DNA of 64,000 nucleotides from Symbiodinium sp. CCMP2592 (taxonomy: Eukaryota > Sar > Dinophyceae > Suessiales > Symbiodiniaceae): positions 1,870,001-1,934,000 of the forward strand of contig CAJNDT010002779.1 in the NCBI GenBank assembly GCA_905221615.1. The letters run 5' to 3'. Of this stretch, positions 1 to 64,000 are shown piece after piece. The translations under genes and the position numbers were made by a program. The notes beneath the pieces are model-generated. The model saw only the letters and a list, made by a program, of their open reading frames with translations, made no database searches and had not been told where the DNA came from. Positions within the stretch are counted from its first letter, which is position 1, and the number at the start of each line of letters is the position of its first letter.

Positions 1-428
1 CAGAGGCGTAGCTCTCGGCTTTCCCGAGAGCTCGGATCCAAGGGCTCTTAGATTCGAACACAGCTTCTTCAGGGGTCGGTCTAATGAAACATGCTGTTCC
101 TTTTATGGGACTCTTGGTATTAAGAGTTTGCTATTACCGCCCCAAAACCCGGCCCTTACGTCCTACCCCAAATACATCATCATTCGAACTTTCTACGGCT
201 CCTATACACTCCTAGAGCCCTATGTTCGAATTCTTGAGGCCCTTCTAGTGTCTTAGATAGCGGACGGGGGAACTTTAAACTTTTCGGCCTTGTATATTGG
301 CTCTATCTTAGAAAGTTCGAACTTGCTGGGGCCCGGCCCGGTTGTTGAAGAAGAGAGGTGTCCGCTCAGAGCCAGAACATCCTCGGCTTCTGAGTTCGGC
401 ATTTGGCTTAGCTTCAGCAGGCATTTAA

Positions 429-516
429 GGGAGTTTCTGAAAAAAGGGCACCCTAATATAGTACCTTAAATAGTAGGATCCTTGCTATAAGGACCCCAAC
501 TTTTTCGGGAACTCCC
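429..516 (+). mobile_element. Family A foldback element, degenerate
   Basis: The left end GGGAGTTTCTG and right end TTCGGGAACTCCC frame a core of the family A type (CCCTAATATAGTACC, TAGTAGGATCC, TAAGGACCCC). The orientation is reversed relative to the copy at 8109. The flanks (TTAA, AATC) show no clean target duplication. Confidence 0.75.
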
Positions 517-1030
517 AATCAGGGTTTAGGGTTTACACGGATTCGGATATGGAGATGTGCAAAGGAGCTCGAACTGACCAGTCAATTACCTCCGAAGACG
601 GTGCTCTGTCACAGGAAGATCCGGCCGAGTTGGTAAATCAGTTCAAGGCGGCAGAAGGCGCTTTGCATGTAAGGGCCATGACGCGTCTGTTGCTTCCTCG
701 TACAGTATTGGAGGGTTGATTGGGCAACCGTAATGCTGGTAGCAGCCGTATATAAGAGTCAATAAACAAATCTAGTTACAGTTGCTTTGGAGTCGAGGGT
801 GAAGGAGAGTGGGGGTTAAAGCATGCTTCCAGGCTTCAGGGCCTTGAGACCGTAGTTTCGGATCTCGAAACCTGGGCCTCTTGCTGCTTTTCAGTCACTC
901 AGGAATCGATCTGACAGTTCAGCGAGAAGGGGTGTAGAATTCCGGCCCTTAGGCTTTTTTCTTGCTTGCATGGGACATTGAACTGAACTTCAAGCAGGGT
1001 TTGGGAAATGGGCTTCGCCCGACATGTTGA

Positions 1031-1172
1031 CTGTCTGGCGCTTAGTAGGAAATCGGGGAATGGATCCCTGTAGTAGTCCCTACAGAATCCCCACTAGTAG
1101 TCCCAAGAACCCATTGTCCCATTCCCTACCAAGCACCAGACAGTATCCCATTCCCTACTAAGAACCAGACAG
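1031..1172 (+). mobile_element. Family F element plus a repeated end
   Basis: CTGTCTGGCGCTTAGTAGGA at 1031 pairs with CCCTACCAAGCACCAGACAG ending at 1143. A second right end, CCCTACTAAGAACCAGACAG, follows at 1153-1172, and a third, weaker one (CCCTACTAAGAACCATACAG) ends near 1248. This suggests tandem or nested insertion followed by loss. Confidence 0.8.
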
Positions 1173-1344
1173 TATAGTACCCTTATAGATCCCTTACAGA
1201 GCCCCATACAGGGCCCCTAACCCCATCCCTACTAAGAACCATACAGTTGATGTTAAAGCTTTGAGGTCCTACGTGTAGTGGCGGGGGTCGGGGATTTCAG
1301 CTTCCCGGACCAGCTCTGGGAAGTAGAACCCGTTGCTGTAGTTC

Positions 1345-1502
1345 CCACATATTATTAATAGCATTCTTGTTATTATTGTTACTGATATTAATATCACTGT
1401 CATTATTATAGCATTAGTATATTATTCTTAAAATATTATTGTTATTATTACTATTATTATCGTTATTATTTCTATGATTATTGCTATTACTATTACTATA
1501 AT
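1345..1502. repeat. Imperfect ATT/TTA microsatellite
   Basis: TATTATTATTGTTATTAT-type triplets fill this stretch with scattered C and G changes. It creates an Asn-rich chance frame on the minus strand. Confidence 0.85.
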
Positions 1503-2571
1503 GACCCGCTCCGCAGCCGGCGTGCTCAAGCTTTAGAGCGCCCGTCAGGGAGCCCAGATTTTTTTTGTCGAAGGGCTCCGAGTAATACTGCTCACCCGGC
1601 ACGGATTAGGGAGTTTAGGGTTTAGGGTTTAGTTTTTAGGTTTAGGGTATTTGTATAATCTGCAGAAGGCATGTTCGAAATTACTTCGGCTTAAGTACGC
1701 CTTTTAGACCGAGTCCCGAACACGCAATGATTTGCGTTTACATGCTGTCGGGCGAGAAGGCCGCGTCCCTGTCGCATGGCGAGGTGGTCTCTGCACAAAG
1801 TGACACAGTGGAAGCCCTCAAACGACATTTGGGAAAGAAGGCGGGGAATGCCCGGTTGCCTTAGCCATGTAACTTGGTGGAATTCCTTCAGGCTGAATCC
1901 TAACCACCTAATAACAGGATGTGCCCATTACATGAGCTCGAGCTTTGTGTTTGTCCTTACTCCACGGGGAGTTCTGATACTGCCGTCCCAACTTTTCAAA
2001 CGTTCAAAAATTTATACGTGCCACAACAAACTTGACTTCGTAGAGTGACTGTGTGGGCATGAATACGAACCTTCCGAAGATTGGATCTGTCGGCTCCACA
2101 CGTTCGCCGGCTCTTGCGATCCCTTGCATGGACAATTCTATCCTCGCGTGCGGTAGCTCTCAAGAGCCCGAACTCCTCCTCCTCCGGGTCGGGCGTCGGA
2201 TTATCGTGTGGGCTCTCTGACTTCGTCGTTTCGGAGCATTGTGCGGAGCACTGTGCCAAGATGTAGCCCAATGTGTCGCTCAGGACTTGAACTTCGTGAG
2301 ACATCGTTCTGTCTTCCAGCCTATGGTTGTGGATATACGCAGTGCATGTTGACTACATGGGTACGCAGACCACAGTTCAATATTGCACTGCTACCTCTAC
2401 TAGTTGCGACACCACGTACCCCAAATATTTGGACCAGGGTTTGGACTATTGACTATGGGTATGAAAACTTTAAAAAGCAACGAAACAACGTACATGGGCA
2501 TCCGAAGGAACGAGGAATAGCCTTTTGCTGATGGTTCACTTCAGGTTGGTGTCCCGTGGCTTCGGCAAAGG

Positions 2572-2961
2572 TTGCTCTGCAAGGGTGAGCTGCTGCGGGA
2601 CGATGAGCCGTTGACGCTTTGCTCTCCAAGACCCAACCTATTTAAACGTCTTCAATTTTGTATTCAGAGAAAGTCGTATTCTTTTGTGGTTAAAGGAGCC
2701 CTTTTGATTCCGTACACGCCAAACATTTTCATTCTGAGACAGCCTAACCTTTTCTGCCCTTGTGTTATTGGGGCAATAAGGACAAGACTGGACACTCCGG
2801 CGGACTTAGAACTCTTGGTGGTGCCATGCGGTCCGCCAGAGCCTTGGCAGCAAGGAGCCCTCGGATTTCAGGTTTCGGCCTGCTGTTTTCTCAGAGCTCA
2901 TTGCATCAACTTTTCTCCGCAGTCCCTAGACTCTGATAAATCCAAAGCCTTACACCGTAAA
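2572..2961 (+). CDS. Candidate exon, unknown protein
   Basis: A frame of about 130 codons runs into AAACG|GTAAGTCG at 2962, a consensus donor. It contains no recognisable motif and no ATG near its left edge. It lies 300 bp before the first ankyrin exon, but the phase does not match that exon directly. It could equally be chance. Confidence 0.25.
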
Positions 2962-3161
2962 CGGTAAGTCGTCAAACCAAGCCTCCACCCCCGAAAAAAA
3001 TCTTAATGGAACCCTTATAGTAACTTGTGTTGTAACCCTTATAGAACCCTTCAAAACAGCGGGAGCACAACCCTCATGGAGCCCTTACAATAACTCGTGT
3101 AGTAACCCTTTTGTAGAGCCCTTCACGAAGCTAATGGAACCCTTACCTGTAGTAGCCCGTA

Positions 3162-3252
3162 CCTAGACCCTCCATCTACTCTCTAGTAGACCCTAAGTAC
3201 CCATTGTTTGGGGCCATATGCCCCTATTTGAGGGCACAAGGAGGGTCCTGGT
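3162..3252 (+). mobile_element. Family O element
   Basis: The ends CCTAGACCCTCC and GGAGGGTCCTGG frame a core (AGACCCTAAGTACCC, TTTGGGGCCATATGCCCCTATTTGAGGG) nearly identical to the copy at 9313-9404. Both copies have 2-bp matching flanks (TA here, CA there). Confidence 0.8.
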
Positions 3253-3270
3253 ATAGAACCCATATCAAAG

Positions 3271-3345
3271 GAACGGGAGCAAGTGCGGAAGCTGATGCGT
3301 GCGGCGCGCGAGGGAGCTGTCTCAGATCTGCAGCAGCTGCTACTT
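3271..3345 (+). CDS. Candidate 5' ankyrin exon
   Basis: The frame starting GAA CGG GAG after AG at 3269-3270 reads EREQVRKLMRAAREGAVSDL and then QQLLL. This resembles the two helices of a first ankyrin repeat. A donor of the GA type (G|GAAGCT) follows at 3346. Its phase does not fit the acceptor at 4013, so a small exon is probably missing between them. The start codon is probably further upstream, though ATG at 3295 is in frame. A family O foldback element ends just upstream, at 3252. Confidence 0.5.
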
Positions 3346-6048
3346 GGAAGCTTAGGGTTGCTCTAGAGTTTAGGGTTTAGAGTCTTTAGAGTTTAGGGTT
3401 GCTATAGGGTTCAGGGTTTAGGGTTTAGGGTATATAGGTGCCTTAATAACTACCTATCCTATTTGTTGGGGTTCCTAGTATAATGGGCCCCAAAACAATT
3501 ACTCTTATTTTTTTCTGCCTTACAGCTACTTTTTTCTGTGGTGCCTACGCATTCTATAGTCGGGTTTCTTCTAGGAGCCTACAAGAAAGTAATGTTTAGG
3601 GTTTAGGGCTTACCGGTCATCTGGTAGCATTCATGAACTTCAGTGGGTGTCATTGATGCCACATTCCTGATCGAAAGATCAACCTCGAGTCTTATTGGCG
3701 TGACCCCCCTGGCGTTTATAGGGATTGAGGACTTTTGACGTTTTGGGATTTTGGGTTACACTGAACCCAGAAATCTACACACCGAAGCCAAAGGCCAAAC
3801 CCAAGACCTCTCCGTTTTGTCGTTTTAAACCTGGGCTCAACAACTCCTCAACGACTTGACTCCGATGCGGCTTAGTAACTCCTTCTGCTTAAGCTCTGAG
3901 CCCTTTGAGCTGTGGAGCATGCACGAGACAAAAGGTCCGGTCAACAGAAACACCTGCATACAAGTTCTAGAGCCCCACGAAGGCTGCGCCATCCTCTGGA
4001 CCCAGATTCCAGGGACGGTCCTGGTGACAGCACCCCTCTGCAAATCGCATCCTCGGTGGGCCATCTTGATGCTGTCCGACTGCTGTTGGAGGCTCGGACA
4101 TTTGGGACACATCTCAGCGTTACGGCTGCTCTCCTGGAGCCCGAAACCTAAAGAGACTTCATCCCCAGACCCTCGGCCGAAAGCCTTCTCTAAATCCTCG
4201 GCTCTCGCTTGTCAGAGCAGGCTGGTGCCGACAAGGACCACGGTTGCGGCGAGACTCCCCTCCTTTTGGCGGCGGCGAACGGCCATGTAGAGATCGTGCA
4301 GCTGCTGGTCGAGGATCGCTCATCTTGTTAGACCATGGTCGCACATGGGTCATACATTGGGTCTGGGGCGCAGTGGTCCGATCCCCGTTACGTACGTGGT
4401 ACAATTGCTCAAGGACCCCCCGTCTTTTGAAAGCAGCACCCCACCCTATGGAAAGACTTTGACAGCCACGACGTAACCCAAGACCCAAGACCCCAAACCC
4501 TGATCCCTAAACCCTACATCCTTAACCCTAAACCTCACATCCTTAACCCCCCAAACCCCTAAACCCTAAAACCCCAAAGCCCTAAACCCTAAAACCCCAA
4601 AGCCTGCAGCTGGCGTAGGCCGGTGCGGACCTCGAGAAGACCAGGGCTCTAGGCGCCTCAGCGCTCCTGTGCTCGAGTTAGGGAACTTACTTGAAGGACG
4701 GTTGATGATATGGGAGTTTCCGAAAATGGGGGACCCTAGAATAGTACCCTAAATAGTGGGATCCCCATTATAAGGACCTCAAAATAAGGTACCCCGAATT
4801 TCGGAAACTCCCATATAAATCCATGGGTACGGTTGGGGTTCCTTTAAAGGGATCTATAAGGGTACCTTTAAGGGTCCTTGAAGGGATCTATAGGGGGTTT
4901 AGGGTTCAGGGATGATATAAATCCTGCATTACCCATAATAAGGAATATGCCATAATTCCCATAGTTTAGGGTCCTTAAGGTAATGCAGGATTTATATCAT
5001 CAACCGGATCATGGGACTTAGTAAGTAAGGTTCCTTTAAGGGTTCTTTCAGGGATCTATAAGGTTTATGAAGGGCTTTTGTGCAAATAATGCGGGTTACT
5101 TTTTATGGTGACCATAACTAGGGATCTTTGGTAGATGATGTGGTTTCCTTCTTGTGGCTACCAGAAAAGGAGCCTATAGTAGTATTTTGTTTACGGTTTT
5201 CCTTCTTACCTACTGTAAGTTACATCAAAATTCTTTAACAAGAGCCCAGGCTTTGGATTGCCTGCTCAAGGGGCCACAGCAAGATCGTGAAGCTGCTTCT
5301 GGAGGATGGGGGGGGGGCATTTCCTGGTCCTCTCGGTTCAAAAGGATGCTGCTTTCGGATACTACAAAGGAGTTCTGGAGGATTCTAAGAGTACTATCAA
5401 GGAGTTCTACAGGGGCCTTGTTGTCCGTAGTTCAGAATGTTTCTTTTTCGGGTCTATAAGTGATCCTACAGATTTGTTGTGACGATTTTGAGGGCAGCTA
5501 CCCTTCAACCTGGAAGCCGCCAAGCTCCCGAAGCCTCGCAGGCCGGAAGCAACAAGAACAAGGTGGGAGTTTCCGAAAATTGGGGGGGTACCTGATTTAG
5601 GGCTCCTTATAAAAAGGATCCTACTCTTTAGGGTCCCACATTAGGGTCCCCTATTTTCGGAAGCTCCCAGGTGGACACGAAAGGCTCCTCCCCGCTGTGG
5701 ATTGCCTGCGCCAAGGGCCACTTGGAGGTTGCCCGGCTGCTGATTCAAGCAGGGGCTCAGAAGGAGAGGGCCAACATCCTCTCCGAATCACCTCTCTGGA
5801 AAGCCGCGGAGATGGGCCATGCCCAGATTGCGCAGCATCTCCTTCAGGCAGGTGTGGAGAAGGATCGCGCAGATGCTCGCGGAGCATCGCCCCTATGGAT
5901 TGCCTCAGCCAAAGGCCACCTGTCCATTGTGCGTATGCTGCGCGAAGCCGGTGCAGATCACAACAAGCCAAACACGCGAGGTGCTACCCCACTGTGGATT
6001 GCCTCGCAGAACAAGCGCCACGAGGTCATGAAGGTCTTAAGCTGCTAG
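3271..6048 (+). CDS. Ankyrin-repeat protein gene, multi-exon
   Basis: Ankyrin repeats are protein-binding scaffolds; the partner is unknown. Exons that join in one frame are 4013-4091, 4221-4313, 4619-4662, 5250-5304, 5542-5562 and 5671-6048 (stop TAG). A further exon at about 3271-3345 encodes an N-terminal ankyrin-like helix (LMRAAREGAVSDLQQLLL), but its link to 4013 is unresolved. The joined product has about seven repeats of roughly 33 residues with the usual TPL/SPLWIA, GH and LLLEAGA landmarks. The family and frame are clear because each splice restores a canonical repeat. Introns run GC-AG, GA-AG, GC-AG, GA-AG and GT-AG, with G after every AG. No other domain is visible, and the true 5' start was not found. 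The introns hold telomere-like repeats and foldback elements. The ankyrin identity is near certain; exon edges at the 5' end are tentative. Confidence 0.85.
3356..3436 (+). repeat. Telomere-like TTTAGGG cluster
   Basis: Degenerate repeats of (T)TTAGGGTT, with TAGAGTTTAGGG variants. They lie in the region after the first ankyrin exon candidate. Confidence 0.8.
4013..4091 (+). CDS. Ankyrin exon
   Basis: The exon encodes DGPGDSTPLQIASSVGHLDA followed by VRLLLE, one almost complete ankyrin repeat. It ends GAG and is followed by a GC donor (GCTCGGACAT). The frame remains open upstream to about 3912, so the acceptor could lie before 4013. The next exon resumes with AGADKD, giving the canonical LLLE-AGAD junction in phase 0. 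Confidence 0.75.
4221..4313 (+). CDS. Ankyrin exon, one full repeat
   Basis: This 93-nt exon encodes exactly 31 residues, AGADKDHGCGETPLLLAAAN followed by GHVEIVQLLVE. That is a single ankyrin unit cut at the same point as its neighbours (after LLxE). The acceptor is GAGCAG|GCT; the donor is of the GA type (GAG|GATCGC). The exon-per-repeat layout suggests growth by exon duplication, though the repeats have diverged. Confidence 0.85.
4490..4605 (-). repeat. Telomere-like CCCTAAA cluster in an ankyrin intron
   Basis: CCCTAAACCC units with CCCCAAA and CCCTGA variants lie inside intron 4314-4618, just before the acceptor. Confidence 0.85.
4619..4662 (+). CDS. Ankyrin exon, first half of a repeat
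   Basis: The exon encodes AGADLEKTRALGAS plus two bases (GC). The acceptor is GCGTAG|GCC and the donor is of the GC type (GC|GCTCCTGT). Joined in phase 2 to the exon at 5250 it gives LGASALWIACSRGHSKIVKL, a standard repeat core. The exact restoration of the motif is the evidence for the splice choice. Confidence 0.8.
4699..5006 (+). mobile_element. Family C element, interrupted
   Basis: The left end CGGTTGATGATA at 4699 and right end TATATCATCAACCG at 5006 are inverted and flanked by GA on both sides. Inside are the family A insertion, about 95 bp of extra sequence with repeated AAGGGATCTATAAGGG motifs, and a second partial left end (GATGATATAAATCCTGCATTACC from 4911). The last 95 bp closely match the copies at 59847 and 60379. 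Confidence 0.75.
4712..4812 (+). mobile_element. Family A element, nested in a family C element
   Basis: The terminal repeats are GGGAGTTTCCG and CGGAAACTCCC, flanked by exact ATAT at 4708-4711 and 4813-4816. Deleting the element and one ATAT recreates CGGTTGATGATATAAATCC, the end of family C as seen at 59847. The insertion therefore postdates the family C element. It lies inside the ankyrin intron 4663-5249. Confidence 0.9.
5004..5045 (+). mobile_element. Family E end fragment
   Basis: GGATCATGGGACTTAGTAAGTAAGGTT matches the left 27 bases of family E, directly against the end of the family C element. No right end is seen. A similar fragment lies at 7751-7783 (GGATCATGGGACCTAGTAAGCATGGTTAC). 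Confidence 0.65.
5065..5249 (+). mobile_element. Possible family D remnant ending at a splice acceptor
   Basis: The right end TTCTTTAACAAGAGCCCAG resembles CCCTTAACAAGAGCCCAG of the element at 32686-32782. A weak left counterpart is GGGCTTTTGTGCAAATAATG at 5068. The final AG is used as acceptor for the ankyrin exon at 5250. The left boundary is uncertain. Confidence 0.45.
5250..5304 (+). CDS. Ankyrin exon, second half of a repeat
   Basis: It begins G CTT TGG ATT GCC after the acceptor CCCAG|G and encodes LWIACSRGHSKIVKLLLE. A GA donor follows (GAG|GATGGG). The acceptor lies at the end of a sequence (AACAAGAGCCCAG) that matches the right terminal repeat of the family D foldback element at 32686-32782. 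Confidence 0.8.
5542..5562 (+). CDS. Ankyrin microexon (7 codons)
   Basis: This 21-nt exon encodes AGSNKNK between a GA-AG intron (5305-5541) and the family A element intron (5563-5670). The product continues as VDTKGSSPLWIA in the next exon. Both flanks keep phase 0. It is best explained as the 5' piece of an exon that was continuous with 5671-6048 until the family A element inserted. Confidence 0.8.
5563..5670 (+). other. Intron formed exactly by a family A element
   Basis: The intron starts GTGGGAGTTTCCG and ends GAAGCTCCCAG. The element proper is 5565-5668. AGGT occurs at 5561-5564 and again at 5669-5672, as a target duplication. The left copy gives the GT donor, the right copy the AG acceptor. 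Removing the intron joins AAC AAG AAC AAG to GTG GAC ACG in frame, which recreates the sequence expected before insertion. Confidence 0.85.
5565..5668 (+). mobile_element. Family A element acting as an intron
   Basis: The ends GGGAGTTTCCG and CGGAAGCTCCC are flanked by AGGT on both sides. The core carries GGTACC, GGCTCCTTATAA, GGATCCTACT and TTAGGGTCCC as in other copies. There is no coding capacity. Confidence 0.9.
5671..6048 (+). CDS. Ankyrin 3'-terminal exon with stop
   Basis: This is the largest exon (378 nt including TAG). It encodes four successive repeat units with landmarks SSPLWIACAKGHLEVARLL, SPLWKAAEMGH, ASPLWIASAKGH and ATPLWIASQNKRHEV, and ends VLSC. Frame, codon use and repeat spacing leave little doubt that it is coding. 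The long opposite-strand frame in the same interval is a shadow. Confidence 0.92.
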   Translation: MDTKGSSPLWIACAKGHLEVARLLIQAGAQKERANILSESPLWKAAEMGHAQIAQHLLQAGVEKDRADARGASPLWIASAKGHLSIVRMLREAGADHNKPNTRGATPLWIASQNKRHEVMKVLSC

Positions 6049-7275
6049 AAAGAGCCGAAGGTTCGGCGTCTAGCCGGATCGTTTCCTGCTGGCTGAAAAG
6101 ATTGCGACGGGGTGAGTGCCGCTACAGGACACGAGAGAAGATATGAGCCTTGAGGTTCGCAGAGACCTGACTTTGCAGCTGCCCCGGAAACCATAACCCA
6201 CAAACCACCCAAACCGTAAATACAAGCGACCGGGCCCATAAGTTGAAAATTTGCAGGGGTAATGAAGCATGAATATGTGGCATATGCCAAAGGCGACTGA
6301 GCCCCCTGAAATTGAATTTGGGATTTAGGATCTCGCGTTCCAGGCAGGTTGTCTAGGATTCCAACGACTCCGCCGGCACTTGCAGGCTCCGGACGAACGA
6401 TGGAGGCCAAATGTTGCTGAGTCCACGGAAGGACCAGGACAGCTGTGAGCGGTCCTACTCTAGGTGCCTCGGGATTGACAATGCAGCAGATGAAACTAAG
6501 TCTCCCACGACAATGTTTATAGAAGGCTTTTCTTGGAGGGAAATCGGAAAGGCTTTCCAGAAAAAGGGCCGGTGTTGTTACGCAGAGCTCAGTGGGGCCG
6601 CGACGTCGGGAGTGGCTGGCAAGGCCGTAGTGTGTCAGGGCTGGGAACTCCTGAATCCAGACCTGCAAGAGAGCTGCCGAACCGCCAGGCCCCTAACAGG
6701 GGGAAGCTGCCCTAAACCCTAAACCGTAGGTGAAGCTGTTCTTAGATGAAAGCAGGAGGGTGTAAGTTAAAGATCGAGGGCCACATTCCAGAGCTCGTTA
6801 GTGTTCATGCGGGAGCTCTCTGGAATCTTCTGGGTACCACGTAGGCACGACCGCACCCACAGGGGTGCGAGCTTCCAGCAAGAAGAGGGCCCTTGAATGC
6901 CCTAAGCTCAGAAAAGCCAGAGACATCAGCTGGAGTTTGGAGGTTCAGAGCAGGCAGCCTAAGAGGGTAGCAGAAACCTAACTTAGCTGAATCATGAGCC
7001 GTCAGACTTGAGGACTGTACGTGGTGTGTGGTTCGCAGCAAGATGGGAGCCGACAACAATCTCAGTAGAAGTTGCGGAGGTATAGGATGATATTATATGA
7101 ATATGAAGTCGCATATCTATTGTATTTTTTTATATACAACCCAGATATACACATAAAGTATGTAGGTTGATTACTTAGCCTTGTTATAGACCAACAGACG
7201 GGTATATACAGGATAAGCAATCATACGGCTGCTAGATGCATCCTGCAGTGCCGTATCCGAGATTAGGAGCAAATT

Positions 7276-7461
7276 ATGGGACGAAGGGTGGGGAGAGTTC
7301 TGTTTGTCGATAGTTGTCCTTGGCAGCTGAGTCTGTTTGATGGTTGGTATCGCCATCAAAAGGGCGAGTTGAATCGCTTCGTCGACATTCGGCTTTGTAG
7401 CTGCATGGATTTATCCTTCCCATGCATAAACGCCCCACTTCTGAGAGTCAGTTTTAGAAGG
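7276..7461 (+). CDS. Candidate short exon, unknown
   Basis: The frame from ATG 7276 (MGRRVGRVLFVDSCPWQLSL) stays open to RVSFRR and meets AAG|GTGAGTGG, a consensus donor, at 7462. No further exon was found and the family is unknown. Confidence 0.25.
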
Positions 7462-7650
7462 TGAGTGGATACACTTTACACTTTTTCGGATAATGTTGCC
7501 CACTACACAAACTGAAAGGGTACACTTTTGGGGGGCTTCTGAACTCAGCAACTAAGCAGTGATTTCCGCAAGTCGGAGGACGATCTTAGGTAGGCCCCCC
7601 TTTGCCGGAAGCTCCTCTCGAGGCTGCCGAGGATGGTCAGGTTCCTTCAA

Positions 7651-7745
7651 TTCCTGTAAAGGGATCCATAAGGGCTCCTTAAAAGGGATCCATAACGGCG
7701 CCTTAAAAAGGGATTCATAAGGGCTCCTTAACAAGATCTATAACT
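7651..7745 (+). repeat. Tandem 29-base motif, about three units
   Basis: Units of GGGATCCATAAGGGCTCCTTAAAA repeat with small changes (GGGATCCATAACGGCGCCTTAAAAA, GGGATTCATAAGGGCTCCTTAAC). Related AAGGGATCTATAAGGG motifs occur at 4851-4900 and 36627-36680, and a scrambled version at 24720-24900. Confidence 0.75.
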
Positions 7746-8108
7746 TGGAGGATCATGGGACCTAGTAAGCATGGTTACAAGTAGGCTTCTTCAAGGGGTG
7801 TGCAATTCAAAAAGCATGGAAATTTGAGTGGGATCTGCGGAAAGCATCGCCTTGGAGCCCTCCCTGGAAAAGCTTTAAAGCCACCTTAAAGCCCGAAGCC
7901 CTAACCCTAAACCCTAAACCGAAGCCCTAACCCTAAACCCTAACCGTCCTCCTCCTGAGTCGGCTTTGGAGCTGGGGTTTATAGGGAATTGGGGGTTCGG
8001 AAGCCTAGGCTTGGGGATTCAGAGTTGCAGTGATATGTAGAAGCCTAAAGCCCTAAGCCCTAAACCGAGCGCGCTCAGCCCTAAAGCATGAAGATCTCAG
8101 TCCTAAAT

Positions 8109-8210
8109 GGGAGTTTCCGAAAAATAGGGGTACCTTATTTTGGGTTCCTTAGAATAAGGATCCTACTATTTAGGGTACTATATTAGGGTGCCCTATTTTC
8201 GGAAACTCCC
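8109..8210 (+). mobile_element. Family A element, well preserved
   Basis: The 102-bp element has near-perfect inverted repeats (GGGAGTTTCCG / CGGAAACTCCC) and exact AAAT duplications at 8105-8108 and 8211-8214. It can fold almost along its whole length. Confidence 0.92.
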
Positions 8211-8777
8211 AAATCCTGAAGACTTTGTACTGCATGGCTTTGGGAGCATTGGAGCTCTTCGGCTCACGCGGAGTTTCCGAATCAATTATTCATAACACTA
8301 TCTGAAATTGGATTGCAGTATGCTTCAAAACCTCTTTCTAATACTTCTGACCCTCATCTTGTGGTGGTGTTTCAAGATGATGTGCTTTGTGGCCTGATCC
8401 TCTTTGGCATGCCAATAGTCATCTGAACTGATTCGGTCCGAAAGCGACCGAAGTTGTCCCTTCTGCATGGACAGCCACCCGAGAACACCCCCACGATTTC
8501 GACCTGGTTGGGCCTTTTGCCTGGTGTCCACGTAGCTCAACAAAGACAAAAGAGTGCTTCAAACATTCATCCCTACGCAGCAAGCAAGCCCTGCACCCTG
8601 AATCTGTCAGTGAGCCCTGACCTCCAGACCTCGATTGAGAATCCCTTGCCAAGTCCTCTGTCCACAGGAAGGTGTTCTTAATTGTGATCCTTCTTGGAAA
8701 CCGTTTCGCATGGAACTGACATGGAAACGTATAACTCGGAGGCAGGCTTGAGGGCCTTCAGCGTGCGACTCCCTCAT

Positions 8778-8873
8778 GGGTATATAGTTCTCTGAATCTG
8801 GGTCCCCATAATAGTACGGCACTCTTGCAAACAGAAAGGACCCTAAAAGGGACCATCATTTCGAGAACTACCC
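8778..8873 (+). mobile_element. Diverged relative of family B
   Basis: The left end GGGTATATAGTTCTCTGAATC and right end ATTTCGAGAACTACCC pair imperfectly. The core keeps GGGTCCCC, ATAATAGTACGGCAC and GGGACC as in family B. A similar right end (TTTAGAGAACTACCC) occurs at 45473-45487, so this may be a separate subfamily. Confidence 0.6.
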
Positions 8874-9309
8874 AGATGTCTGAAGCAATAAACCTAAACC
8901 GTAAACCCTACACCCTAAAGCCTAAACCCGGCGCTTCGCCCCAACCCCCCTTCTAGGTATCGGCCAAAAGTGCCGAAGTTACTTGGGCAAAGGAGTCAAA
9001 GAAGCCGCAAGTGACTTGCGGGGTTTGGGGTTTAGTTTATTGCTTAGGGTATGGATTTAGGGTTTAGGGTTTAGAAGCCTCAATAAGTGACTTGCGGGGT
9101 TTGGGGTTTAGTTTAGTGTTTAGGGTCTGGCCTTTGTGGGGCTCGGGGGCCCCAAATAGAGCCTAAATCGCTGCCCGTCTCCCGTCTTACTAAGCCCGTG
9201 ACCGACTCGGCCACCTCCAAATCGAAAGCCCATGCTCTGTCGTTCATTCACAAGGAGTTCCGAAGATTGATTGAACCCAACTCCTGCCCTAAGTAGTCTA
9301 AGGCCAAGC

Positions 9310-9621
9310 TCACCTAGACTCTCCATCTACCCCTCTATTAGACCCTAAATGCCCCTTATTTGGGACCATATACCCCCTATTTGAGGGTACAAGGAGGGTC
9401 CTGGCAAGCATGGCATAGTCACAAGGCAGATCATGGTTCCAAGCTCTTGTGACATAGTTGCATGTATTGTCTGAGTCGCACCTTTGACATGGCCCCCAGG
9501 GCTCGCAACTCTCAAGGCTAACCCCAACAGGCGCCGCAAGCCCCAACAGACACAGCGCTAGCGCTAGCCGCGCGCGCAGTAGTTTTGCAGCCATTTGTAA
9601 CAACAGCGGCAGCATAGACAT
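9310..9621 (-). CDS. Predicted secreted cysteine-rich protein
   Basis: Read on the minus strand from ATG at 9621. The N-terminus has a positive stretch and a hydrophobic core (LALALCLLGLAAPVGVS, about residues 19-35), a plausible signal peptide. A short cysteine-rich part follows (CEPWGPCQRC, then DSDNTC, and DLPC). The coding part ends near AMLAR, where a family O element begins. If that element is spliced (GA at 9400, AG at 9314) the next codon is TGA, giving about 74 residues. If it is retained, the frame runs 30 residues further to the same TGA. A second in-frame Met at residue 10 could be the start. The family is unknown. The coherent signal peptide and the position of the element support the gene; further exons are possible. 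Confidence 0.5.
   Translation of the reverse strand: MSMLPLLLQMAAKLLRARLALALCLLGLAAPVGVSLESCEPWGPCQRCDSDNTCNYVTRAWNHDLPCDYAMLARTLLVPSNRGYMVPNKGHLGSNRGVDGESR
9313..9404 (-). mobile_element. Family O element at an exon end
   Basis: It is the second copy of the family at 3162. On the minus strand its ends read CCAG|GACCCTCC and GAGTCTAG|G. That is a GA donor and an AG|G acceptor, the same non-canonical pattern as in the ankyrin gene. It interrupts a predicted secreted-protein frame. Confidence 0.8.
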
Positions 9622-9754
9622 AAGAAGACTAGAAGTTAACGGAGGAGCTGAAGCGTTATCGGTGGCTTTTCACAGGTCACATGAATTCTCTGCCACCGAA
9701 ATCATGGCAGTAGCATTGGGGCACGGCCGGCGAGTGTCACATGTGGGCTGGCTG

Positions 9755-11870
9755 TGGCAGTGATTGGCTTCAGCAGCAAGAAGCTTCAACGCCAACATAA
9801 CCGGACTTGCGGTAAACCGCAGCCCTCACCTTTCTACCCACAAGCCTACTCACTTGAGTCTAGCACCCAGCTCCCTCACCCCCAGTCCGATACCCAGTCT
9901 TGCATCAGCTTAGTAATCCGGCACTTTACCGGAGCGTGCTTCGCCATGCTGCTTCGAGGAGAGAAGCCATATCAGTCTCAGGGACAGCGTCTTTCGGATT
10001 TAATTACGGTTTTCGACTTAGGTTTTTCAAGTGTTGTCACAACCCCAAAGACCTAAGATGCTCGAAGGCCCCACCTCAGCCGCGGAGATATTTCATATCC
10101 GAAACCTGCACTTCAAGGGATCGGCCCTTCCGTTTCAGCCGGGTGCCATGTCAAAAGGAGCCCACATGGGCTTTACTTTTAGGGGCTTAAAGAACACCTA
10201 TACGCCTATACTGTTTTAGGCTCAGGACACCTTCCAAGCTGCACCGAAAGAAGCAACCTGGCCCCCTCAACCTTGCAGGGCGTAGCATCCATCAGGTTTC
10301 CGGCTTTTCTGTCCAACAGGCAGCCATAAACGGCAAGCAGCAGCAGTAAACAACTATAATCAGAACCACAACGTAAAGCAACGAACAAGGAAAGGGCGGC
10401 TTGAGTTGTACATCGTATTTGGTCTCCGCTTTCCCCGCACCCCAAGCTGGGCCCCAAGCAGCCCATCTAAGCTCGGCTTCCAGGAGCAAGGGGGCTGGCA
10501 TCCTCCATTCGGCGGCAGGCGATGGAATGTTGAACTAAACCTTGAGCTCTACGAACCCTAAGAGCGACTACCGAGGGTGACGAGTCGGGGCCCCCTGATA
10601 ATTTAAGGTATATTCCGTAATGAAGGGGTATTGGGCTCTCTGGGTAGGATGAAGGATCCCTTATACAAGGATTCCTATTTGTGGATTACTGCCTAAGGGT
10701 TCCAAACCGCCTTCTCTAGGAGCACTTCTTCTGCTTCAGCAGGCAGAAAATGGCATCCTACAAAAACCAAAAACTTAGGGTCCGGATAGCGCACAAACCT
10801 TGAATTGTGTGTTTTGCGACTCGACTTGATTTGACTGGTGCTGTGGTTGATTACCCCTAAACCCTAAACCCGATACTTCTCATGTTCAACCTTCAACTCG
10901 AATTCCGAGGCCTAGACTATACCCTCAAGGGCCCTACAGCCGATAAGCTGTAGCTCGGACCGGTCGCTCGTGCTCGTCTTTTTCTCCCTGGAGGGCCCGA
11001 ATGCCAAAGTGTGGGCTCCGAATATAACAGTACATTATGGTATAGTACGGTGTGGTATGGCATAGCATAGCATCGCAAAGTCTAGTGTACTATTGTATAA
11101 CCTAGTCTAGTATTGTCTGGTCGACTGTCGTGTTGTAGAGTAGAGCAACGTAAAGTCGGGTAGAGTAGGAGTATGGTAAGCGCAGTGCAGAGAAAACCGG
11201 GACATTCAGGGGCTGTCACCATGATTTCTTTACACAAGACGAAGCCAGGGAAAGACCCGGAAAGAACTTGGAAGGCTAAGACCCCTCTAAATGCTCGTAG
11301 CTGTAAACACCCTCCAGCCCTTTACACCCGAGAACCCCATAAGCCCTCAAAAGCCGAAATCCTTGAAGCCCAAAGCTCGGGGGAATGAGGTCGGCTGTTG
11401 GCGGGGCTGCGCGGATGCGCCGGGTGCAGGTCAAGCGTTGACTGGTGACCTCCCCTTGCGGGTTCTCGCTTAGGGCTTTAGGGTTTTAGGGCTTAAGAGA
11501 TTTAGGGTTTAGGGCTTTTTCGGTTTGTAGGCTTGGGGTTTGGGGTTCAAAAAGTTTGGGGCTTTACGATTTCAGGCTCTAGGTTGTGCGGCGAGATGCA
11601 ACTTGAAGAGTTGTCATATCTGTATACTGTATGTGTGCATATAAAGACATATTATGCATATATGTATACATACATCTACTATATCTGCTAGTATTATCGT
11701 ATTATCGGTATTAGCCATCAGCATCATCACCGCCGTCGTCGTCGTCGAAGTCGTAATGAGCCTCGCGCTGAAGCACCCGAGCCCCATGTGGAGCCATGCA
11801 GCCGGGGACTCCTTGGGCCCATTTTACTGTAATGAGAATATGGAACCACGAAAACGGTATTGGTAACTGT
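9755..11870. other. No convincing gene
   Basis: Apart from the weak minus-strand membrane frame at 10206-10501, it contains a TATGG/TAGTA-rich stretch (11035-11170), TTTAGGG units near 11490, a TA-rich patch (11610-11690) and scattered CCCTAAA. Nothing else is recognised. Confidence 0.55.
10206..10501 (-). CDS. Candidate small membrane protein frame
   Basis: The minus frame from 10501 (ATG) encodes LLYVVVLIIVVYCCCLPFMA, a possible membrane helix, after a polar N-terminal part. A second minus frame overlaps it. No family, splice site or neighbour supports it strongly. Confidence 0.2.
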
Positions 11871-11878
11871 TAAGGCCC

Positions 11879-12295
11879 CTATGTTACATAATTCCACCAG
11901 GTGCCGCTGGGGCTGATGCTCCAGAGACTGGCAACGCACTCGTGGCATGGCATCCATAGACACCCAAAGCCTACTCCCCAGGCCCCAGACCTCAAGCAAA
12001 GCCGTAGGCCGTAGACCCCCTGAAACATTGTGATTGCTAAGGCATCCAAGTATGTGAGGACGCTTCTTTGCCTGCCTAGTTTTTCGCGGAAGCTACTTTT
12101 GTCTACTTCTGAAGTCATCAGCCGCATGATGATTGCCATCATTACATGTCCAAACTGCAACAGTTGCCAATGACAGTAACAACGGAGGGCTATCAGTCGT
12201 TCTTGGAAGTATCGGCTGACATGGGGGTCAAGATCAACTGAACACCGGAGTGTAGCGGAGCTGCGGATCGGTGAATCGGGACTTTGAATGGGCAT
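11879..12295 (-). CDS. Candidate minus-strand protein, unknown
   Basis: A 138-codon frame from ATG at 12295. The middle part (FGHVMMAIIMRLMTSEVDKS, then GRQRSVLTYLDALAITMFQG) is protein-like, with a moderately hydrophobic stretch. The ends are less convincing, and the last 30 residues are rich in Trp, Gly and Cys, as in chance frames. No family is recognised. Confidence 0.3.
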   Translation of the reverse strand: MPIQSPDSPIRSSATLRCSVDLDPHVSRYFQERLIALRCYCHWQLLQFGHVMMAIIMRLMTSEVDKSSFREKLGRQRSVLTYLDALAITMFQGVYGLRLCLRSGAWGVGFGCLWMPCHECVASLWSISPSGTWWNYVT

Positions 12296-12439
12296 TCCAA
12301 ACTCATTGAATGGTTCGGATGAGCAGATTTCTCTGAGATGTCAGGGCCCTCCACGATAGCTGCTTGTGGATCTAGGTTCTGGGCAACTTTCCTCCTGATG
12401 GTGCCTGGCATCCGGGTTTGGACTCCAAACTCCAAACCC

Positions 12440-15380
12440 CAGGATGTTCATTCCCAGCTGAAGTTCCAACTGCGTCCAACCGTCAACCTCTAAGTCCAGT
12501 GTGAAGAAGGTCAAGCAGGGTGCACGCGTCTACCGTCGGGAGCGTGCAACCCGGCTGACAAGAGCCGTCCGTATCAAAGCAGATCAATGTGCTTTCAAAA
12601 ATCAGGGGTCCCGTTGGGCATATCGCCTGGCTTTATATGCTCACAAGAGCCCCATATGTCCACAATGTTTTGCGAACCCAACTCTGGCGTCCTGGCGTTT
12701 CTCCGGAAATGCAGGTATGCCTAGGACTCGTCCTATGTGTAGTGGGCTGCTTCAGAATCATGTGGTTAGTTGAGGGGATTTTGAGGTCGGGAGAGTCCCT
12801 AAACCTTGTAAAGTCTGAATGTAGAAGCCTGAGCAGCTAATGACATTAGTCCTCGGGATTCTTAGATATGTTTTGTAAACTCTATAGCAAAGTCTACCCA
12901 AAAACCCGTTCAGATTATTAAGGCCCCGACAGTAAAACAGCAAAAGGCCCTACTGTAATGATTTGCTCTTCAAATATTGAGTCTTCGTGTGGAGCTAGGG
13001 CAGAAGGTCGCATTTCGAAGACCCACAGGATTTAGTACAACTATAAACCCTAAACATCCCTTAACCGTAGCAGGACAAGTTTAGGAACTTGGAGAGCAAG
13101 AGCTTGAAGAGTGACTGCGAAGAACCGCTTGAGGTATTCGGTTGAAGTCCGAGTGGCTCCCAGAGGTTTCATAACTGGTATGTGTTATCGTGTTATCAAC
13201 CAAGATGTCCATGAGCCGTAGTCCAAGGAGCTCCGCTATAGTAGTCGTCGTCCGGACAGTCGTTTCGTCGTCATCGCATCGTCATCTTCGAGCTTCCCGA
13301 GGGAATAATAGAAAAGATGGCTGTCGCGCCAGCGGCTTGCATGAACCAAGACTATGGGTGCGTGACTTAAGGTGCCTGATGCGCCTGCTCTCGAGAAAGC
13401 TTTGACTGCAGAGGCCGAACACTGGCGAACCTTTCGCTGGGGCATCGGCAGCCAGCCATGCGCCTAGAGTGCTTCTATGGATCTCTCTTTCTCTCTTCTC
13501 TGTGTCTGTCTCTTGCGTGATAGACCGTCAGATAGATCGATAGATAGATGGCTAGACAGATAAGTTATCTGTGTGTGCCCATGCATGCATATGCACCCTA
13601 AACCCTATAAACCCCAAACCCTAAACCCCTAAACCCCAAACCCTAAACCCCTAAACCCTAAACCCCAAGCTCCTAAACTCTAAACGTCTACAGTGGGGGA
13701 TCCCAGGAGATCAGCCCTAAACTCATCCCGAAAGCGGGGCACAGGGCTTCTGCAGTTCGTAAAGTCAGATGCTTTGGTCCTTGTCAGCTCGATCTCTGAG
13801 GTATGAGAAAAATGTCTGGAGTTTTGGTTAGGGCTTTAATTTAGAGTTGAGGGTTAATGGCAATCGTTTCAGCAATGTGGTGCTACCTGCTGAGTTTGTG
13901 GCACTATTGTCGCAGCAGCAGTAGCCGAGCCGCAAGGCTTTACAGCGACAGTCATTGCAGCAAGAACGCTATTCAGATTGAAAGGTTGGACTGATTAGCA
14001 AATGCAGGTAGGAAAGCAAGTGCCTTCTGAGTCTTGCGGGGCTTACTGCAAATTTTGGCGGCTGAGAGCATGCTACAGATCAGTTTCCTGTCGTTTTCGT
14101 GGCTTGGAGATTTCCGGCCTGCTGGCTTCCGTCATCTTCTTCTTAATTAGTGACCTCACCTGTTGATCGCCAAGGTTTCGAATGGACAGCCGAAATCGTT
14201 TTACTCCTGCCCGGCCCTCGGCGCATCTCTAGACCTTGCTTCTGCCCGTACGACTCCATCGATTTAAGTCCTTTGCCGAAACTTGCAGAATCCTCAACCT
14301 AAGGGTGTGGGTCTGCATGCCATGTCAGAGGTTCTTCTGCTCGTGAAGCTACGATGAAGAAATTCGGCAGAGGATTTGGGGGCTAGGTAGCCTAGCATCA
14401 GCCTGGGCCAACCAAGCTTGACCTCTAAAGCCGTCGGAAGAACAACAATGGCTAGCTGAGCTGCTCTTGGGTGTTGACTTGTTGAGCTTGCCTGTGGCGC
14501 TTTTCTTTTCACCTCAAACCGGTGCACTGCTCTCTCATGAGAAGAGCCTGCTTCCGAGCTTAAGCCAAGAGGCACTGATGAAGCCTAGCATCCGCAGATC
14601 GACAATCTGCAAAGGCTGGAATAATCATGCTTGGTTGTGGCATGGCTTTACCTCAAGATCTAAGGGCCTGGGCTACATTCCCCTAAAGAAGCGCCCTCAC
14701 AACTCCAAGATTCCCAACTCCGCTCACATCCGAAGCCCAGGTACATAAGCCCCATCCGATGAGCGGCATGGTCCGCGACGACTATTACGATAGCGACAAC
14801 AAGAACATTGCAGCTCGCCCCGAGAAGGAAGGATGGAGCTCCGTGTTTAGAATTTTGGGGGGGTCTCATCAGGGCACGGGGATTGACATTGAGGCGTTAG
14901 GCTGTAGAGTTCAGAGTTTAGGGCAGAGCCCGCAGGTTAAAGACAGCCATCAACGGTGGACTGTAGAGGATGTTTGACGTGGAGGCATACAGGTTTGCTA
15001 CCCAAGCCTTATTCTAGTAGTGCTCTCTGGGGCTTGGAAGTAAGCCGTGACTGACAGCCAACGCGGCTTATGTCGCCCAGAGGGATAGCTAACACTGAAC
15101 ATTGTGGGATAAGTAAAAGTGAGGCAGAAAGCGCAAGACAGGGAGAATTAATTTGATAGAAGTAGACCAAAGAGGAATAGAAGTAACGGACAGGACACAG
15201 ACGGACGCGTAAAGAACACGTTAGAGTTTCGTGCGGTTGTGTGCTGCTTTTTGCTGTTGTTCACTGTTTAGTCGTTTGGTTTCTGGGTTGTTCCTTTGTC
15301 GTGTTCGCTTGAACTGGTTTGGTTGTTTCTGGTTCGCTTGTTTGATGTTGGAAGTAACACGAGACAAGGCTAGTCGACTC
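12440..15380. other. No convincing gene
   Basis: It contains a CT/GA tract (13480-13565) and a CCCTAAACCCC cluster (13597-13690). Short frames on both strands lack recognisable motifs. Confidence 0.55.
13597..13690 (-). repeat. Telomere-like CCCTAAA cluster
   Basis: About ten units of CCCTAAACCC with CCCCAAACCC and CCCCTAAA variants. Confidence 0.88.
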
Positions 15381-15388
15381 CGAGTGAC

Positions 15389-15771
15389 ATGGCTTCATTT
15401 CTCCGTGCGGATGCACGGCTTTTATTTGGAGCTTGTTCCGTGTGTCGCTCAGATGTTCTATCATGTAACCAGTATCGCTCCATGTGCCTACATCCTATTT
15501 GTAGATGTGGTTACCTTGGGAAGTCCTCAATAAGTTCAAGCGGCAACATACATAGCGCGGCTTTTACTACCGTTCCGGAATCTGAGATCCACCCCAACAC
15601 GTTTCACTTTCTGGGATTTCCACAGGAAAGCTTCAATCTCCGGCGCCTAAACCTGAAAGCACAAAGGTACCCTCCGAAGGAACCACTCCAACTTGTCTCG
15701 TGCCCCTTTGAGGTCTGGAACGAGACGCGCGAGGGCTGGGAAGTCTACTGGTATGATGCTTATCTTAACTC
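15389..15771 (+). CDS. Candidate exon, unknown protein
   Basis: The second half (from about 15550) looks coding, with NTFHFLGFPQESFNLRRLNL and FEVWNETREGWEVYWYDAYL. It is rich in aromatic residues and has balanced codon use. It ends at TC|GTAAGTG, a consensus GT donor at 15772. The start at 15389 is only the first ATG of the frame; acceptors AG|T at 15521 or AG|C at 15540 may be the real edge. No family is recognised, and the next exon was not located. Confidence 0.4.
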
Positions 15772-15779
15772 GTAAGTGT

Positions 15780-16360
15780 AGGTGATGTAGGACCTGCAGA
15801 TGGAGCCTTCTAGCAGCCAGGCATCACCGGCTTCATCGGTGTTATCGAGACAGCTGCGAGCTAGGATCTATGGCATTTAGAGTCAGAGTTCGTCGCCTGT
15901 TGAGGTGCGTGTGGCAGAAGCATTGCTGTCCACGATATGATCTTTTGCCCGTGCTTGAATCCTAAACCGGAAACCCCGACTAAACTCGTTCAGCTCAGGA
16001 GAATTCGAAGCTAAATGCCAGGCCTTTTCCGGCCCCTCCGGCAGAAATTTAGAAGCACACAGCCCGCATGTGTCCGGGTTGTTTTTATTTTTGGCGGGCA
16101 GATCTCCTGGACGGTGGGGGCTTCAGAAGAAGGAGCCTGAATCATGACCAATATGCATTTATTAAATCTCAGCAAACTGCAATGGACGCCCAAGTCTTAT
16201 TCTTCAGTCTGAAGGCCCCTATACTCCACCCCTTAACCCCGAAAGAAAGCCTTTAAGAGGCCTTTTACAGGAGCCCCGTTCTAATTGCCGGCCCCCTCCT
16301 GGAATTCAGGAGTCGATGAATAGTTCGCCGTTCCACACCGCTCCTGGCCGATGAAATCGA
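15780..16360. other. Unique sequence, nothing recognised
   Basis: No foldback element, tandem repeat or convincing frame was seen. Confidence 0.5.
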
Positions 16361-16365
16361 AGCCC

Positions 16366-16486
16366 CTACAGTAGAAGCCCAAAAGTTGGAAACCCAATAG
16401 CCTCAATCCTTAAGAGTAATGTATAGGGAGTCCCAGCACTGTTTGGCCTTAGTCCGGCTTCCAACTTTATGGGTTTACTGTAAACC
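16366..16486 (-). mobile_element. Family Q foldback element
   Basis: CTACAGTAGAAGCCCAAAAGTTGGAAACCC and CCGGCTTCCAACTTTATGGGTTTACTGTAAAC form the inverted ends. AGCCTCAATCCTTAAGAGTAATGTATAGGG is shared in reverse orientation with the copy at 36684. Confidence 0.85.
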
Positions 16487-16507
16487 CCTCAACCCATGAA
16501 CAATTTC

Positions 16508-16655
16508 TAACCCTAAACCCCCACCCCTCAACCCATGGAAAACAGGAAAAACCCTACTGTAAACCCTAAACCCCTCAACCCCTGAAAAACATAGAAACCC
16601 TAAACCCAAAACCCTTCAACCCCGGAAAAACAGAAAACCCCTTAACCCTAAACCC
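16508..16655 (-). repeat. Degenerate CCCTAAACCCC array with a longer unit
   Basis: CCCTAAACCCC alternates with CTCAACCCATGGAAAACAGG-type spacers about 55-60 bases apart, in three to four imperfect units. It is a higher-order repeat built on the telomere-like motif. Confidence 0.7.
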
Positions 16656-16794
16656 CTAAGGCGGAAAAAGGCGCTCAAAAAAAAAACTAACCCTCCTGAC
16701 ATCCAAGGTGAAGAAGTTCGGACTCGAGAGGTCTAAGAAAGAGGCCCAGGGTGCAGTTACTATTGCAACGGATACGTGTTGTTGGAGTTATGGG

Positions 16795-16963
16795 TTATAT
16801 ACATTTATATAAATATATACATATATATATATATATTATACATATATATATATATATATTTCATATATTTCTATTTCTATCTATTGTTCAACAATTGCCC
16901 TCAAGAGTTTCGAGTTTAAGGCTCAGGGTTTAGAGTTTATAGGGGTTAAGTATTATTTGTTTA

Positions 16964-17010
<47 letters not shown>
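16795..17010. repeat. Two TA-rich microsatellites
   Basis: TATATATA runs at about 16800-16860 and 16970-17006 flank a TTTAGAGTTTATAGGGG stretch. A TTTA tetranucleotide tract precedes the second run. Confidence 0.9.
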
Positions 17011-17163
17011 ATTAGAGCTGTAAATGCTTATGGGGCCTAGGATTTAGGGGTGTGTTGGGTCTAGGGCCTTCTGCCTAAATCAACTGCTTTGGAATTTCGG
17101 GGCGGTTCGGTCGGCAGCAACTTATAGGTTTGGGGTTTAGGGTTCCCAGTATTTCACCGTGTC

Positions 17164-17263
17164 GGGTGGTTGTCAAAATTAGGGTCCCTTTTTGGGTACC
17201 CCAAATATTAGATGCCGTATTATGCTAAGGATCCAAAAAGGGTCCCTAATTTAACAACCACCC
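17164..17263 (+). mobile_element. Family B foldback element
   Basis: The left end GGGTGGTTGTCAAAATTAGG and right end AATTTAACAACCACCC are inverted. The core has CCCTTTTTGGGTACC and its complement CCAAAAAGGGTCCC. The flanks are GTGT-C on the left and GTGT on the right, close to a 4-bp duplication. Confidence 0.88.
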
Positions 17264-17279
17264 GTGTGACTTGGTGACG

Positions 17280-18455
17280 GGCAGTTGGGTTCAGTCTTCG
17301 CTGAATGTATCCACGCCTCGTTACTTGAAGGAGCTTGAGGGATGTAGGACACCAGTCAGGACCATGAGCTCTTTGGTTAATCTCTGCAATCCCTTTTCTT
17401 CTTGCTTATAAACGAGGTTTCAATGATCATGGCCACAATGATAATCATCGGTTTGATTGAAGGAGAAAGCGGGCTCGCTGGCGTAGTATGTGGGATTTCG
17501 ACGAGAGTTGCTCGGGGCCTTTGTGGGTGAGCGGTCGCTGACACTTTAGACAACCCGAGACCCGGCTTCCGCAGTGAGCTGTGAGCCCATATCCCCGAAC
17601 CTAAAACCCTAAACCCCGCACCCTACACCGCTCAATTCGGATGTTATGTTAACGAAGTTTCCAGGAGCTGGTGGGGTTTAGGGTTGGGGGTTTTGGCAAG
17701 ACTGCGAAATTCCCAACACGGAGGCGTTTTTCTGGTCACTGGGATTCGGGATTTCGGCCTGCACTATAAACGCTGAACGAGGTGACTTATTCCCCAAAGT
17801 TTGGGTTTGGGGAGGTAGCCCCAAAACCTATCAGGTGTCTACCGCCCAGAACCCCCTAAAAGGGAACATGCCCGCCTGACAGGCTTTCCAGTTCTATGCG
17901 GAGATGACTGAAGCCGGCAGAATAGGTGCTTCCAGTAACAGGTTTGGGGATAATGTTTAGGGTTTAGGGTTTAGGGATGATGTTTAAGGATTTGGGTTTA
18001 CGGTTTAAGGATGATCTTCGAGGTTTATTTAGGGCGGAGTCATGGAAGACTTCGGCTGCTCCCACCCTATGCAAGCCCGGAGCTCTGGAGACTTTTATCC
18101 TAGATCCCAACAGGGCCCGTCAAGTAGGCCCTGAGATTCTTCGGTGAGCAATAAACTGCCACGATTCATTTGGGTAGAATTCTGTGTGGGCTCTGGGGTT
18201 TATGAACTTCATGGTAAGCTTTGGGCTAAAACTTGATGCCTAAGCGTTAACCTCCACCCTTTAACTGCGAAATCGTTCAGCCCCTTTGTCAGTTTTTGTC
18301 AGGGTTTGAACAACCCTAAACCCAAAACCCTACAAACCCTAACCCCAAAACCCTAAACGCTAAGCTGTTCACGTTGCCAGGTGAGAAGCCCTCTTTCCCG
18401 TCGCCCGAAGAGGGGGCTCCTTGGCAGGAAATCCTGGTCGCCTCTCTCTGGAAGC
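17280..18455. other. Non-coding
   Basis: TTTAGGG/CCCTAAA clusters lie at 17597-17625, 17940-18010 and 18312-18362. No gene was recognised. Confidence 0.55.
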
Positions 18456-18460
18456 TGTTC

Positions 18461-18544
18461 TCCCTTTTTGGGTCCTTATTATAATACGGCACCTAATAAT
18501 TATTTAGGGTACCCCAAAACGGGCCATAATTTTGACAACCACCC
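18461..18544 (+). mobile_element. Family B element, left end missing
   Basis: The right end TAATTTTGACAACCACCC and the core (GGTCCTTATTATAATACGGCACC) are typical of family B. The left side begins at TCCCTTTTTGGG without its GGGTGGTTGTC end. Confidence 0.8.
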
Positions 18545-18712
18545 ATGTGACATTTCACCTTGGTTTCGCCACTTGTGCTGGGGCGGCATCTTTTTTTTCC
18601 GGGATCTTCCCTGCCTGAAGCCAAAAGCCTCCTCGTCTGAAGCAACTGCTCCGTGATCCGAGACCTGGGATGTCGTGATCCGGTACTGCCAGTGTTGTTG
18701 AGAGTGCCATAT

Positions 18713-18800
18713 GGGCGGTCGTCAAAATTAGGGTTCTTTTATATTTGGTGCCGTATTATAATAAGGACCCAAAGAGGGACCCTAATATTGACAGCGACCC
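18713..18800 (+). mobile_element. Family B element
   Basis: The ends GGGCGGTCGTCAAAATTAGGG and CCCTAATATTGACAGCGACCC pair as an inverted repeat; GTGCCGTATTATAATAAGGACCC is in the core. The flanks ATAT and ATAC differ at one base. It lies 170 bp from the copy at 18461. Confidence 0.88.
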
Positions 18801-19116
18801 ATACAGTTGTAAAACTTCTCTTCACTCCTCCGACGACGACACTTACGACTGCCGCTGCGGTTACAGAGCCATGTGAGCTTCAGGTATTCTTCGACCAGCG
18901 CTTGCAATGCTGGGCCCTGGGCTTAGATGTGGGGTTGAGGAATTTATGAAGGTTAACTTAGGGAAGTTTAGGGTTTTGGGTTTAGGGGTAGTGAGTTCTG
19001 GAGATTGTGCATTATTGGTCGATAGCTGCTACAGCAGTGGACAGGCTGTGCTCGCAAAAGGCATGTGCATCCATGGCTTGACTAAAACACACCTCCAAGG
19101 CCGACGATCCGGAATA

Positions 19117-19219
19117 CTATAGGGGCCTTAATAATTAGAATAGGGTCTTGGGGCTTATTAAATTAAAACTATAATAAGGAGGCGCCACATTATTATAGGT
19201 AATTAATTAGGCCCCTATA
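19117..19219 (+). mobile_element. Family G foldback element
   Basis: The ends CTATAGGGGCCTTAATAATTA and TAATTAATTAGGCCCCTATAT are inverted; the core has GGGTCTTGGGGCTTATTA and TAATAAGGAGGCGCC. At least five relatives occur in the window. Confidence 0.85.
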
Positions 19220-22200
19220 TCTCTCCTGGCACCATGCTCTCGTTCAAACTTCCAGCGCCCGAAACATTGAAGCCTTAAACCGCTCTCGGGCTACAGGTTT
19301 GCTTTTTCTGGCGGGATGGCCGACCCCACTCACGTTGCTACTCCGCGACGCTCCTTGGCCTAAAGGCGCAGTCTTTCGACCAAGCCGTGATGGGATGACA
19401 GATCGGGGGTTCAGGGTTTAGGATGTCCAGCTTCTGTGACAATGCTCAGAACATCACAGCCGCAACTAATGCCAGCGCAGCCACAGCAACATGGTAAACA
19501 CAACAATGATAGAGATGGAAGGTTCGCGGCACAGGGCGAAAGTCTTGCTGCCTGAAGTGGTTCACGGGATGCGAAACCTTAGACGATTAAGGTTTAGGAC
19601 CTCGGATGTAGGGCTCCGTCAGAGTCCCGGCTAGGTGACTTATCTTCCCTTCGGTACGTAGCTATTATCAGGTCGTTCTAAGGCTGCATTGGATTCTTGT
19701 AGTGCTTCTCGTGGATGCACTGCTAATGCCTGAAGCTGCCAACATACCAGCCCTTTGACCGGGTCTGGAGATCAGAGATCCGAAGCCTCCTGTTCAATTT
19801 CGTGAACTCGTCGGTGACATAGCCATGGTCCTGAGCCCTTATAAAAGGTTAACTTCTGATGCTTGCAATCTGAACCGTGTGAGTAAGGGCAGTTGGCAGA
19901 CTAGCCACCAGGACGGCCGAAAGAGAGATAGCGTGCCGCGCTCTCTCGACTTCTGGCCCAACAGAGCCCTTAATCGCTCCAAGATGAGACCCCACGCAAG
20001 CCATGACTCTCACTTACACTCCTCAGCTCATGGTCTCATAGACTTGAACTACTGAACTGAAGCTCCGAGGAAGTATGGGTTCGAAGGCGCGAAGCTGCTG
20101 GCCGTTGCGAAGCGGCCTCCCATCTCGCAGATCAAAATAGCACAGCGCAGCAATTACACTACTTATATAGCGAAGTCAAAATATCTCGAGAAGAAGAGCA
20201 AACGCAAAACCGGAGCTAAAGTCGTGCTGATGTGATATCAGGCTTCCAAGCTGTTGGAATTTGTTGCAAGTGGATCTGTTGGCCCTTGAAACCTTGGGTA
20301 TACAGTGACAGTGGGAGAAGAACAAACATCAATAGTGATGCTGACGGTGTCGTATCGCGAGCACATGTATTCGCTCAAGCTTGCTCATCATCGCGCAGAT
20401 ATTAAAGCTCGGTCTTCTGGAGTCACTCTCTCTGTTTTATTGCTACACTCCCGAGGCCCATAGGACTTATGCAACAGATGTGACTGCAAGCTCAGGCGAG
20501 ACCCAGTGGACGGCATCTTGCCTGTGCGGGGTGGAGGCGGCACACCCCTCATTCTCAAGGCCCCGGGGGATGATCCTTGCATCCAGCCTAGTCCAATGTT
20601 CCGTGCGTATCTCGACCACATTAACAACTGCCGATCCCACCTGTGAATCACGCAATCAAGTATGGCAGTCTTGACAAGACAAGCGGCAAGTAACCAGGGC
20701 AGCAGGTTCGTGACGCCAATGAAGCCGTAGTCCATGTAGTTCGGGGATCGGAACAATTAGGACTGATATTCCCTCATAGTCCCTTGCTCGTGATCAGAAT
20801 AAATTTTCCATAATTCAATTTTGAGTTTACGGCCCTTGTCAATTAGTTACATGGCTTGCATGAGCGGCCCGGAGTGCGGGCCAGAGCATTCTGAACCCAT
20901 GAACCACAAAGTTGGTCTGAGTTCTGCCAGGTGAAAGGACCAACTCCACAGCAGATGAAGCAGCCTGGCGTATACATCATAGGTTCCGAAACTGGGAGAA
21001 ATTGGGCTGGGATTATGTATTGGGGTTTGGGGTTTATAGGATTTAAGGTACCAGCATTGCCACCCAGCTCGCCGCCTTGTTAGTTCGCCACGACTTGAGA
21101 AGCCAGCAGCGACGGCCGCACAGAAAGCACTTCTTCTCTGCAGTTGGGAGTCTGAGGTACAAAGGTGGACACACCGGCCTGAAGTACTGAGCTTGCGGGT
21201 GGATAGTGGCTTTTCAATTCCTGTTTCACCTTCTTTCCCTCGCATCCCCAACTAAACTCCTAGCTAAGCACTAAGGCCTTGAAATTTAGAGACCCTTAAG
21301 CTTTAAACCGTTGAAAACCCAACAGAGACGGCCCGGTCTTCGTGGCTCAGGACTGTCTAGGCAGCTCCCATCCCCAACCGTCAGCTACCCCAGCCTCCCC
21401 AAAGAAATGCAGAGCATCGACACTGGGCGGTTTGGGGGTTTAGAAGTGCGGGTGTGGAGGCTAGGGGTTAAGGGTTTGGGCGTTCAGGGCTTGAGGTTTT
21501 GGGAATCTGGGGGTGTGGGGTTTAGGGTTGGGATGAAGAACGGCCTTTACGTCGAATCACCTTGACAAGAAGAGGGCAGCAAGAACGATAAGGTAATGGC
21601 AGGGGCGCCATGAAACCCTAAACCCTAAACCGTCATCGTGATCCGAAGCCCAAACAAGCTCCTTAAGGCCCAAGGCCCGACTCTCCGGAACACCGAACCC
21701 TTGGCCCCACCCTCTCTGCAAAGAAGGGGTATACGTAGGGTATCGGGTGGGTCAATAGCAGAATAGCGAGCAAAACATGAGGTTGAGACGGTTCCAGCGA
21801 GCTGAACTCTACTCCATCTGAACACTACAATAGCACGCGCATTCTTGGCCTTTGCATCTTAAACGCCTAAACCACTATTCCCATCCTTCCAAAAACCCGT
21901 AAACAAACCCGAAAACGTGTCCGAGAGCAAGAACATGACGCCGAAGGGACCGACTAAACCGATAAAATTTGTATGGGATGTACGCATTGGGGTGTTGTAG
22001 GGTTTTCAAAACTCGAGTATAATAATTATGAAGGCGTTTCCGGAATGGCAGGTTAACTGCGAACAATTGATTTGGGGGGCTGTTCTGAATTTGGTGGAGC
22101 TGAGCACCTAGATGAAGGCCCAGGGAAGCTTTCTCGCAGCCCATAGCAGCAGTACCAGGAATAGTTAACTCGCAGAAGTTGGGAGCGATTTATCACCTTA

Positions 22201-24620
22201 CAGTCCCTGGTCTTCGTTCACATCCAGAAGTCTGACACCTGGTCAATTATAAGTTCAAGTCCGCAACTTGCAAGTAAATGAAGTTTCTCTGCCCGCAGAC
22301 GCGTGCAGAGTGACCCAAACATTTGTCTTGCCAGCAGTCTCTGCTAATTCTCCCTTTACTCTGCTGCGTTATATTCGGCTCGAGCTCCGCAGAAGCAAGA
22401 AACGAAGCGACCCTCCAGGGGAGGCAAAAGCCACCTCTGGTTATTTGGGTCATGTTGCCCCCTTTTGCGAGGCAGCTTGGGCGAGAAGTAGGGTTTAGGA
22501 GGAGGAACCCATTCAGAGGGCGTGCTTTTCAGGGCTAAACGTAGAATGCTCCCAGCTTGCTCCTAGTGTCATGTTGCATCGCACGGGTTCTGACTTGAGA
22601 ACTCCTTGTTCATTGTTTAGAGCATGCTCCTTCACAAGAAACAGCATCACCAACAAGAAGTAATTAAATCACAGCACAAGTGCCCCGAATTGTACAGAGG
22701 CACCAGAACAACAAGACTTTTCGTGACAGTCTTATGCAAGTAATGACACGACATGCTGAAGCTAGTAGCACAATTCACAAAATCAGCGTAGGCGAAAGAT
22801 GCTGAAGCCCAGCCTATAATACTTAGTGCTTGGAAGCCAGTACAAGCACGGCCCATGCTGGTAGCAAATCAATGTTACTGGCCGTGTTGACGCTGACTGT
22901 GCAGACCACGACGACGATGATGGCGATGATCATACAAATGACGACAATAGCTTGCGGTACTGTCTCAAGCAAGAACTCAATCCCCACTGGCAGCATGGAA
23001 CATAACAGTGGCAGCAGTCACCGGCAACGGCGGCCTCGGCAGCAACAGCCGCAACGGCACAACTCTTCTGCTGCGCTTTCAACGGCAGCAACAGCAAAAA
23101 CCAGCCGCAACAGCACAAGAACATGCTGCATCAGCAAGAAGCACAAGCGAAGAAGCTGGCTACTGCAGGCAAGATGTCTATGGCAGCATGGGAGCCCACA
23201 AGGATGTCTCAGCTTAACCAAGCACTGGTGGTTTAGGGTTTAGCGGTTTCAGCTTTGGGGTTTGGGACCGGGGTTTGGGGCATTGGGATTTGGAAGGCTT
23301 CTTGGAAGATTTGGGGTTTCGGCTGAGGCCGGCGGTGGTCAAGTTGGTTGCCGCAGAATGCACAGCGCAATCGATAGTGGCTCTCAGTTGAGTGTTACGC
23401 TGGGTTTAGGTGCCCACTCAGTACCGTCCTTAGGTTGATATACCGCTGCTGCACCCCAACCCCAGTGCTGAACGGTGATTCAAAAGAGAATGAACAGCAG
23501 TCCCTACAACCATGGTCAGCACCTCTGCTGACGAGTCGTCCAAACGTGTGAAATACGGTTTGGGGCTACTGCATACTATAGTACAGAAGGCAAAAAGGGA
23601 ATCAACATCAGCAGTTTGAAACAGCGGCGGTCATCGTACAGCCTGAAAGCTTCTGAACCCCTTTGGGGTGCTGGCTTGCGAGGCAGTGCATACCCGGAAA
23701 ACCCACAGTTCTGGCGGCCATGGGCTGGTAACTTGGTTTAGGGTTTTAGGGTTTAGGGTTTAGATGTTTAGGGTTTAGGGTTTAGAGGTTTAGGGTTTAG
23801 GTTTAGGGTTTAGTATGGTTTTGCACCCGCAACAACTGTGATTGGGGGGGGGGGTGTGCAAGAAGGGTCCTGCCATCTTGGGTCAACTCATCGGGGCCCC
23901 TAAAAAATTGAAATTCTTAAATCGCAGCCCCAATTGATCCTCTCCACCGTGGACTCTTGAGTCTTGCTTGAGCCATGAATTGGAGCCTTCAACATTTCGG
24001 TTTAGAGTTTGGGGTGGGCAGCTTAAACAGCGTCAAAGCGTGTCCGGTTCTGTCTTAGTAGACCTTGGCACCTGGCACCCTGAAACTCTAAGGGCCAAAG
24101 CCGAATGCCCCCAAACCTAACTGCAACTTGCCAGGATCCCCTCGGCAGTGCAGCGAAGAGGAGACAGCCTACCCAGATTAGTACCTGCATGTTTGTGGTT
24201 TAGGGTTCAGAGCTTAGAACAGCGTACAGGACTGAGGGCATGAATGCATCCTTCTGGGGAGATCAAGTGGCAGGGACATGTACCTAAAAACAACCGACTG
24301 AGTATGATACAGGGCCCTGATTATCAGCAACACCACAACTTAAGGTTTCCGAAGAGATCGCCATAGTAAAACAGACCCCGAAGCCTTTCCAACTATTGCG
24401 GCCACAAGAGTAAGTTACCCTGCGGCTTCGGATTTAGGGAGGACGGCGAGTTTGACTTCAGCTCCAACGGGGATGCGTTTGAGGAGCCTGAACCGAAGTA
24501 TGTATGTCCAGGGTATAGAAGTGTGCATCATCACTGCTCCTGTTTCTCCGACTACCATAAGTATACCATATTACACCCTATTGAAATCATGGAAGCCCCT
24601 ATGTTACTTGAAGTGTTCAC
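19220..24620. other. Long stretch without a convincing gene
   Basis: It contains a CAG/GCA-rich segment at 22830-23215 giving Gln/Ser/Thr-rich chance frames, a TTTAGGG cluster at 23734-23817 and a G9-10 run near 23848. A minus/plus frame pair at 20388-20756 and a frame with a hydrophobic start at 22323-22538 were examined; neither has an ATG-led or splice-supported structure. Confidence 0.5.
23734..23817 (+). repeat. Telomere-like TTTAGGG array
   Basis: About eleven units of TTTAGGG, many exact, with TTTTAGGG and TTTAGATG interruptions. Confidence 0.9.
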
Positions 24621-24622
24621 CC

Positions 24623-24688
24623 AAAGGGTCTAAGCACCAACATGGTATAAGTACTCAAGATATCTCTGCACTGGTACTTAGACCCTTT
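24623..24688 (+). repeat. Inverted repeat of about 66 bp
   Basis: AAAGGGTCTAAGCACCA and TGGTACTTAGACCCTTT are inverted around 30 bases. It may be a small member of the foldback class; no second copy was noticed. Confidence 0.6.
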
Positions 24689-25344
24689 AAAGCCCTGGAG
24701 AATGCTTTGTCGGATCCCGTCTAGGAACCTTCGGCGGAGCCCTTTCTGGAACCGTTTCGGTATAAGAGCCGTTAGAGGAATCCTCAAGAGGGTCCTTGTA
24801 GGAAGCCTTAAAGGAACCTTGAAAGGAATCTATAGGTACCTCTACAGGAAGCTACAGGAGCCTTTCAAAGGGATGCTTGTGGGAAGCCTTAAAGAGGGAC
24901 GACCCTTCTTGCGAGATTAGAGCCAGGAGGCCGACAAGCTTGACAACTGTCTTCGTGAACATGGCTTTGCCGGCGCCCGAGGGCTTGCAGCCATGGCGGG
25001 TAGTTAGCAACACTTGGGGTTTAGGGACTTGGGATGGTGGGTATTTGGTAGAAGTTTGGGGGGGTTTCCGGGGGTGGGCTCCGGTGTGGGAAGCTGGGAA
25101 GTCTTTGGGCTCAAGGTTCTGAGGGAATTGCGTTTGCTTGGCTTTAGCTGGGTTTAGGCCGCCGCATTGGTGCTACTTCTGCTGTGGCCATTCGCCCTAC
25201 AGCTGAATAACCCCTATAGGGTTTAGGGGGGTAGGGGTTTAGGGCATTAACACAACCTTTAAAGGCTTGCTGTCGGCACTTGAAGCTTCTTGCTCTAGGG
25301 CTCGGTATAGGGCCTTCCGAAGCCCAAGTCCGACAAGGCTCCTA

Positions 25345-25522
25345 AGAGCTCCTATAAACGGCCTAAATAATATTACCTACATGATTTTTTTTGGGGGGGG
25401 ATTCCTTATTATTATACTTATAATGAATAGTAATTACCTATATTATTTTGGGGGCTCCTGATTATAATAAGTATAATAGTATGATATGCCCCAAAACCCT
25501 ACTCTAATCACTCGGGCCCCTT
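25345..25522 (+). mobile_element. Family G element(s), expanded or nested
   Basis: Two left-type halves occur (CCTAAATAATATTACCTACATGATTTTTTTTGGGGG and AGTAATTACCTATATTATTTTGGGGGCTCC). One right half follows (GCCCCAAAACCCTACTCTAATCACTCGGGCCCC). The layout fits one copy inserted beside or into another. Confidence 0.7.
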
Positions 25523-26839
25523 TATTACACCACGCCGGCTGAAGACCCAAGACCGCCTAGCCCTATATACCATCCTCATTCCGGCAATACCGTACCGCAT
25601 ACTTCAGAGAGCCCCTACCCCGAAAAATAATTTCAAAACTTGCTGCTCTTGATTCAATAGCAAGAGCATCACAAATTAAGTATTGGTAACAGCAATAACA
25701 GTAGTAACAGTAGCAGCGCTCACCCTAAACTCTGAGATCCTAAATCTCGAGCCCAGGATGACTTCATGATAGCAAGTAGAAGAAGCCAAGCATTTCTACG
25801 TGGCGACAGCACTCATAGCGGCAACGACAGCAGCTATAATGAACATAGAATAAAGCACCATAGCACCATCATGAATCAGCTCTTCAACCCCAAAAGACCC
25901 TACATCCCACCCCAACCCCCGAGCAAAAATTCTGAACCCAGAAAAATTCTGCATCAGCTCTTGGAGTGTTATAGGTGCAGGGTTGTAGGCCCCATTAATC
26001 TAGAATCCGGAAGTTGAGGCCCTGGGCCGCCTTTGGACTGGTCTTCTGGGAGCTTTGGCAGCAAAGCCTTGGAAGTTTGGGGAAGCTTTAGGGTTTAGGG
26101 TTTGAAGTCGTTTGTTCGTTCTGTGGAGAGAGGGGAAACTAAGTTTCGGGGTGTGAGGCTTTTGGCTTGGAGTTTGGGGTTTCCGGTCTACGGCGTTTAG
26201 GATTCGGGCTTCTATCTGAAGGATCCGCTTGCGGTGTAGGGAGCCTTGCAGGCTTCTCAGCTTTACCAATCTTGCAGTCCATGGCTTTCGGAGCTCGAGA
26301 AGCAGTGAGGCTGCAGACTTTGCAGGGCGCAGGGTCAGAGATTAGGAGCGCAGCCTTCCTGAGCACTAGTCACCAGCGTTCCTATAATCCGAAAGCCCAT
26401 ATCACGCCCGAGCATGATACTATAATGCACCTGCCCCACAAGCCTTTTCAGACCCGAGCAACGAAAAAGGCACTGTCTTTTCATCTTCGCTTCGACCAGC
26501 CGGGTCTCGCTTCGAGCTGAGCTTCCATCACGCTGTGCGGAGACGGTTTCGGGTTTAGGGATTTGGGGTTTGGGGCTTAGGGTGGAAAGGTTTAAGTTTA
26601 AGTATCACTATGCCATGCTATGATTATGCCAGGATTATGCTTGCCGGGCCAAGGTATTCACGATGGCACGTAGACCCACCGTAACGCTCATGCTGACTCT
26701 AACAGAACCTTACGAAGGGACCCGAGAAGTTGCACAGACCCGCATGGAGACCTGGCCCGTCTTGGGCAGGTTCTTGCTTTTCTGAGGGCATCTTTTCTTA
26801 TGATCGTTTCTCTAAGATAGCATTTGCTACCTCTGTTCC

Positions 26840-26872
26840 TCTCTCTCTCTCTCTCTCGCTCTCGTTCTCTCC
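26840..26872 (+). repeat. CT microsatellite before a splice acceptor
   Basis: CTCTCTCTCTCTCTCTCGCTCTCGTTCTCTCC is followed by further pyrimidine-rich sequence to 26905. It precedes the acceptor proposed at 26923 and may serve as its polypyrimidine tract. Confidence 0.8.
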
Positions 26873-26923
26873 GATAGCTTTCCCCTTCAGTTTATTTCAT
26901 TCTTCTTGAGAACTCACTTGCAG

Positions 26924-27546
26924 CTGATTGTGCAGAGAATTGGATCGGCATGCTTGGCGAAGTTGCGATTTCGAGATATTTCACTTCCGGATAGCGGCCA
27001 GGCTCTCTACTATTGCGACGGGCGCAGACTTGAATCTTTGACCTCTCAACTCCAAGCCAATGCCACCGCAAAGGCCTTGCTGGAGAACCAGGGTCTCGAT
27101 CCCAAACGATCTGATGACTCCCTGGTGCTTAGTAGGGAATGGGGGGAATGGATCCCTATAGTAGTCCTTATATAATCCCCAATAATAGCCCGCATAACCC
27201 ATTCCCCCATTCCCTACTAAGCACCAGGGAGATGAGTCTTGCGGAAACTTCTTCACTTTGCTATCGGGGGAACTCTGACTCCTGAACCCCACACCCGACA
27301 TCAATGCCCTATTCTAGGAGCTTAAATAATTACCAATACTATTTTGGGGGGTTCCTGATATATTATAGTAACTATAGTGTAATGGACCCCAAAACCCCTT
27401 TCTAAAAGTTAAGCCCCCTAATTATCTGCTGCAAGAATCTTGGAGCGAGTGCGTAGAATTTTCGGAGCTACAGGCCTACCTCCTGGCTGCCGTCTTCTTC
27501 GGTGCTGGCGTCACATCTGGCGTGATGGCCACGAGCCCAAGAGATT
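26924..27546 (+). CDS. Unknown protein ending in a membrane segment, multi-exon
   Basis: Three exons join in one frame: 26924-27124, 27228-27269 and 27474-27546. A pyrimidine-rich tract (26840-26905) precedes the first acceptor (TTGCAG|CTG). This is the only proposed acceptor here not followed by G, so that edge is less sure. Exon 1 encodes a soluble part with landmarks LPDSGQALYYCDGRR and LENQGLDPKRSDDSL. The family F element is the first intron (27125-27227, GT-AG). The second intron (27270-27473, GA-AG|G) holds a family G element. Exon 3 encodes AYLLAAVFFGAGVTSGVMAT, a likely transmembrane helix, then GTAAGC at 27547. Without splicing there, the frame stays open to TGA at 27827. If the second intron is not used, the frame stops at 27278. 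No family is recognised and no start codon was found. Confidence 0.55.
27118..27231 (+). mobile_element. Family F element acting as an intron
   Basis: The ends are CTCCCTGGTGCTTAGTAGGG and CCCTACTAAGCACCAGGGAG, a perfect 20-base inverted repeat, followed inward by AATGG and CCATT. Exact ATGA duplications flank it (27114-27117, 27232-27235). The GT of CTG|GTGCTT and the AG of CACCAG|GG within the repeats serve as splice sites in the gene around it. Confidence 0.9.
27313..27420 (+). mobile_element. Family G element within an intron
   Basis: TCTAGGAGCTTAAATAATTACC and the right side ACCCCAAAACCCCTTTCTAA..TTAAGCCCCCTA mark the copy. It lies inside the proposed GA-AG intron 27270-27473. Confidence 0.75.
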
Positions 27547-28565
27547 GTAAGCATAAATCCTTAAAACCCAATCAGTCTGGGCGAAAAGCTCGACAACATA
27601 GTCTTTGGCTGGCGGACGTGTGTCGGGGGGACAGTGCTTTGCATGACCTTCATCGAGATACGCCCCTCCAACAGTTAAATGGCAAGCTATGCCGAAAATT
27701 AGATATGTATAAGGTTTCAAGAGCACAAAGACTTACCTGTGACGGCTTCTCGGTTAGTGTTGATGACCAACAGAGGTTAGCCGAACCGTGCTTGTTCGCA
27801 GGGTCAGATGTTGATCTTCTGCCTTGAGTCCAAAGTCGTCCAAGAGGCAAAGAGGACCATCAATTCCAATCTTCATGGACCCTGATCCTTCTTCCGTCCA
27901 AGCCCTGGTCTGACGGAGATCGAGCACCTACTGGATGAGATGCCAAGAATGACTCCCGCATCTCAAGGGGCCGTTTTCAGAGATTCCAGTTTGGGGTTGG
28001 TGACAAGAGGTGCAGTATACTGGATTAAACTACATACCCCCAAACCCTGCTCCAATTGTAACTGTTAGTAATTCATTGGTATTTTTGCCATTATTCAATA
28101 TCACCATCATCATCATCATCAGTCCTCTTATGATAAACCCTAAACCCTAAAACCCTAAACCAATGAGCCTCCCCATGTTAAGCTTCGACAGCCGAAGGCC
28201 TGGCAAATGGGTGAGCGGCGCCTGCTCGGACCTGAGCAGCTGCATTGGGATTGGGGTTCACTTAGGGGTACTTAGAAATGATTTTTAATTTTCGGTTATG
28301 ATAATCCCTAAGAGACAGCTAAAATTACAATTTTTGCTAGGGTTCTAAGTTCAGTATAGTATGAAACCGGCAAAGGTCGTGGTTCTGAAGCCTAAACGGT
28401 TTAGGATTTAGAATTTTAGGGTGTAGGGGTCCAGGGCTTAGGCTTAGGGGTTTAGGGGTTTAGGGCTCTTAGCCGAAACCCTACACGGTGTTGGGGTTCA
28501 CAGGGTTCTTGAAGGTTTCCGGTGTCGACAAATCGCGATGGACACCGGCCGGAAGGTTTATCAAA

Positions 28566-28686
28566 GGGGAAAAGGAGGGACCCTTAATGGGGACCCCTAC
28601 CCTATAATGGGCTATAGAATGGGTATATAATAGCTACATTAAGGGTATATACCTAGGGGTCCTTATTAAGGGTCTCTCCTTTGGCC
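28566..28686 (+). mobile_element. Family H foldback element
   Basis: GGGAAAAGGAGGGACCCTTAA and TTAAGGGTCTCTCCTTTGGCCC pair, and ACCCCTACCC with ACCTAGGGGT near the middle. The core GGGGACCCCTACCCTATAATGGGC is shared exactly with the copy at 35147. Confidence 0.85.
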
Positions 28687-29563
28687 CTTGGAGTTTATAA
28701 ACCAATCTCCACATGTGGAGGGCCCTGCATGCACCCTCTAAAGCCCCGAAGTCCCAAAGCCAGCTGCATCCCGTGTCCGAACTGTCGGCCTGAAACCCAT
28801 TTGGCCAGAAGCAGTAGTAGGAATATAGAAATCAGAGAAATGCTGCTGATCACGACGATTGTCCTAAGTTTGAGGTGGCATCCTCCACAGCAGTGGTTGT
28901 CATTGTAGAGAAGTGTAGTGTACGATACGAAACATGACAGACTCTATCCCCAAATCCGACCAACCCAAGGCGCTCGTCGTACTGGTGCCCCGGCTGCGAC
29001 AACATTGGGCGTGGGTTACTTTATAAGTTCGTACAAAACTTGGCAGCACAAAGCCGAAGAGCCCTGACTCAAGAAGAAGAGCAACTGGATTTGTAATCTA
29101 AGATCTACAGTGTATTTGGAAACCCAGAACACCAATCACAACGGTACCTTCCAAGACGAACCTAATCTAAAGTCTATCATGTGACAGCGAGCCGGCATCG
29201 GCAGCGAACCGGCCGACCCCTTCCCCGATCTTGGAAAGTGCGTTCAGGGTCGAGGGTTGAGCGCTCAGGGTGGTGTTGTTGGGTGCTTCTAGTGGCACAA
29301 GGTATCACTACTTCGCGGTCACCATGCTGCTTTCAGTTGGGCCCCCGGTCACCCGTGGTTGAAGTGGCACCGCTGACTTTGCCTAACAAGGTCAGTCGAG
29401 TTGTCTTCGGATACTTCCGGCAAGCTCTATGCAACAGCTCCCTAAAGCCCAAGGTGGTTGATGTTTAGCAAAAGACTGAACTGCAGGTTTCATGCAGCCG
29501 AAGCATGGACCTCTCAGCCCCTGCCCTCTACGCCCCCAAACTCCTCTATCCTTGGAGACATAA

Positions 29564-29666
29564 GGGTAGTTGTCAATACCATAGGGTCCCTTATTGGGTC
29601 CCGATTATACTACGGCGCCTAGTATTGAGGGTACCCAAAAAGGGATGATAATTTTGACAACCACCC
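29564..29666 (+). mobile_element. Family B element, with target duplication
   Basis: The ends are GGGTAGTTGTCAATA and AATTTTGACAACCACCC, with exact ATAA on both sides (29560-29563, 29667-29670). The core includes GGGTCCCGATTATACTACGGCGCC. Confidence 0.9.
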
Positions 29667-30804
29667 ATAAACTTTACACTCGTAAGAACCCTTAAGCTTC
29701 CTGCTCCGTACAATTGGAGACGGTAATCGGGGACCAAGGGCTGTTAAGGGTCATTTTAGGATTTAGTTTTTCAGGTTAAATAGTTTAAGGTTTAACTTTC
29801 AGAGTTGTTGTGCGACCTTTAAGCCTACAGCACCTGACCGTGAATTGTGACCTCATGTCACATTAGATCAGAATCCTGCAAGATCCCAAGAATCTCTAAA
29901 CTAAGCCCTAACCCCAAAATCCTTAGACCCTGAGAGAAAAAGAGCCCACCCCAGCTTTAAAACAACAGCAAACAAGCTCTGAAGGGCCCAGAGGCTGGGA
30001 AGCTCGATCGAGGGCCCGAAAACACGAGGAACTTAGCAGTTTCCCAAACCCCTTCAACCCCCGAAGCGCTTAAAGCCCCTAAGCAAGTTAAGAAGTTCTG
30101 GTGTGCTGGTGAGAAGACAGAAACTGGAAGTTATGGCAAGAATTTCCACATGTCAGTGACACTTGCAAGAGCAGAACTCTAGAATCAAGCCAAGATTGGT
30201 TCAGGGTCTAGGAATGCGAGAAGCGCCATGTAATAGCAGAGCAAGGTCTGGAGATGTAGGGGTGAGGGAGGAGTCCTCTTCAACGGCCCCGGGTGCCGAT
30301 TGCGCATCCATACGATCTTCAAGCTAAGTGCCTTTGTCCTGACTACTTCTTCGTCGTAGAATCCTCCAGCTTCGGTATGCAGGCTAAGACAACAGAAAGA
30401 TGCTAAGCCAAGCAATGGTTCAGGCTTTAGGGTTTGGGGTACGAACCTCTGAACCCGAAACCCTAAACCCTAAACCCGAGACGAGGGTTTCACTGGACTC
30501 AGGTGGTGGCTGCGGGTGTCCTTGGCTCACTGAACTATGAGTGCCCGGCCTTGAGGGTGGTCCAGAGCTTTGGGGTATTTTAGACCCCGGTTGAAGAAAT
30601 AAGGAGCTACAAGGAACCCTACGGAAAACTGGACAACTCTTCGAATTATGAAGGTGCCCAGAGTTTGTCATGCTTCAAAGCTTCATTCACGGTTTTCCGA
30701 GGTTAGCTCGCGAACATTAGAGACCACCAGGGCCCTTTGGGCAGAGGACTCGGGCATCGGAATTGGATTTCCAGCCCTTGGCCTCAAAGCCTAAACCCTG
30801 AACC

Positions 30805-30880
30805 GGCCTGGGGGTCTGGGCCTGGGTATGGGCCTGGGCCTGGGCCTGGGGCCTGGGCCTGGAGCCTGGGCTGGGGCCTG
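30805..30880 (+). repeat. GGGCCT hexanucleotide repeat
   Basis: CTGGGCCTGGGCCTGGGCC with GGTATGGG and GGAGCC variants, about ten units. It is GC-rich relative to its surroundings. Confidence 0.85.
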
Positions 30881-31894
30881 CACCCCGGAAACCCAAAACC
30901 TCAGAACGTCCAAAGGGGCCTAAGCGTGATCTATGGGACTACTCGGCCAGATATTCAGGCCTAGTCGCGTGTTTAGGGTTATGGAACGGGTTTCTAAGCT
31001 CAGTAGCGAAGGAAGCCTGAAAGACTACGCGGAATCTTCAATTAAACCCCTGTATAAACTAAGCGCCGAATTTAACAAAAGAGTCTAAACCCTCCAACCC
31101 AAGCCTAATCCTCAAACTCAAGATCTGACGTCCTCAAGACCTAACGCATCATCGCTTACGGGCAAGTATGGTCATACTGCAATGCGCTCCGACGCCTTCT
31201 TCCAACAATGAAGGCTCGGTTCTCTTCCGAGTTTACGGTGTTTTTTGTCTTCTTTGGGCTTGGCGGGTTTAGGGGCTCATGTGGGGTTGAGGCTTTGGCG
31301 TTTAGGTACATTGCAAGGTCGTTCCTCTGAATTTTGCCTACACTCCTAAACCCCCAGGCCCCTCAACTTGAAACCCTGTCAGAAAGCCAGAGCCGTATCC
31401 TGATCGGAAGCGTTGGAGGTACAACATGCGCAAGTCCTACACTCTGGCAGCAGAGCTCAAGTTTTACAAGGAGGCCGTTACCGTTCAGGGATCCTCCTGG
31501 GGTTTTGGGGCAGGGCTTTGGGTTGAGTGTAGGGATTGGTAGCAACCGGTTTTGGGTTTGGAGTCTTGCGGTAAGCCTTAGGGTTAAGGGTTTTAGGGGA
31601 GGTTTGGGGGTTTTAAGGTAGGCCTCGAGCTGTCGAGTTTAAGGCCGTGGGGCATAAGGCTACGGGCTTCGGGTCTAAAGCCAGGCGCAGGGGCTTTGGG
31701 CTTAGGATCTCGAGACCTTTCAAGAGTGTTTGTTGTGAAGTCTACGGGAAATTTATGGGAATTTAGCCCTTTCATCATGGCCTTAGTGCATGTCATGCTA
31801 GCCCAGGGGTATTGGGGCCTTGATAGTTGGAATAGGGCTTTGGGTGCCGTTGTACCATACTTACTATGTAGTAGAGTAGGCAACCTTTAACCTT

Positions 31895-31977
31895 TTTGAG
31901 GTAGTATAGTTCCTATATAATCCTTATATAACCAAAAAGGTTAACCTTTAATTCCCCATGATACCCGACAGGTAGGC
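31895..31977 (+). mobile_element. Family K element
   Basis: TTTTTGAGGTAGTATAG, TCCTATATAATCCTTATATAACCAAAAAGG and CTTTAATTCCCCATGATACCCGACA align with 44106-44204. Repeats AACCTTTAACCTTTTTG and CAAAAAGGTTAACCTT give a foldback. Confidence 0.7.
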
Positions 31978-32057
31978 TTATAAGAAGGAGCCCGCAAGAT
32001 AGTATTGGTAATTGTTTAGGCCCCTACTGTAGGTAGTTAAGGCGTATCACTGTCCAT

Positions 32058-32292
32058 GCTAAACCCTAAACCCCTGAAATCCTAAAACCCTAAACCCCTA
32101 AACCCTGAAACCCTAAACCCCAAACCCCCTAAACCCCTAAACCCTTAAACCCTAAACCCTAATCCCCTAAACCCCTAAGCCCTAAAACCCTAATCCCTAA
32201 ACCCCTAAACCCCTATAAATCCTAAACCCTTAAACCCTAAACCCGTAGTCCCCTAAACCTCAAACCCCGATAAACCCCAAACCCCAAACATG
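32058..32292 (-). repeat. Largest CCCTAAA telomere-like array
   Basis: About 230 bases of CCCTAAA, CCCCTAAA, CCCTGAAA, CCCTTAAA and CCCTAAT units, over 25 in all, the longest such array in the window. Unit length varies from 7 to 9, so it is degenerate and not an active chromosome end. Confidence 0.9.
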
Positions 32293-32407
32293 GCAGAGCA
32301 GACCGGCTCAAGGTTGTCCGAAAGATCCTTCAGCACTCACAGACACCTCTCAGCGGAGTCTGAGACCCGCTTGGCCGTTGGTTCAGAGAGTTGCTTCGCA
32401 CACTTAA

Positions 32408-32526
32408 AGGCTCATGGGACTTAGTAAGTAAGGTAAAAAGTAGGTTATAACGAGGATCACCCCACTAAGGGGACATATAACGCTAATTAGAACCTACTTA
32501 TATTCTAAGTCCCATGATCCTCTAAG
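32408..32526 (+). mobile_element. Family E foldback element
   Basis: AGGCTCATGGGACTTAGTAAG and CTAAGTCCCATGATCCTC form the ends; inner TAGGTTATAACG.. and CGCTAATTAGAACCTA also pair. It is the first of three full copies within 2.6 kb. Confidence 0.85.
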
Positions 32527-32685
32527 CACCCCTTCCCAGTTCGCAGTCCAGAGTCTGCTTCGGAAGCCGAGCTTCAGGGAGGCTTGAGCCCTCCGGAAAG
32601 TCGCGCCCGCAGGCGTTCCGCGATGTACACGCCTTTACAAGCCCTGCGGTCGAAGTTGGAGAAACTGGCGGTTGCAACCACTAAC

Positions 32686-32782
32686 CTGGGCTCTTGCAAA
32701 GGAATTTACTTTAAGTTACCATAGCAAGTAATATGGTTTCTGTATCATGGTAACTTAAAATAATCCCTTAACAAGAGCCCAG
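32686..32782 (+). mobile_element. Family D foldback element
   Basis: The ends CTGGGCTCTTGCAAAGGAATT and AATCCCTTAACAAGAGCCCAG pair, as do TTTAAGTTACCAT and ATGGTAACTTAAA inside. Exact TAAC duplications flank it (32682-32685, 32783-32786). Confidence 0.9.
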
Positions 32783-33506
32783 TAACCTTCTCAGGACTCG
32801 CGGTAGACCACCCGCATCCCAATTCCCGGCATTGGGCTCCGGGATCCGAGTCCTGGCTTCCAGTTTTCAGCGAAAAGCCTGAAGCCCTGAACCCCAATTG
32901 GTATCAGTGTCAGTATTAGAGGTTTTGCCAGTATTTGTAGCAACAATAAAGTATTATATTAGCATTTAAATTAGTATGAGTATATTACTATGCGACACCC
33001 TCAACTCTAAACCCCAAGCTCTAAGCTGCAGCTCAAGCGTGGGAGGTCAATGTGGGAGAGACGAAGGGTCAGCAGCTGATGGATGCACAGGGCTCAGTCG
33101 GCCATGTCGGGGCTTGGTGCTACGGGGGCATAGGGCGCAGGGGGCTTAGGATTTTGGGGTCAGGGCCTACTTTGGGTGAACTTCATATACGTGTTACACT
33201 GTTACACTCATTCGCCAGAGGTAGTGGTCAGACTGAAGACATAATGTGCGCATTTGCTGCTTCAGGCTGGGCGCAGATGCCACACATCGCCTGCAAGGGC
33301 TCTTCTAGACATCCCTGCGTTGAGACCCTTGAAGAAGCTCGGGCTCTGGATGAATGGTCTTTGTTCTCGTCTTAGGCTGATCCCATTCGGTCCTTGCAGG
33401 GTCTCCCCTCCACGCCAAGACAGGCCGGCCTCGTCACTTTCAGCAAAGACACCAGCCTGGACACGTCGAAGTCCATGGGCCCCTTGGCGTGACCTTACTC
33501 CTGAGT

Positions 33507-33633
33507 AGTACACTAGAGCCGATCGTGTCGCCACAGTGGACAACAACGCACAGCGACTGCGAATCGCTTCAGGCTCTCTCCTCACACCCGTCAGCACTAC
33601 AGCCTTACTTCCGATCTTCAACGTTTCGCAGCA
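33507..33633 (+). CDS. Candidate 3' exon, unknown
   Basis: The plus frame reads ADRVATVDNNAQRLRIASGS, then LLTPVSTTALLPIFNV, and ends SQHPES-TAG. Its composition is protein-like. The opposite strand also has an open frame here (33262-33621). No family is recognised and splice sites are not defined. Confidence 0.25.
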
Positions 33634-33700
33634 TCCTGAGTCCTAGCCGCGCAGCGCGCAGCCTCGCAGCACCTGAAACCTAAATGCTCGAGCCCTGTCC

Positions 33701-33802
33701 TAGAGGGGCCTTAAGAATTACCTATTGTGGGGGCTCCTTATCAATCATAACTATAGTAAAATTGCACCCCAATGCCCTGTTCTAGTTAGTAAGGCCCTAT
33801 GT
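33701..33802 (+). mobile_element. Family G element
   Basis: GAGGGGCCTTAAGAATTACCTAT, GGGGGCTCCTTATCA, GCACCCCAATGCCCTGTTCTAG and TTAGTAAGGCCCTATG follow the family G order. The inverted ends are slightly eroded. Confidence 0.75.
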
Positions 33803-34114
33803 TGTCCCCTGAGCGCTTGCTGGCCTAAGGCTTCCGCGATGGCGACACCTACTGCGTGGCGCCGATCACGAACGGAGATGTCCCGTGGATGCGTGCATGG
33901 ATTTGGGTTCTGAGCTTGCTAGACTCACAACAACCACGAGGCCTCTCCAGAAAAGAAGGTGTGAAACCCTCTTGTTAACCGAGAGCTGATGCCGCAGACC
34001 ACACATTGACACCACGAGAAGCCAAGGCGAATCTCCTGGTCTACGACTTCTGGGCGATAGGCCGGCCCCTGTAGGGTTCCGAGCCAGGAGGGAGAGCCTG
34101 AATAGCGACAAACT

Positions 34115-34670
34115 TTCCAGATTCCAAGCTACCTTAAGCCTGAGCCCAAGAACCCTAAGTTGATCGAAGTCTCGTGGGGTTCCTGGATCTCAATTCCTGT
34201 TCAGGCGAACCCGAGGTGGTCCAAATCCTATAGCTTCACGCCCTGAGATCGGAACTTTGATGATCGGGTAGTACTCTCATTGCATCGGTCGAACTCCCTG
34301 GGCGCAGCTGTTCCAGAACACTCTACACAGCAAAAGTGTCTACATCTCTTCATGGCCTTCATCTGCCGCACTCTCGGCTCCACTTCGGAACCCCTGCTCT
34401 GTCAATGCCTGCACTGAAGATGTCCATGCCATCCGAGACTGATGCTCGGCCGAACACGTCGCAGCTGAGAGGGTTTTGAAGCCTGTCAAGGTGCAGCAAG
34501 CCCTATACAGTGCCTAAGCAGTTTAGTCATCTAGGCGCCATGGGGGTGGGCTTTGAGATACCGTCTCAGCATGCCAGGTGTCCATGAACGGGAGCAGAAT
34601 CGTTTGGAAACTTCGAAAAGGGAACGTCACATCCTATATGCAGCCTTGATAAGACAACCATGCCAAGACC
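34115..34670. other. Unique sequence, nothing recognised
   Basis: The composition is even, with short frames only. It lies upstream of the family E pair. Confidence 0.45.
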
Positions 34671-34796
34671 TACTTAGAGGATCATGGGACTTAGTAAGTA
34701 TGGTTATACGTCGGTTATAATTAGGATAACCCCACTTAGGGGACTTATAACCCTAATTATAACCTACTTACTAACTCCCATGGTCCTCTAAGTAAG
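34671..34796 (+). mobile_element. Family E foldback element
   Basis: The ends TACTTAGAGGATCATGGGA and TCCCATGGTCCTCTAAGTA are inverted. The inner arms AGGTTATAATTAGG-like and CCTAATTATAACCTA fold around ACCCCACTTAGGGG. The next copy begins about 80 bp downstream. Confidence 0.9.
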
Positions 34797-34875
34797 CACT
34801 ATATCGCCTGAAGTTGAAGGGTAGCAGATGAGATGCCTGTGTCACAGTTGGCTCGAGGGCTGGGTCTACTGACCC

Positions 34876-35002
34876 TTACTTAGAGGATCATGGGATGTAG
34901 TAGTTAGGGTTAGAAATTGGGTAACCGCTGTTATAACTAATCATAGCTCCAGTTTAGGTACTTCTAACCTTACTTGCTAAGTCCTATGATCCTCTGAGTA
35001 GC
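34876..35002 (+). mobile_element. Family E foldback element, diverged core
   Basis: The ends TTACTTAGAGGATCATGGGA and TCCTATGATCCTCTGAGTAG pair, with GTTAGAAATTGGGTAACC and GGTACTTCTAACC inside. Its core differs from the copy at 34671, so the two are not a simple tandem duplication. Confidence 0.85.
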
Positions 35003-35146
35003 AGTGCTCCATGCAGGTGAACCAGTGTTTCGGTATGCATCTTCTAGTGTAAATATAGCAAAGGGGTCCGAAAAGCTCGTCGTAGCATCTCCCGGGTTTC
35101 CTGATACAGCTGCGCAAGAATATTGCCCCCAAGCAGGATTCAACTC

Positions 35147-35258
35147 AAAGGGGGAGGGACCGTTAATGGGGACCCCTACCCTATAATGGGCTATATAATG
35201 GCTAGATTATGGGTATATACCTAGGGGTCCTTATTAGGGGCCCCCCCTTTTACCCTTA
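35147..35258 (+). mobile_element. Family H foldback element
   Basis: AAAGGGGGAGGGACCGTTAA and GGGGCCCCCCCTTTTACCC frame the same core as 28566 (GGGGACCCCTACCCTATAATGGGC, GGGTATATACCTAGGGGTCCTTATTA). Confidence 0.85.
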
Positions 35259-35698
35259 GATCAACTTGTTCCGACCTACAAGCTACTTATGGAGAGGCAT
35301 GTATGAAGGCCCATATTCTACTTACGAAGATCCACATCATACGTACTAAGAGCCCAACTCTTTCAGAACCATAGTCTTCTCGCAAGACCCCTGTCTGTGG
35401 CTTTTGTTAATGCGGTGACCAGTGCTCCGTTTCTTGGAGGAGTTTTCCCCTAAGTGCTTTACCATATGAAGGTATGAATGATCAGTAATTGTGGCCCGTT
35501 ATGATCACTATTGTAATGACCACATGTGAGGATCGTGGATTACCCTGACGGCCCCATTCTAAGTCTCCAGGACCCCGTGTTAGTTTCTGGCTCGAGATGC
35601 TGTCCTCGACTTTATCGGGTGGTAAGGGGATGTATGGGGTGTTTGATGGTTGAGAAACGATTAGTCACAGCGCACACCTACAGTTCTCATATTCAAGG

Positions 35699-35804
35699 GC
35701 GTAAGCTGATTGCCCAAATGTCCACTCGGACTCGAAGGATGTATGAGTCACTTCCAGAACTCGAGGTGCGCATCGGCAGAATGCAGTCAATGCGGGGATC
35801 CTAA
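35699..35804 (+). CDS. Candidate 3' exon, unknown
   Basis: After TTCAAG|GG the frame reads RKLIAQMSTRTRRMYESLPE, then LEVRIGRMQSMRGS-TAA. It has a helical, charged composition. The frame extends upstream to 35526 with poorer character. No family is recognised. Confidence 0.28.
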
Positions 35805-35984
35805 ATCCAAATGCCCGCAACCTAAACCCGAACCGGTTGCGATACGTCCAACATAAGCTCTCAGGAACCTAAACTATGTCCATGCTGGCCTTATGGGGCT
35901 ACGTGCCTTGGCAGGGACACGTGGGAGAGCAGCAGGCTTTCGGGTTTGTGGCCTGAAACGAGAGTAGGGGAATCTCAAGGCATT

Positions 35985-36001
35985 GGGGGGGGGGGGGGGG
36001 G
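35985..36001 (+). repeat. G17 homopolymer
   Basis: Seventeen consecutive G; the length may be affected by sequencing or assembly. Confidence 0.9.
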
Positions 36002-36683
36002 AAAAGCAGCAGAATCCGATGGCGTTGCGCCTGCACCTTACGAACGGCTTTTCCACACTATGGGCCCCTCACATCAACCCGAAGCCCTAAGCTTCAAGCC
36101 TTGATGCATTCAGTTTGGAGACGGTGTCTGCGTAGTACGGCCGAAAGCTTGACCGCGTGTTGAGCCGGTTAAGGAAGTTTATTCCATGCCAGTGTTGAGT
36201 CTTGTGGGCTTCGTGAGCTTCGGGACGGGAGTTCAGAGGCTCCAGCTTAGAGGAGTGATAGTCATCTGCCACATAAACCACCACGCCTGTTTCCTTAACC
36301 TATACAAGGCAGCCACGAACCAAACACCTCAATCGCCCTCGATGCAAACCATGCTCCAGCCGTTAAGCCCCTCCTGCCCAACAATATGCGCGACCATGAG
36401 CGGATTGAAACCCTACAAACCCTAAACCCTGAAGTTCAAGCCCCAGATGCATAATCCATAAACTAAACCCCAAACCTACAAATCCCACAAGCCGTAGCAC
36501 CCCACGACATCTCAGAACTGCCCTAGTAGACCTCCCAAACCCCAGAATCGCTCAGCTCGTGTCGTTTTGGGGGGGCCTTAAACCCTGAACCAGAAACCCT
36601 GGGACCCTGGTCTCTACAGTAGGGGTTCCTTAAAGGGATCTATAAGGGACCCTTTAAGGGATCTATAAGGGTTTGGGGGTTCC

Positions 36684-36806
36684 TTTACAGTAAACCCCAT
36701 AAAGTTGGAAACCGGATTATTGTCAAGTAGTGCTGAGATTCCCTATACATCACTCTTAAGGATTGAGGCTACGGGGTTTCCAACTCTTTTGCTTTTACTG
36801 TAAACC
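36684..36806 (+). mobile_element. Family Q foldback element
   Basis: TTTACAGTAAACCCCATAAAGTTGGAAACC and GGTTTCCAACTCTTTTGCTTTTACTGTAAA pair. The middle TCCCTATACATCACTCTTAAGGATTGAGGCT is the reverse complement of that at 16366. Confidence 0.85.
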
Positions 36807-39200
36807 CAAACCGTCAGCTCGTGCCCTCTTGGGGGGGCCTTAAACCCTGAACTCTGAACCCTAACCCTAAACCCTAAAAGCCCTAAACCAGAAACCTTGA
36901 ACCCTAAACCCAAACCCTCAGCTCGTGCCCTCGTGGATCTTCGGCGTCTTCCTCTGTGTGCTGTCCAATGCCTTGACAGCTCTGGGGCTGGTTACGCAGA
37001 AGTGGCCTGGCTCATGGGTTTAGGGCTTTAGGGGTTTAGGGTTTAGGGTTGTAGGGGCTTCTTAGGACCTAGGATTCGCGGGCTAGGGTTTGGGGTTTTG
37101 GGTTAGGGTGTTGGGGTTAGGGTATTGGGGTTTAGGATTTTAGGGTGAGTGTAGGGTTTAAGCAGGGTCCACGGTTTCTTTGCCAGAGTTTCAGAAAGTC
37201 AGGCTCCCTCCCCCAGACAGAAAAGCACGGACCCTCGCTTCCACAAAAAGGACCAATACGTGCAAGAACTCCAGGTTCCTGTTTGCCAAATTCAGCATAG
37301 AGCTGAAGTGTTCTTCTTCGAATTCCGTGGACTTCTTCCATGACCCTGATGACGATCACGGTGCTCATGTATGGTGACAATAAGCACAGTACTGGCATGC
37401 TCATAGTGATGGTGATGATGATGATAATGATGATGATGATAGGGATGATGATGAAGGCGATACAGGCCATGCTGATTTTCCGTGCTGAGTGATGGATACG
37501 ACGAGCGAAGTCGCTGGCGCCTGTTGTTGGCGAATTCCTTAGGCTGCAGCCTGGGAAATCCCCGCAAAGCTGAGTCATGCTTCCCCATTTCTCAAGAGCT
37601 TCTTTCCAGCGCTACCTCGTTCCTGAGGCTCGCTCATCTGAAAAATGAGCAGAGCAGTTCCTCGGAGTGCACTGCGAAGGATAAGGGGTTGAAAATTTGC
37701 AGAGCAGGTAGCAAAGCAAAGAGCCATCACCACCAGTCCACAGAGATCTTGAGGTGACGTGAGCTCACATGCTCTCGTGAGCTGACGGTGGCAGGACGAA
37801 GGCTTTGAGGGTGTTTAAGCAATTCTATGGACAAGAGGCTCTCTCCATCGTCAGCCTTCATCACTACGGGATTGCGGGTGGTAAGACAAATACAAGTGAT
37901 GACTGCATCACTGGGCGATCTGCAATCATCACATTGTAGTGGTAGCAAGACTGAGCATAGAAAACCAGCGGAAGTCAGCGGGCAGATGCCCTATGTACTT
38001 GACGGCACTAATAGCTAGACAAAGCTGATCCCAAAGCACAAAGCATTCAGCCCACAATCAGGTAAGCCGCGCTCATACTTCAAGCAGCCGTGGTGGCTTG
38101 CGGGCTGCTGTGACTGAACATCGAATGTCCTGTCTGCTGCTGCTCCAACTCCAGCCAACCTACCGTAGCATGTTACCCCGAATCGTTCCTAGCCGATTTG
38201 GAACTTGGAGAAACTCGAATTCGTGCCACAGTGTCGCACGTGTTTGTGTGCTCGTGTCTGTTCTTTCGAAAGCGTGTTCGCAAGCACAGTCGGGTGCATT
38301 TCTGCCTTCCGAAGTCGTCCTCCTGCGGCTGTGCCGTTGTGTTTGGAGTTCCAATTGTGCTTTCTCCACGTAAAGTGCATTGTTCTGCTTTCGCTCTGAT
38401 TCATGCGTGGGATTTCGCTGTTTGGGGTGTTCGCTAGCATGATAGCGATCCCTTCGTTGTAGCAATGCGGGCCCTTGTTATAAAGATTCTGCAGAAGGGA
38501 CCACGATAGTCTAAGAAGCCCCGCTTGGTCTTTCCGGCTCACGAATGCGGCACAAAAGCGGGTTTGTGGCTGAATTATTCAGGGTACAGTAATCAGGGTC
38601 TAGGTGCAGGTCTTTAATTTAACAGGAGCACCACAGAGAAACGATTTCCGTCCCTAGTAATTGATCTCCGGCGGGTGTTCCATAGCAGCCGACTCTTGCA
38701 CCGAACTCCTAACTGAGAGGAAGTTGCGCTAAAGGGCGCGAAGATTGACGTGTGGACCATCTTCCAAGCTGATCCAGCAAGGATACAGAGGAAGCATGAA
38801 AAAATGCAAAATTCAGGCTTGGGCGCAAGGCTCCGATTCTAAACCCTCAACCCTTAAGCCTAAGCTTTAAACCGCAAGTGCTGCAGAAACCCGGCTCGAT
38901 GCCAGGATCTTGGGCCCGGCCAGAGTGGAAAGCTTTCACCACTCGGAGTCAGTAGGTCCCGTTGCAACGGGATATAAAGGAACGGACTCCTACTACACCG
39001 CAACACCTGAAAGCCCAAAACCCGAAACCCTAAACGCCCAGATCCCCTAGTCTCTAAACCCTAAACCCCAAACCCGAAACCCTACAACCCTAGACCCGAA
39101 GCCCTTTGTAGTTTGAAGCCGCCAGCAGATGCTCAGGAATGACGGCGTTCCTGGTGGGCCAGGCCGCAAACATCCCAGCCATGGCGCACCTCGGACGTCT
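36807..39200. other. Non-coding
   Basis: CCCTAAA clusters (36855-36910, 39000-39090), TTTAGGG (37018-37150), a GAT-rich tract (37405-37455) and a small inverted repeat (CGGAGTCAGTAGG..CCTACTAC, 38954-38998) are present. Overlapping frames at 38098-38542 on both strands are not supported. Confidence 0.55.
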
Positions 39201-39292
39201 GAACACAGATAATAATAACGATAAAAATAACGATGGGCATAATGATAATAAATATAATAATAATAACAATAATAATGATCATACTAATAATA

Positions 39293-39372
39293 TAGGGGCT
39301 CTAAAATTGGAATAGGGTCAAGGAGCCCCAAAACCCCATTCTACTTATAAAGGCCCCCAGGGGCCTGTATTA
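39293..39372 (+). mobile_element. Family G element, shortened
   Basis: TATAGGGGCTCTAAAATTGG and CTTATAAAGGCCCCCAGGGGCC mark the ends; AAGGAGCCCCAAAACCCCATTCT is in the middle. It directly follows an AAT-rich low-complexity stretch. Confidence 0.65.
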
Positions 39373-39390
39373 TACGTATTGGTCGTCATC

Positions 39391-39393
39391 AAG

Positions 39394-39426
<33 letters not shown>

Positions 39427-39434
39427 TTGATCAT
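39391..39434 (+). repeat. ATC microsatellite with inverted flanks
   Basis: A pure (ATC)n run is bounded by TCAAGATC on the left and GATCTTGA-type sequence (ATCTTGATC) on the right, so the ends can pair around the repeat. Confidence 0.85.
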
Positions 39435-39825
39435 AACCACGGTACTTTCAAGTCATCTTCATGCTGATGGTCAAGATTTTATTTGTATAAGTATTCACGA
39501 CATTCCACTTGAGCTTGGACGAACGCGGGCTTGCACGATCTGCTGGGCATGTTGACATAGTGCTCCAAGTTGGCCGTGTGCTGTCAGCGGTTGTTCCTAT
39601 CCTTCCTGTCTGGGGGCTTGGCAATGAAGGTTCGTCAGTTAAGCCACGACCGCGAACCTCAGCAGGGCGTTGCATGGTTCATGCGCATGAGCCCAAGACT
39701 GGAGTCCCAGCTTTGAACTTACTTCTAGCCTGTTCCAAGCACATAACAGATGAGGAGAACCGCTAGAAATGGGAAGTGGCGACGGATGTGGATGAACATG
39801 ACCATGACGATAATTGCGGATGAAT

Positions 39826-39827
39826 GC

Positions 39828-39861
<34 letters not shown>

Positions 39862-40110
39862 GTGATGATGGACATCTTCATGACCATATCCGCGATGATG
39901 CTGATGATGATGATGTAGCATCATGTTGGCCATCACCCTCATCCCTCTCGCCAGCATCATCGTCATCGTCATCACCTCCATCCAGCATCCTCGCCATCAT
40001 GTTCAACAGCATCGTCATCAGAAGCAGCACAGGCAAGGCATCATCACCATAATCCTCCTGCTCTGCCTCATCTCCTGCAGCCATCATCGTCACCAGCATT
40101 ATCCTTCTCA
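39826..40110 (+). repeat. GAT-rich then ATC-rich low-complexity region
   Basis: GATGATGAT units run from 39826 to 39920 and CATCATCGTCATC-type units on the opposite phase from 39921 to about 40100. The change of strand sense makes Asp-rich and His-rich chance frames on both strands. Confidence 0.85.
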
Positions 40111-40788
40111 CCTTAGTTACGTGTTTACCTACTATTAGTTTGTGCCAAAGTAGTCTTGCAAGCTCTTCGTGCCAGGCTCACGCCTCAAACTATGCTTAGC
40201 TGCCTCGGAGGGCTCTCCCTGGTGGTACCGGCTCGCTTGCCAAGGGTTTGGGACCACGGGTTTGGGCTAGGGTTTAGGTTGCGCCCACACCGAGCGCTGT
40301 CGTTTAGCACAGGGACGCTCTCTTGCGCAAATACACGAACGCTTAAAGTACACCTTAAAATCTGAGGTCTAAGCCCCGAAACCCCCAAACTCCTGATATC
40401 TCTTCCCGGTGCTCCACCAGGTCTTCAACTCCACCTACGCTGCTTGGATGCGGGATTTTTGTCTTTCGCGGCTTCGGGATCCCTGTAAATTTTGAAGGAG
40501 TTAGGGAAGTGAAAGGCCAGCCATAAGACCCTAATGCAGATCATAAAGAGGTACCGTCTATATCCCTGAAAGAGCACTAAGGTAAGCTGGAAGGCTCAGT
40601 ACACCCTCAACCCGAAAAGACCTGGTTCAGAATGTAAGACTAAACAAGGATACCTAACCAATCCCAATGCTGCATGAAGGCCTTATGTGTCCATGAACGA
40701 TGTAGCCCAAAACCCGTAAGCAGCCTAGCTGAGAAAAAGCCCCTAAACAGCTGAACCCCCAAACCTGAAGCCCCCTTAAACCCGAGTT

Positions 40789-40887
40789 CGGTGGTTGTCA
40801 AAATTAGGTCCCTTTTGGGTACCATGAATATTAGGTGCCGTATTGTAATAGGTACCCAAAAAGGGACCATAATTTTGACAGCCACCC
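40789..40887 (+). mobile_element. Family B element, with target duplication
   Basis: The ends are CGGTGGTTGTCAAAATTAGG and AATTTTGACAGCCACCC, flanked by AGTT (40785-40788, 40888-40891). The core carries GGTGCCGTATTGTAATAGG. Confidence 0.9.
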
Positions 40888-40979
40888 AGTTGGAGATCCG
40901 AGGCTCACTTCCTGTTGGGCGAGCGCGTTCGTGCACCCGAGGTCGACCGGGGGAGCCTAGGGTTGTTTGGGTTTAGGTT

Positions 40980-41026
40980 GAAGCCTAAACCCTAAACCCC
41001 TAAACCCTAAACCCCTAAACCCTAGG
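40980..41026 (-). repeat. CCCTAAACCC array
   Basis: Six nearly exact telomere-like units directly after the family B copy and its downstream flank. Confidence 0.85.
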
Positions 41027-41029
41027 TCA

Positions 41030-43130
41030 TGATCGAAGTTGTTTTGCTGTAGGTGCGTTTGCTGCTTGCCACAGGCCCGCAGCAGACCTTTCTCTTGTTT
41101 CTTTGCGTGGATCATAAGGTAAATCCTTTCTGGGTGTAGTCCGAAACCCTGGATCTTCTTCCAGAGCAGGCGTTCCTCTCAAGCTAGAAAGATCCTTCTG
41201 TCTGGATTTTTGAGCTTTGGGGGTCGTATCCGGCATCTCCTCAGAAGTTGTTCTTTCAGTAGGGGTGCAGGCATCGCCGGTTAAAGAGAAGTCGCCGTTA
41301 TTGCTTTCCTCGTGTTGGCATATCGCTGTCTCCTGTCTTCAACGTGGCTCCTTCACGTCATAACTATGATCTTCATCACGGCGACTCTTAGATCCTATCA
41401 TCACTACTGATCACTGTCACGGTTGTTGCGTTGTTATTGGTGTTTAGCATTTGTGGAAGCTTTGTTGTCGTGGTGAAACCTACCTGGCTGGGCACCGCGT
41501 TGGAACTTGAAAGGTGCTCGTCATGGTGGCCATGATCACGGGTGCAGCGCTCGTTGTGCGGGTCTGAGCTGTATCTCCCAGGGGAATCCCATAATTGCAA
41601 TTATTTCTCGTTCCGTGTTGGCCACACCCTCACCCTCCACGAAACGAAGCGAAACATCATATGAATCATGCATATGACCCGCCTTTGTCGCATCGACGAC
41701 CTTGGAATGCTCAGGTTTCCGTGACTCCAGTGTCTCACCAGCGATATGTGACAGCTGGACAAATCTTCGGATATGTGTTACACAAAACGTGGCTCGGCAG
41801 TTGATTAGTCTTCACGTTTCGCCCTGCTGAGGTTTGATCGTGGATCTCAGTAGACAGTGTTTGGTCGAAGCGAGTTGCACGATGTTGCACCAAGCAAGTA
41901 CCAACTGTTAGGGCTGTTCAGCCACCACGATCTAGGACGTGTCTCTCACTGTTGCTGGTCAGGGCACAGCACATTGCTGGATGTGAACGCTGCTCAAGAG
42001 ATGCAACCTCTAGCTGTTGTGACACTTGCTTTTGTTTGACCGCCATTTTGCCAGATGCCGCGGTTGATGATGGTGATGGTTGCAATGTTGATGAAGATGT
42101 GATGTTTATGCTGATGGTGCTCAGGAGGAGGCGGGGCGACAATGATGATCACGATGAGGAGCCGGTGCTTGAAGATGAGGGGAGGATGAAGTCGGGGCAG
42201 AAGCATGCAGACATAATGCAGCGATGATGTGGCCTTGTGCTACAAGAAATAGTATTCTGTCGTTGCTTCTACTGGGACGACGGTTGCTGTTGCTGGTGCC
42301 ACCGCCACTGGTGCTACGGCTACATCTGCGCTACCCACTCCTTCATATCACGGTTTTCACCGCATCCTTTGCAGCGTCAGCTTTGGAGTAGATCAATTAC
42401 AGACTTGCATCCCCAACAAGTAACACCCAGGCCCATAAAAGCCAGGGTCAATCCCAACAACCCAGAAAAGCCAGGCCTCAGAGCAAGAAAAACCCAGCAC
42501 TCCGCCGGCTTAGGTTTCTGCTGACTGCTTTAGCTGTCACCGCCACATGTCCGAGATATTGTCTCCATTGGTGAGCTTGACGGTCAATGGTCAATGTGGT
42601 CTGGGGGATGTCTGAGGGTCCCAGATCCAGAGAGCTATGGGATGAACAAGTCAAATACTTACGTCTTCAGTTTACCACCCTGCCAACTTCATGGCCAACT
42701 GTGGTAGCCCATCTGCGGCAGGCGCTCATGATTTGCAGGACTTGCGTTTGCGTTTTGGGTTGCTGGCTTGATTGCTTAGGACTATCACCCGATTCGGTGT
42801 TGGTTGAGGTATCCGGCATCTCCCTGAGCCCTACCTGATGTCACTGACGCAGCAACCTTGATTTTGAGGCGTGCATGGCACTGGTTCTGATTTGTACCTG
42901 TGTATCGATCGTGTGCTACTGAAATTCTGATGGCTCCATCGCCATAGCCCGATGGCACCTAAAACTCCAAAGCCCGCGAAGTCCATCTTTTTGCAGCTCC
43001 TGCACGCTGGAGATTTGGGGCTTCTTGCTTCCCTGGCTTCAGCTTTGAGTTACTTAGCGCTCTGATGCGTTCTCATGGGCTTCATGGCCAGACGGTTTAG
43101 TCTAACCATGAAGCTGAAGTCCTGCCCTAA
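41030..43130. other. No convincing gene
   Basis: Frames at 41857-42039 (+) and 42587-42838 (+) have some protein-like character but no splice or family support. A GATG-rich patch lies at 42060-42190. Confidence 0.45.
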
Positions 43131-43137
43131 ACCCTAC

Positions 43138-43215
43138 TTAGGGGTACCATATGTTGGGGTCCTTAAAATGAGGATCCTACTATTTAGGGTACTATATTAG
43201 GGGTCCTACGCCCTG
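43138..43215 (+). mobile_element. Family A remnant without ends
   Basis: The core AGGGGTACCATATGTTGGGG, then TCCTTA, GGATCCTACTATTTAGGGTACTATATTAGGGG, is clearly family A. The terminal GGGAGTTTCCG repeats are gone, so it is an old, eroded copy. Confidence 0.7.
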
Positions 43216-43337
43216 GCCCTCTACCCGAACGAAGTTCTGAGAGCTGAGCAGCCTTGGCACCGGATACTCGGAGCTTTCTTTTCTGTGAAGCCTTCTAGTT
43301 ACAGCTCTGTAGACAGCACATGTTTCTGGGTGTAAGA

Positions 43338-43408
43338 TTAGGGGTACTTTATTCGGGGTCCTTATAGTGAGCCTACAATTTAGCGAACTATATCAGAGTT
43401 TCGGGTAT
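43338..43408 (+). mobile_element. Second, more diverged family A remnant
   Basis: AGGGGTACTTTATTCGGGG, TCCTTATAGTGAGCCTACAATTTAG and CTATATCAGAG align with the family A core at lower identity. It lies about 120 bp after the remnant at 43138, with no terminal repeats. Confidence 0.5.
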
Positions 43409-44105
43409 AAGATAAGTTATGGGAGGGCTCAGTGAAGCTCTCGATGAGGTCGGGCTTACAATGCTGGGCATTGTGGCTTCTGTAGTGGCGCCAGTCGCTA
43501 GGCTGGCAGAAAGGCCTCCTGGAAAGGAGGTTTCGGAACGATGATTCGTTTTTGTTATGCCTGAGTCCAGAAAAGCGGGGTGTAGTGGTGTGGATGCGGT
43601 TTGCGGATCTCACGAATTTGGGGTTGGGATCCTGAGGTCGCTGTTTGTTGCTGCATCTGCTGTGTTTTCTGTGTTTCCCTCTCACCTTCCACCTTCAACG
43701 GTTTTTGGGAGGAATTTCTTTAGAGGACCCACCCCAGAAGTTTCATACCCGTCAATACTTTGCAGGGGCTTGATCTCCGAGGTCACATCACGCATAGTAG
43801 CTCCTACCATTGCTCATGCCAGTGAAGCTGAAGGGATGCTCCTCCTCTCCAAGCTCTCGACTAGTTACTTCTAAACCATTAAACCCCAAACCCTAAACCC
43901 CAAACGTGGGTGCGAGCCGACCCGAAGCCTTTGCCCGACGGGCATTCCAACCAACAAACTCTGGCGGGCGGAACAGAGGCTTTAAAAAAGATCCTAAACC
44001 CCAAATCCTAAACCCTAAACTGTGGTGACTAGTTGCCTCGCAGAAGAGAAGCGCCGCGGCAAGCCACTGCTTCAGAGTTGCCCGTCCCTCCACGTGGAGC
44101 GCTTT

Positions 44106-44204
44106 TGGGGTAGTATAGAGTATAGTCCCTATATAATCCCTACATACCCAAAAAGTGTAACCTTCAGTTCCCGATGATACCCGCCAAGTGGGAATTGTTA
44201 CTTT
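44106..44204 (+). mobile_element. Family K element
   Basis: TTTGGGGTAGTATAG, AGTCCCTATATAATCCCTACATACCCAAAAAG and TTCCCGATGATACCCGCCAAGTGGG match the copy at 31895. The ends are less symmetrical than in the other families. Confidence 0.65.
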
Positions 44205-46335
44205 TCTCTAGACCTGCAACCACGGCAGGGGGAGCGATGAGTGTTGTTTGTGGCTGCAGATTAACAAGGTGCTGAAGCCCTTCTTCCTGGGCTTGACCTG
44301 CGCTGCCTGTGGTAGAAACTCGATAGCACTGACTGGGTTAGTGTTGGCTTTTTAAGACTTTGGCACTGGGGCAGTGAAACCGGTAATAGCAAGCGGACCT
44401 TGTAAATGTTTTGTGTGTGTGTTCTGGTCAATCAGCTTTATAGCTGTGGTTGGCACTTTGTGCACGATTGAACCATCTGCTGCTCGAACCTGAAAGCAGA
44501 AATGTTTTAGGGTGATGGCCAGATCCTTCTCTTTCTCTGAACTATCAACCCTACACCCCCTGAACCCTCATGAACCTTTGTTTGTACCACGGATGTCGCA
44601 ATGAGGCTATGGCATGACCTTGTTCAAGGTCGGCCTCTTGCTTCGAAAAACTTGGGGCATCTTGGGATGTAGGGTCACCCACAGGCTAAATCCCGGAGCA
44701 TTTTGGGCTCTGTTGTTTGAGGCACCGACGCGAGGATGAGGGCAGATGACCGTTTGGATGCTTCCACTAAATCCAAGCAACAGGTTTCAGCAGTCACGGG
44801 AAAGAGGTTCCCGATCAGTCGTCGAACACAGGGCTACTGCCTTAGGTTTTGGAGTTTGGAGACCTGTTATGGTTCGGCTACAAAAAACTGCTGAAAACTC
44901 AGACTATGGCGCCAGCTCTTTGCTTCAGTTGTCCCCGTGCTTGTTCAGAGTCGTTCATACCCTCCAGTTGCTTGGCAATGTGGGTGCTCGGGGAGATCCT
45001 CAACGATCTTCGTGTGAATTCGCATGTCGACCTTGGAGCTCGGCCATGTTCTTCTCGACCGCCTTGCGTGTTGGTGTAGTACACCTTCGATTTCGGGTTC
45101 CTTGCGGGCTTTCTGCGACTCGCTCTAGTGGCTTACTGAAAGATCCCGTCAGCACTTGGACTCCACACACCCCAGATCATCGCCTAGAAGCCCGGGACCC
45201 TCAAGAAGCCCGCATCCGAAACCAAAGCTCGAAATCACGAACCCAGGTGCCGAAGTTGTGGGCAAGACGACGCACTGGTGGCTCAACGTCGCCACTTCGT
45301 CGCAGTCCATTTGAGTAGTTCTCTAGATTAGAGTCGCTTTTAGGGTTCGTTTTGCAAGTGTGCTGCACTGTTTGGGGGGTCAACAAAGGGATCATAAGTT
45401 AGAGAACTATCCTTATAGAACCCTGTTAGACCCTTATAGATCCCTTTAAGGAACCCTAAAAAAGGGGCCCCAATTTAGAGAACTACCCATTTGGGAACTC
45501 AACGCCAGCCCTAGGCTTCCAAGCATACAAGTACCCCGACTGAATCTCAGTGGTCAACGATGCATCACTCAAGAGTTCATATATTTTAGTAAGGGTAGTA
45601 CTATCATAAGATACTATAAGATAAGTTAAGCTACAAAACTGTACTACAGAATATTGTCAGGTGCCATCAAACCAAATCTTAAGGCTCATGGACCTTCCGC
45701 CCCTTTGTCGGATTATCTACCGCCCGTCGGTGAAAGCCAAGTGTAGAGGCAATTCTACCATCGCTACTAGAATTATTTGTAACATGAAGAATAATATCTT
45801 TGTATTCACTACAATATGAATATAGTAGTAGTAGGCAGAACCTATATTCACAAACTCCCTACGTGAAGCCTTTCATCGTGACTAGGAGCTCGAAGATGCA
45901 GCTCCTGCAGCTTCCAGTTTCTAGTGAGAGCCCTGGAACAGGGCTAAGCCAGTACGATGGACGTCAACAAGTCTAGCGAAGCGGGTTTAGGGTTTATAGG
46001 GTTTAGGGTTTAGGGTTTTGAGTTCTGCTTTTTTTGATGACTCAAGCCTGTGCTCAACAACGAGGAGCTATATGTACTTGCTATCTTTGCGCTGGCCGTC
46101 TGCGTTATCCAGGCACCCGTGATGACGTCAGTCGCTGTTTTGATTGGCTTCAGTCATCATAGAAGCCTAATGAGATAAATGCCAACATTATTCCCTAGGG
46201 CTCCTTCTTATCGTAGTGATGCGTCCTTAGGCCCGCGGAGCTAGCACCGCCAGGTCGCTGGCCTAGGATCCAAAGCTATACATGGCATTGACTTCAGAGG
46301 TTTCCCCCTCTTATCCCAAAGCTTGAACCCTAAGC
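44205..46335. other. No convincing gene
   Basis: The 190-codon frame at 44746-45318 shares its interval with minus-strand frames and shows no motif. A partial foldback-like segment lies at 45385-45490 (TTAGAGAACTATCC, AGGGGCCCCAATTTAGAGAACTACCC). TTTAGGG units occur at 45985-46018. Confidence 0.5.
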
Positions 46336-46433
46336 CCTACCTTAACCCTGAATAACCTACCTTCTTAGGGTTCCTTGTGATGATTTCCGTATACAAGTCC
46401 TTAAAAAGGTAGGTCCTTCAGGGTTAAGGTAGG
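46336..46433 (+). mobile_element. Foldback element (family L, single copy)
   Basis: CCTACCTTAACCCTGAATAACCTACCTT pairs with AAGGTAGGTCCTTCAGGGTTAAGGTAGG over about 28 bases. No clear flanking duplication. A looser relative may lie at 49368-49480 (ACCTTAACCTACCAAAACAT..). Confidence 0.75.
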
Positions 46434-48049
46434 ATCTAGTTTAGAAGCTTAGCCTTACGGAGTTCAGGGACTCTGGTGTTCCCAGGCTTTACGAGTTTCG
46501 GCGCTTTCAGACACGAAATGGACGCTAAAGGGTTTCAGGGTCAGGGTGAGCCCAAAATCAAAACTCTTAACCCTAAGGCCCCAAAAGGATTCAGGGTCAG
46601 GGTTAGTTGGGGGCGTTTAGGGTTTTGGGTTTCAGGTGTAGATTGAGGGTTTCCGTCTAGCTATGAGACTACAATGCCTTCAAGGGCCCTCCAGACGCCA
46701 CATATCCTGCGCTTGGTTTGGGTTTCCCGTAGGCTGAACGACATTGAAAAAATGTAGCCTCACATGGTCAACGGGGGCAGCCAGAACGAACTGATTCATT
46801 GCAGAACGATCCGATCTATGGACAGGTAGAGGACCTAGTGTCCTGCAGGCCAGTCTAGATATCTGGGATACTGACCAGGCCTTGACAGAGGCAGTTCTGA
46901 CCGAAGTCTGTGGCCGATTGCCACGCGTTCAGGGCTCAAAGCTCCAGGGTTGAGCATGTAGGGCCATTCAGGGGCTGTGGCTTGTTTCGGTGGTAGGGTT
47001 TAGGGCAGTTTAGGGCTTAGGGTGGCCGATGGTGGCTTCGGGCTCTCGCATGCCAACTGCCTGTGAAGCCCGAAAGTTTCAGCCCTGGCTCTATCTGCCT
47101 CGTGAGGGTTTGCAAGCCAGGCAGGACTTGACAACGGCAAGCGGGCAATCTTCATGTGTGTACAAAGCTGTTGTTAATTGCATCAGATTACATCCACCTT
47201 CAACTCTTAAAAAAAGATCCCTAAACACTGGAACCCCTCTTGACCCTACATGGCCCTACATTGGGACTCCAGCAGCAAAGCCCCGGCAGGTTCACACGCT
47301 GAACTTGGGCCTTCGCAGCTCGACGTGTTTGACGCATTTCCGCTTACCTGATTTATTCTTGCGGTGGTGATGATGATGTCAAGAGCGAGGGGAGGAAGAA
47401 AGCAACGACTCTACTGTGATGATGGTTGCGAGGATGACCATGATCATGACCATGGTGACGATCATGCTGATGCTGACGCTGGTACTTGTAGTTGTAGGAA
47501 CGGCAGCAGCAGGACTAGTAGGTACTGCTGCTGCATGGGGGCGGGTGTTTGTTGCACTTTCCCGTTTCGTTGGCCGTGTTGATGGATACCTAATTCTCCA
47601 GAGGTTTCGCGGATCGGCGTTTGGGGGCTTTACAGTTAGAGGTAATAATACAAGTCAGTCAACATACTCGCAAATCTTGATTCTTGATTCACTTGTGAAT
47701 CGACTGTCACCCCAAGACCTTTGGCCCAAATTCCAAAACATGGCCAACGAGGACACGGCGAGGTGGTCACGATCATCCCGACCTTCTTCGCCCTGGGGGT
47801 GCTGTTCTCCCTTTTTCAGGCCTTTTTCGTATCTTAGTCAACAGGGTAGTACTACGCAGGACATAGGGTTCGGTGCTGGTGATTGAGGCTTCGAGGCATT
47901 GGTGGCAAACGATAGCGTGACGGCTGCTTCCGAAAAACTCGTCTACTTGCTAGACGATGACCATGAATGTGCTGCCACGAAGTTTTTTCTCGCACAGAGC
48001 ACAGAAAAAGAGGACCGGAGGAAGTCTTGTAGAGTAGATGCAGATAGCA

Positions 48050-48078
48050 CAAACACACACACACACACACCCACACCC
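48050..48078 (+). repeat. AC microsatellite
   Basis: CACACACACACACACAC merges into CCCACACCCTAAAGCCC. Confidence 0.85.
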
Positions 48079-48310
48079 TAAAGCCCAAAATCTCCAAAGC
48101 ACATTTCTTACCCTTAAAACCCTGCGCCCTACACCCCCAAATCCCCAAACCTAAGGGGACACTGAACCAGCGAGGCAGAGATGGCCTTCGGGGAGCTGAA
48201 TGACATCGGAGGAGCCACCAACATCGCTGCCCAGCTGTAGAGGGCTTTGTTTAGGGTATGGGGCTTGGGGTGTAGGGTTTAGGGCATACAGTAAGGTTTG
48301 CGGGGAGCAG

Positions 48311-48580
48311 GCAGGGTCTTCCCCGGGTGGAATTTGACCTGGCACTCGGCATCGTTGGGTTTTGTAGTTTTGGGCCCTAGCTCTGGCGAGGTAATCTTCA
48401 TTGCCGGCGTTGTGCTGGTGATTGGCAGCACGCTGGCTTTGCTCCTCCTTCAACGAGAAGAGGAGGAGGATCCAAGCTCCCTTTTCTTACCTTTGGTTAG
48501 TAGGGAATGGAGGAATGGGGTACAAGTATAACTACTATTACTACCATTCTTCTATTCCCTACTAACCAAAGGTAAGTTAA
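48311..48580 (+). CDS. Candidate 3' exon of a membrane protein
   Basis: The frame carries SLGFVVLGPSSGEVIFIAGV, then VLVIGSTLALLLL, then a charged tail QREEEEDPSS. That is one strong hydrophobic helix with an acidic cytoplasmic-type tail. The family F element begins at the end (LFLPL). Spliced out as 48496-48571 it leaves Val-Ser-stop; retained, it adds nine residues to the same stop at 48580. The upstream acceptor is unclear (AG|G at 48310 is possible). No family is recognised. Confidence 0.4.
48486..48576 (+). mobile_element. Family F element at a candidate exon end
   Basis: CTTACCTTTGGTTAGTAGGG pairs perfectly with CCCTACTAACCAAAGGTAAG. The inner TTAGTAGGGAATGG is shared with the 27118 copy, but the outer 11 bases differ. 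TTTG|GTTAGT and CAAAG|G offer a GT-AG intron of 76 nt (48496-48571). Confidence 0.85.
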
Positions 48581-48771
48581 GTATACACTCGCTGCGCTTG
48601 CTGTCTGTCGGTCGTGAAAGCTGCGCATGCGACTTGCAAGCGGATGATGCAATAATACTTTGACTTAGACCTGCCACTACCCGTGCAACTGCCGCTGCAC
48701 TGCTGCAAGGACGCAGCGGACACAGGTCCACGACAACGGACAGTTATTTACAACAACGCTCTGTCAATACA

Positions 48772-49010
48772 TGACGTGTGTGTGTGTGTTTTCTACATTG
48801 TATATATGGTACATGCTGTATGTATGTACGTATGTATGTATCTGTGTATGTATGTATGTATGTATGAACATACACGCAATACAATATCTGTGTATGTGTA
48901 TATGCATATACATATATACGGCATTTTTATGCATGTAACATCATGGGTGTTGATATATCTATATGTTTGTACTGTATACACGGATGTATATAGGCATTTA
49001 TACATATGAA
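48772..49010 (+). repeat. GT and TATG microsatellites
   Basis: A GTGTGTGTGTG run, then TATGTATGTA units (48818-48866) and weaker TATA/CATA sequence. It produces long Tyr/Met/Val chance frames on both strands. Confidence 0.88.
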
Positions 49011-49742
49011 CCACGGGGAGTACGTGGCTTGTTGTCAATGCTACTGCTGCTGCTGCTGCTGCAGCTACCGATACCAGCTTCCGGCCGCGCACTGTTAGAT
49101 ACTAGCTACTGAGCAGCCACTGACTCCCGGCTATATACTGCTGCTGCAACTCGTATTGCCACTTCCACCGCGATTCTTGCTAGTACGACTACTCCTAGCT
49201 CCCACTCCTGATCACCATTGCCATCATAGTCATCACCATGAGCATCATCACAGGCGTGTTAGGGCAGGGGTGCTAGGGCTGTGATCCGGAGGAGATCGTC
49301 AAGATCGCAGATGCCCAGGACGAAGAGCGTGTCTTCGTCCGAAATGTGGCATCGGGTGCAGGAAAACCAAGGTTAAATCATACCTTAACCTACCAAAACA
49401 TACATGTTTGGTAGGTCCCTTTAAATTTCATATCAGAGTTCATAAAAAGAACCTACAAAAAGAAGTAGGCTTTAGTAGTGTAAGGTGCTTGATACTTCGC
49501 ACTTTAGGCATTGCTTTCCAGCGCACCAACCCCTATCCGTCGGCTTGAAGCTATCTGTGAAAAAAGCCAAAAGTCCAAGTTTGGGATCTACGGTTAGGAG
49601 GCTTTTGAGCTTTCAGGTCTTAGGAGTTGGGAGAGGGGGTGTGATTTCTGGGTTATGAATTTTGCAGAGTGTTGTGTTGCTTGAGGGTTCGTAAGATCTT
49701 CAGAGGAGTTGGATCTCAGACCTAAGTTTCGATTTGTAAAGT

Positions 49743-49843
49743 GGGAGTTTCCGAAAATAGGGTACCCTAATATGGTACCCTAAATAGTAGGATGCTTATT
49801 ATAAGGACCCCACATAAGGTACCCCTAATTTTCGGAAACTCCC
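49743..49843 (+). mobile_element. Family A element, reverse orientation
   Basis: The inverted ends GGGAGTTTCCG and CGGAAACTCCC are flanked by exact AAGT duplications (49739-49742 and 49844-49847). The core matches the reverse complement of the 8109 copy. Confidence 0.92.
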
Positions 49844-50241
49844 AAGTGTCCGCCCGCCTTGTCCTGTGCGAAATTTGCGTGAAGACCCTGGGGTCGAGCT
49901 TGGAGAACCCTGTAGCGAGGGTAGACCAATAAGCCGTCACATAATTATGGGCTGAATATCGCTCAGATGAAGGAATGTGCCCTAAACCCTAAAATCAAAC
50001 AATGGCACAGTCGCAAGGCAGGCACAAGTGCCTAAAGCCTTGAATTGTGCAAGAACCTCAATCCCAACCGCAGACGTTGAAGCCGCAGATGGGTCCTGGG
50101 CTTCATGTATTGAGCTTAGGGCCTGTGACTTCCACAGCTTTTGGTGTTCCATTGACAGGGAACTTCGAGGTTTGATGGGACTTACAAGCAACAGGTTTTG
50201 TGCCTTGGGTTTAGCCAGACTTCGTCCAGGGTGCATCGGCC

Positions 50242-51021
50242 ATGACGACAAGGCAGAGTAGGCTAATTCTCGATACCCCGACAAGGGGGACCAAAAGGCC
50301 AGCGGCAAATCTGTCTGATCTGGAACCAGAGGGGCCAACAACAGCTACTGCAGAGCAGGTTAGCGACGTGCGCATAGAGTTCGGAGAAAATTCTGAGGAC
50401 TCCATGCTGGCAAACTCTGCTTTACTTCGGATGGCATCCCCAGTATTCAACCGCATGTTCACTAGTGGCATGAGGGAGGCGCAGCAAGGCGTCATCAAAG
50501 TGGAAGTGGCCAGCAAGGAGGAGTTCAAGGTCTTCTACGATTTTTTGCTACCTATGGCATGGGGCGCTAGAGTATCAGAGAACAATGTTGATTCGCTTCT
50601 CGCAATCAGCGACTACTACCAAGTGGAGATGATCAAACAGCGATGCGAGAATCATTTGCTTCGCTGTGCGCCAACTGCCAGTCGCTTGCTGCAAGCGCAC
50701 AGGCACGGCCTCAAAAGTCAATACGAAAGGTGCATTGGTGCCCTGGCCAAGAAGAGTACGAAGGTGGACTTGGAGGTGCTCCGGTCGCAGCCGGACATCT
50801 TGTTTGATCTACTCCCAACGCTGAACCGGCTCAGGGCCATGAAAAGTGAGATCGTCAGACACCAGGCTGCAGTCGAACCCAAGAATCCTATTTTCGAAGA
50901 TGTGGACTTTGCCAATGGGCGTAGATTTTCCACGTCCGCATCACAGAGAATATCTGTACTTTTGAGGGCCCGGCCGGGATTGAGAGTTTTCTTGAGAAAG
51001 TTGCTCCAGGAATTGGAGTGA
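50242..51021 (+). CDS. BTB/POZ domain protein
   Basis: This single uninterrupted frame runs 259 codons from ATG (50242) to TGA. Residues about 40-145 form a BTB/POZ domain. The start DVRIEF, the LLRMASPVFNRMF segment (the HxxxLaxxSpvFxxmF pattern in reduced form), the KVEVASKEEFKVFYDFL strand-helix and the LLAISDYYQVEMIKQRCENHL end are all present. BTB domains mediate dimerisation and often link substrates to Cullin-3 ubiquitin ligases. The C-terminal 110 residues are helical, without kelch, MATH or zinc-finger motifs. The first 38 residues are polar and probably disordered. No intron is needed, unusual beside the other genes here and possibly a sign of retroposition. ATG at 50242 is the first in frame. 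A role in ubiquitylation is inference only. Confidence 0.9.
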   Translation: MTTRQSRLILDTPTRGTKRPAANLSDLEPEGPTTATAEQVSDVRIEFGENSEDSMLANSALLRMASPVFNRMFTSGMREAQQGVIKVEVASKEEFKVFYDFLLPMAWGARVSENNVDSLLAISDYYQVEMIKQRCENHLLRCAPTASRLLQAHRHGLKSQYERCIGALAKKSTKVDLEVLRSQPDILFDLLPTLNRLRAMKSEIVRHQAAVEPKNPIFEDVDFANGRRFSTSASQRISVLLRARPGLRVFLRKLLQELE

Positions 51022-51884
51022 TTGTATCAAGCATCGCTGGACTTCCAAGAATGCGACGGCCGACAGTACGTGGTTCCTAGGCTGATGCACAAGCCAATCA
51101 GCCAATCTGTTCCTGTGGTCATGAAGACAGCTCCGGGAGACAGCGGAAGCGCACCCACTGGACGATGAGTGCAATAGCAGGCTTGGGCAGCGGCCTGAAA
51201 GAAGAAGTGGCGATTTGGGCAAGCTTTCCTGGGTAGCTGCATCACGGTGACCACTGTTGCTATTTCTCTATAGGAGTACAGGCATTGACTTCGCAGGCAT
51301 GTCGAGGCAGACAGGTGCAGTATTTTATAATGGAGCAATCGTCGTGGCTGTAGGATTTGAGTTCTTGGGCTCGGAGGTCGTAGAAGCTGCGTTTTGCTGT
51401 TTTTTGGTGCATCAAACTCCGCAGCTAGGAGGTGAAGGGCTGTTCTTCGTGCCAGTCTTCTCATGTTTTAAGGATTAAGGCTGCGCTTTCTGGACAGCTG
51501 TAAAAGGGGGCTTAGAAAACGACTGAGAACAACCTTCAATAGCCCTGAGCCACATACGCTGAGTCCTACATCCGAGCCTGGCACACCCTAAACCCTAAAC
51601 CCACTGGGCTTTGTACTCCAAGGTGTCCCGCTCCTCCATGATCGGCGGACGAATTCAGAGCCTACACTCCGGCGGAAGCTGGGTCGCTTCAGAATTGGGG
51701 GTTTTCGTTTTAGTGTTTCGAGTTTGGAGTTTCGAGGGATTTTGCGTTGAGGGTTTCGCATTTAGCGTGAAGGTTTGCGGCAGAGCTTCAGGAGCGACTT
51801 CCAGATTCGGCGGGAACGAAGAGCTTGAAGTGTCCGTGCACATGGAAAAGACTATGGACATGTAGGCACACAGTGTACATATTT

Positions 51885-52560
51885 CATGCGAGTTCATGTA
51901 CATATTCGTATATGTATACGGGCACATGCATACATGCATACATTACATACCTACACAAAAGTTTGCATTGTCTGCGTATGTGCAACATGTATGTAAATGC
52001 CTGTGTATCTAGATCCAGATTTGTGCATGTTGTGTGTCTGTGTATGCACTGTTGCACTGCTGCAGACATGCATGCATGAATGCACGCATAAACGCATGCG
52101 TGTAGGTACGTAAGCATATAAGTATGTATGTATGCATAGAAGTAGGCATAGGCATATGCAACGACATAGATATAGACGTAAGTAACATGCATGTATACAT
52201 ACCGACATGTAAACCTGTGTGTTGATTCAGGGACGTAAGCATGTACATGCACATCTATGTATACATTCTTTGTGTACACATACACATTACATACATACAC
52301 ATACCTACAAATAAATGATTACACACACACAAATACCTACCAAAAACCCATCCATGCATGCACACATACACACAAGCATACAAACTTACTCATAATGTAG
52401 AGCAGTGTAACATAACTCAGCTCATTTATCGTAACATAACAACCCATAGCATACACAGCACACATCGCATACATTATGCACATACACTACATACATACGT
52501 AGATACATAGTTACATAGTTGCAAAGTTACATACATAAATACATACATACACGCATGCTT
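51885..52560. repeat. Cryptically simple CATA/TATG region
   Basis: About 670 bases enriched in ATAC, CATA, TGTA and ACAC tetranucleotides without a long perfect array. All overlapping Cys/Tyr/His-rich frames here are artefacts of this composition. Confidence 0.85.
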
Positions 52561-53100
52561 ACACGTTCCTGTGTGCGTGTGAAGAGGTGGCTACTTACAG
52601 TTCCTGCTCCTGCGTTGTTAGTGCTACAGGCTACTGCATGGTAAGTCTTTGCGACTACTCTGAACGGACCCGCATGCGGAACCCTAACTAGTACCCCTGA
52701 GTTGCCAAACCCGCATATACCCATAGCTGTGGAAGTCAGTTGATCCTGGCGTAGCCGAGGAATTCCTGGAGCCTCTCCCATCTGAGCAGCTCGGATGCAG
52801 TCAAATTGCAACTCTTCGAGCTTGGTGTCACTTTGCTTGCTGCTTTCTGTCTTTGGAAAACGACCTGCATTGAAATTCCGCAGCTTGTTCGCAGTGAACA
52901 TCAGGATATGTTCGCCAAAAATGGTACCCAGATCCCTCACTACACTTCCCAATCTATGTGCTTCGGTTTTAAAAAATCTCAGTGCGTGTAGAAAACTGAG
53001 GTATGGTTCCCAACAAGAGCTTCGACAGTGTGGCCTGGCACAAGCAGGATTTTCCGAGTGCGGGATCCTAACATCGAGCCCCAAATGCTACGACCTTACC

Positions 53101-53215
53101 TAGACCCTCAAAGTAGGTAAAATAATGGCCCAAACCCTATAAAAGGCTATTATTCTACATACTTTTGGCGTCCAGGTAACTATACTTAGGGACCCTTCAA
53201 TGTGGTACCTTGATT
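53101..53215 (+). repeat. Weak foldback segment
   Basis: CCTAGACCCTCAAAGTAGGTAAAATAATGG and CTATTATTCTACATACTTTTGGCGTCCAGG can pair imperfectly. The left end resembles family O. It may be an eroded element. Confidence 0.45.
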
Positions 53216-53589
53216 TTCTAACATAAGACCTGTTACCCCAATGTTTTGTAGCACTCCCATTGTTCGTAGCCGCCCGGAATTCGCTTCGCTCCATGCCGTC
53301 GAAGGTTGATGGAGTCGGACCAAAAGCCTCAACCGATCTTATCCAACTGGAGCTCCCATATGTACATTCGATCTTTTGCACAATTTTCGGCCGTATTCTA
53401 CTGCATTCTACTAGATTCTGCCATCTTCTGTACACCAAAACCCAATCAACATCGATATCAAGCCCCCCACCTCTGCCAGGTCCAGGAGTTTACGCTCCTT
53501 TCTGTCACGGGGCCCATGGGTGTGGCGTAGGCTTACGCAAAGTCTCCATGGTAGTTCCTGTTTTGGTTTATAACCAATTTATTGTTGTT

Positions 53590-53625
53590 ATTATGATTAT
53601 TATTATTATTATAATTAATATTATT
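53590..53625 (+). repeat. ATT microsatellite
   Basis: ATTATTATTATTATTATAATTAATATTATT, giving a poly-Ile segment in a chance frame (53260-53829). Confidence 0.85.
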
Positions 53626-53799
53626 TGTAATCTCCAGTTTTATTTATATTTCGGATCTTACAAGACAAGGGAACTACAATGGAGACTACACGCAGAGCTT
53701 CGCCATGCCCAGGGCAATGGCTCCGCGTCTGTGCAGGTTCTTCTGCCTGAGATTAGTATGATGTGCCGTGCTCCCCTGCAAAGAAAGTCCTTCTCACAA

Positions 53800-53893
53800 T
53801 CCCTAAACCCTAAACTCCCTAAACCCTAAACCCCCTAAACCCCCTAAACCCTCTAAACCCCCTAAACCCTAAACCCTTAAAACCCTAAACCCC
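53800..53893 (-). repeat. CCCTAAA array
   Basis: About ten units with CCCCCTAAA and CTCTAAA variants, 105 bp before the family A copy at 53998. Confidence 0.88.
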
Positions 53894-53997
53894 GCAGATC
53901 TCCTCCCACGACGAGGGCGCTGTGGGGAGTCGAGAGGAGCGACCTCGGAAGTCGGAGGTCTCCTAGGTTTCGTCAGCAGAGTAGCCCAGGCCATTTT

Positions 53998-54099
53998 GGG
54001 AGTTTCCGAAAACCAGGCGTACCTTATTTGGGGGTCCTTATAAAAATGATCCTACTATTTACGGTCCCAAATTAGGGTCCCCTATTTTTGGAAACTCCC
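53998..54099 (+). mobile_element. Family A element
   Basis: The ends are GGGAGTTTCCG and TGGAAACTCCC. The flanking duplication is ATTTT (53993-53997 and 54100-54104), one base longer than in the other copies, possibly by chance. Confidence 0.9.
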
Positions 54100-54207
54100 A
54101 TTTTGGGGAGCTTGTGACGCTCCGGCGGATTCGTGCCCGCCTCGGGTGCCGATCGATTGAACTGGGTGTTTATCATAGCTGCGGCCAGACTGAAATCGCC
54201 AACCCCA

Positions 54208-54327
54208 AATTCTAGGATGCCCAGTAGTACCCTTATTCCCTTTTTGTAGTCCTAGGTTCCTTATAAAGTTACCCAATACCAAAAAGGGAGCCCTTTTTAT
54301 TCCTAGCTTACTGGGCATCCTAGAATT
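54208..54327 (+). mobile_element. Foldback element (family J, single copy)
   Basis: AATTCTAGGATGCCCAGTA and TACTGGGCATCCTAGAATT are a perfect 19-base inverted repeat; CTTATTCCCTTTTTG and CAAAAAGGGAGC pair inside. It lies 108 bp after the family A copy at 53998. Confidence 0.82.
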
Positions 54328-54902
54328 CAGATATCAAGCTTCAGAACCCAACACCCTATACCCTAAACCCTGGGGATCAACAATCTGTAGGCCTAAACCC
54401 TTGCCTCCAAAACCCTCAACCCCATGCGCTTGGTAATTTATAAACACCCAGCTGGCACATGGGCACAAGGCCCAGTATGATGAGGTTCTCAAGCTATTCG
54501 CTGAAGGCTAAGGGTTCTCAAAAAGGGGTACATAACGGTTCGTAAAAGGGTTATATAGGGGTTTTCAAAAACTGTGGCAGATAAGGGTTCTATAAGCAGG
54601 GCTTTGTGTAGTGTAGAGTTTCTGGACAGGGGCCTTGAGAACTAGGGCTTTGTTGTCTGCAGCTTCGTGCCGGGGTTGTTGAGTTGCATCTCTAGAATCA
54701 TCTGATGTTCAGAGTTCATGGCTTCTGTTTAGGATGATTTCGAAGATCTTTCGGAGCTGCTGTGACATGAGGCTTGTTCATCATGTGGAGTTCTTACGAA
54801 CGGGGTAGACAGGTGTTGGTCAGTGCCCCTGCGAGGTCCGCGAGTTCCCACCAAGTTTGGGCTCAAGCCCCCAGCACGTGGTGATTGTCCTGGTGGTGTT
54901 AG

Positions 54903-55136
54903 TTGGTCCTAGTGGTTCCGGTCTTGTTTGTCCTGGCCGTGTTGGTCGTCGTCATGGTGTACATGGTGCTGTTCTTTCATCGCACTTTGGCGGTGTATGC
55001 TTGCATGGCTAGGTGCTGCAAGGCTAGAACCTCACTTGCAGAGAGTTCGGACCTGGAGAACGTTCCAGGGAAAGCGGATAGTGCCCACGGTGTGGTCAAA
55101 AGTGCGGCATGGGCTCGAGCCGTTGGTTGGACATAA
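54903..55136 (+). CDS. Candidate exon with a transmembrane helix
   Basis: The frame encodes VVPVLFVLAVLVVVMVYMVL followed by FFHRTLAVYACMARCCKART, one strong hydrophobic helix and a cysteine-rich basic segment, then a polar tail to TAA. There is no ATG before the helix. Simple GT-rich sequence can give such helices by chance. Confidence 0.28.
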   Translation: MVLVVPVLFVLAVLVVVMVYMVLFFHRTLAVYACMARCCKARTSLAESSDLENVPGKADSAHGVVKSAAWARAVGWT

Positions 55137-56276
55137 ACTTCTGCTCAAGTAGTTTTACGCAGCCACAGGATTCGGACGTGCTGAGGCATCTCAGAGATTA
55201 GGGGCTTTCAGGCTTTATGTCAATTGTATACAATCGGATGCGCCGAAAGAAGCATCTGCTGCATGTACATGCATTTGTTACCTTAGCATCTTCTGCCTTT
55301 GCCCCCCATTTCTATACAGTTCTAGTGATTCTAGTGACAGAAAATCTGCAAGTGCTGCAGGCATCAACTGCTGCAGCAGCATCAAGCCCGACTTTCGTTG
55401 TGGGAAGTGCCGCCGACAGGGCTGTTGTCGGAATGCAGTGACTGAAGCATCGTAGGCCGTAGCCGATCTGAGTTGGGCGGAGGGCAGCACCGTGATTCTT
55501 GAGCAGAGGGCTTCGTGCAATTCTCGGGTTTCTGTGCTCTTGATTTGCCTCTCTAAACCCTAAGCCCTAATCCGTACCTTTTGGGCCTGGGAGCAGGGTT
55601 TGATGTAGGTTGCAGCATTGTATTAAGTCTTTTAGAACTGAGTGGGTAGCATCGAATCTATGCCCGAAACAGGCTTTTCCTGACCAGGAGTTCTAAGGCT
55701 TACTCAGCTGATGGAAGAGGGCCCGCAAAAAGCAAACACACAAAAAGCAAAGCCCCACAGCTCACAGCGAAGTATGTGAGGAGCCTGCGGCCGAACCTTG
55801 TGAAGCTTTGAAACGCGTTCAAAACTAAAGGGAAACATTGGCAGGTTTAGGGTTTAGGAATTTAGGGTTTGGGCGTTTTAGGTCTCAGGTGTTGCAATCA
55901 AGGCCTAAGCTTCAAAATCCTGCACCCTCAACCTTGCACCCATTACCCTCCTGCCCTGGGCCCTCGGTTCAACTGCGGCCATGCCGTAGATCCTCAAAAA
56001 GAACAAAAGCTCTAACGGTCTTGGGGATTTCCAAACCGAAAAGCTTCAAACCCGAAAGATTACATCCTAAGCATGCCGTGAAGTCGCAACCCTTAGACTC
56101 CGAATGCGAAACCCTACAAGCCCTATGCCCAAACCTGAAACCTTACAGATCCTAAGCCCTGAAACCTAAAGCCCGACCCTTCACTCCCCTCAAGAGCCCT
56201 ATAGATCCCTTAAGGGAGCCCCTTATTATAGTACCCTGCCCTAAGCACCAAAAAAACAGTGACACACAAAGACTTG

Positions 56277-56376
56277 AGAGGTTGTCAAAATTAGGGTCCC
56301 TTCTTGGGTCCTTAATATACTACGGCACCTAATATTTAGGGTACTTAAAAGGGGACCATGGTTTTGACAACTACCC
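56277..56376 (+). mobile_element. Family B element
   Basis: The ends AGGTTGTCAAAATTAGGG and GGTTTTGACAACTACCC are inverted. The core has GGGTCCTTAATATACTACGGCACC. The flanks TTGA and TCGA match at three of four positions. Confidence 0.85.
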
Positions 56377-56454
56377 TCGAGAGGTACGACGATCCAAAGG
56401 CTCACGGAGGTCTTCGCCTGGTCGGCCCGGAGCTTCGAAAGACGGCGAATTGAC

Positions 56455-56635
56455 GGTAGGGGGTTAAGGGTTTACGGTTTTGGGGTTTAGGGGTTGAGAG
56501 GTTTGGGGGTTTTGGGGTAAGGGGTTTAGGGTTTGGGATTTAGGGGCGGAGGGCTTGTGCAGAGATTTAGGGTTAAAGTTATAGGTGGTTCAGGGTTCTG
56601 GAGGGTTAGGGTTTAAGTTTAGGGTTTAGCTAAAG
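56455..56635 (+). repeat. Degenerate TTTAGGG region
   Basis: GGGTTTAGG, GGGTTTTGGGG and TTTAGGGTTT units separated by single to a few base changes, beginning about 80 bp after the family B copy at 56277. Confidence 0.8.
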
Positions 56636-57432
56636 TTTAGCTTCGTGAAAAGGTTTCTATCTGGGTTGCTTTAACGGCCTTTAGCAACTTTAAGAGGCAG
56701 GCTTGGGATGTAAGGGCTGTTTCTTGATAGCTGTGTGAGTGTGACTTCAAAGGGGGTTATGTTGTGCTGGTGGTTGTGGGTTTTCGGGTGACGTTGTCAT
56801 CGGCTAAGGGTTGCTTTCACGGGGGGTTCTGGTGGCTCGAGGGTTTAGGATGGTTAGGACTGAGCGTTTCGGCTGAGGGTAATTCGGGCTCAGAGAGTTT
56901 AGGTTTGAGTATTATCTCTATCCATTTGTGCAGATGGGCAGACAATTACAAGGATAGACCGGTAGGTAGAGGTACGTAGTTACAGATAGACGAAGCCACT
57001 TTCTGCGACACGCATTATCCCGTGCTCTTCATTCTTCTGCGGCTTCTGTCAAGTTCGTACTTGCATGCTAATTTTACTCCCAATCCATGGGTGCGTTTAT
57101 TCGCGTACAGAAACGACTACGCTTGTGTGTTAAAGCTTCGATTTGCTCGCTACTCGGGCTCTTCCTTCACTGGAGCCTCGGAAGCTGCCAAGGTCTGAAA
57201 CCATTTCTCCGCCCTGCTTTTGGGCTCAAGTTCCGTTCTTCCTTTGTTCATAGCAGCCCCTGCCATGAAGTCATTAACCTCAAAAAATGCAGGGATGAAC
57301 ATCTAGGGGCCTTTAAGGGTGCTTCACTTAGAGTTTGGTGGGCTTAGGGTCTGATTTTCTGCCTACCTGACCGGCTGCCGAGCTGACGACCGGCCTGCAG
57401 GGACAATGGCATCCTGGCCTTGCCTTAGCAAT

Positions 57433-57690
57433 ACAGGGGCCTTCGTAATTACCTATACTAGTTTAGTTTGTCCTTTCCATAACATTGCAGTACTAACGTA
57501 CACAGATCCAAACTTTTTTTGCTCTTTCTACGTAAATTTGTGTTTTGCAACTTTTTTGCCCTTTGTACGTTAATACAGGGGCCTGAGTAATTACCTATAC
57601 TAGTTTGGGGGTTCCTTTCTATAACAATATGGGATGATGGGCTCCAAAATGTTACAACCCTTTTCTGATTAATTCTTGGGGCCCCTACAT
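57433..57690 (+). mobile_element. Two family G left halves and one right half
   Basis: ATACAGGGGCCTTCGTAATTACCTATACTAGTTT (57433) and ATACAGGGGCCTGAGTAATTACCTATACTAGTTT (57573) are repeats about 140 bp apart. One right half, GGGCTCCAAAATGTTACAACCC..CTTGGGGCCCC, follows. The sequence between them, with TTTTTTTGCTCTTTCTACGTAAATTTG, is unexplained. Confidence 0.7.
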
Positions 57691-57699
57691 TACTTCTTT

Positions 57700-59840
57700 C
57701 TAAGCCCTGAACTCCTGACTGTTTGCTGTGTTGCTCTGGCATCGGCTCGTGTTCTGAGTAGCAAACTGATGCGAAACTTCTCGGAATTGAAACGAGCCAC
57801 CGAGACCCTAGCCCCGGGATCGAAGTCACAGCAACGCACCCTGAAGGGTGCAGAAAAAACACTCGGGTTTTTGACTTGAAAGCCCGTAGCCGCAGCCCTG
57901 AACTCAATCAAGTCTAGGAACTCGACGGTAGGAACCACCTAAACCCGCAACCTCTCAGCCATCAGAGAAAAATTCCCAGGCTTCCTTCTCTGCAGAGATC
58001 TGGGGTAAGGCCGGTGCCGACCTACTGAAACAAGCGACGCTTGTCCGAGGGCAGCTTGCGCTTTCTTGAGGGGAGTTTCAGAGAGCAAGCGCCCTTGGCA
58101 TAGAACCTAAACAATATAGGATACTCTTACTAACGCATCTCTACGCCCAAGTAGCCGCTATAGCTTTCGAGCCTCTAGATCAGGGTTCAATGTCTAGGTT
58201 TGATGATTGATACGTGAGCCCCTCGGAATGGATAATGCTTGTGGGCATTGGTGGCCTTGCGGGCAACTGCAGCTTGTGCTAAGCTCGAGAACGTCCATGA
58301 TTAGGCCTACGAGCCCCATCTGCCGGAGCCTACCGGGGTGGAGTTACAACAGCGCTGCAAGGTGCACGACATCACAGCTGCACTAGGCCCAGGACTATAA
58401 TGTTACAGAAAGAATGGCGCTGCCGAGCACCAGGACTATCCAGGGCCCATGGGCCTCGGTTCGATTTGTAGAGCAGAGCAGCAATAAATGACTTAAAGTT
58501 GGAAACTCAGTGTCCTCATGCCCCCAAGCACTAGTTATCGTTTTCACACTATCCAGCTTGATAGGGCTCACTACTTCAGTCTTGCTCAGTGCAAGAGTTT
58601 CAGACCACTTGCAAAGGTGAAGCTCTGAGGGTGAATATAGAGACTTTCATGATTAGAATAGGGCTTGGAGGTATACTATACCATGGTCACACAGGACTTA
58701 TACTCAGACCTCCATATTCGCCCTTTCGGCTTGTGCGTCAGGGTTTTGGGTTTTGGGGTTGTGGGAAGTTTTGGGTTAGGGTCGGGTTTAGGTTTCATGG
58801 TAGGTGTTCATTGGCAGCTTGCTTGTCCTGACTTTGCTTGACCATTGCACGGTAGAGGTACTGAGTTTCACCACCACTCCCCGACCCAAGGCCCTGAACC
58901 CGGCTCCCCGCCTGCAGTTTCCCCTGATGCCGGGCCTAGGAATGACCTGGCGTCAGATGCCATGGGCAAGGTGCCAGCGTTCTCGTTGATTCTCAGAAAG
59001 CCTGATAGTAGCAGATTGTAAGGGTTTCTGTGTCCGGAGGTGTTGGAGCTTTTGATGTCAGCTTCCAGGTTATCGGAGCTTCCTGAAATCCACAGAGGGT
59101 CAGGAGCTTGTGGGACCTCTCTGGAATTCGGGATTTTGGGTTTATAAGTTCCTCGGTTTGGCGAAATTTCTGGGTTTATCAGCTCCGACCCTCCTACCTG
59201 CCCCTTCAATGTGAGAGTTTCAGAGATGGGGGGTACCCTGGAGCCATCAACTTCTGAGAAGCCCCCCTTATCATGAGTTCTGACAAGCCCCCTTATCATG
59301 AATCCTCAAGCGCTAGCTGGGCAAGCCCTAAACATGAACTTAAGGCCCAAAACCTTGAACCCTAAGTGGAAGGCCAAGTTTCTTTTGGGGCTGGGGGCAT
59401 GGGGGGGTCGCTATCAGTCAAGGGGATACCGAATTCAGGGTCCTGGATCATGGGGATCCTACGGGTAATCATGGGGATCCTACGGGTAATCATGGGGATC
59501 CTAGTTGTATTCAGACCCCTTATGTCCAGCATTTTCTGAACCTTCCTTCCGCGGAGCTGTACAGTGTGTTGCTCAGCTCTGGGCTTTTGGCTTGAAGCTC
59601 TCTGGCGGAAGCATTGAAGTGAAAATAGGCCTTACTAAACCCGTATCAAGCTTTAATCCTAAACCTTAAACCCTAAACCGTATTTAGGCCCCCTAACCCC
59701 CTCCCCTTTACCCTCGAAGGGTCCTCATGATCCTCAGTCGCAGGGTGCGTCTGGCCTTGGCGAGCTCAAATCCAAAGCTGGTCGCTCCTCTGGCGCCACT
59801 CAGGCAGATGACCGGGGCTCTGGGCTCTTCCATTGTTTAC
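57700..59840. other. No convincing gene
   Basis: Apart from the 21-base tandem repeat (59447) it shows unique sequence and a short imperfect palindrome near 58655-58720. Opposite-strand frame pairs at 57676-57938 cancel each other. Confidence 0.45.
59447..59503 (+). repeat. Tandem 21-base repeat, 2.7 units
   Basis: The unit ATCATGGGGATCCTACGGGTA is repeated exactly twice, followed by a 15-base partial unit. Perfect identity suggests recent slippage or duplication. Confidence 0.85.
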
Positions 59841-59846
59841 ACACTA

Positions 59847-59947
59847 CGGTTGATGATATAAATCCTGTATTACCTTAATGGCCCTAGACTATGGGAATTC
59901 TGGTATATTCCTTATTATGGGTAATGCAGGATTGATATCATCAACCG
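59847..59947 (+). mobile_element. Family C element
   Basis: The inverted ends CGGTTGATGATATAAATCCTG and CAGGATTGATATCATCAACCG are flanked by TA on each side, the duplication typical of Tc1/mariner-type elements. The element is about 101 bp and non-coding. Confidence 0.9.
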
Positions 59948-60140
59948 TATTTCGCTACCAAGCGCAGAGTTTGAGAAGCTTGCATGTTCGAAGATCTGAG
60001 CGGCTTATGCTTTTGAATAAAACCCAATGCTTAAGCCCGAATCCTGCCTGGCACTGACCGGAACCACGCCCTAAGAGAAGGCAGGGGCGCAGCGATGCCG
60101 AGTTCCACAGAGTTCTTTCTTAGAATCCCCACAGAACTGC

Positions 60141-60228
60141 CCAAAGGCTCCAAACTAGTTCCTTTTTGGGATTACCTTATAGGATTCTAAATATGAACCC
60201 CAAAAAGGAACTACTTTGGGGCCCCTGG
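60141..60228 (+). mobile_element. Foldback element (family I, single copy)
   Basis: CCAAAGGCTCCAAACTAGTTCCTTTTTGGG pairs with CCCCAAAAAGGAACTACTTTGGGGCCCCTGG. The element is short (about 88 bp) and lies between two family C copies. Confidence 0.7.
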
Positions 60229-60378
60229 GTGGTTAAACAGCAGGAAATAGAGTGTGTGGCAAAGTCCTGTTCTCTTACATGGGCCTTTCTTCCAAGGCCT
60301 ACTGGAGACTTCCGACTTCTAAGCTTCCAGGTTGGATCTTCGAGGTTTTAGGGTTTGGGCCTAAGGGGACATGTGCGC

Positions 60379-60479
60379 CGGTCGATGATGTAAATCCTGC
60401 ATTACCCATAATAAGGAATATATCATAATTCCCGTAGTTTAGGGTCCTTAAGGTAATGCAGGATTTATATCATCAACCG
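60379..60479 (+). mobile_element. Family C element
   Basis: The ends CGGTCGATGATGTAAATCCTG and CAGGATTTATATCATCAACCG pair. The middle (CATAATAAGGAATAT, TAGTTTAGGGTCCTTAAGG) matches the copy at 4911-5006. No flanking duplication is evident. Confidence 0.88.
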
Positions 60480-60784
60480 AAGGAGTCCTGAACTAGAGAG
60501 GGATGTGGAGTATATAACTCTCAATGGTCGATTGATGTCGGGCATGAAGCTTCGACGCAATGACCCGCGTGCACTATCCTAGCCAGGAGCCTTATGTATG
60601 CTTCATTTGCAAAAAAAATCACAACATGAGCACCTGAGATTGCGCCGAACAAGCAGCGCCTTCCACAAAGCCAATCGGCAGATCGTTCCAGCAGGCTTTT
60701 GAGCAGGCAAAGAAAATAAGTTCGAACCAAGCGCTGCCGAAAAGCAGCACCTGGATAGGGGAGGTCGTGTATTGAAGTACGCTA

Positions 60785-61080
60785 AGCCCTCAACCCTAAA
60801 GCCCTTAACCGTAAACGCCAAACCCCTGAAGCCTTAAACCGTAGCCCTAAACCCTTAGCCCCACAACCCTAAATCCCCTGGACCCTCTGAATCCCCCCTT
60901 AACGTGTAAAACCCAAAAACCCTACAGGTGTAAACCCTTATATAACCCTAAAGCCCGAAACCCTGCAGCCCTAAAGCCCCAAAACCCTGAACCCTACAAC
61001 CCTAAAACCGCAAAGCCCTGAACCGTTGCAATCCTAAACCTGAAGCCCTAAAGCCCCCAGCGCCCTGAACTCTTGCAATC
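60785..61080 (-). repeat. Long degenerate CCCTAAA region
   Basis: Nearly 300 bases of CCCTAAA, CCCTGAA, CCCTACA and CCCCAAA units. It is followed at 61158-61345 by a TTTAGGG region on the other strand, giving a large imperfect inverted arrangement. Confidence 0.85.
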
Positions 61081-61157
61081 AGGAGGCGGCTGCTACCTTC
61101 ATTGCCCTGGCACGCGCGGAGCTGAAGGCTCGGGATCCGTCGCGTTCAGTGACGCTG

Positions 61158-61345
61158 TAGGGTTTTGGGGTTTCAGGGTTTTAGGGTTTCCGGATTTTGG
61201 GGTTTACGGTTTTAGGGTTTTAGCGTTTTGGGGCTTTGGGGTTTTATGGGGTTTGGGGGTTTTGAGGGTTCGGGTTTTGGGGTTAGGGTTTAGGTGTTTG
61301 GGGTTCAGGGTTTTGGAGTTTAGGGTTTGAGAGGGTCAGGGGTGA
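61158..61345 (+). repeat. Degenerate GGGTTTTGGGG/TTTAGGG region
   Basis: GGTTTTGGGGTTT and GGGTTTAGG units; strand sense is opposite to the array at 60785. The Gly/Phe/Leu-rich frame 61073-61330 comes from this repeat. Confidence 0.85.
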
Positions 61346-63480
61346 GGGTCTGGGTTTGGGGTGAAGTAGGGTGTGTAGAGTCTTCTGTGGTCAGGCATTG
61401 ATGTTAATTCAGAGTCATGTGCAGTCAGGCTTTAGCGTATAGAGCGTAGGATGTGAGGTCAGGCTTTACCGTTCAGGGTCTGGGGTTTGTGTTTGGAGAT
61501 TACTTAGGCTAAGGCCCCCTAGGCCCGTCTGAAAATTCAACCCTCACCAGGCTAGCTACATGCATCTAACCTGAGCAAAGGTGTTTGCTAGCTGTCATAA
61601 CGGAGTTGTACGGTTATACTGCCGAAATTCCTGATCAACGGCATGATTTTTAGAATGCTTGTCAGCAAAGTCAAGACTCTTGTCAAACCTTGCACCGAGA
61701 CGCACAATTCGCGACTCGCAGGCGTCAAGGCCCGCCAGGCTCAAACTCTGCTTCCGGCAATTTCGATTACTGCGACAGAGATCCTGGACAGAATTCAACA
61801 CAAACCACATCTCCCACTGCTACACCCTGACCAGCAAGCTTCAGACTGCAACTGTCGAGGCAGGACAATATGGTGAAGCAGCGGAAGCGGCAAAGAGCGC
61901 TTTACGATGCTTTGCCGCAGCATGAGACCTTTCATAATGAATGCCAAGCTCCAGGCCGTAAGCCTCACAACTGATTCCTGCTCCTTCATTGTCATCACTT
62001 GCATGATACTGATATGGGAGTTTCCGAAAATTAGGGGTACCTTGTTTTGGGGTCCTTATATTGAGGATCCTACTATTTAGGGTACTATATTAGGGTCCCC
62101 TATTTTCGGAAACTCCCATATTGGCAGAAGTACAAGATGCCCCCTGCTGAGAAGCTGCAGGTCTCTGTATTGGCGCACAGGGGGGGATCAGGGAGGAGGC
62201 AATTCAGCCGGAACAACACTGCAGACATTGCAAAGCAGGTGCAACAAACAAGGGCGGGCTGAACCCCTTGTACTTTGTGAGGTCGTGTCTTGTTCAGGGT
62301 CTTGTCTTTGACCGTCTTACGACTGCGGTAGCTTTGTTCTACCGGCCATTGATAGCAGCTCTGCTTCTGCTGCTACGATCGGTCATGTTCCTTGCAAGTC
62401 CGAGCCGATCGCAGAGCTATTGGGGAGTTTGGGGTCGTGGATTCAGGGTGTGGGGAGTAGAGGATCTAAGATTCAGGGTTTAAGGGTTCAGGGAGCTTGT
62501 GCTGAACCGTGTTTGATGGGGGGGGCGCATGCTTTGCCCCTACGTTTCACGGGTTTCATGCGACAAAGCCGTAGACCCCGAAGGAAAACAGCCCGGCACA
62601 GACCCCAAACCAAGCCCTAAAACAACCTAAACCCACCCGCAAAGCTTTCCCACGTCTCCTGATGCCAAGGACTCCTCAAAGAACTCGGTCGGCCGGCTCG
62701 GAGATCATTCAGGGTATCGAAGTCAGGATGTTGTGTTGTCTTTTTGGGTGGGATTTTCGGTTTGGGCGTTCACACTTTGATTTTGAGGTTTGGGGTCTCC
62801 GCCCTAGGCCATAGGGGTCGGAATGCTTAGTATCACTGTACTACGGCTCTCTGATTACAGTCCTATATAGTTACACTATGGCCCATATATTTTCCAAGTA
62901 TTGGGCGGGCAAACTGAAGGGACCGCGACTCCCCTCCTCCTGCGAACGCGTGGGATTCTGAAGTGTCGCGATCGTCTCTCATCATCACATGAAATGCCAT
63001 CATCAACAAGATCATCAACATCATCATCACCATCATAAAGCACAGGGAGCTGAAGATAACGGACGATGTGCACCGTACGTGTGGCTAGCTGAAATTGATC
63101 CCGAGCTATCCCAGACCCGACCAGCACAACGCTCGAACTGTGTCCCTTCAGAACAGTAATCCCAGCCCGAACGTTGAAAAAGTCAAGATGGAACCCCAAA
63201 CTAGCTCCTTCCAAAAGCCGGAGAGTAGTCCAGAAATAGCTTCATGAAGGCTCAACGCTGCAAACCCACAAGGATCTGCTATCTTTACAGCCTAAACCCC
63301 TCTGCAACCCCCAAACTCTACAAAGCCTAAACCTCTCTAAACCCTCAGCCCATCTTCAATCCTTAAACCCTACAAACCCTAATCCTCTGTGAGTGTGGTG
63401 AGGTGTGGGGGCCTTGGTCCAGCCGGGCGACTTCAAGGGAACCGCGGCGAAGCCGAAGATCCTCACCCCGGAGGCTCACC
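61346..63480. other. No resolved gene
   Basis: Open frames on both strands at 61595-61925 have a protein-like look (plus: LVSKVKTLVKPCTETHNSRL; minus: LDACESRIVRLGARFDKSLD), but neither can be preferred. The family A copy at 62016 and a CAT tract near 63000-63035 are the other features. Confidence 0.45.
62016..62117 (+). mobile_element. Family A element
   Basis: The terminal repeats are intact and flanked by exact ATAT (62012-62015 and 62118-62121). The core reads GGGGTACC, GGGGTCCTTATA, GGATCCTACTATTTAGGG, nearly identical to the 8109 copy. Confidence 0.92.
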
Positions 63481-63483
63481 AAG

Positions 63484-63618
63484 GTTTCGGGTTTAGGGTT
63501 TAGGGTTTCGGGTTTAGGGTTTCGGGTTTAGGGTTTCGGGTTTAGGGTTTGGGTTTAGGGTTTAGGGCTTCGGGTTTAGGGCTTAGGGTTCAGGGCTTTC
63601 GGGGGGGGGGGGGGGGGG
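63484..63618 (+). repeat. TTTAGGG/TTTCGGG array with G18 tract
   Basis: About fifteen units alternate TTTAGGG and TTTCGGG, with an almost regular 14-base period, ending in 18 consecutive G. A family A copy follows directly. Confidence 0.9.
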
Positions 63619-63622
63619 ATTG

Positions 63623-63702
63623 GGGAGTTTCCGATGGTAAGGGGTGATGAGGATCCTACTATTTAGGGTGCCATATTAGGGTCCCCTATTTTCGGAAACC
63701 CC
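63623..63702 (+). mobile_element. Family A element, internally shortened
   Basis: The 80-bp copy has ends GGGAGTTTCCG and CGGAAACCCC and ATTG duplications (63619-63622 and 63703-63706). The left half of the core is largely lost. It lies directly after an 18-base G run. Confidence 0.82.
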
Positions 63703-63849
63703 ATTGGGGAAGGAGGGAGGAATTGGGTTCTTGCTGGGTTGGCGGTATTTCGGAGGGTGGAGGGAGGAGGGATTTGGGTGAGGGTTTGGGGGGTGAGGAT
63801 AGCCCGTCTTCTTTGGCCGTTGGAAGCCTCAGTCAACTTATCTGAAGCT

Positions 63850-63899
63850 GTGGTATATAATATATAATTATTTAGACCAATTTGTATTACAATATATTA

Positions 63900-63931
<32 letters not shown>

Positions 63932-63962
63932 TATCATTATAATAATATATAAAAATATAAAG
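63850..63962. repeat. AT-rich microsatellite
   Basis: TATAATATATAATTATT, an A-run and about 14 AT dinucleotides. Nothing else is recognisable to the window end. Confidence 0.9.
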
Positions 63963-64000
63963 TCTAAGAGCTTCCAATCTGCGGCCTGGGCCATGGTTAG

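Follow-up and report, generated by a model that had tools for sequence, protein, structure and literature searches.

Precise gain of an intron through insertion of a transposon into the tetranucleotide AGGT has already been described (PMC3443670, available text). Introners of Symbiodinium microadriaticum show 4-bp duplications and inverted repeats, and some introner families draw both splice sites from the duplication (PMC9860276, available text). According to the accessible part of a review, introns of the GC/GA-AG type make up 25-74% in Symbiodiniaceae and <3% in Amoebophrya (PMC11453091). We analyzed a 64-kb stretch of DNA (the window) in which a foldback element coincides with a predicted intron of an ankyrin gene. 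The initial annotation regarded this kind of intron as already known, and introners of the DNA-transposon type are indeed in print (PMC9860276, available text).

Boundaries of the element and of the predicted intron

The ends of the element had been placed at 5565 and 5668, with AGGT on both sides, GT at 5563 and AG reaching 5670, and all these coordinates are correct (Table 1). The terminal inverted repeats are 16 nt long with a single mismatch. The predicted intron equals the element plus two nucleotides from each AGGT copy, with no leftover sequence, so the claim that the target duplication supplies both splice sites and makes the excision exact agrees with the sequence. The predicted splice, which rests on frame and motif, would join AAC AAG to GTG GAC (...AGSNKNK|VDTKGSSPLW...) and restore an ankyrin repeat of 33 residues; the spliced frame given earlier, AGSNKNKVDTKGSSPLWIA, is likewise correct. 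When 5563-5670 is retained, an in-frame TGA follows ten intron codons on. Judged by frame, repeat period and GT/AG, the borders of the element would be those of an intron in a coding gene, as in an introner.

The region folds into one long hairpin of -56.7 kcal/mol (z -6.0; 0 of 200 shuffles as good), whose pairing reaches the second base of the intron. Comparable z values were obtained for other family A copies (8109, -7.4; 62016, -7.1; 49743, -6.9), while those of the neighboring introns were -1.0 (4092-4220) and +0.3 (5305-5541, with no strong hairpin). The strong fold is thus a property of family A and not of intron status. Element, duplication, frame, stop on retention and hairpin can all be read directly in the sequence.

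Table 1 Positions of the features described in the text
Feature	Positions	Strand	Remarks
Possible first ankyrin exon	3280-3351	+	QVRKLMRAAREGAVSDLQQLLLGS; by eye alone, approximate borders
Predicted exon A	4014-4091	+	start uncertain
Modelled intron A/B	4092-4220	+	GC-AG, 129 nt
Predicted exon B	4221-4313	+	AGADKDHGCGETPLLLAAANGHVEIVQLLVE, 31 residues
Modelled intron B/C	between 4313 and 4619	+	GA-AG, 305 nt
Predicted exon C	4619-4662	+	AGADLEKTRALGASA
Modelled intron C/D	between 4662 and 5250	+	GC-AG, 587 nt
Predicted exon D	5250-5304	+	LWIACSRGHSKIVKLLLE
Predicted intron D/E	5305-5541	+	GA-AG, 237 nt; upstream of exon E
Predicted exon E	5542-5562	+	21-nt microexon, AGSNKNK
Left target-duplication copy, AGGT	5561-5564	+	GT 5563-5564, predicted 5' splice dinucleotide
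Predicted spliceosomal GT-AG intron	5563-5670	+	108 nt, phase 0
Family A foldback element (MITE-like)	5565-5668	+	104 nt; ends GGGAGTTTCCGAAAAT / ATTTTCGGAAGCTCCC
Right target-duplication copy, AGGT	5669-5672	+	AG 5669-5670, predicted 3' splice dinucleotide
Exon F	5671-6048	+	ankyrin repeats; 378 nt, last exon; stop codon 6046-6048
Family A copy, degenerate	429-516	-	
Family A copy	4712-4812	-	ATAT duplication; within predicted C/D intron of the ankyrin gene
Family A copy	8109-8210	+	AAAT duplication
Family A copy	49743-49843	-	AAGT duplication; ~370 nt upstream of BTB/POZ frame
Family A copy	53998-54099	+	ATTT(T) duplication, 5-bp match ATTTT
Family A copy	62016-62117	+	ATAT duplication
Family A copy, internally deleted	63623-63702	+	ATTG duplication if right end lost one base

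The ankyrin gene model

Six exons (A to F) were modelled from the ankyrin register, the borders of A to E being predictions. The joined model protein of 219 residues, entered by hand as the query, matched Pfam Ank with an E value of 2.2e-49 and 163.1 bits. Its repeats measure 31 (B), 33 (C/D), 33 (E/F), 33, 33, and 33 residues; that exon B yields 31 residues rather than 33 is a point against the model. The earlier description of a split ankyrin exon holds insofar as the element does the splitting, dividing an exon of 399 nt into 21 and 378 nt, but the upstream piece is just the 21 nt at 5542-5562, and the residues before it would come from the exon ending at 5304. Four of the five modelled introns begin with GC or GA (interval 4014-5562), the E/F intron being GT-AG, and all five are followed by G (AG|G on the 3' side). 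Together with the ankyrin repeats and the scarcity of recognizable genes, these intron types and acceptors would suit a core dinoflagellate, for instance one of the Symbiodiniaceae (splice-site shares from PMC11453091).

A dinoflagellate spliced-leader pattern had no match in the window at up to three mismatches, and Rfam returned none. Elsewhere in the window, an open frame of 268 codons at 50215-51018 carries a BTB/POZ domain (Pfam E value, 2.8e-12), and degenerate CCCTAAA/TTTAGGG stretches are numerous throughout in both orientations (for example, 32020-32307, 60917-61360, and 63473-63624).

Family A copies and their target duplications

Family A has eight copies in the window, 80 to 104 nt long, five in the plus and three in the minus orientation; the set was the same whether searched with a regular expression (at most four mismatches) or with a profile. 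Two further internal matches (43136-43206 and 43334-43399) lack both ends, and the weaker matches are relatives whose ends differ. Flanking direct repeats of at least 4 bp were found by script at six of the eight copies and by eye at a seventh (63623, ATTG), if one base is taken as lost; no 4-bp duplication was found at the flanks of 429-516. With its family flanked in this way, the element is more than a chance pattern. All seven readable duplications start with A, and six end with T. Being short and repeated, with terminal inverted repeats and, in seven of eight copies, a constant 4-bp duplication (5 bp in one), family A has the features of a MITE. Targeting specific to AGGT can be rejected, since six of the seven readable duplications are other tetramers. 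A 2-bp duplication, with the T...A belonging to the element ends, is less likely, as the outer base of ATTG at 63623 varies alike on both sides, and that of ATAA at the related element 29564 varies likewise.

The 5565 copy is the sole one at a recognized exon. Because the duplications vary and just one copy lies in a recognized exon, family A appears to be an ordinary MITE with A-first targets, for which an insertion into AGGT is spliceable.

When the flanks of the 4712 copy were joined, the sequence spanning the join agreed with uninterrupted copies of another repeat: exactly over 20 nt at 59846-59865, exactly over 19 nt at both 5006-4988 and 60479-60461, and more weakly at 59948-59929 and 60379-60397. 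An empty site would be expected to give such matches, though just 6 nt of each lie beyond the join. A second foldback repeat, with ends ...GATGATATAAATCCTGxATTACC, occurs at 59844-59947, 60379-60482, and 4919-4993, and the 4712 copy interrupts one of its end sequences.

Elements related to family A but with different termini (GGGTGGTTGTCAAAAT and the like) lie at 29564-29666, 40789-40887, and 45313-45488, and also at 17164, 18713, and 56276. Five matched end pairs of the related family B include two with an exact 4-bp duplication (29564, ATAA; 40789, AGTT); the matched ends at 17164, 18713, and 56276 have no exact one. The relative at 45313-45488 has an ATTT duplication, and the 4-bp duplications of 29564, 40789, and 45313 are all A-first.

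Pfam gave no transposase match among 10 of the 65 listed open reading frames and the BTB frame. Exact-pattern scans of viral contigs with the terminal inverted repeat and two internal patterns of family A had no match, as had one family B pattern, in a collection that says little here; two family A patterns were also without a match in contigs of prokaryote genomes, a weak absence given the nature of that collection.

Relative age of the exonic copy

The initial annotation deduced a recent gain from the near-perfect ends of the element. The ends are near perfect (15/16 matched), but the 5565 copy is not the youngest, and the deduction is not upheld: with 9 changes in 104 positions from the eight-copy consensus, it ranks fourth of eight by closeness, behind 49743 (3/101), 62016 (4/102), and 8109 (5/102). 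The remaining distances are 10/102 (53998), 10/101 (4712), 9/81 (63623), and 10/88 (429). The distance may overstate the age of the 5565 copy, because the consensus was built from the same eight copies and because of the few variants, noted by eye, that this copy has in common with 53998.

Origin of the predicted intron

A family A MITE very probably inserted into an AGGT of an ankyrin exon and so made a spliceable, exact intron. The inverted ends and the 4-bp duplications throughout family A speak for an origin by insertion. So do the frame and the 33-residue period that removal restores, the TGA on retention, the Ank score of the model protein, the empty-site matches of the 4712 copy, and the five other modelled repeats spanning this position, none of which is interrupted there. 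A nonautonomous DNA transposon of family A would have entered AGGT on the sense strand, its staggered-cut insertion duplicating the tetranucleotide. The left copy would then provide a donor site, AG|GT, and the right one an acceptor, likewise AG|GT; donor positions +3 to +6 (GGGA), as well as a C/T-rich CTCCC ahead of the acceptor, would come from the ends of the element. The spliceosome would take out exactly 108 nt and leave the mRNA as before. The stable hairpin could work against recognition of this intron, and the internal TAG|G sites of the element (TTTAGGG and ATTAGGG) could act as alternative acceptors.

Transposition, splicing in the cell, and a live gene are what we infer here, and an unlikely alternative is that the ankyrin gene is decaying and received an ordinary insertion into AGGT that was never spliced. 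Most family A copies do lie where no exon was recognized, and the remaining modelled introns are long and repeat-rich. Moreover, an exonic hit on AGGT is by itself a weak proof of splicing: the coding sequence of the model has 24 ANNT sites, 6 of them AGGT, so that if the targets are ANNT roughly a quarter of exonic insertions would fall on AGGT even if splicing played no part. A stronger argument for splicing is the intact downstream frame and repeat register: exon F stays open for 126 codons (a chance of ~0.002 in random sequence), four repeats deep, and reaches a natural end, although this is still compatible with a gene that died recently.

Far less probable is an older, unrelated intron at the site, at the edges of which the element inserted or the sequence of which it replaced. 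At least three modelled introns sit after LLLE/LLVE and before AGx, and because of this recurrence at one repeat position (LLLE|AG) the gene would seem to hold old introns. The family A intron, however, lies at K|V, unlike that recurrent site; nor does 5563-5670 hold anything extra beyond the element and its 2 nt per AGGT copy. Under a tandem duplication of an AGGT-containing stretch of exon, AGGT would likewise be expected on either side of the intron (PMC3443670, available text), but we reject this origin as having next to no probability, since it is contradicted by the membership of the intron in the dispersed family A; the intron does not copy the neighboring exon.

Family A may not be a specialized introner at all. 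Possibly, at what we would put somewhat short of an even chance, it is an ordinary MITE that takes 4-bp targets beginning with A, and its symmetrical ends (GGGAG...CTCCC) alone complete donor and acceptor, so that any hit on a sense-strand AGGT, in either orientation, would yield an immediate, exact hairpin intron, here together with a 21-nt microexon. Were this true, the spread of introns would amount to a passive filter on the survival of MITEs in exons.

Comparison with known introners

Neither the ankyrin locus nor family A is named in the available portions of the introner literature (PMC9860276, PMC3443670, PMC7789003, PMC11453091, PMC12730881, PMC10522408, and PMC10666404), a comparison by name and not by sequence. 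The introners of S. microadriaticum, as the accessible text presents them, have in common with the 5565 element the 4-bp duplication, the terminal inverted repeats, the short length, and borders set by the insertion (PMC9860276). Compared by description, that family brings its own 3' splice site and takes just the 5' site from the duplication, whereas at 5565 both dinucleotides lie in the duplication (PMC9860276). The introner elements of Amoebophrya resemble it in their predicted hairpin, with inverted repeats of 8-20 nt and direct repeats of 3-5 nt at the exon borders; the introns that they form are mostly noncanonical (PMC7789003, available text). The intron predicted at 5565, by contrast, is of the GT-AG type, and GC/GA-AG borders occur in the other four of the model.

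As far as its available text goes, the model of insertion into an AGGT proto-splice site is identical to the present case, with AGGT duplicated, a precise intron, and the coding sequence intact (PMC3443670). The mechanism is equal, and what this locus adds is the element family and its other targets side by side. It is a clean new example of known intron making by transposons and involves no new mechanism. One family in one 64-kb stretch, with seven copies without a recognized exon and one fitting an exact intron, allows one to ask whether introners are specialized for genes or are ordinary transposons under a selective filter.
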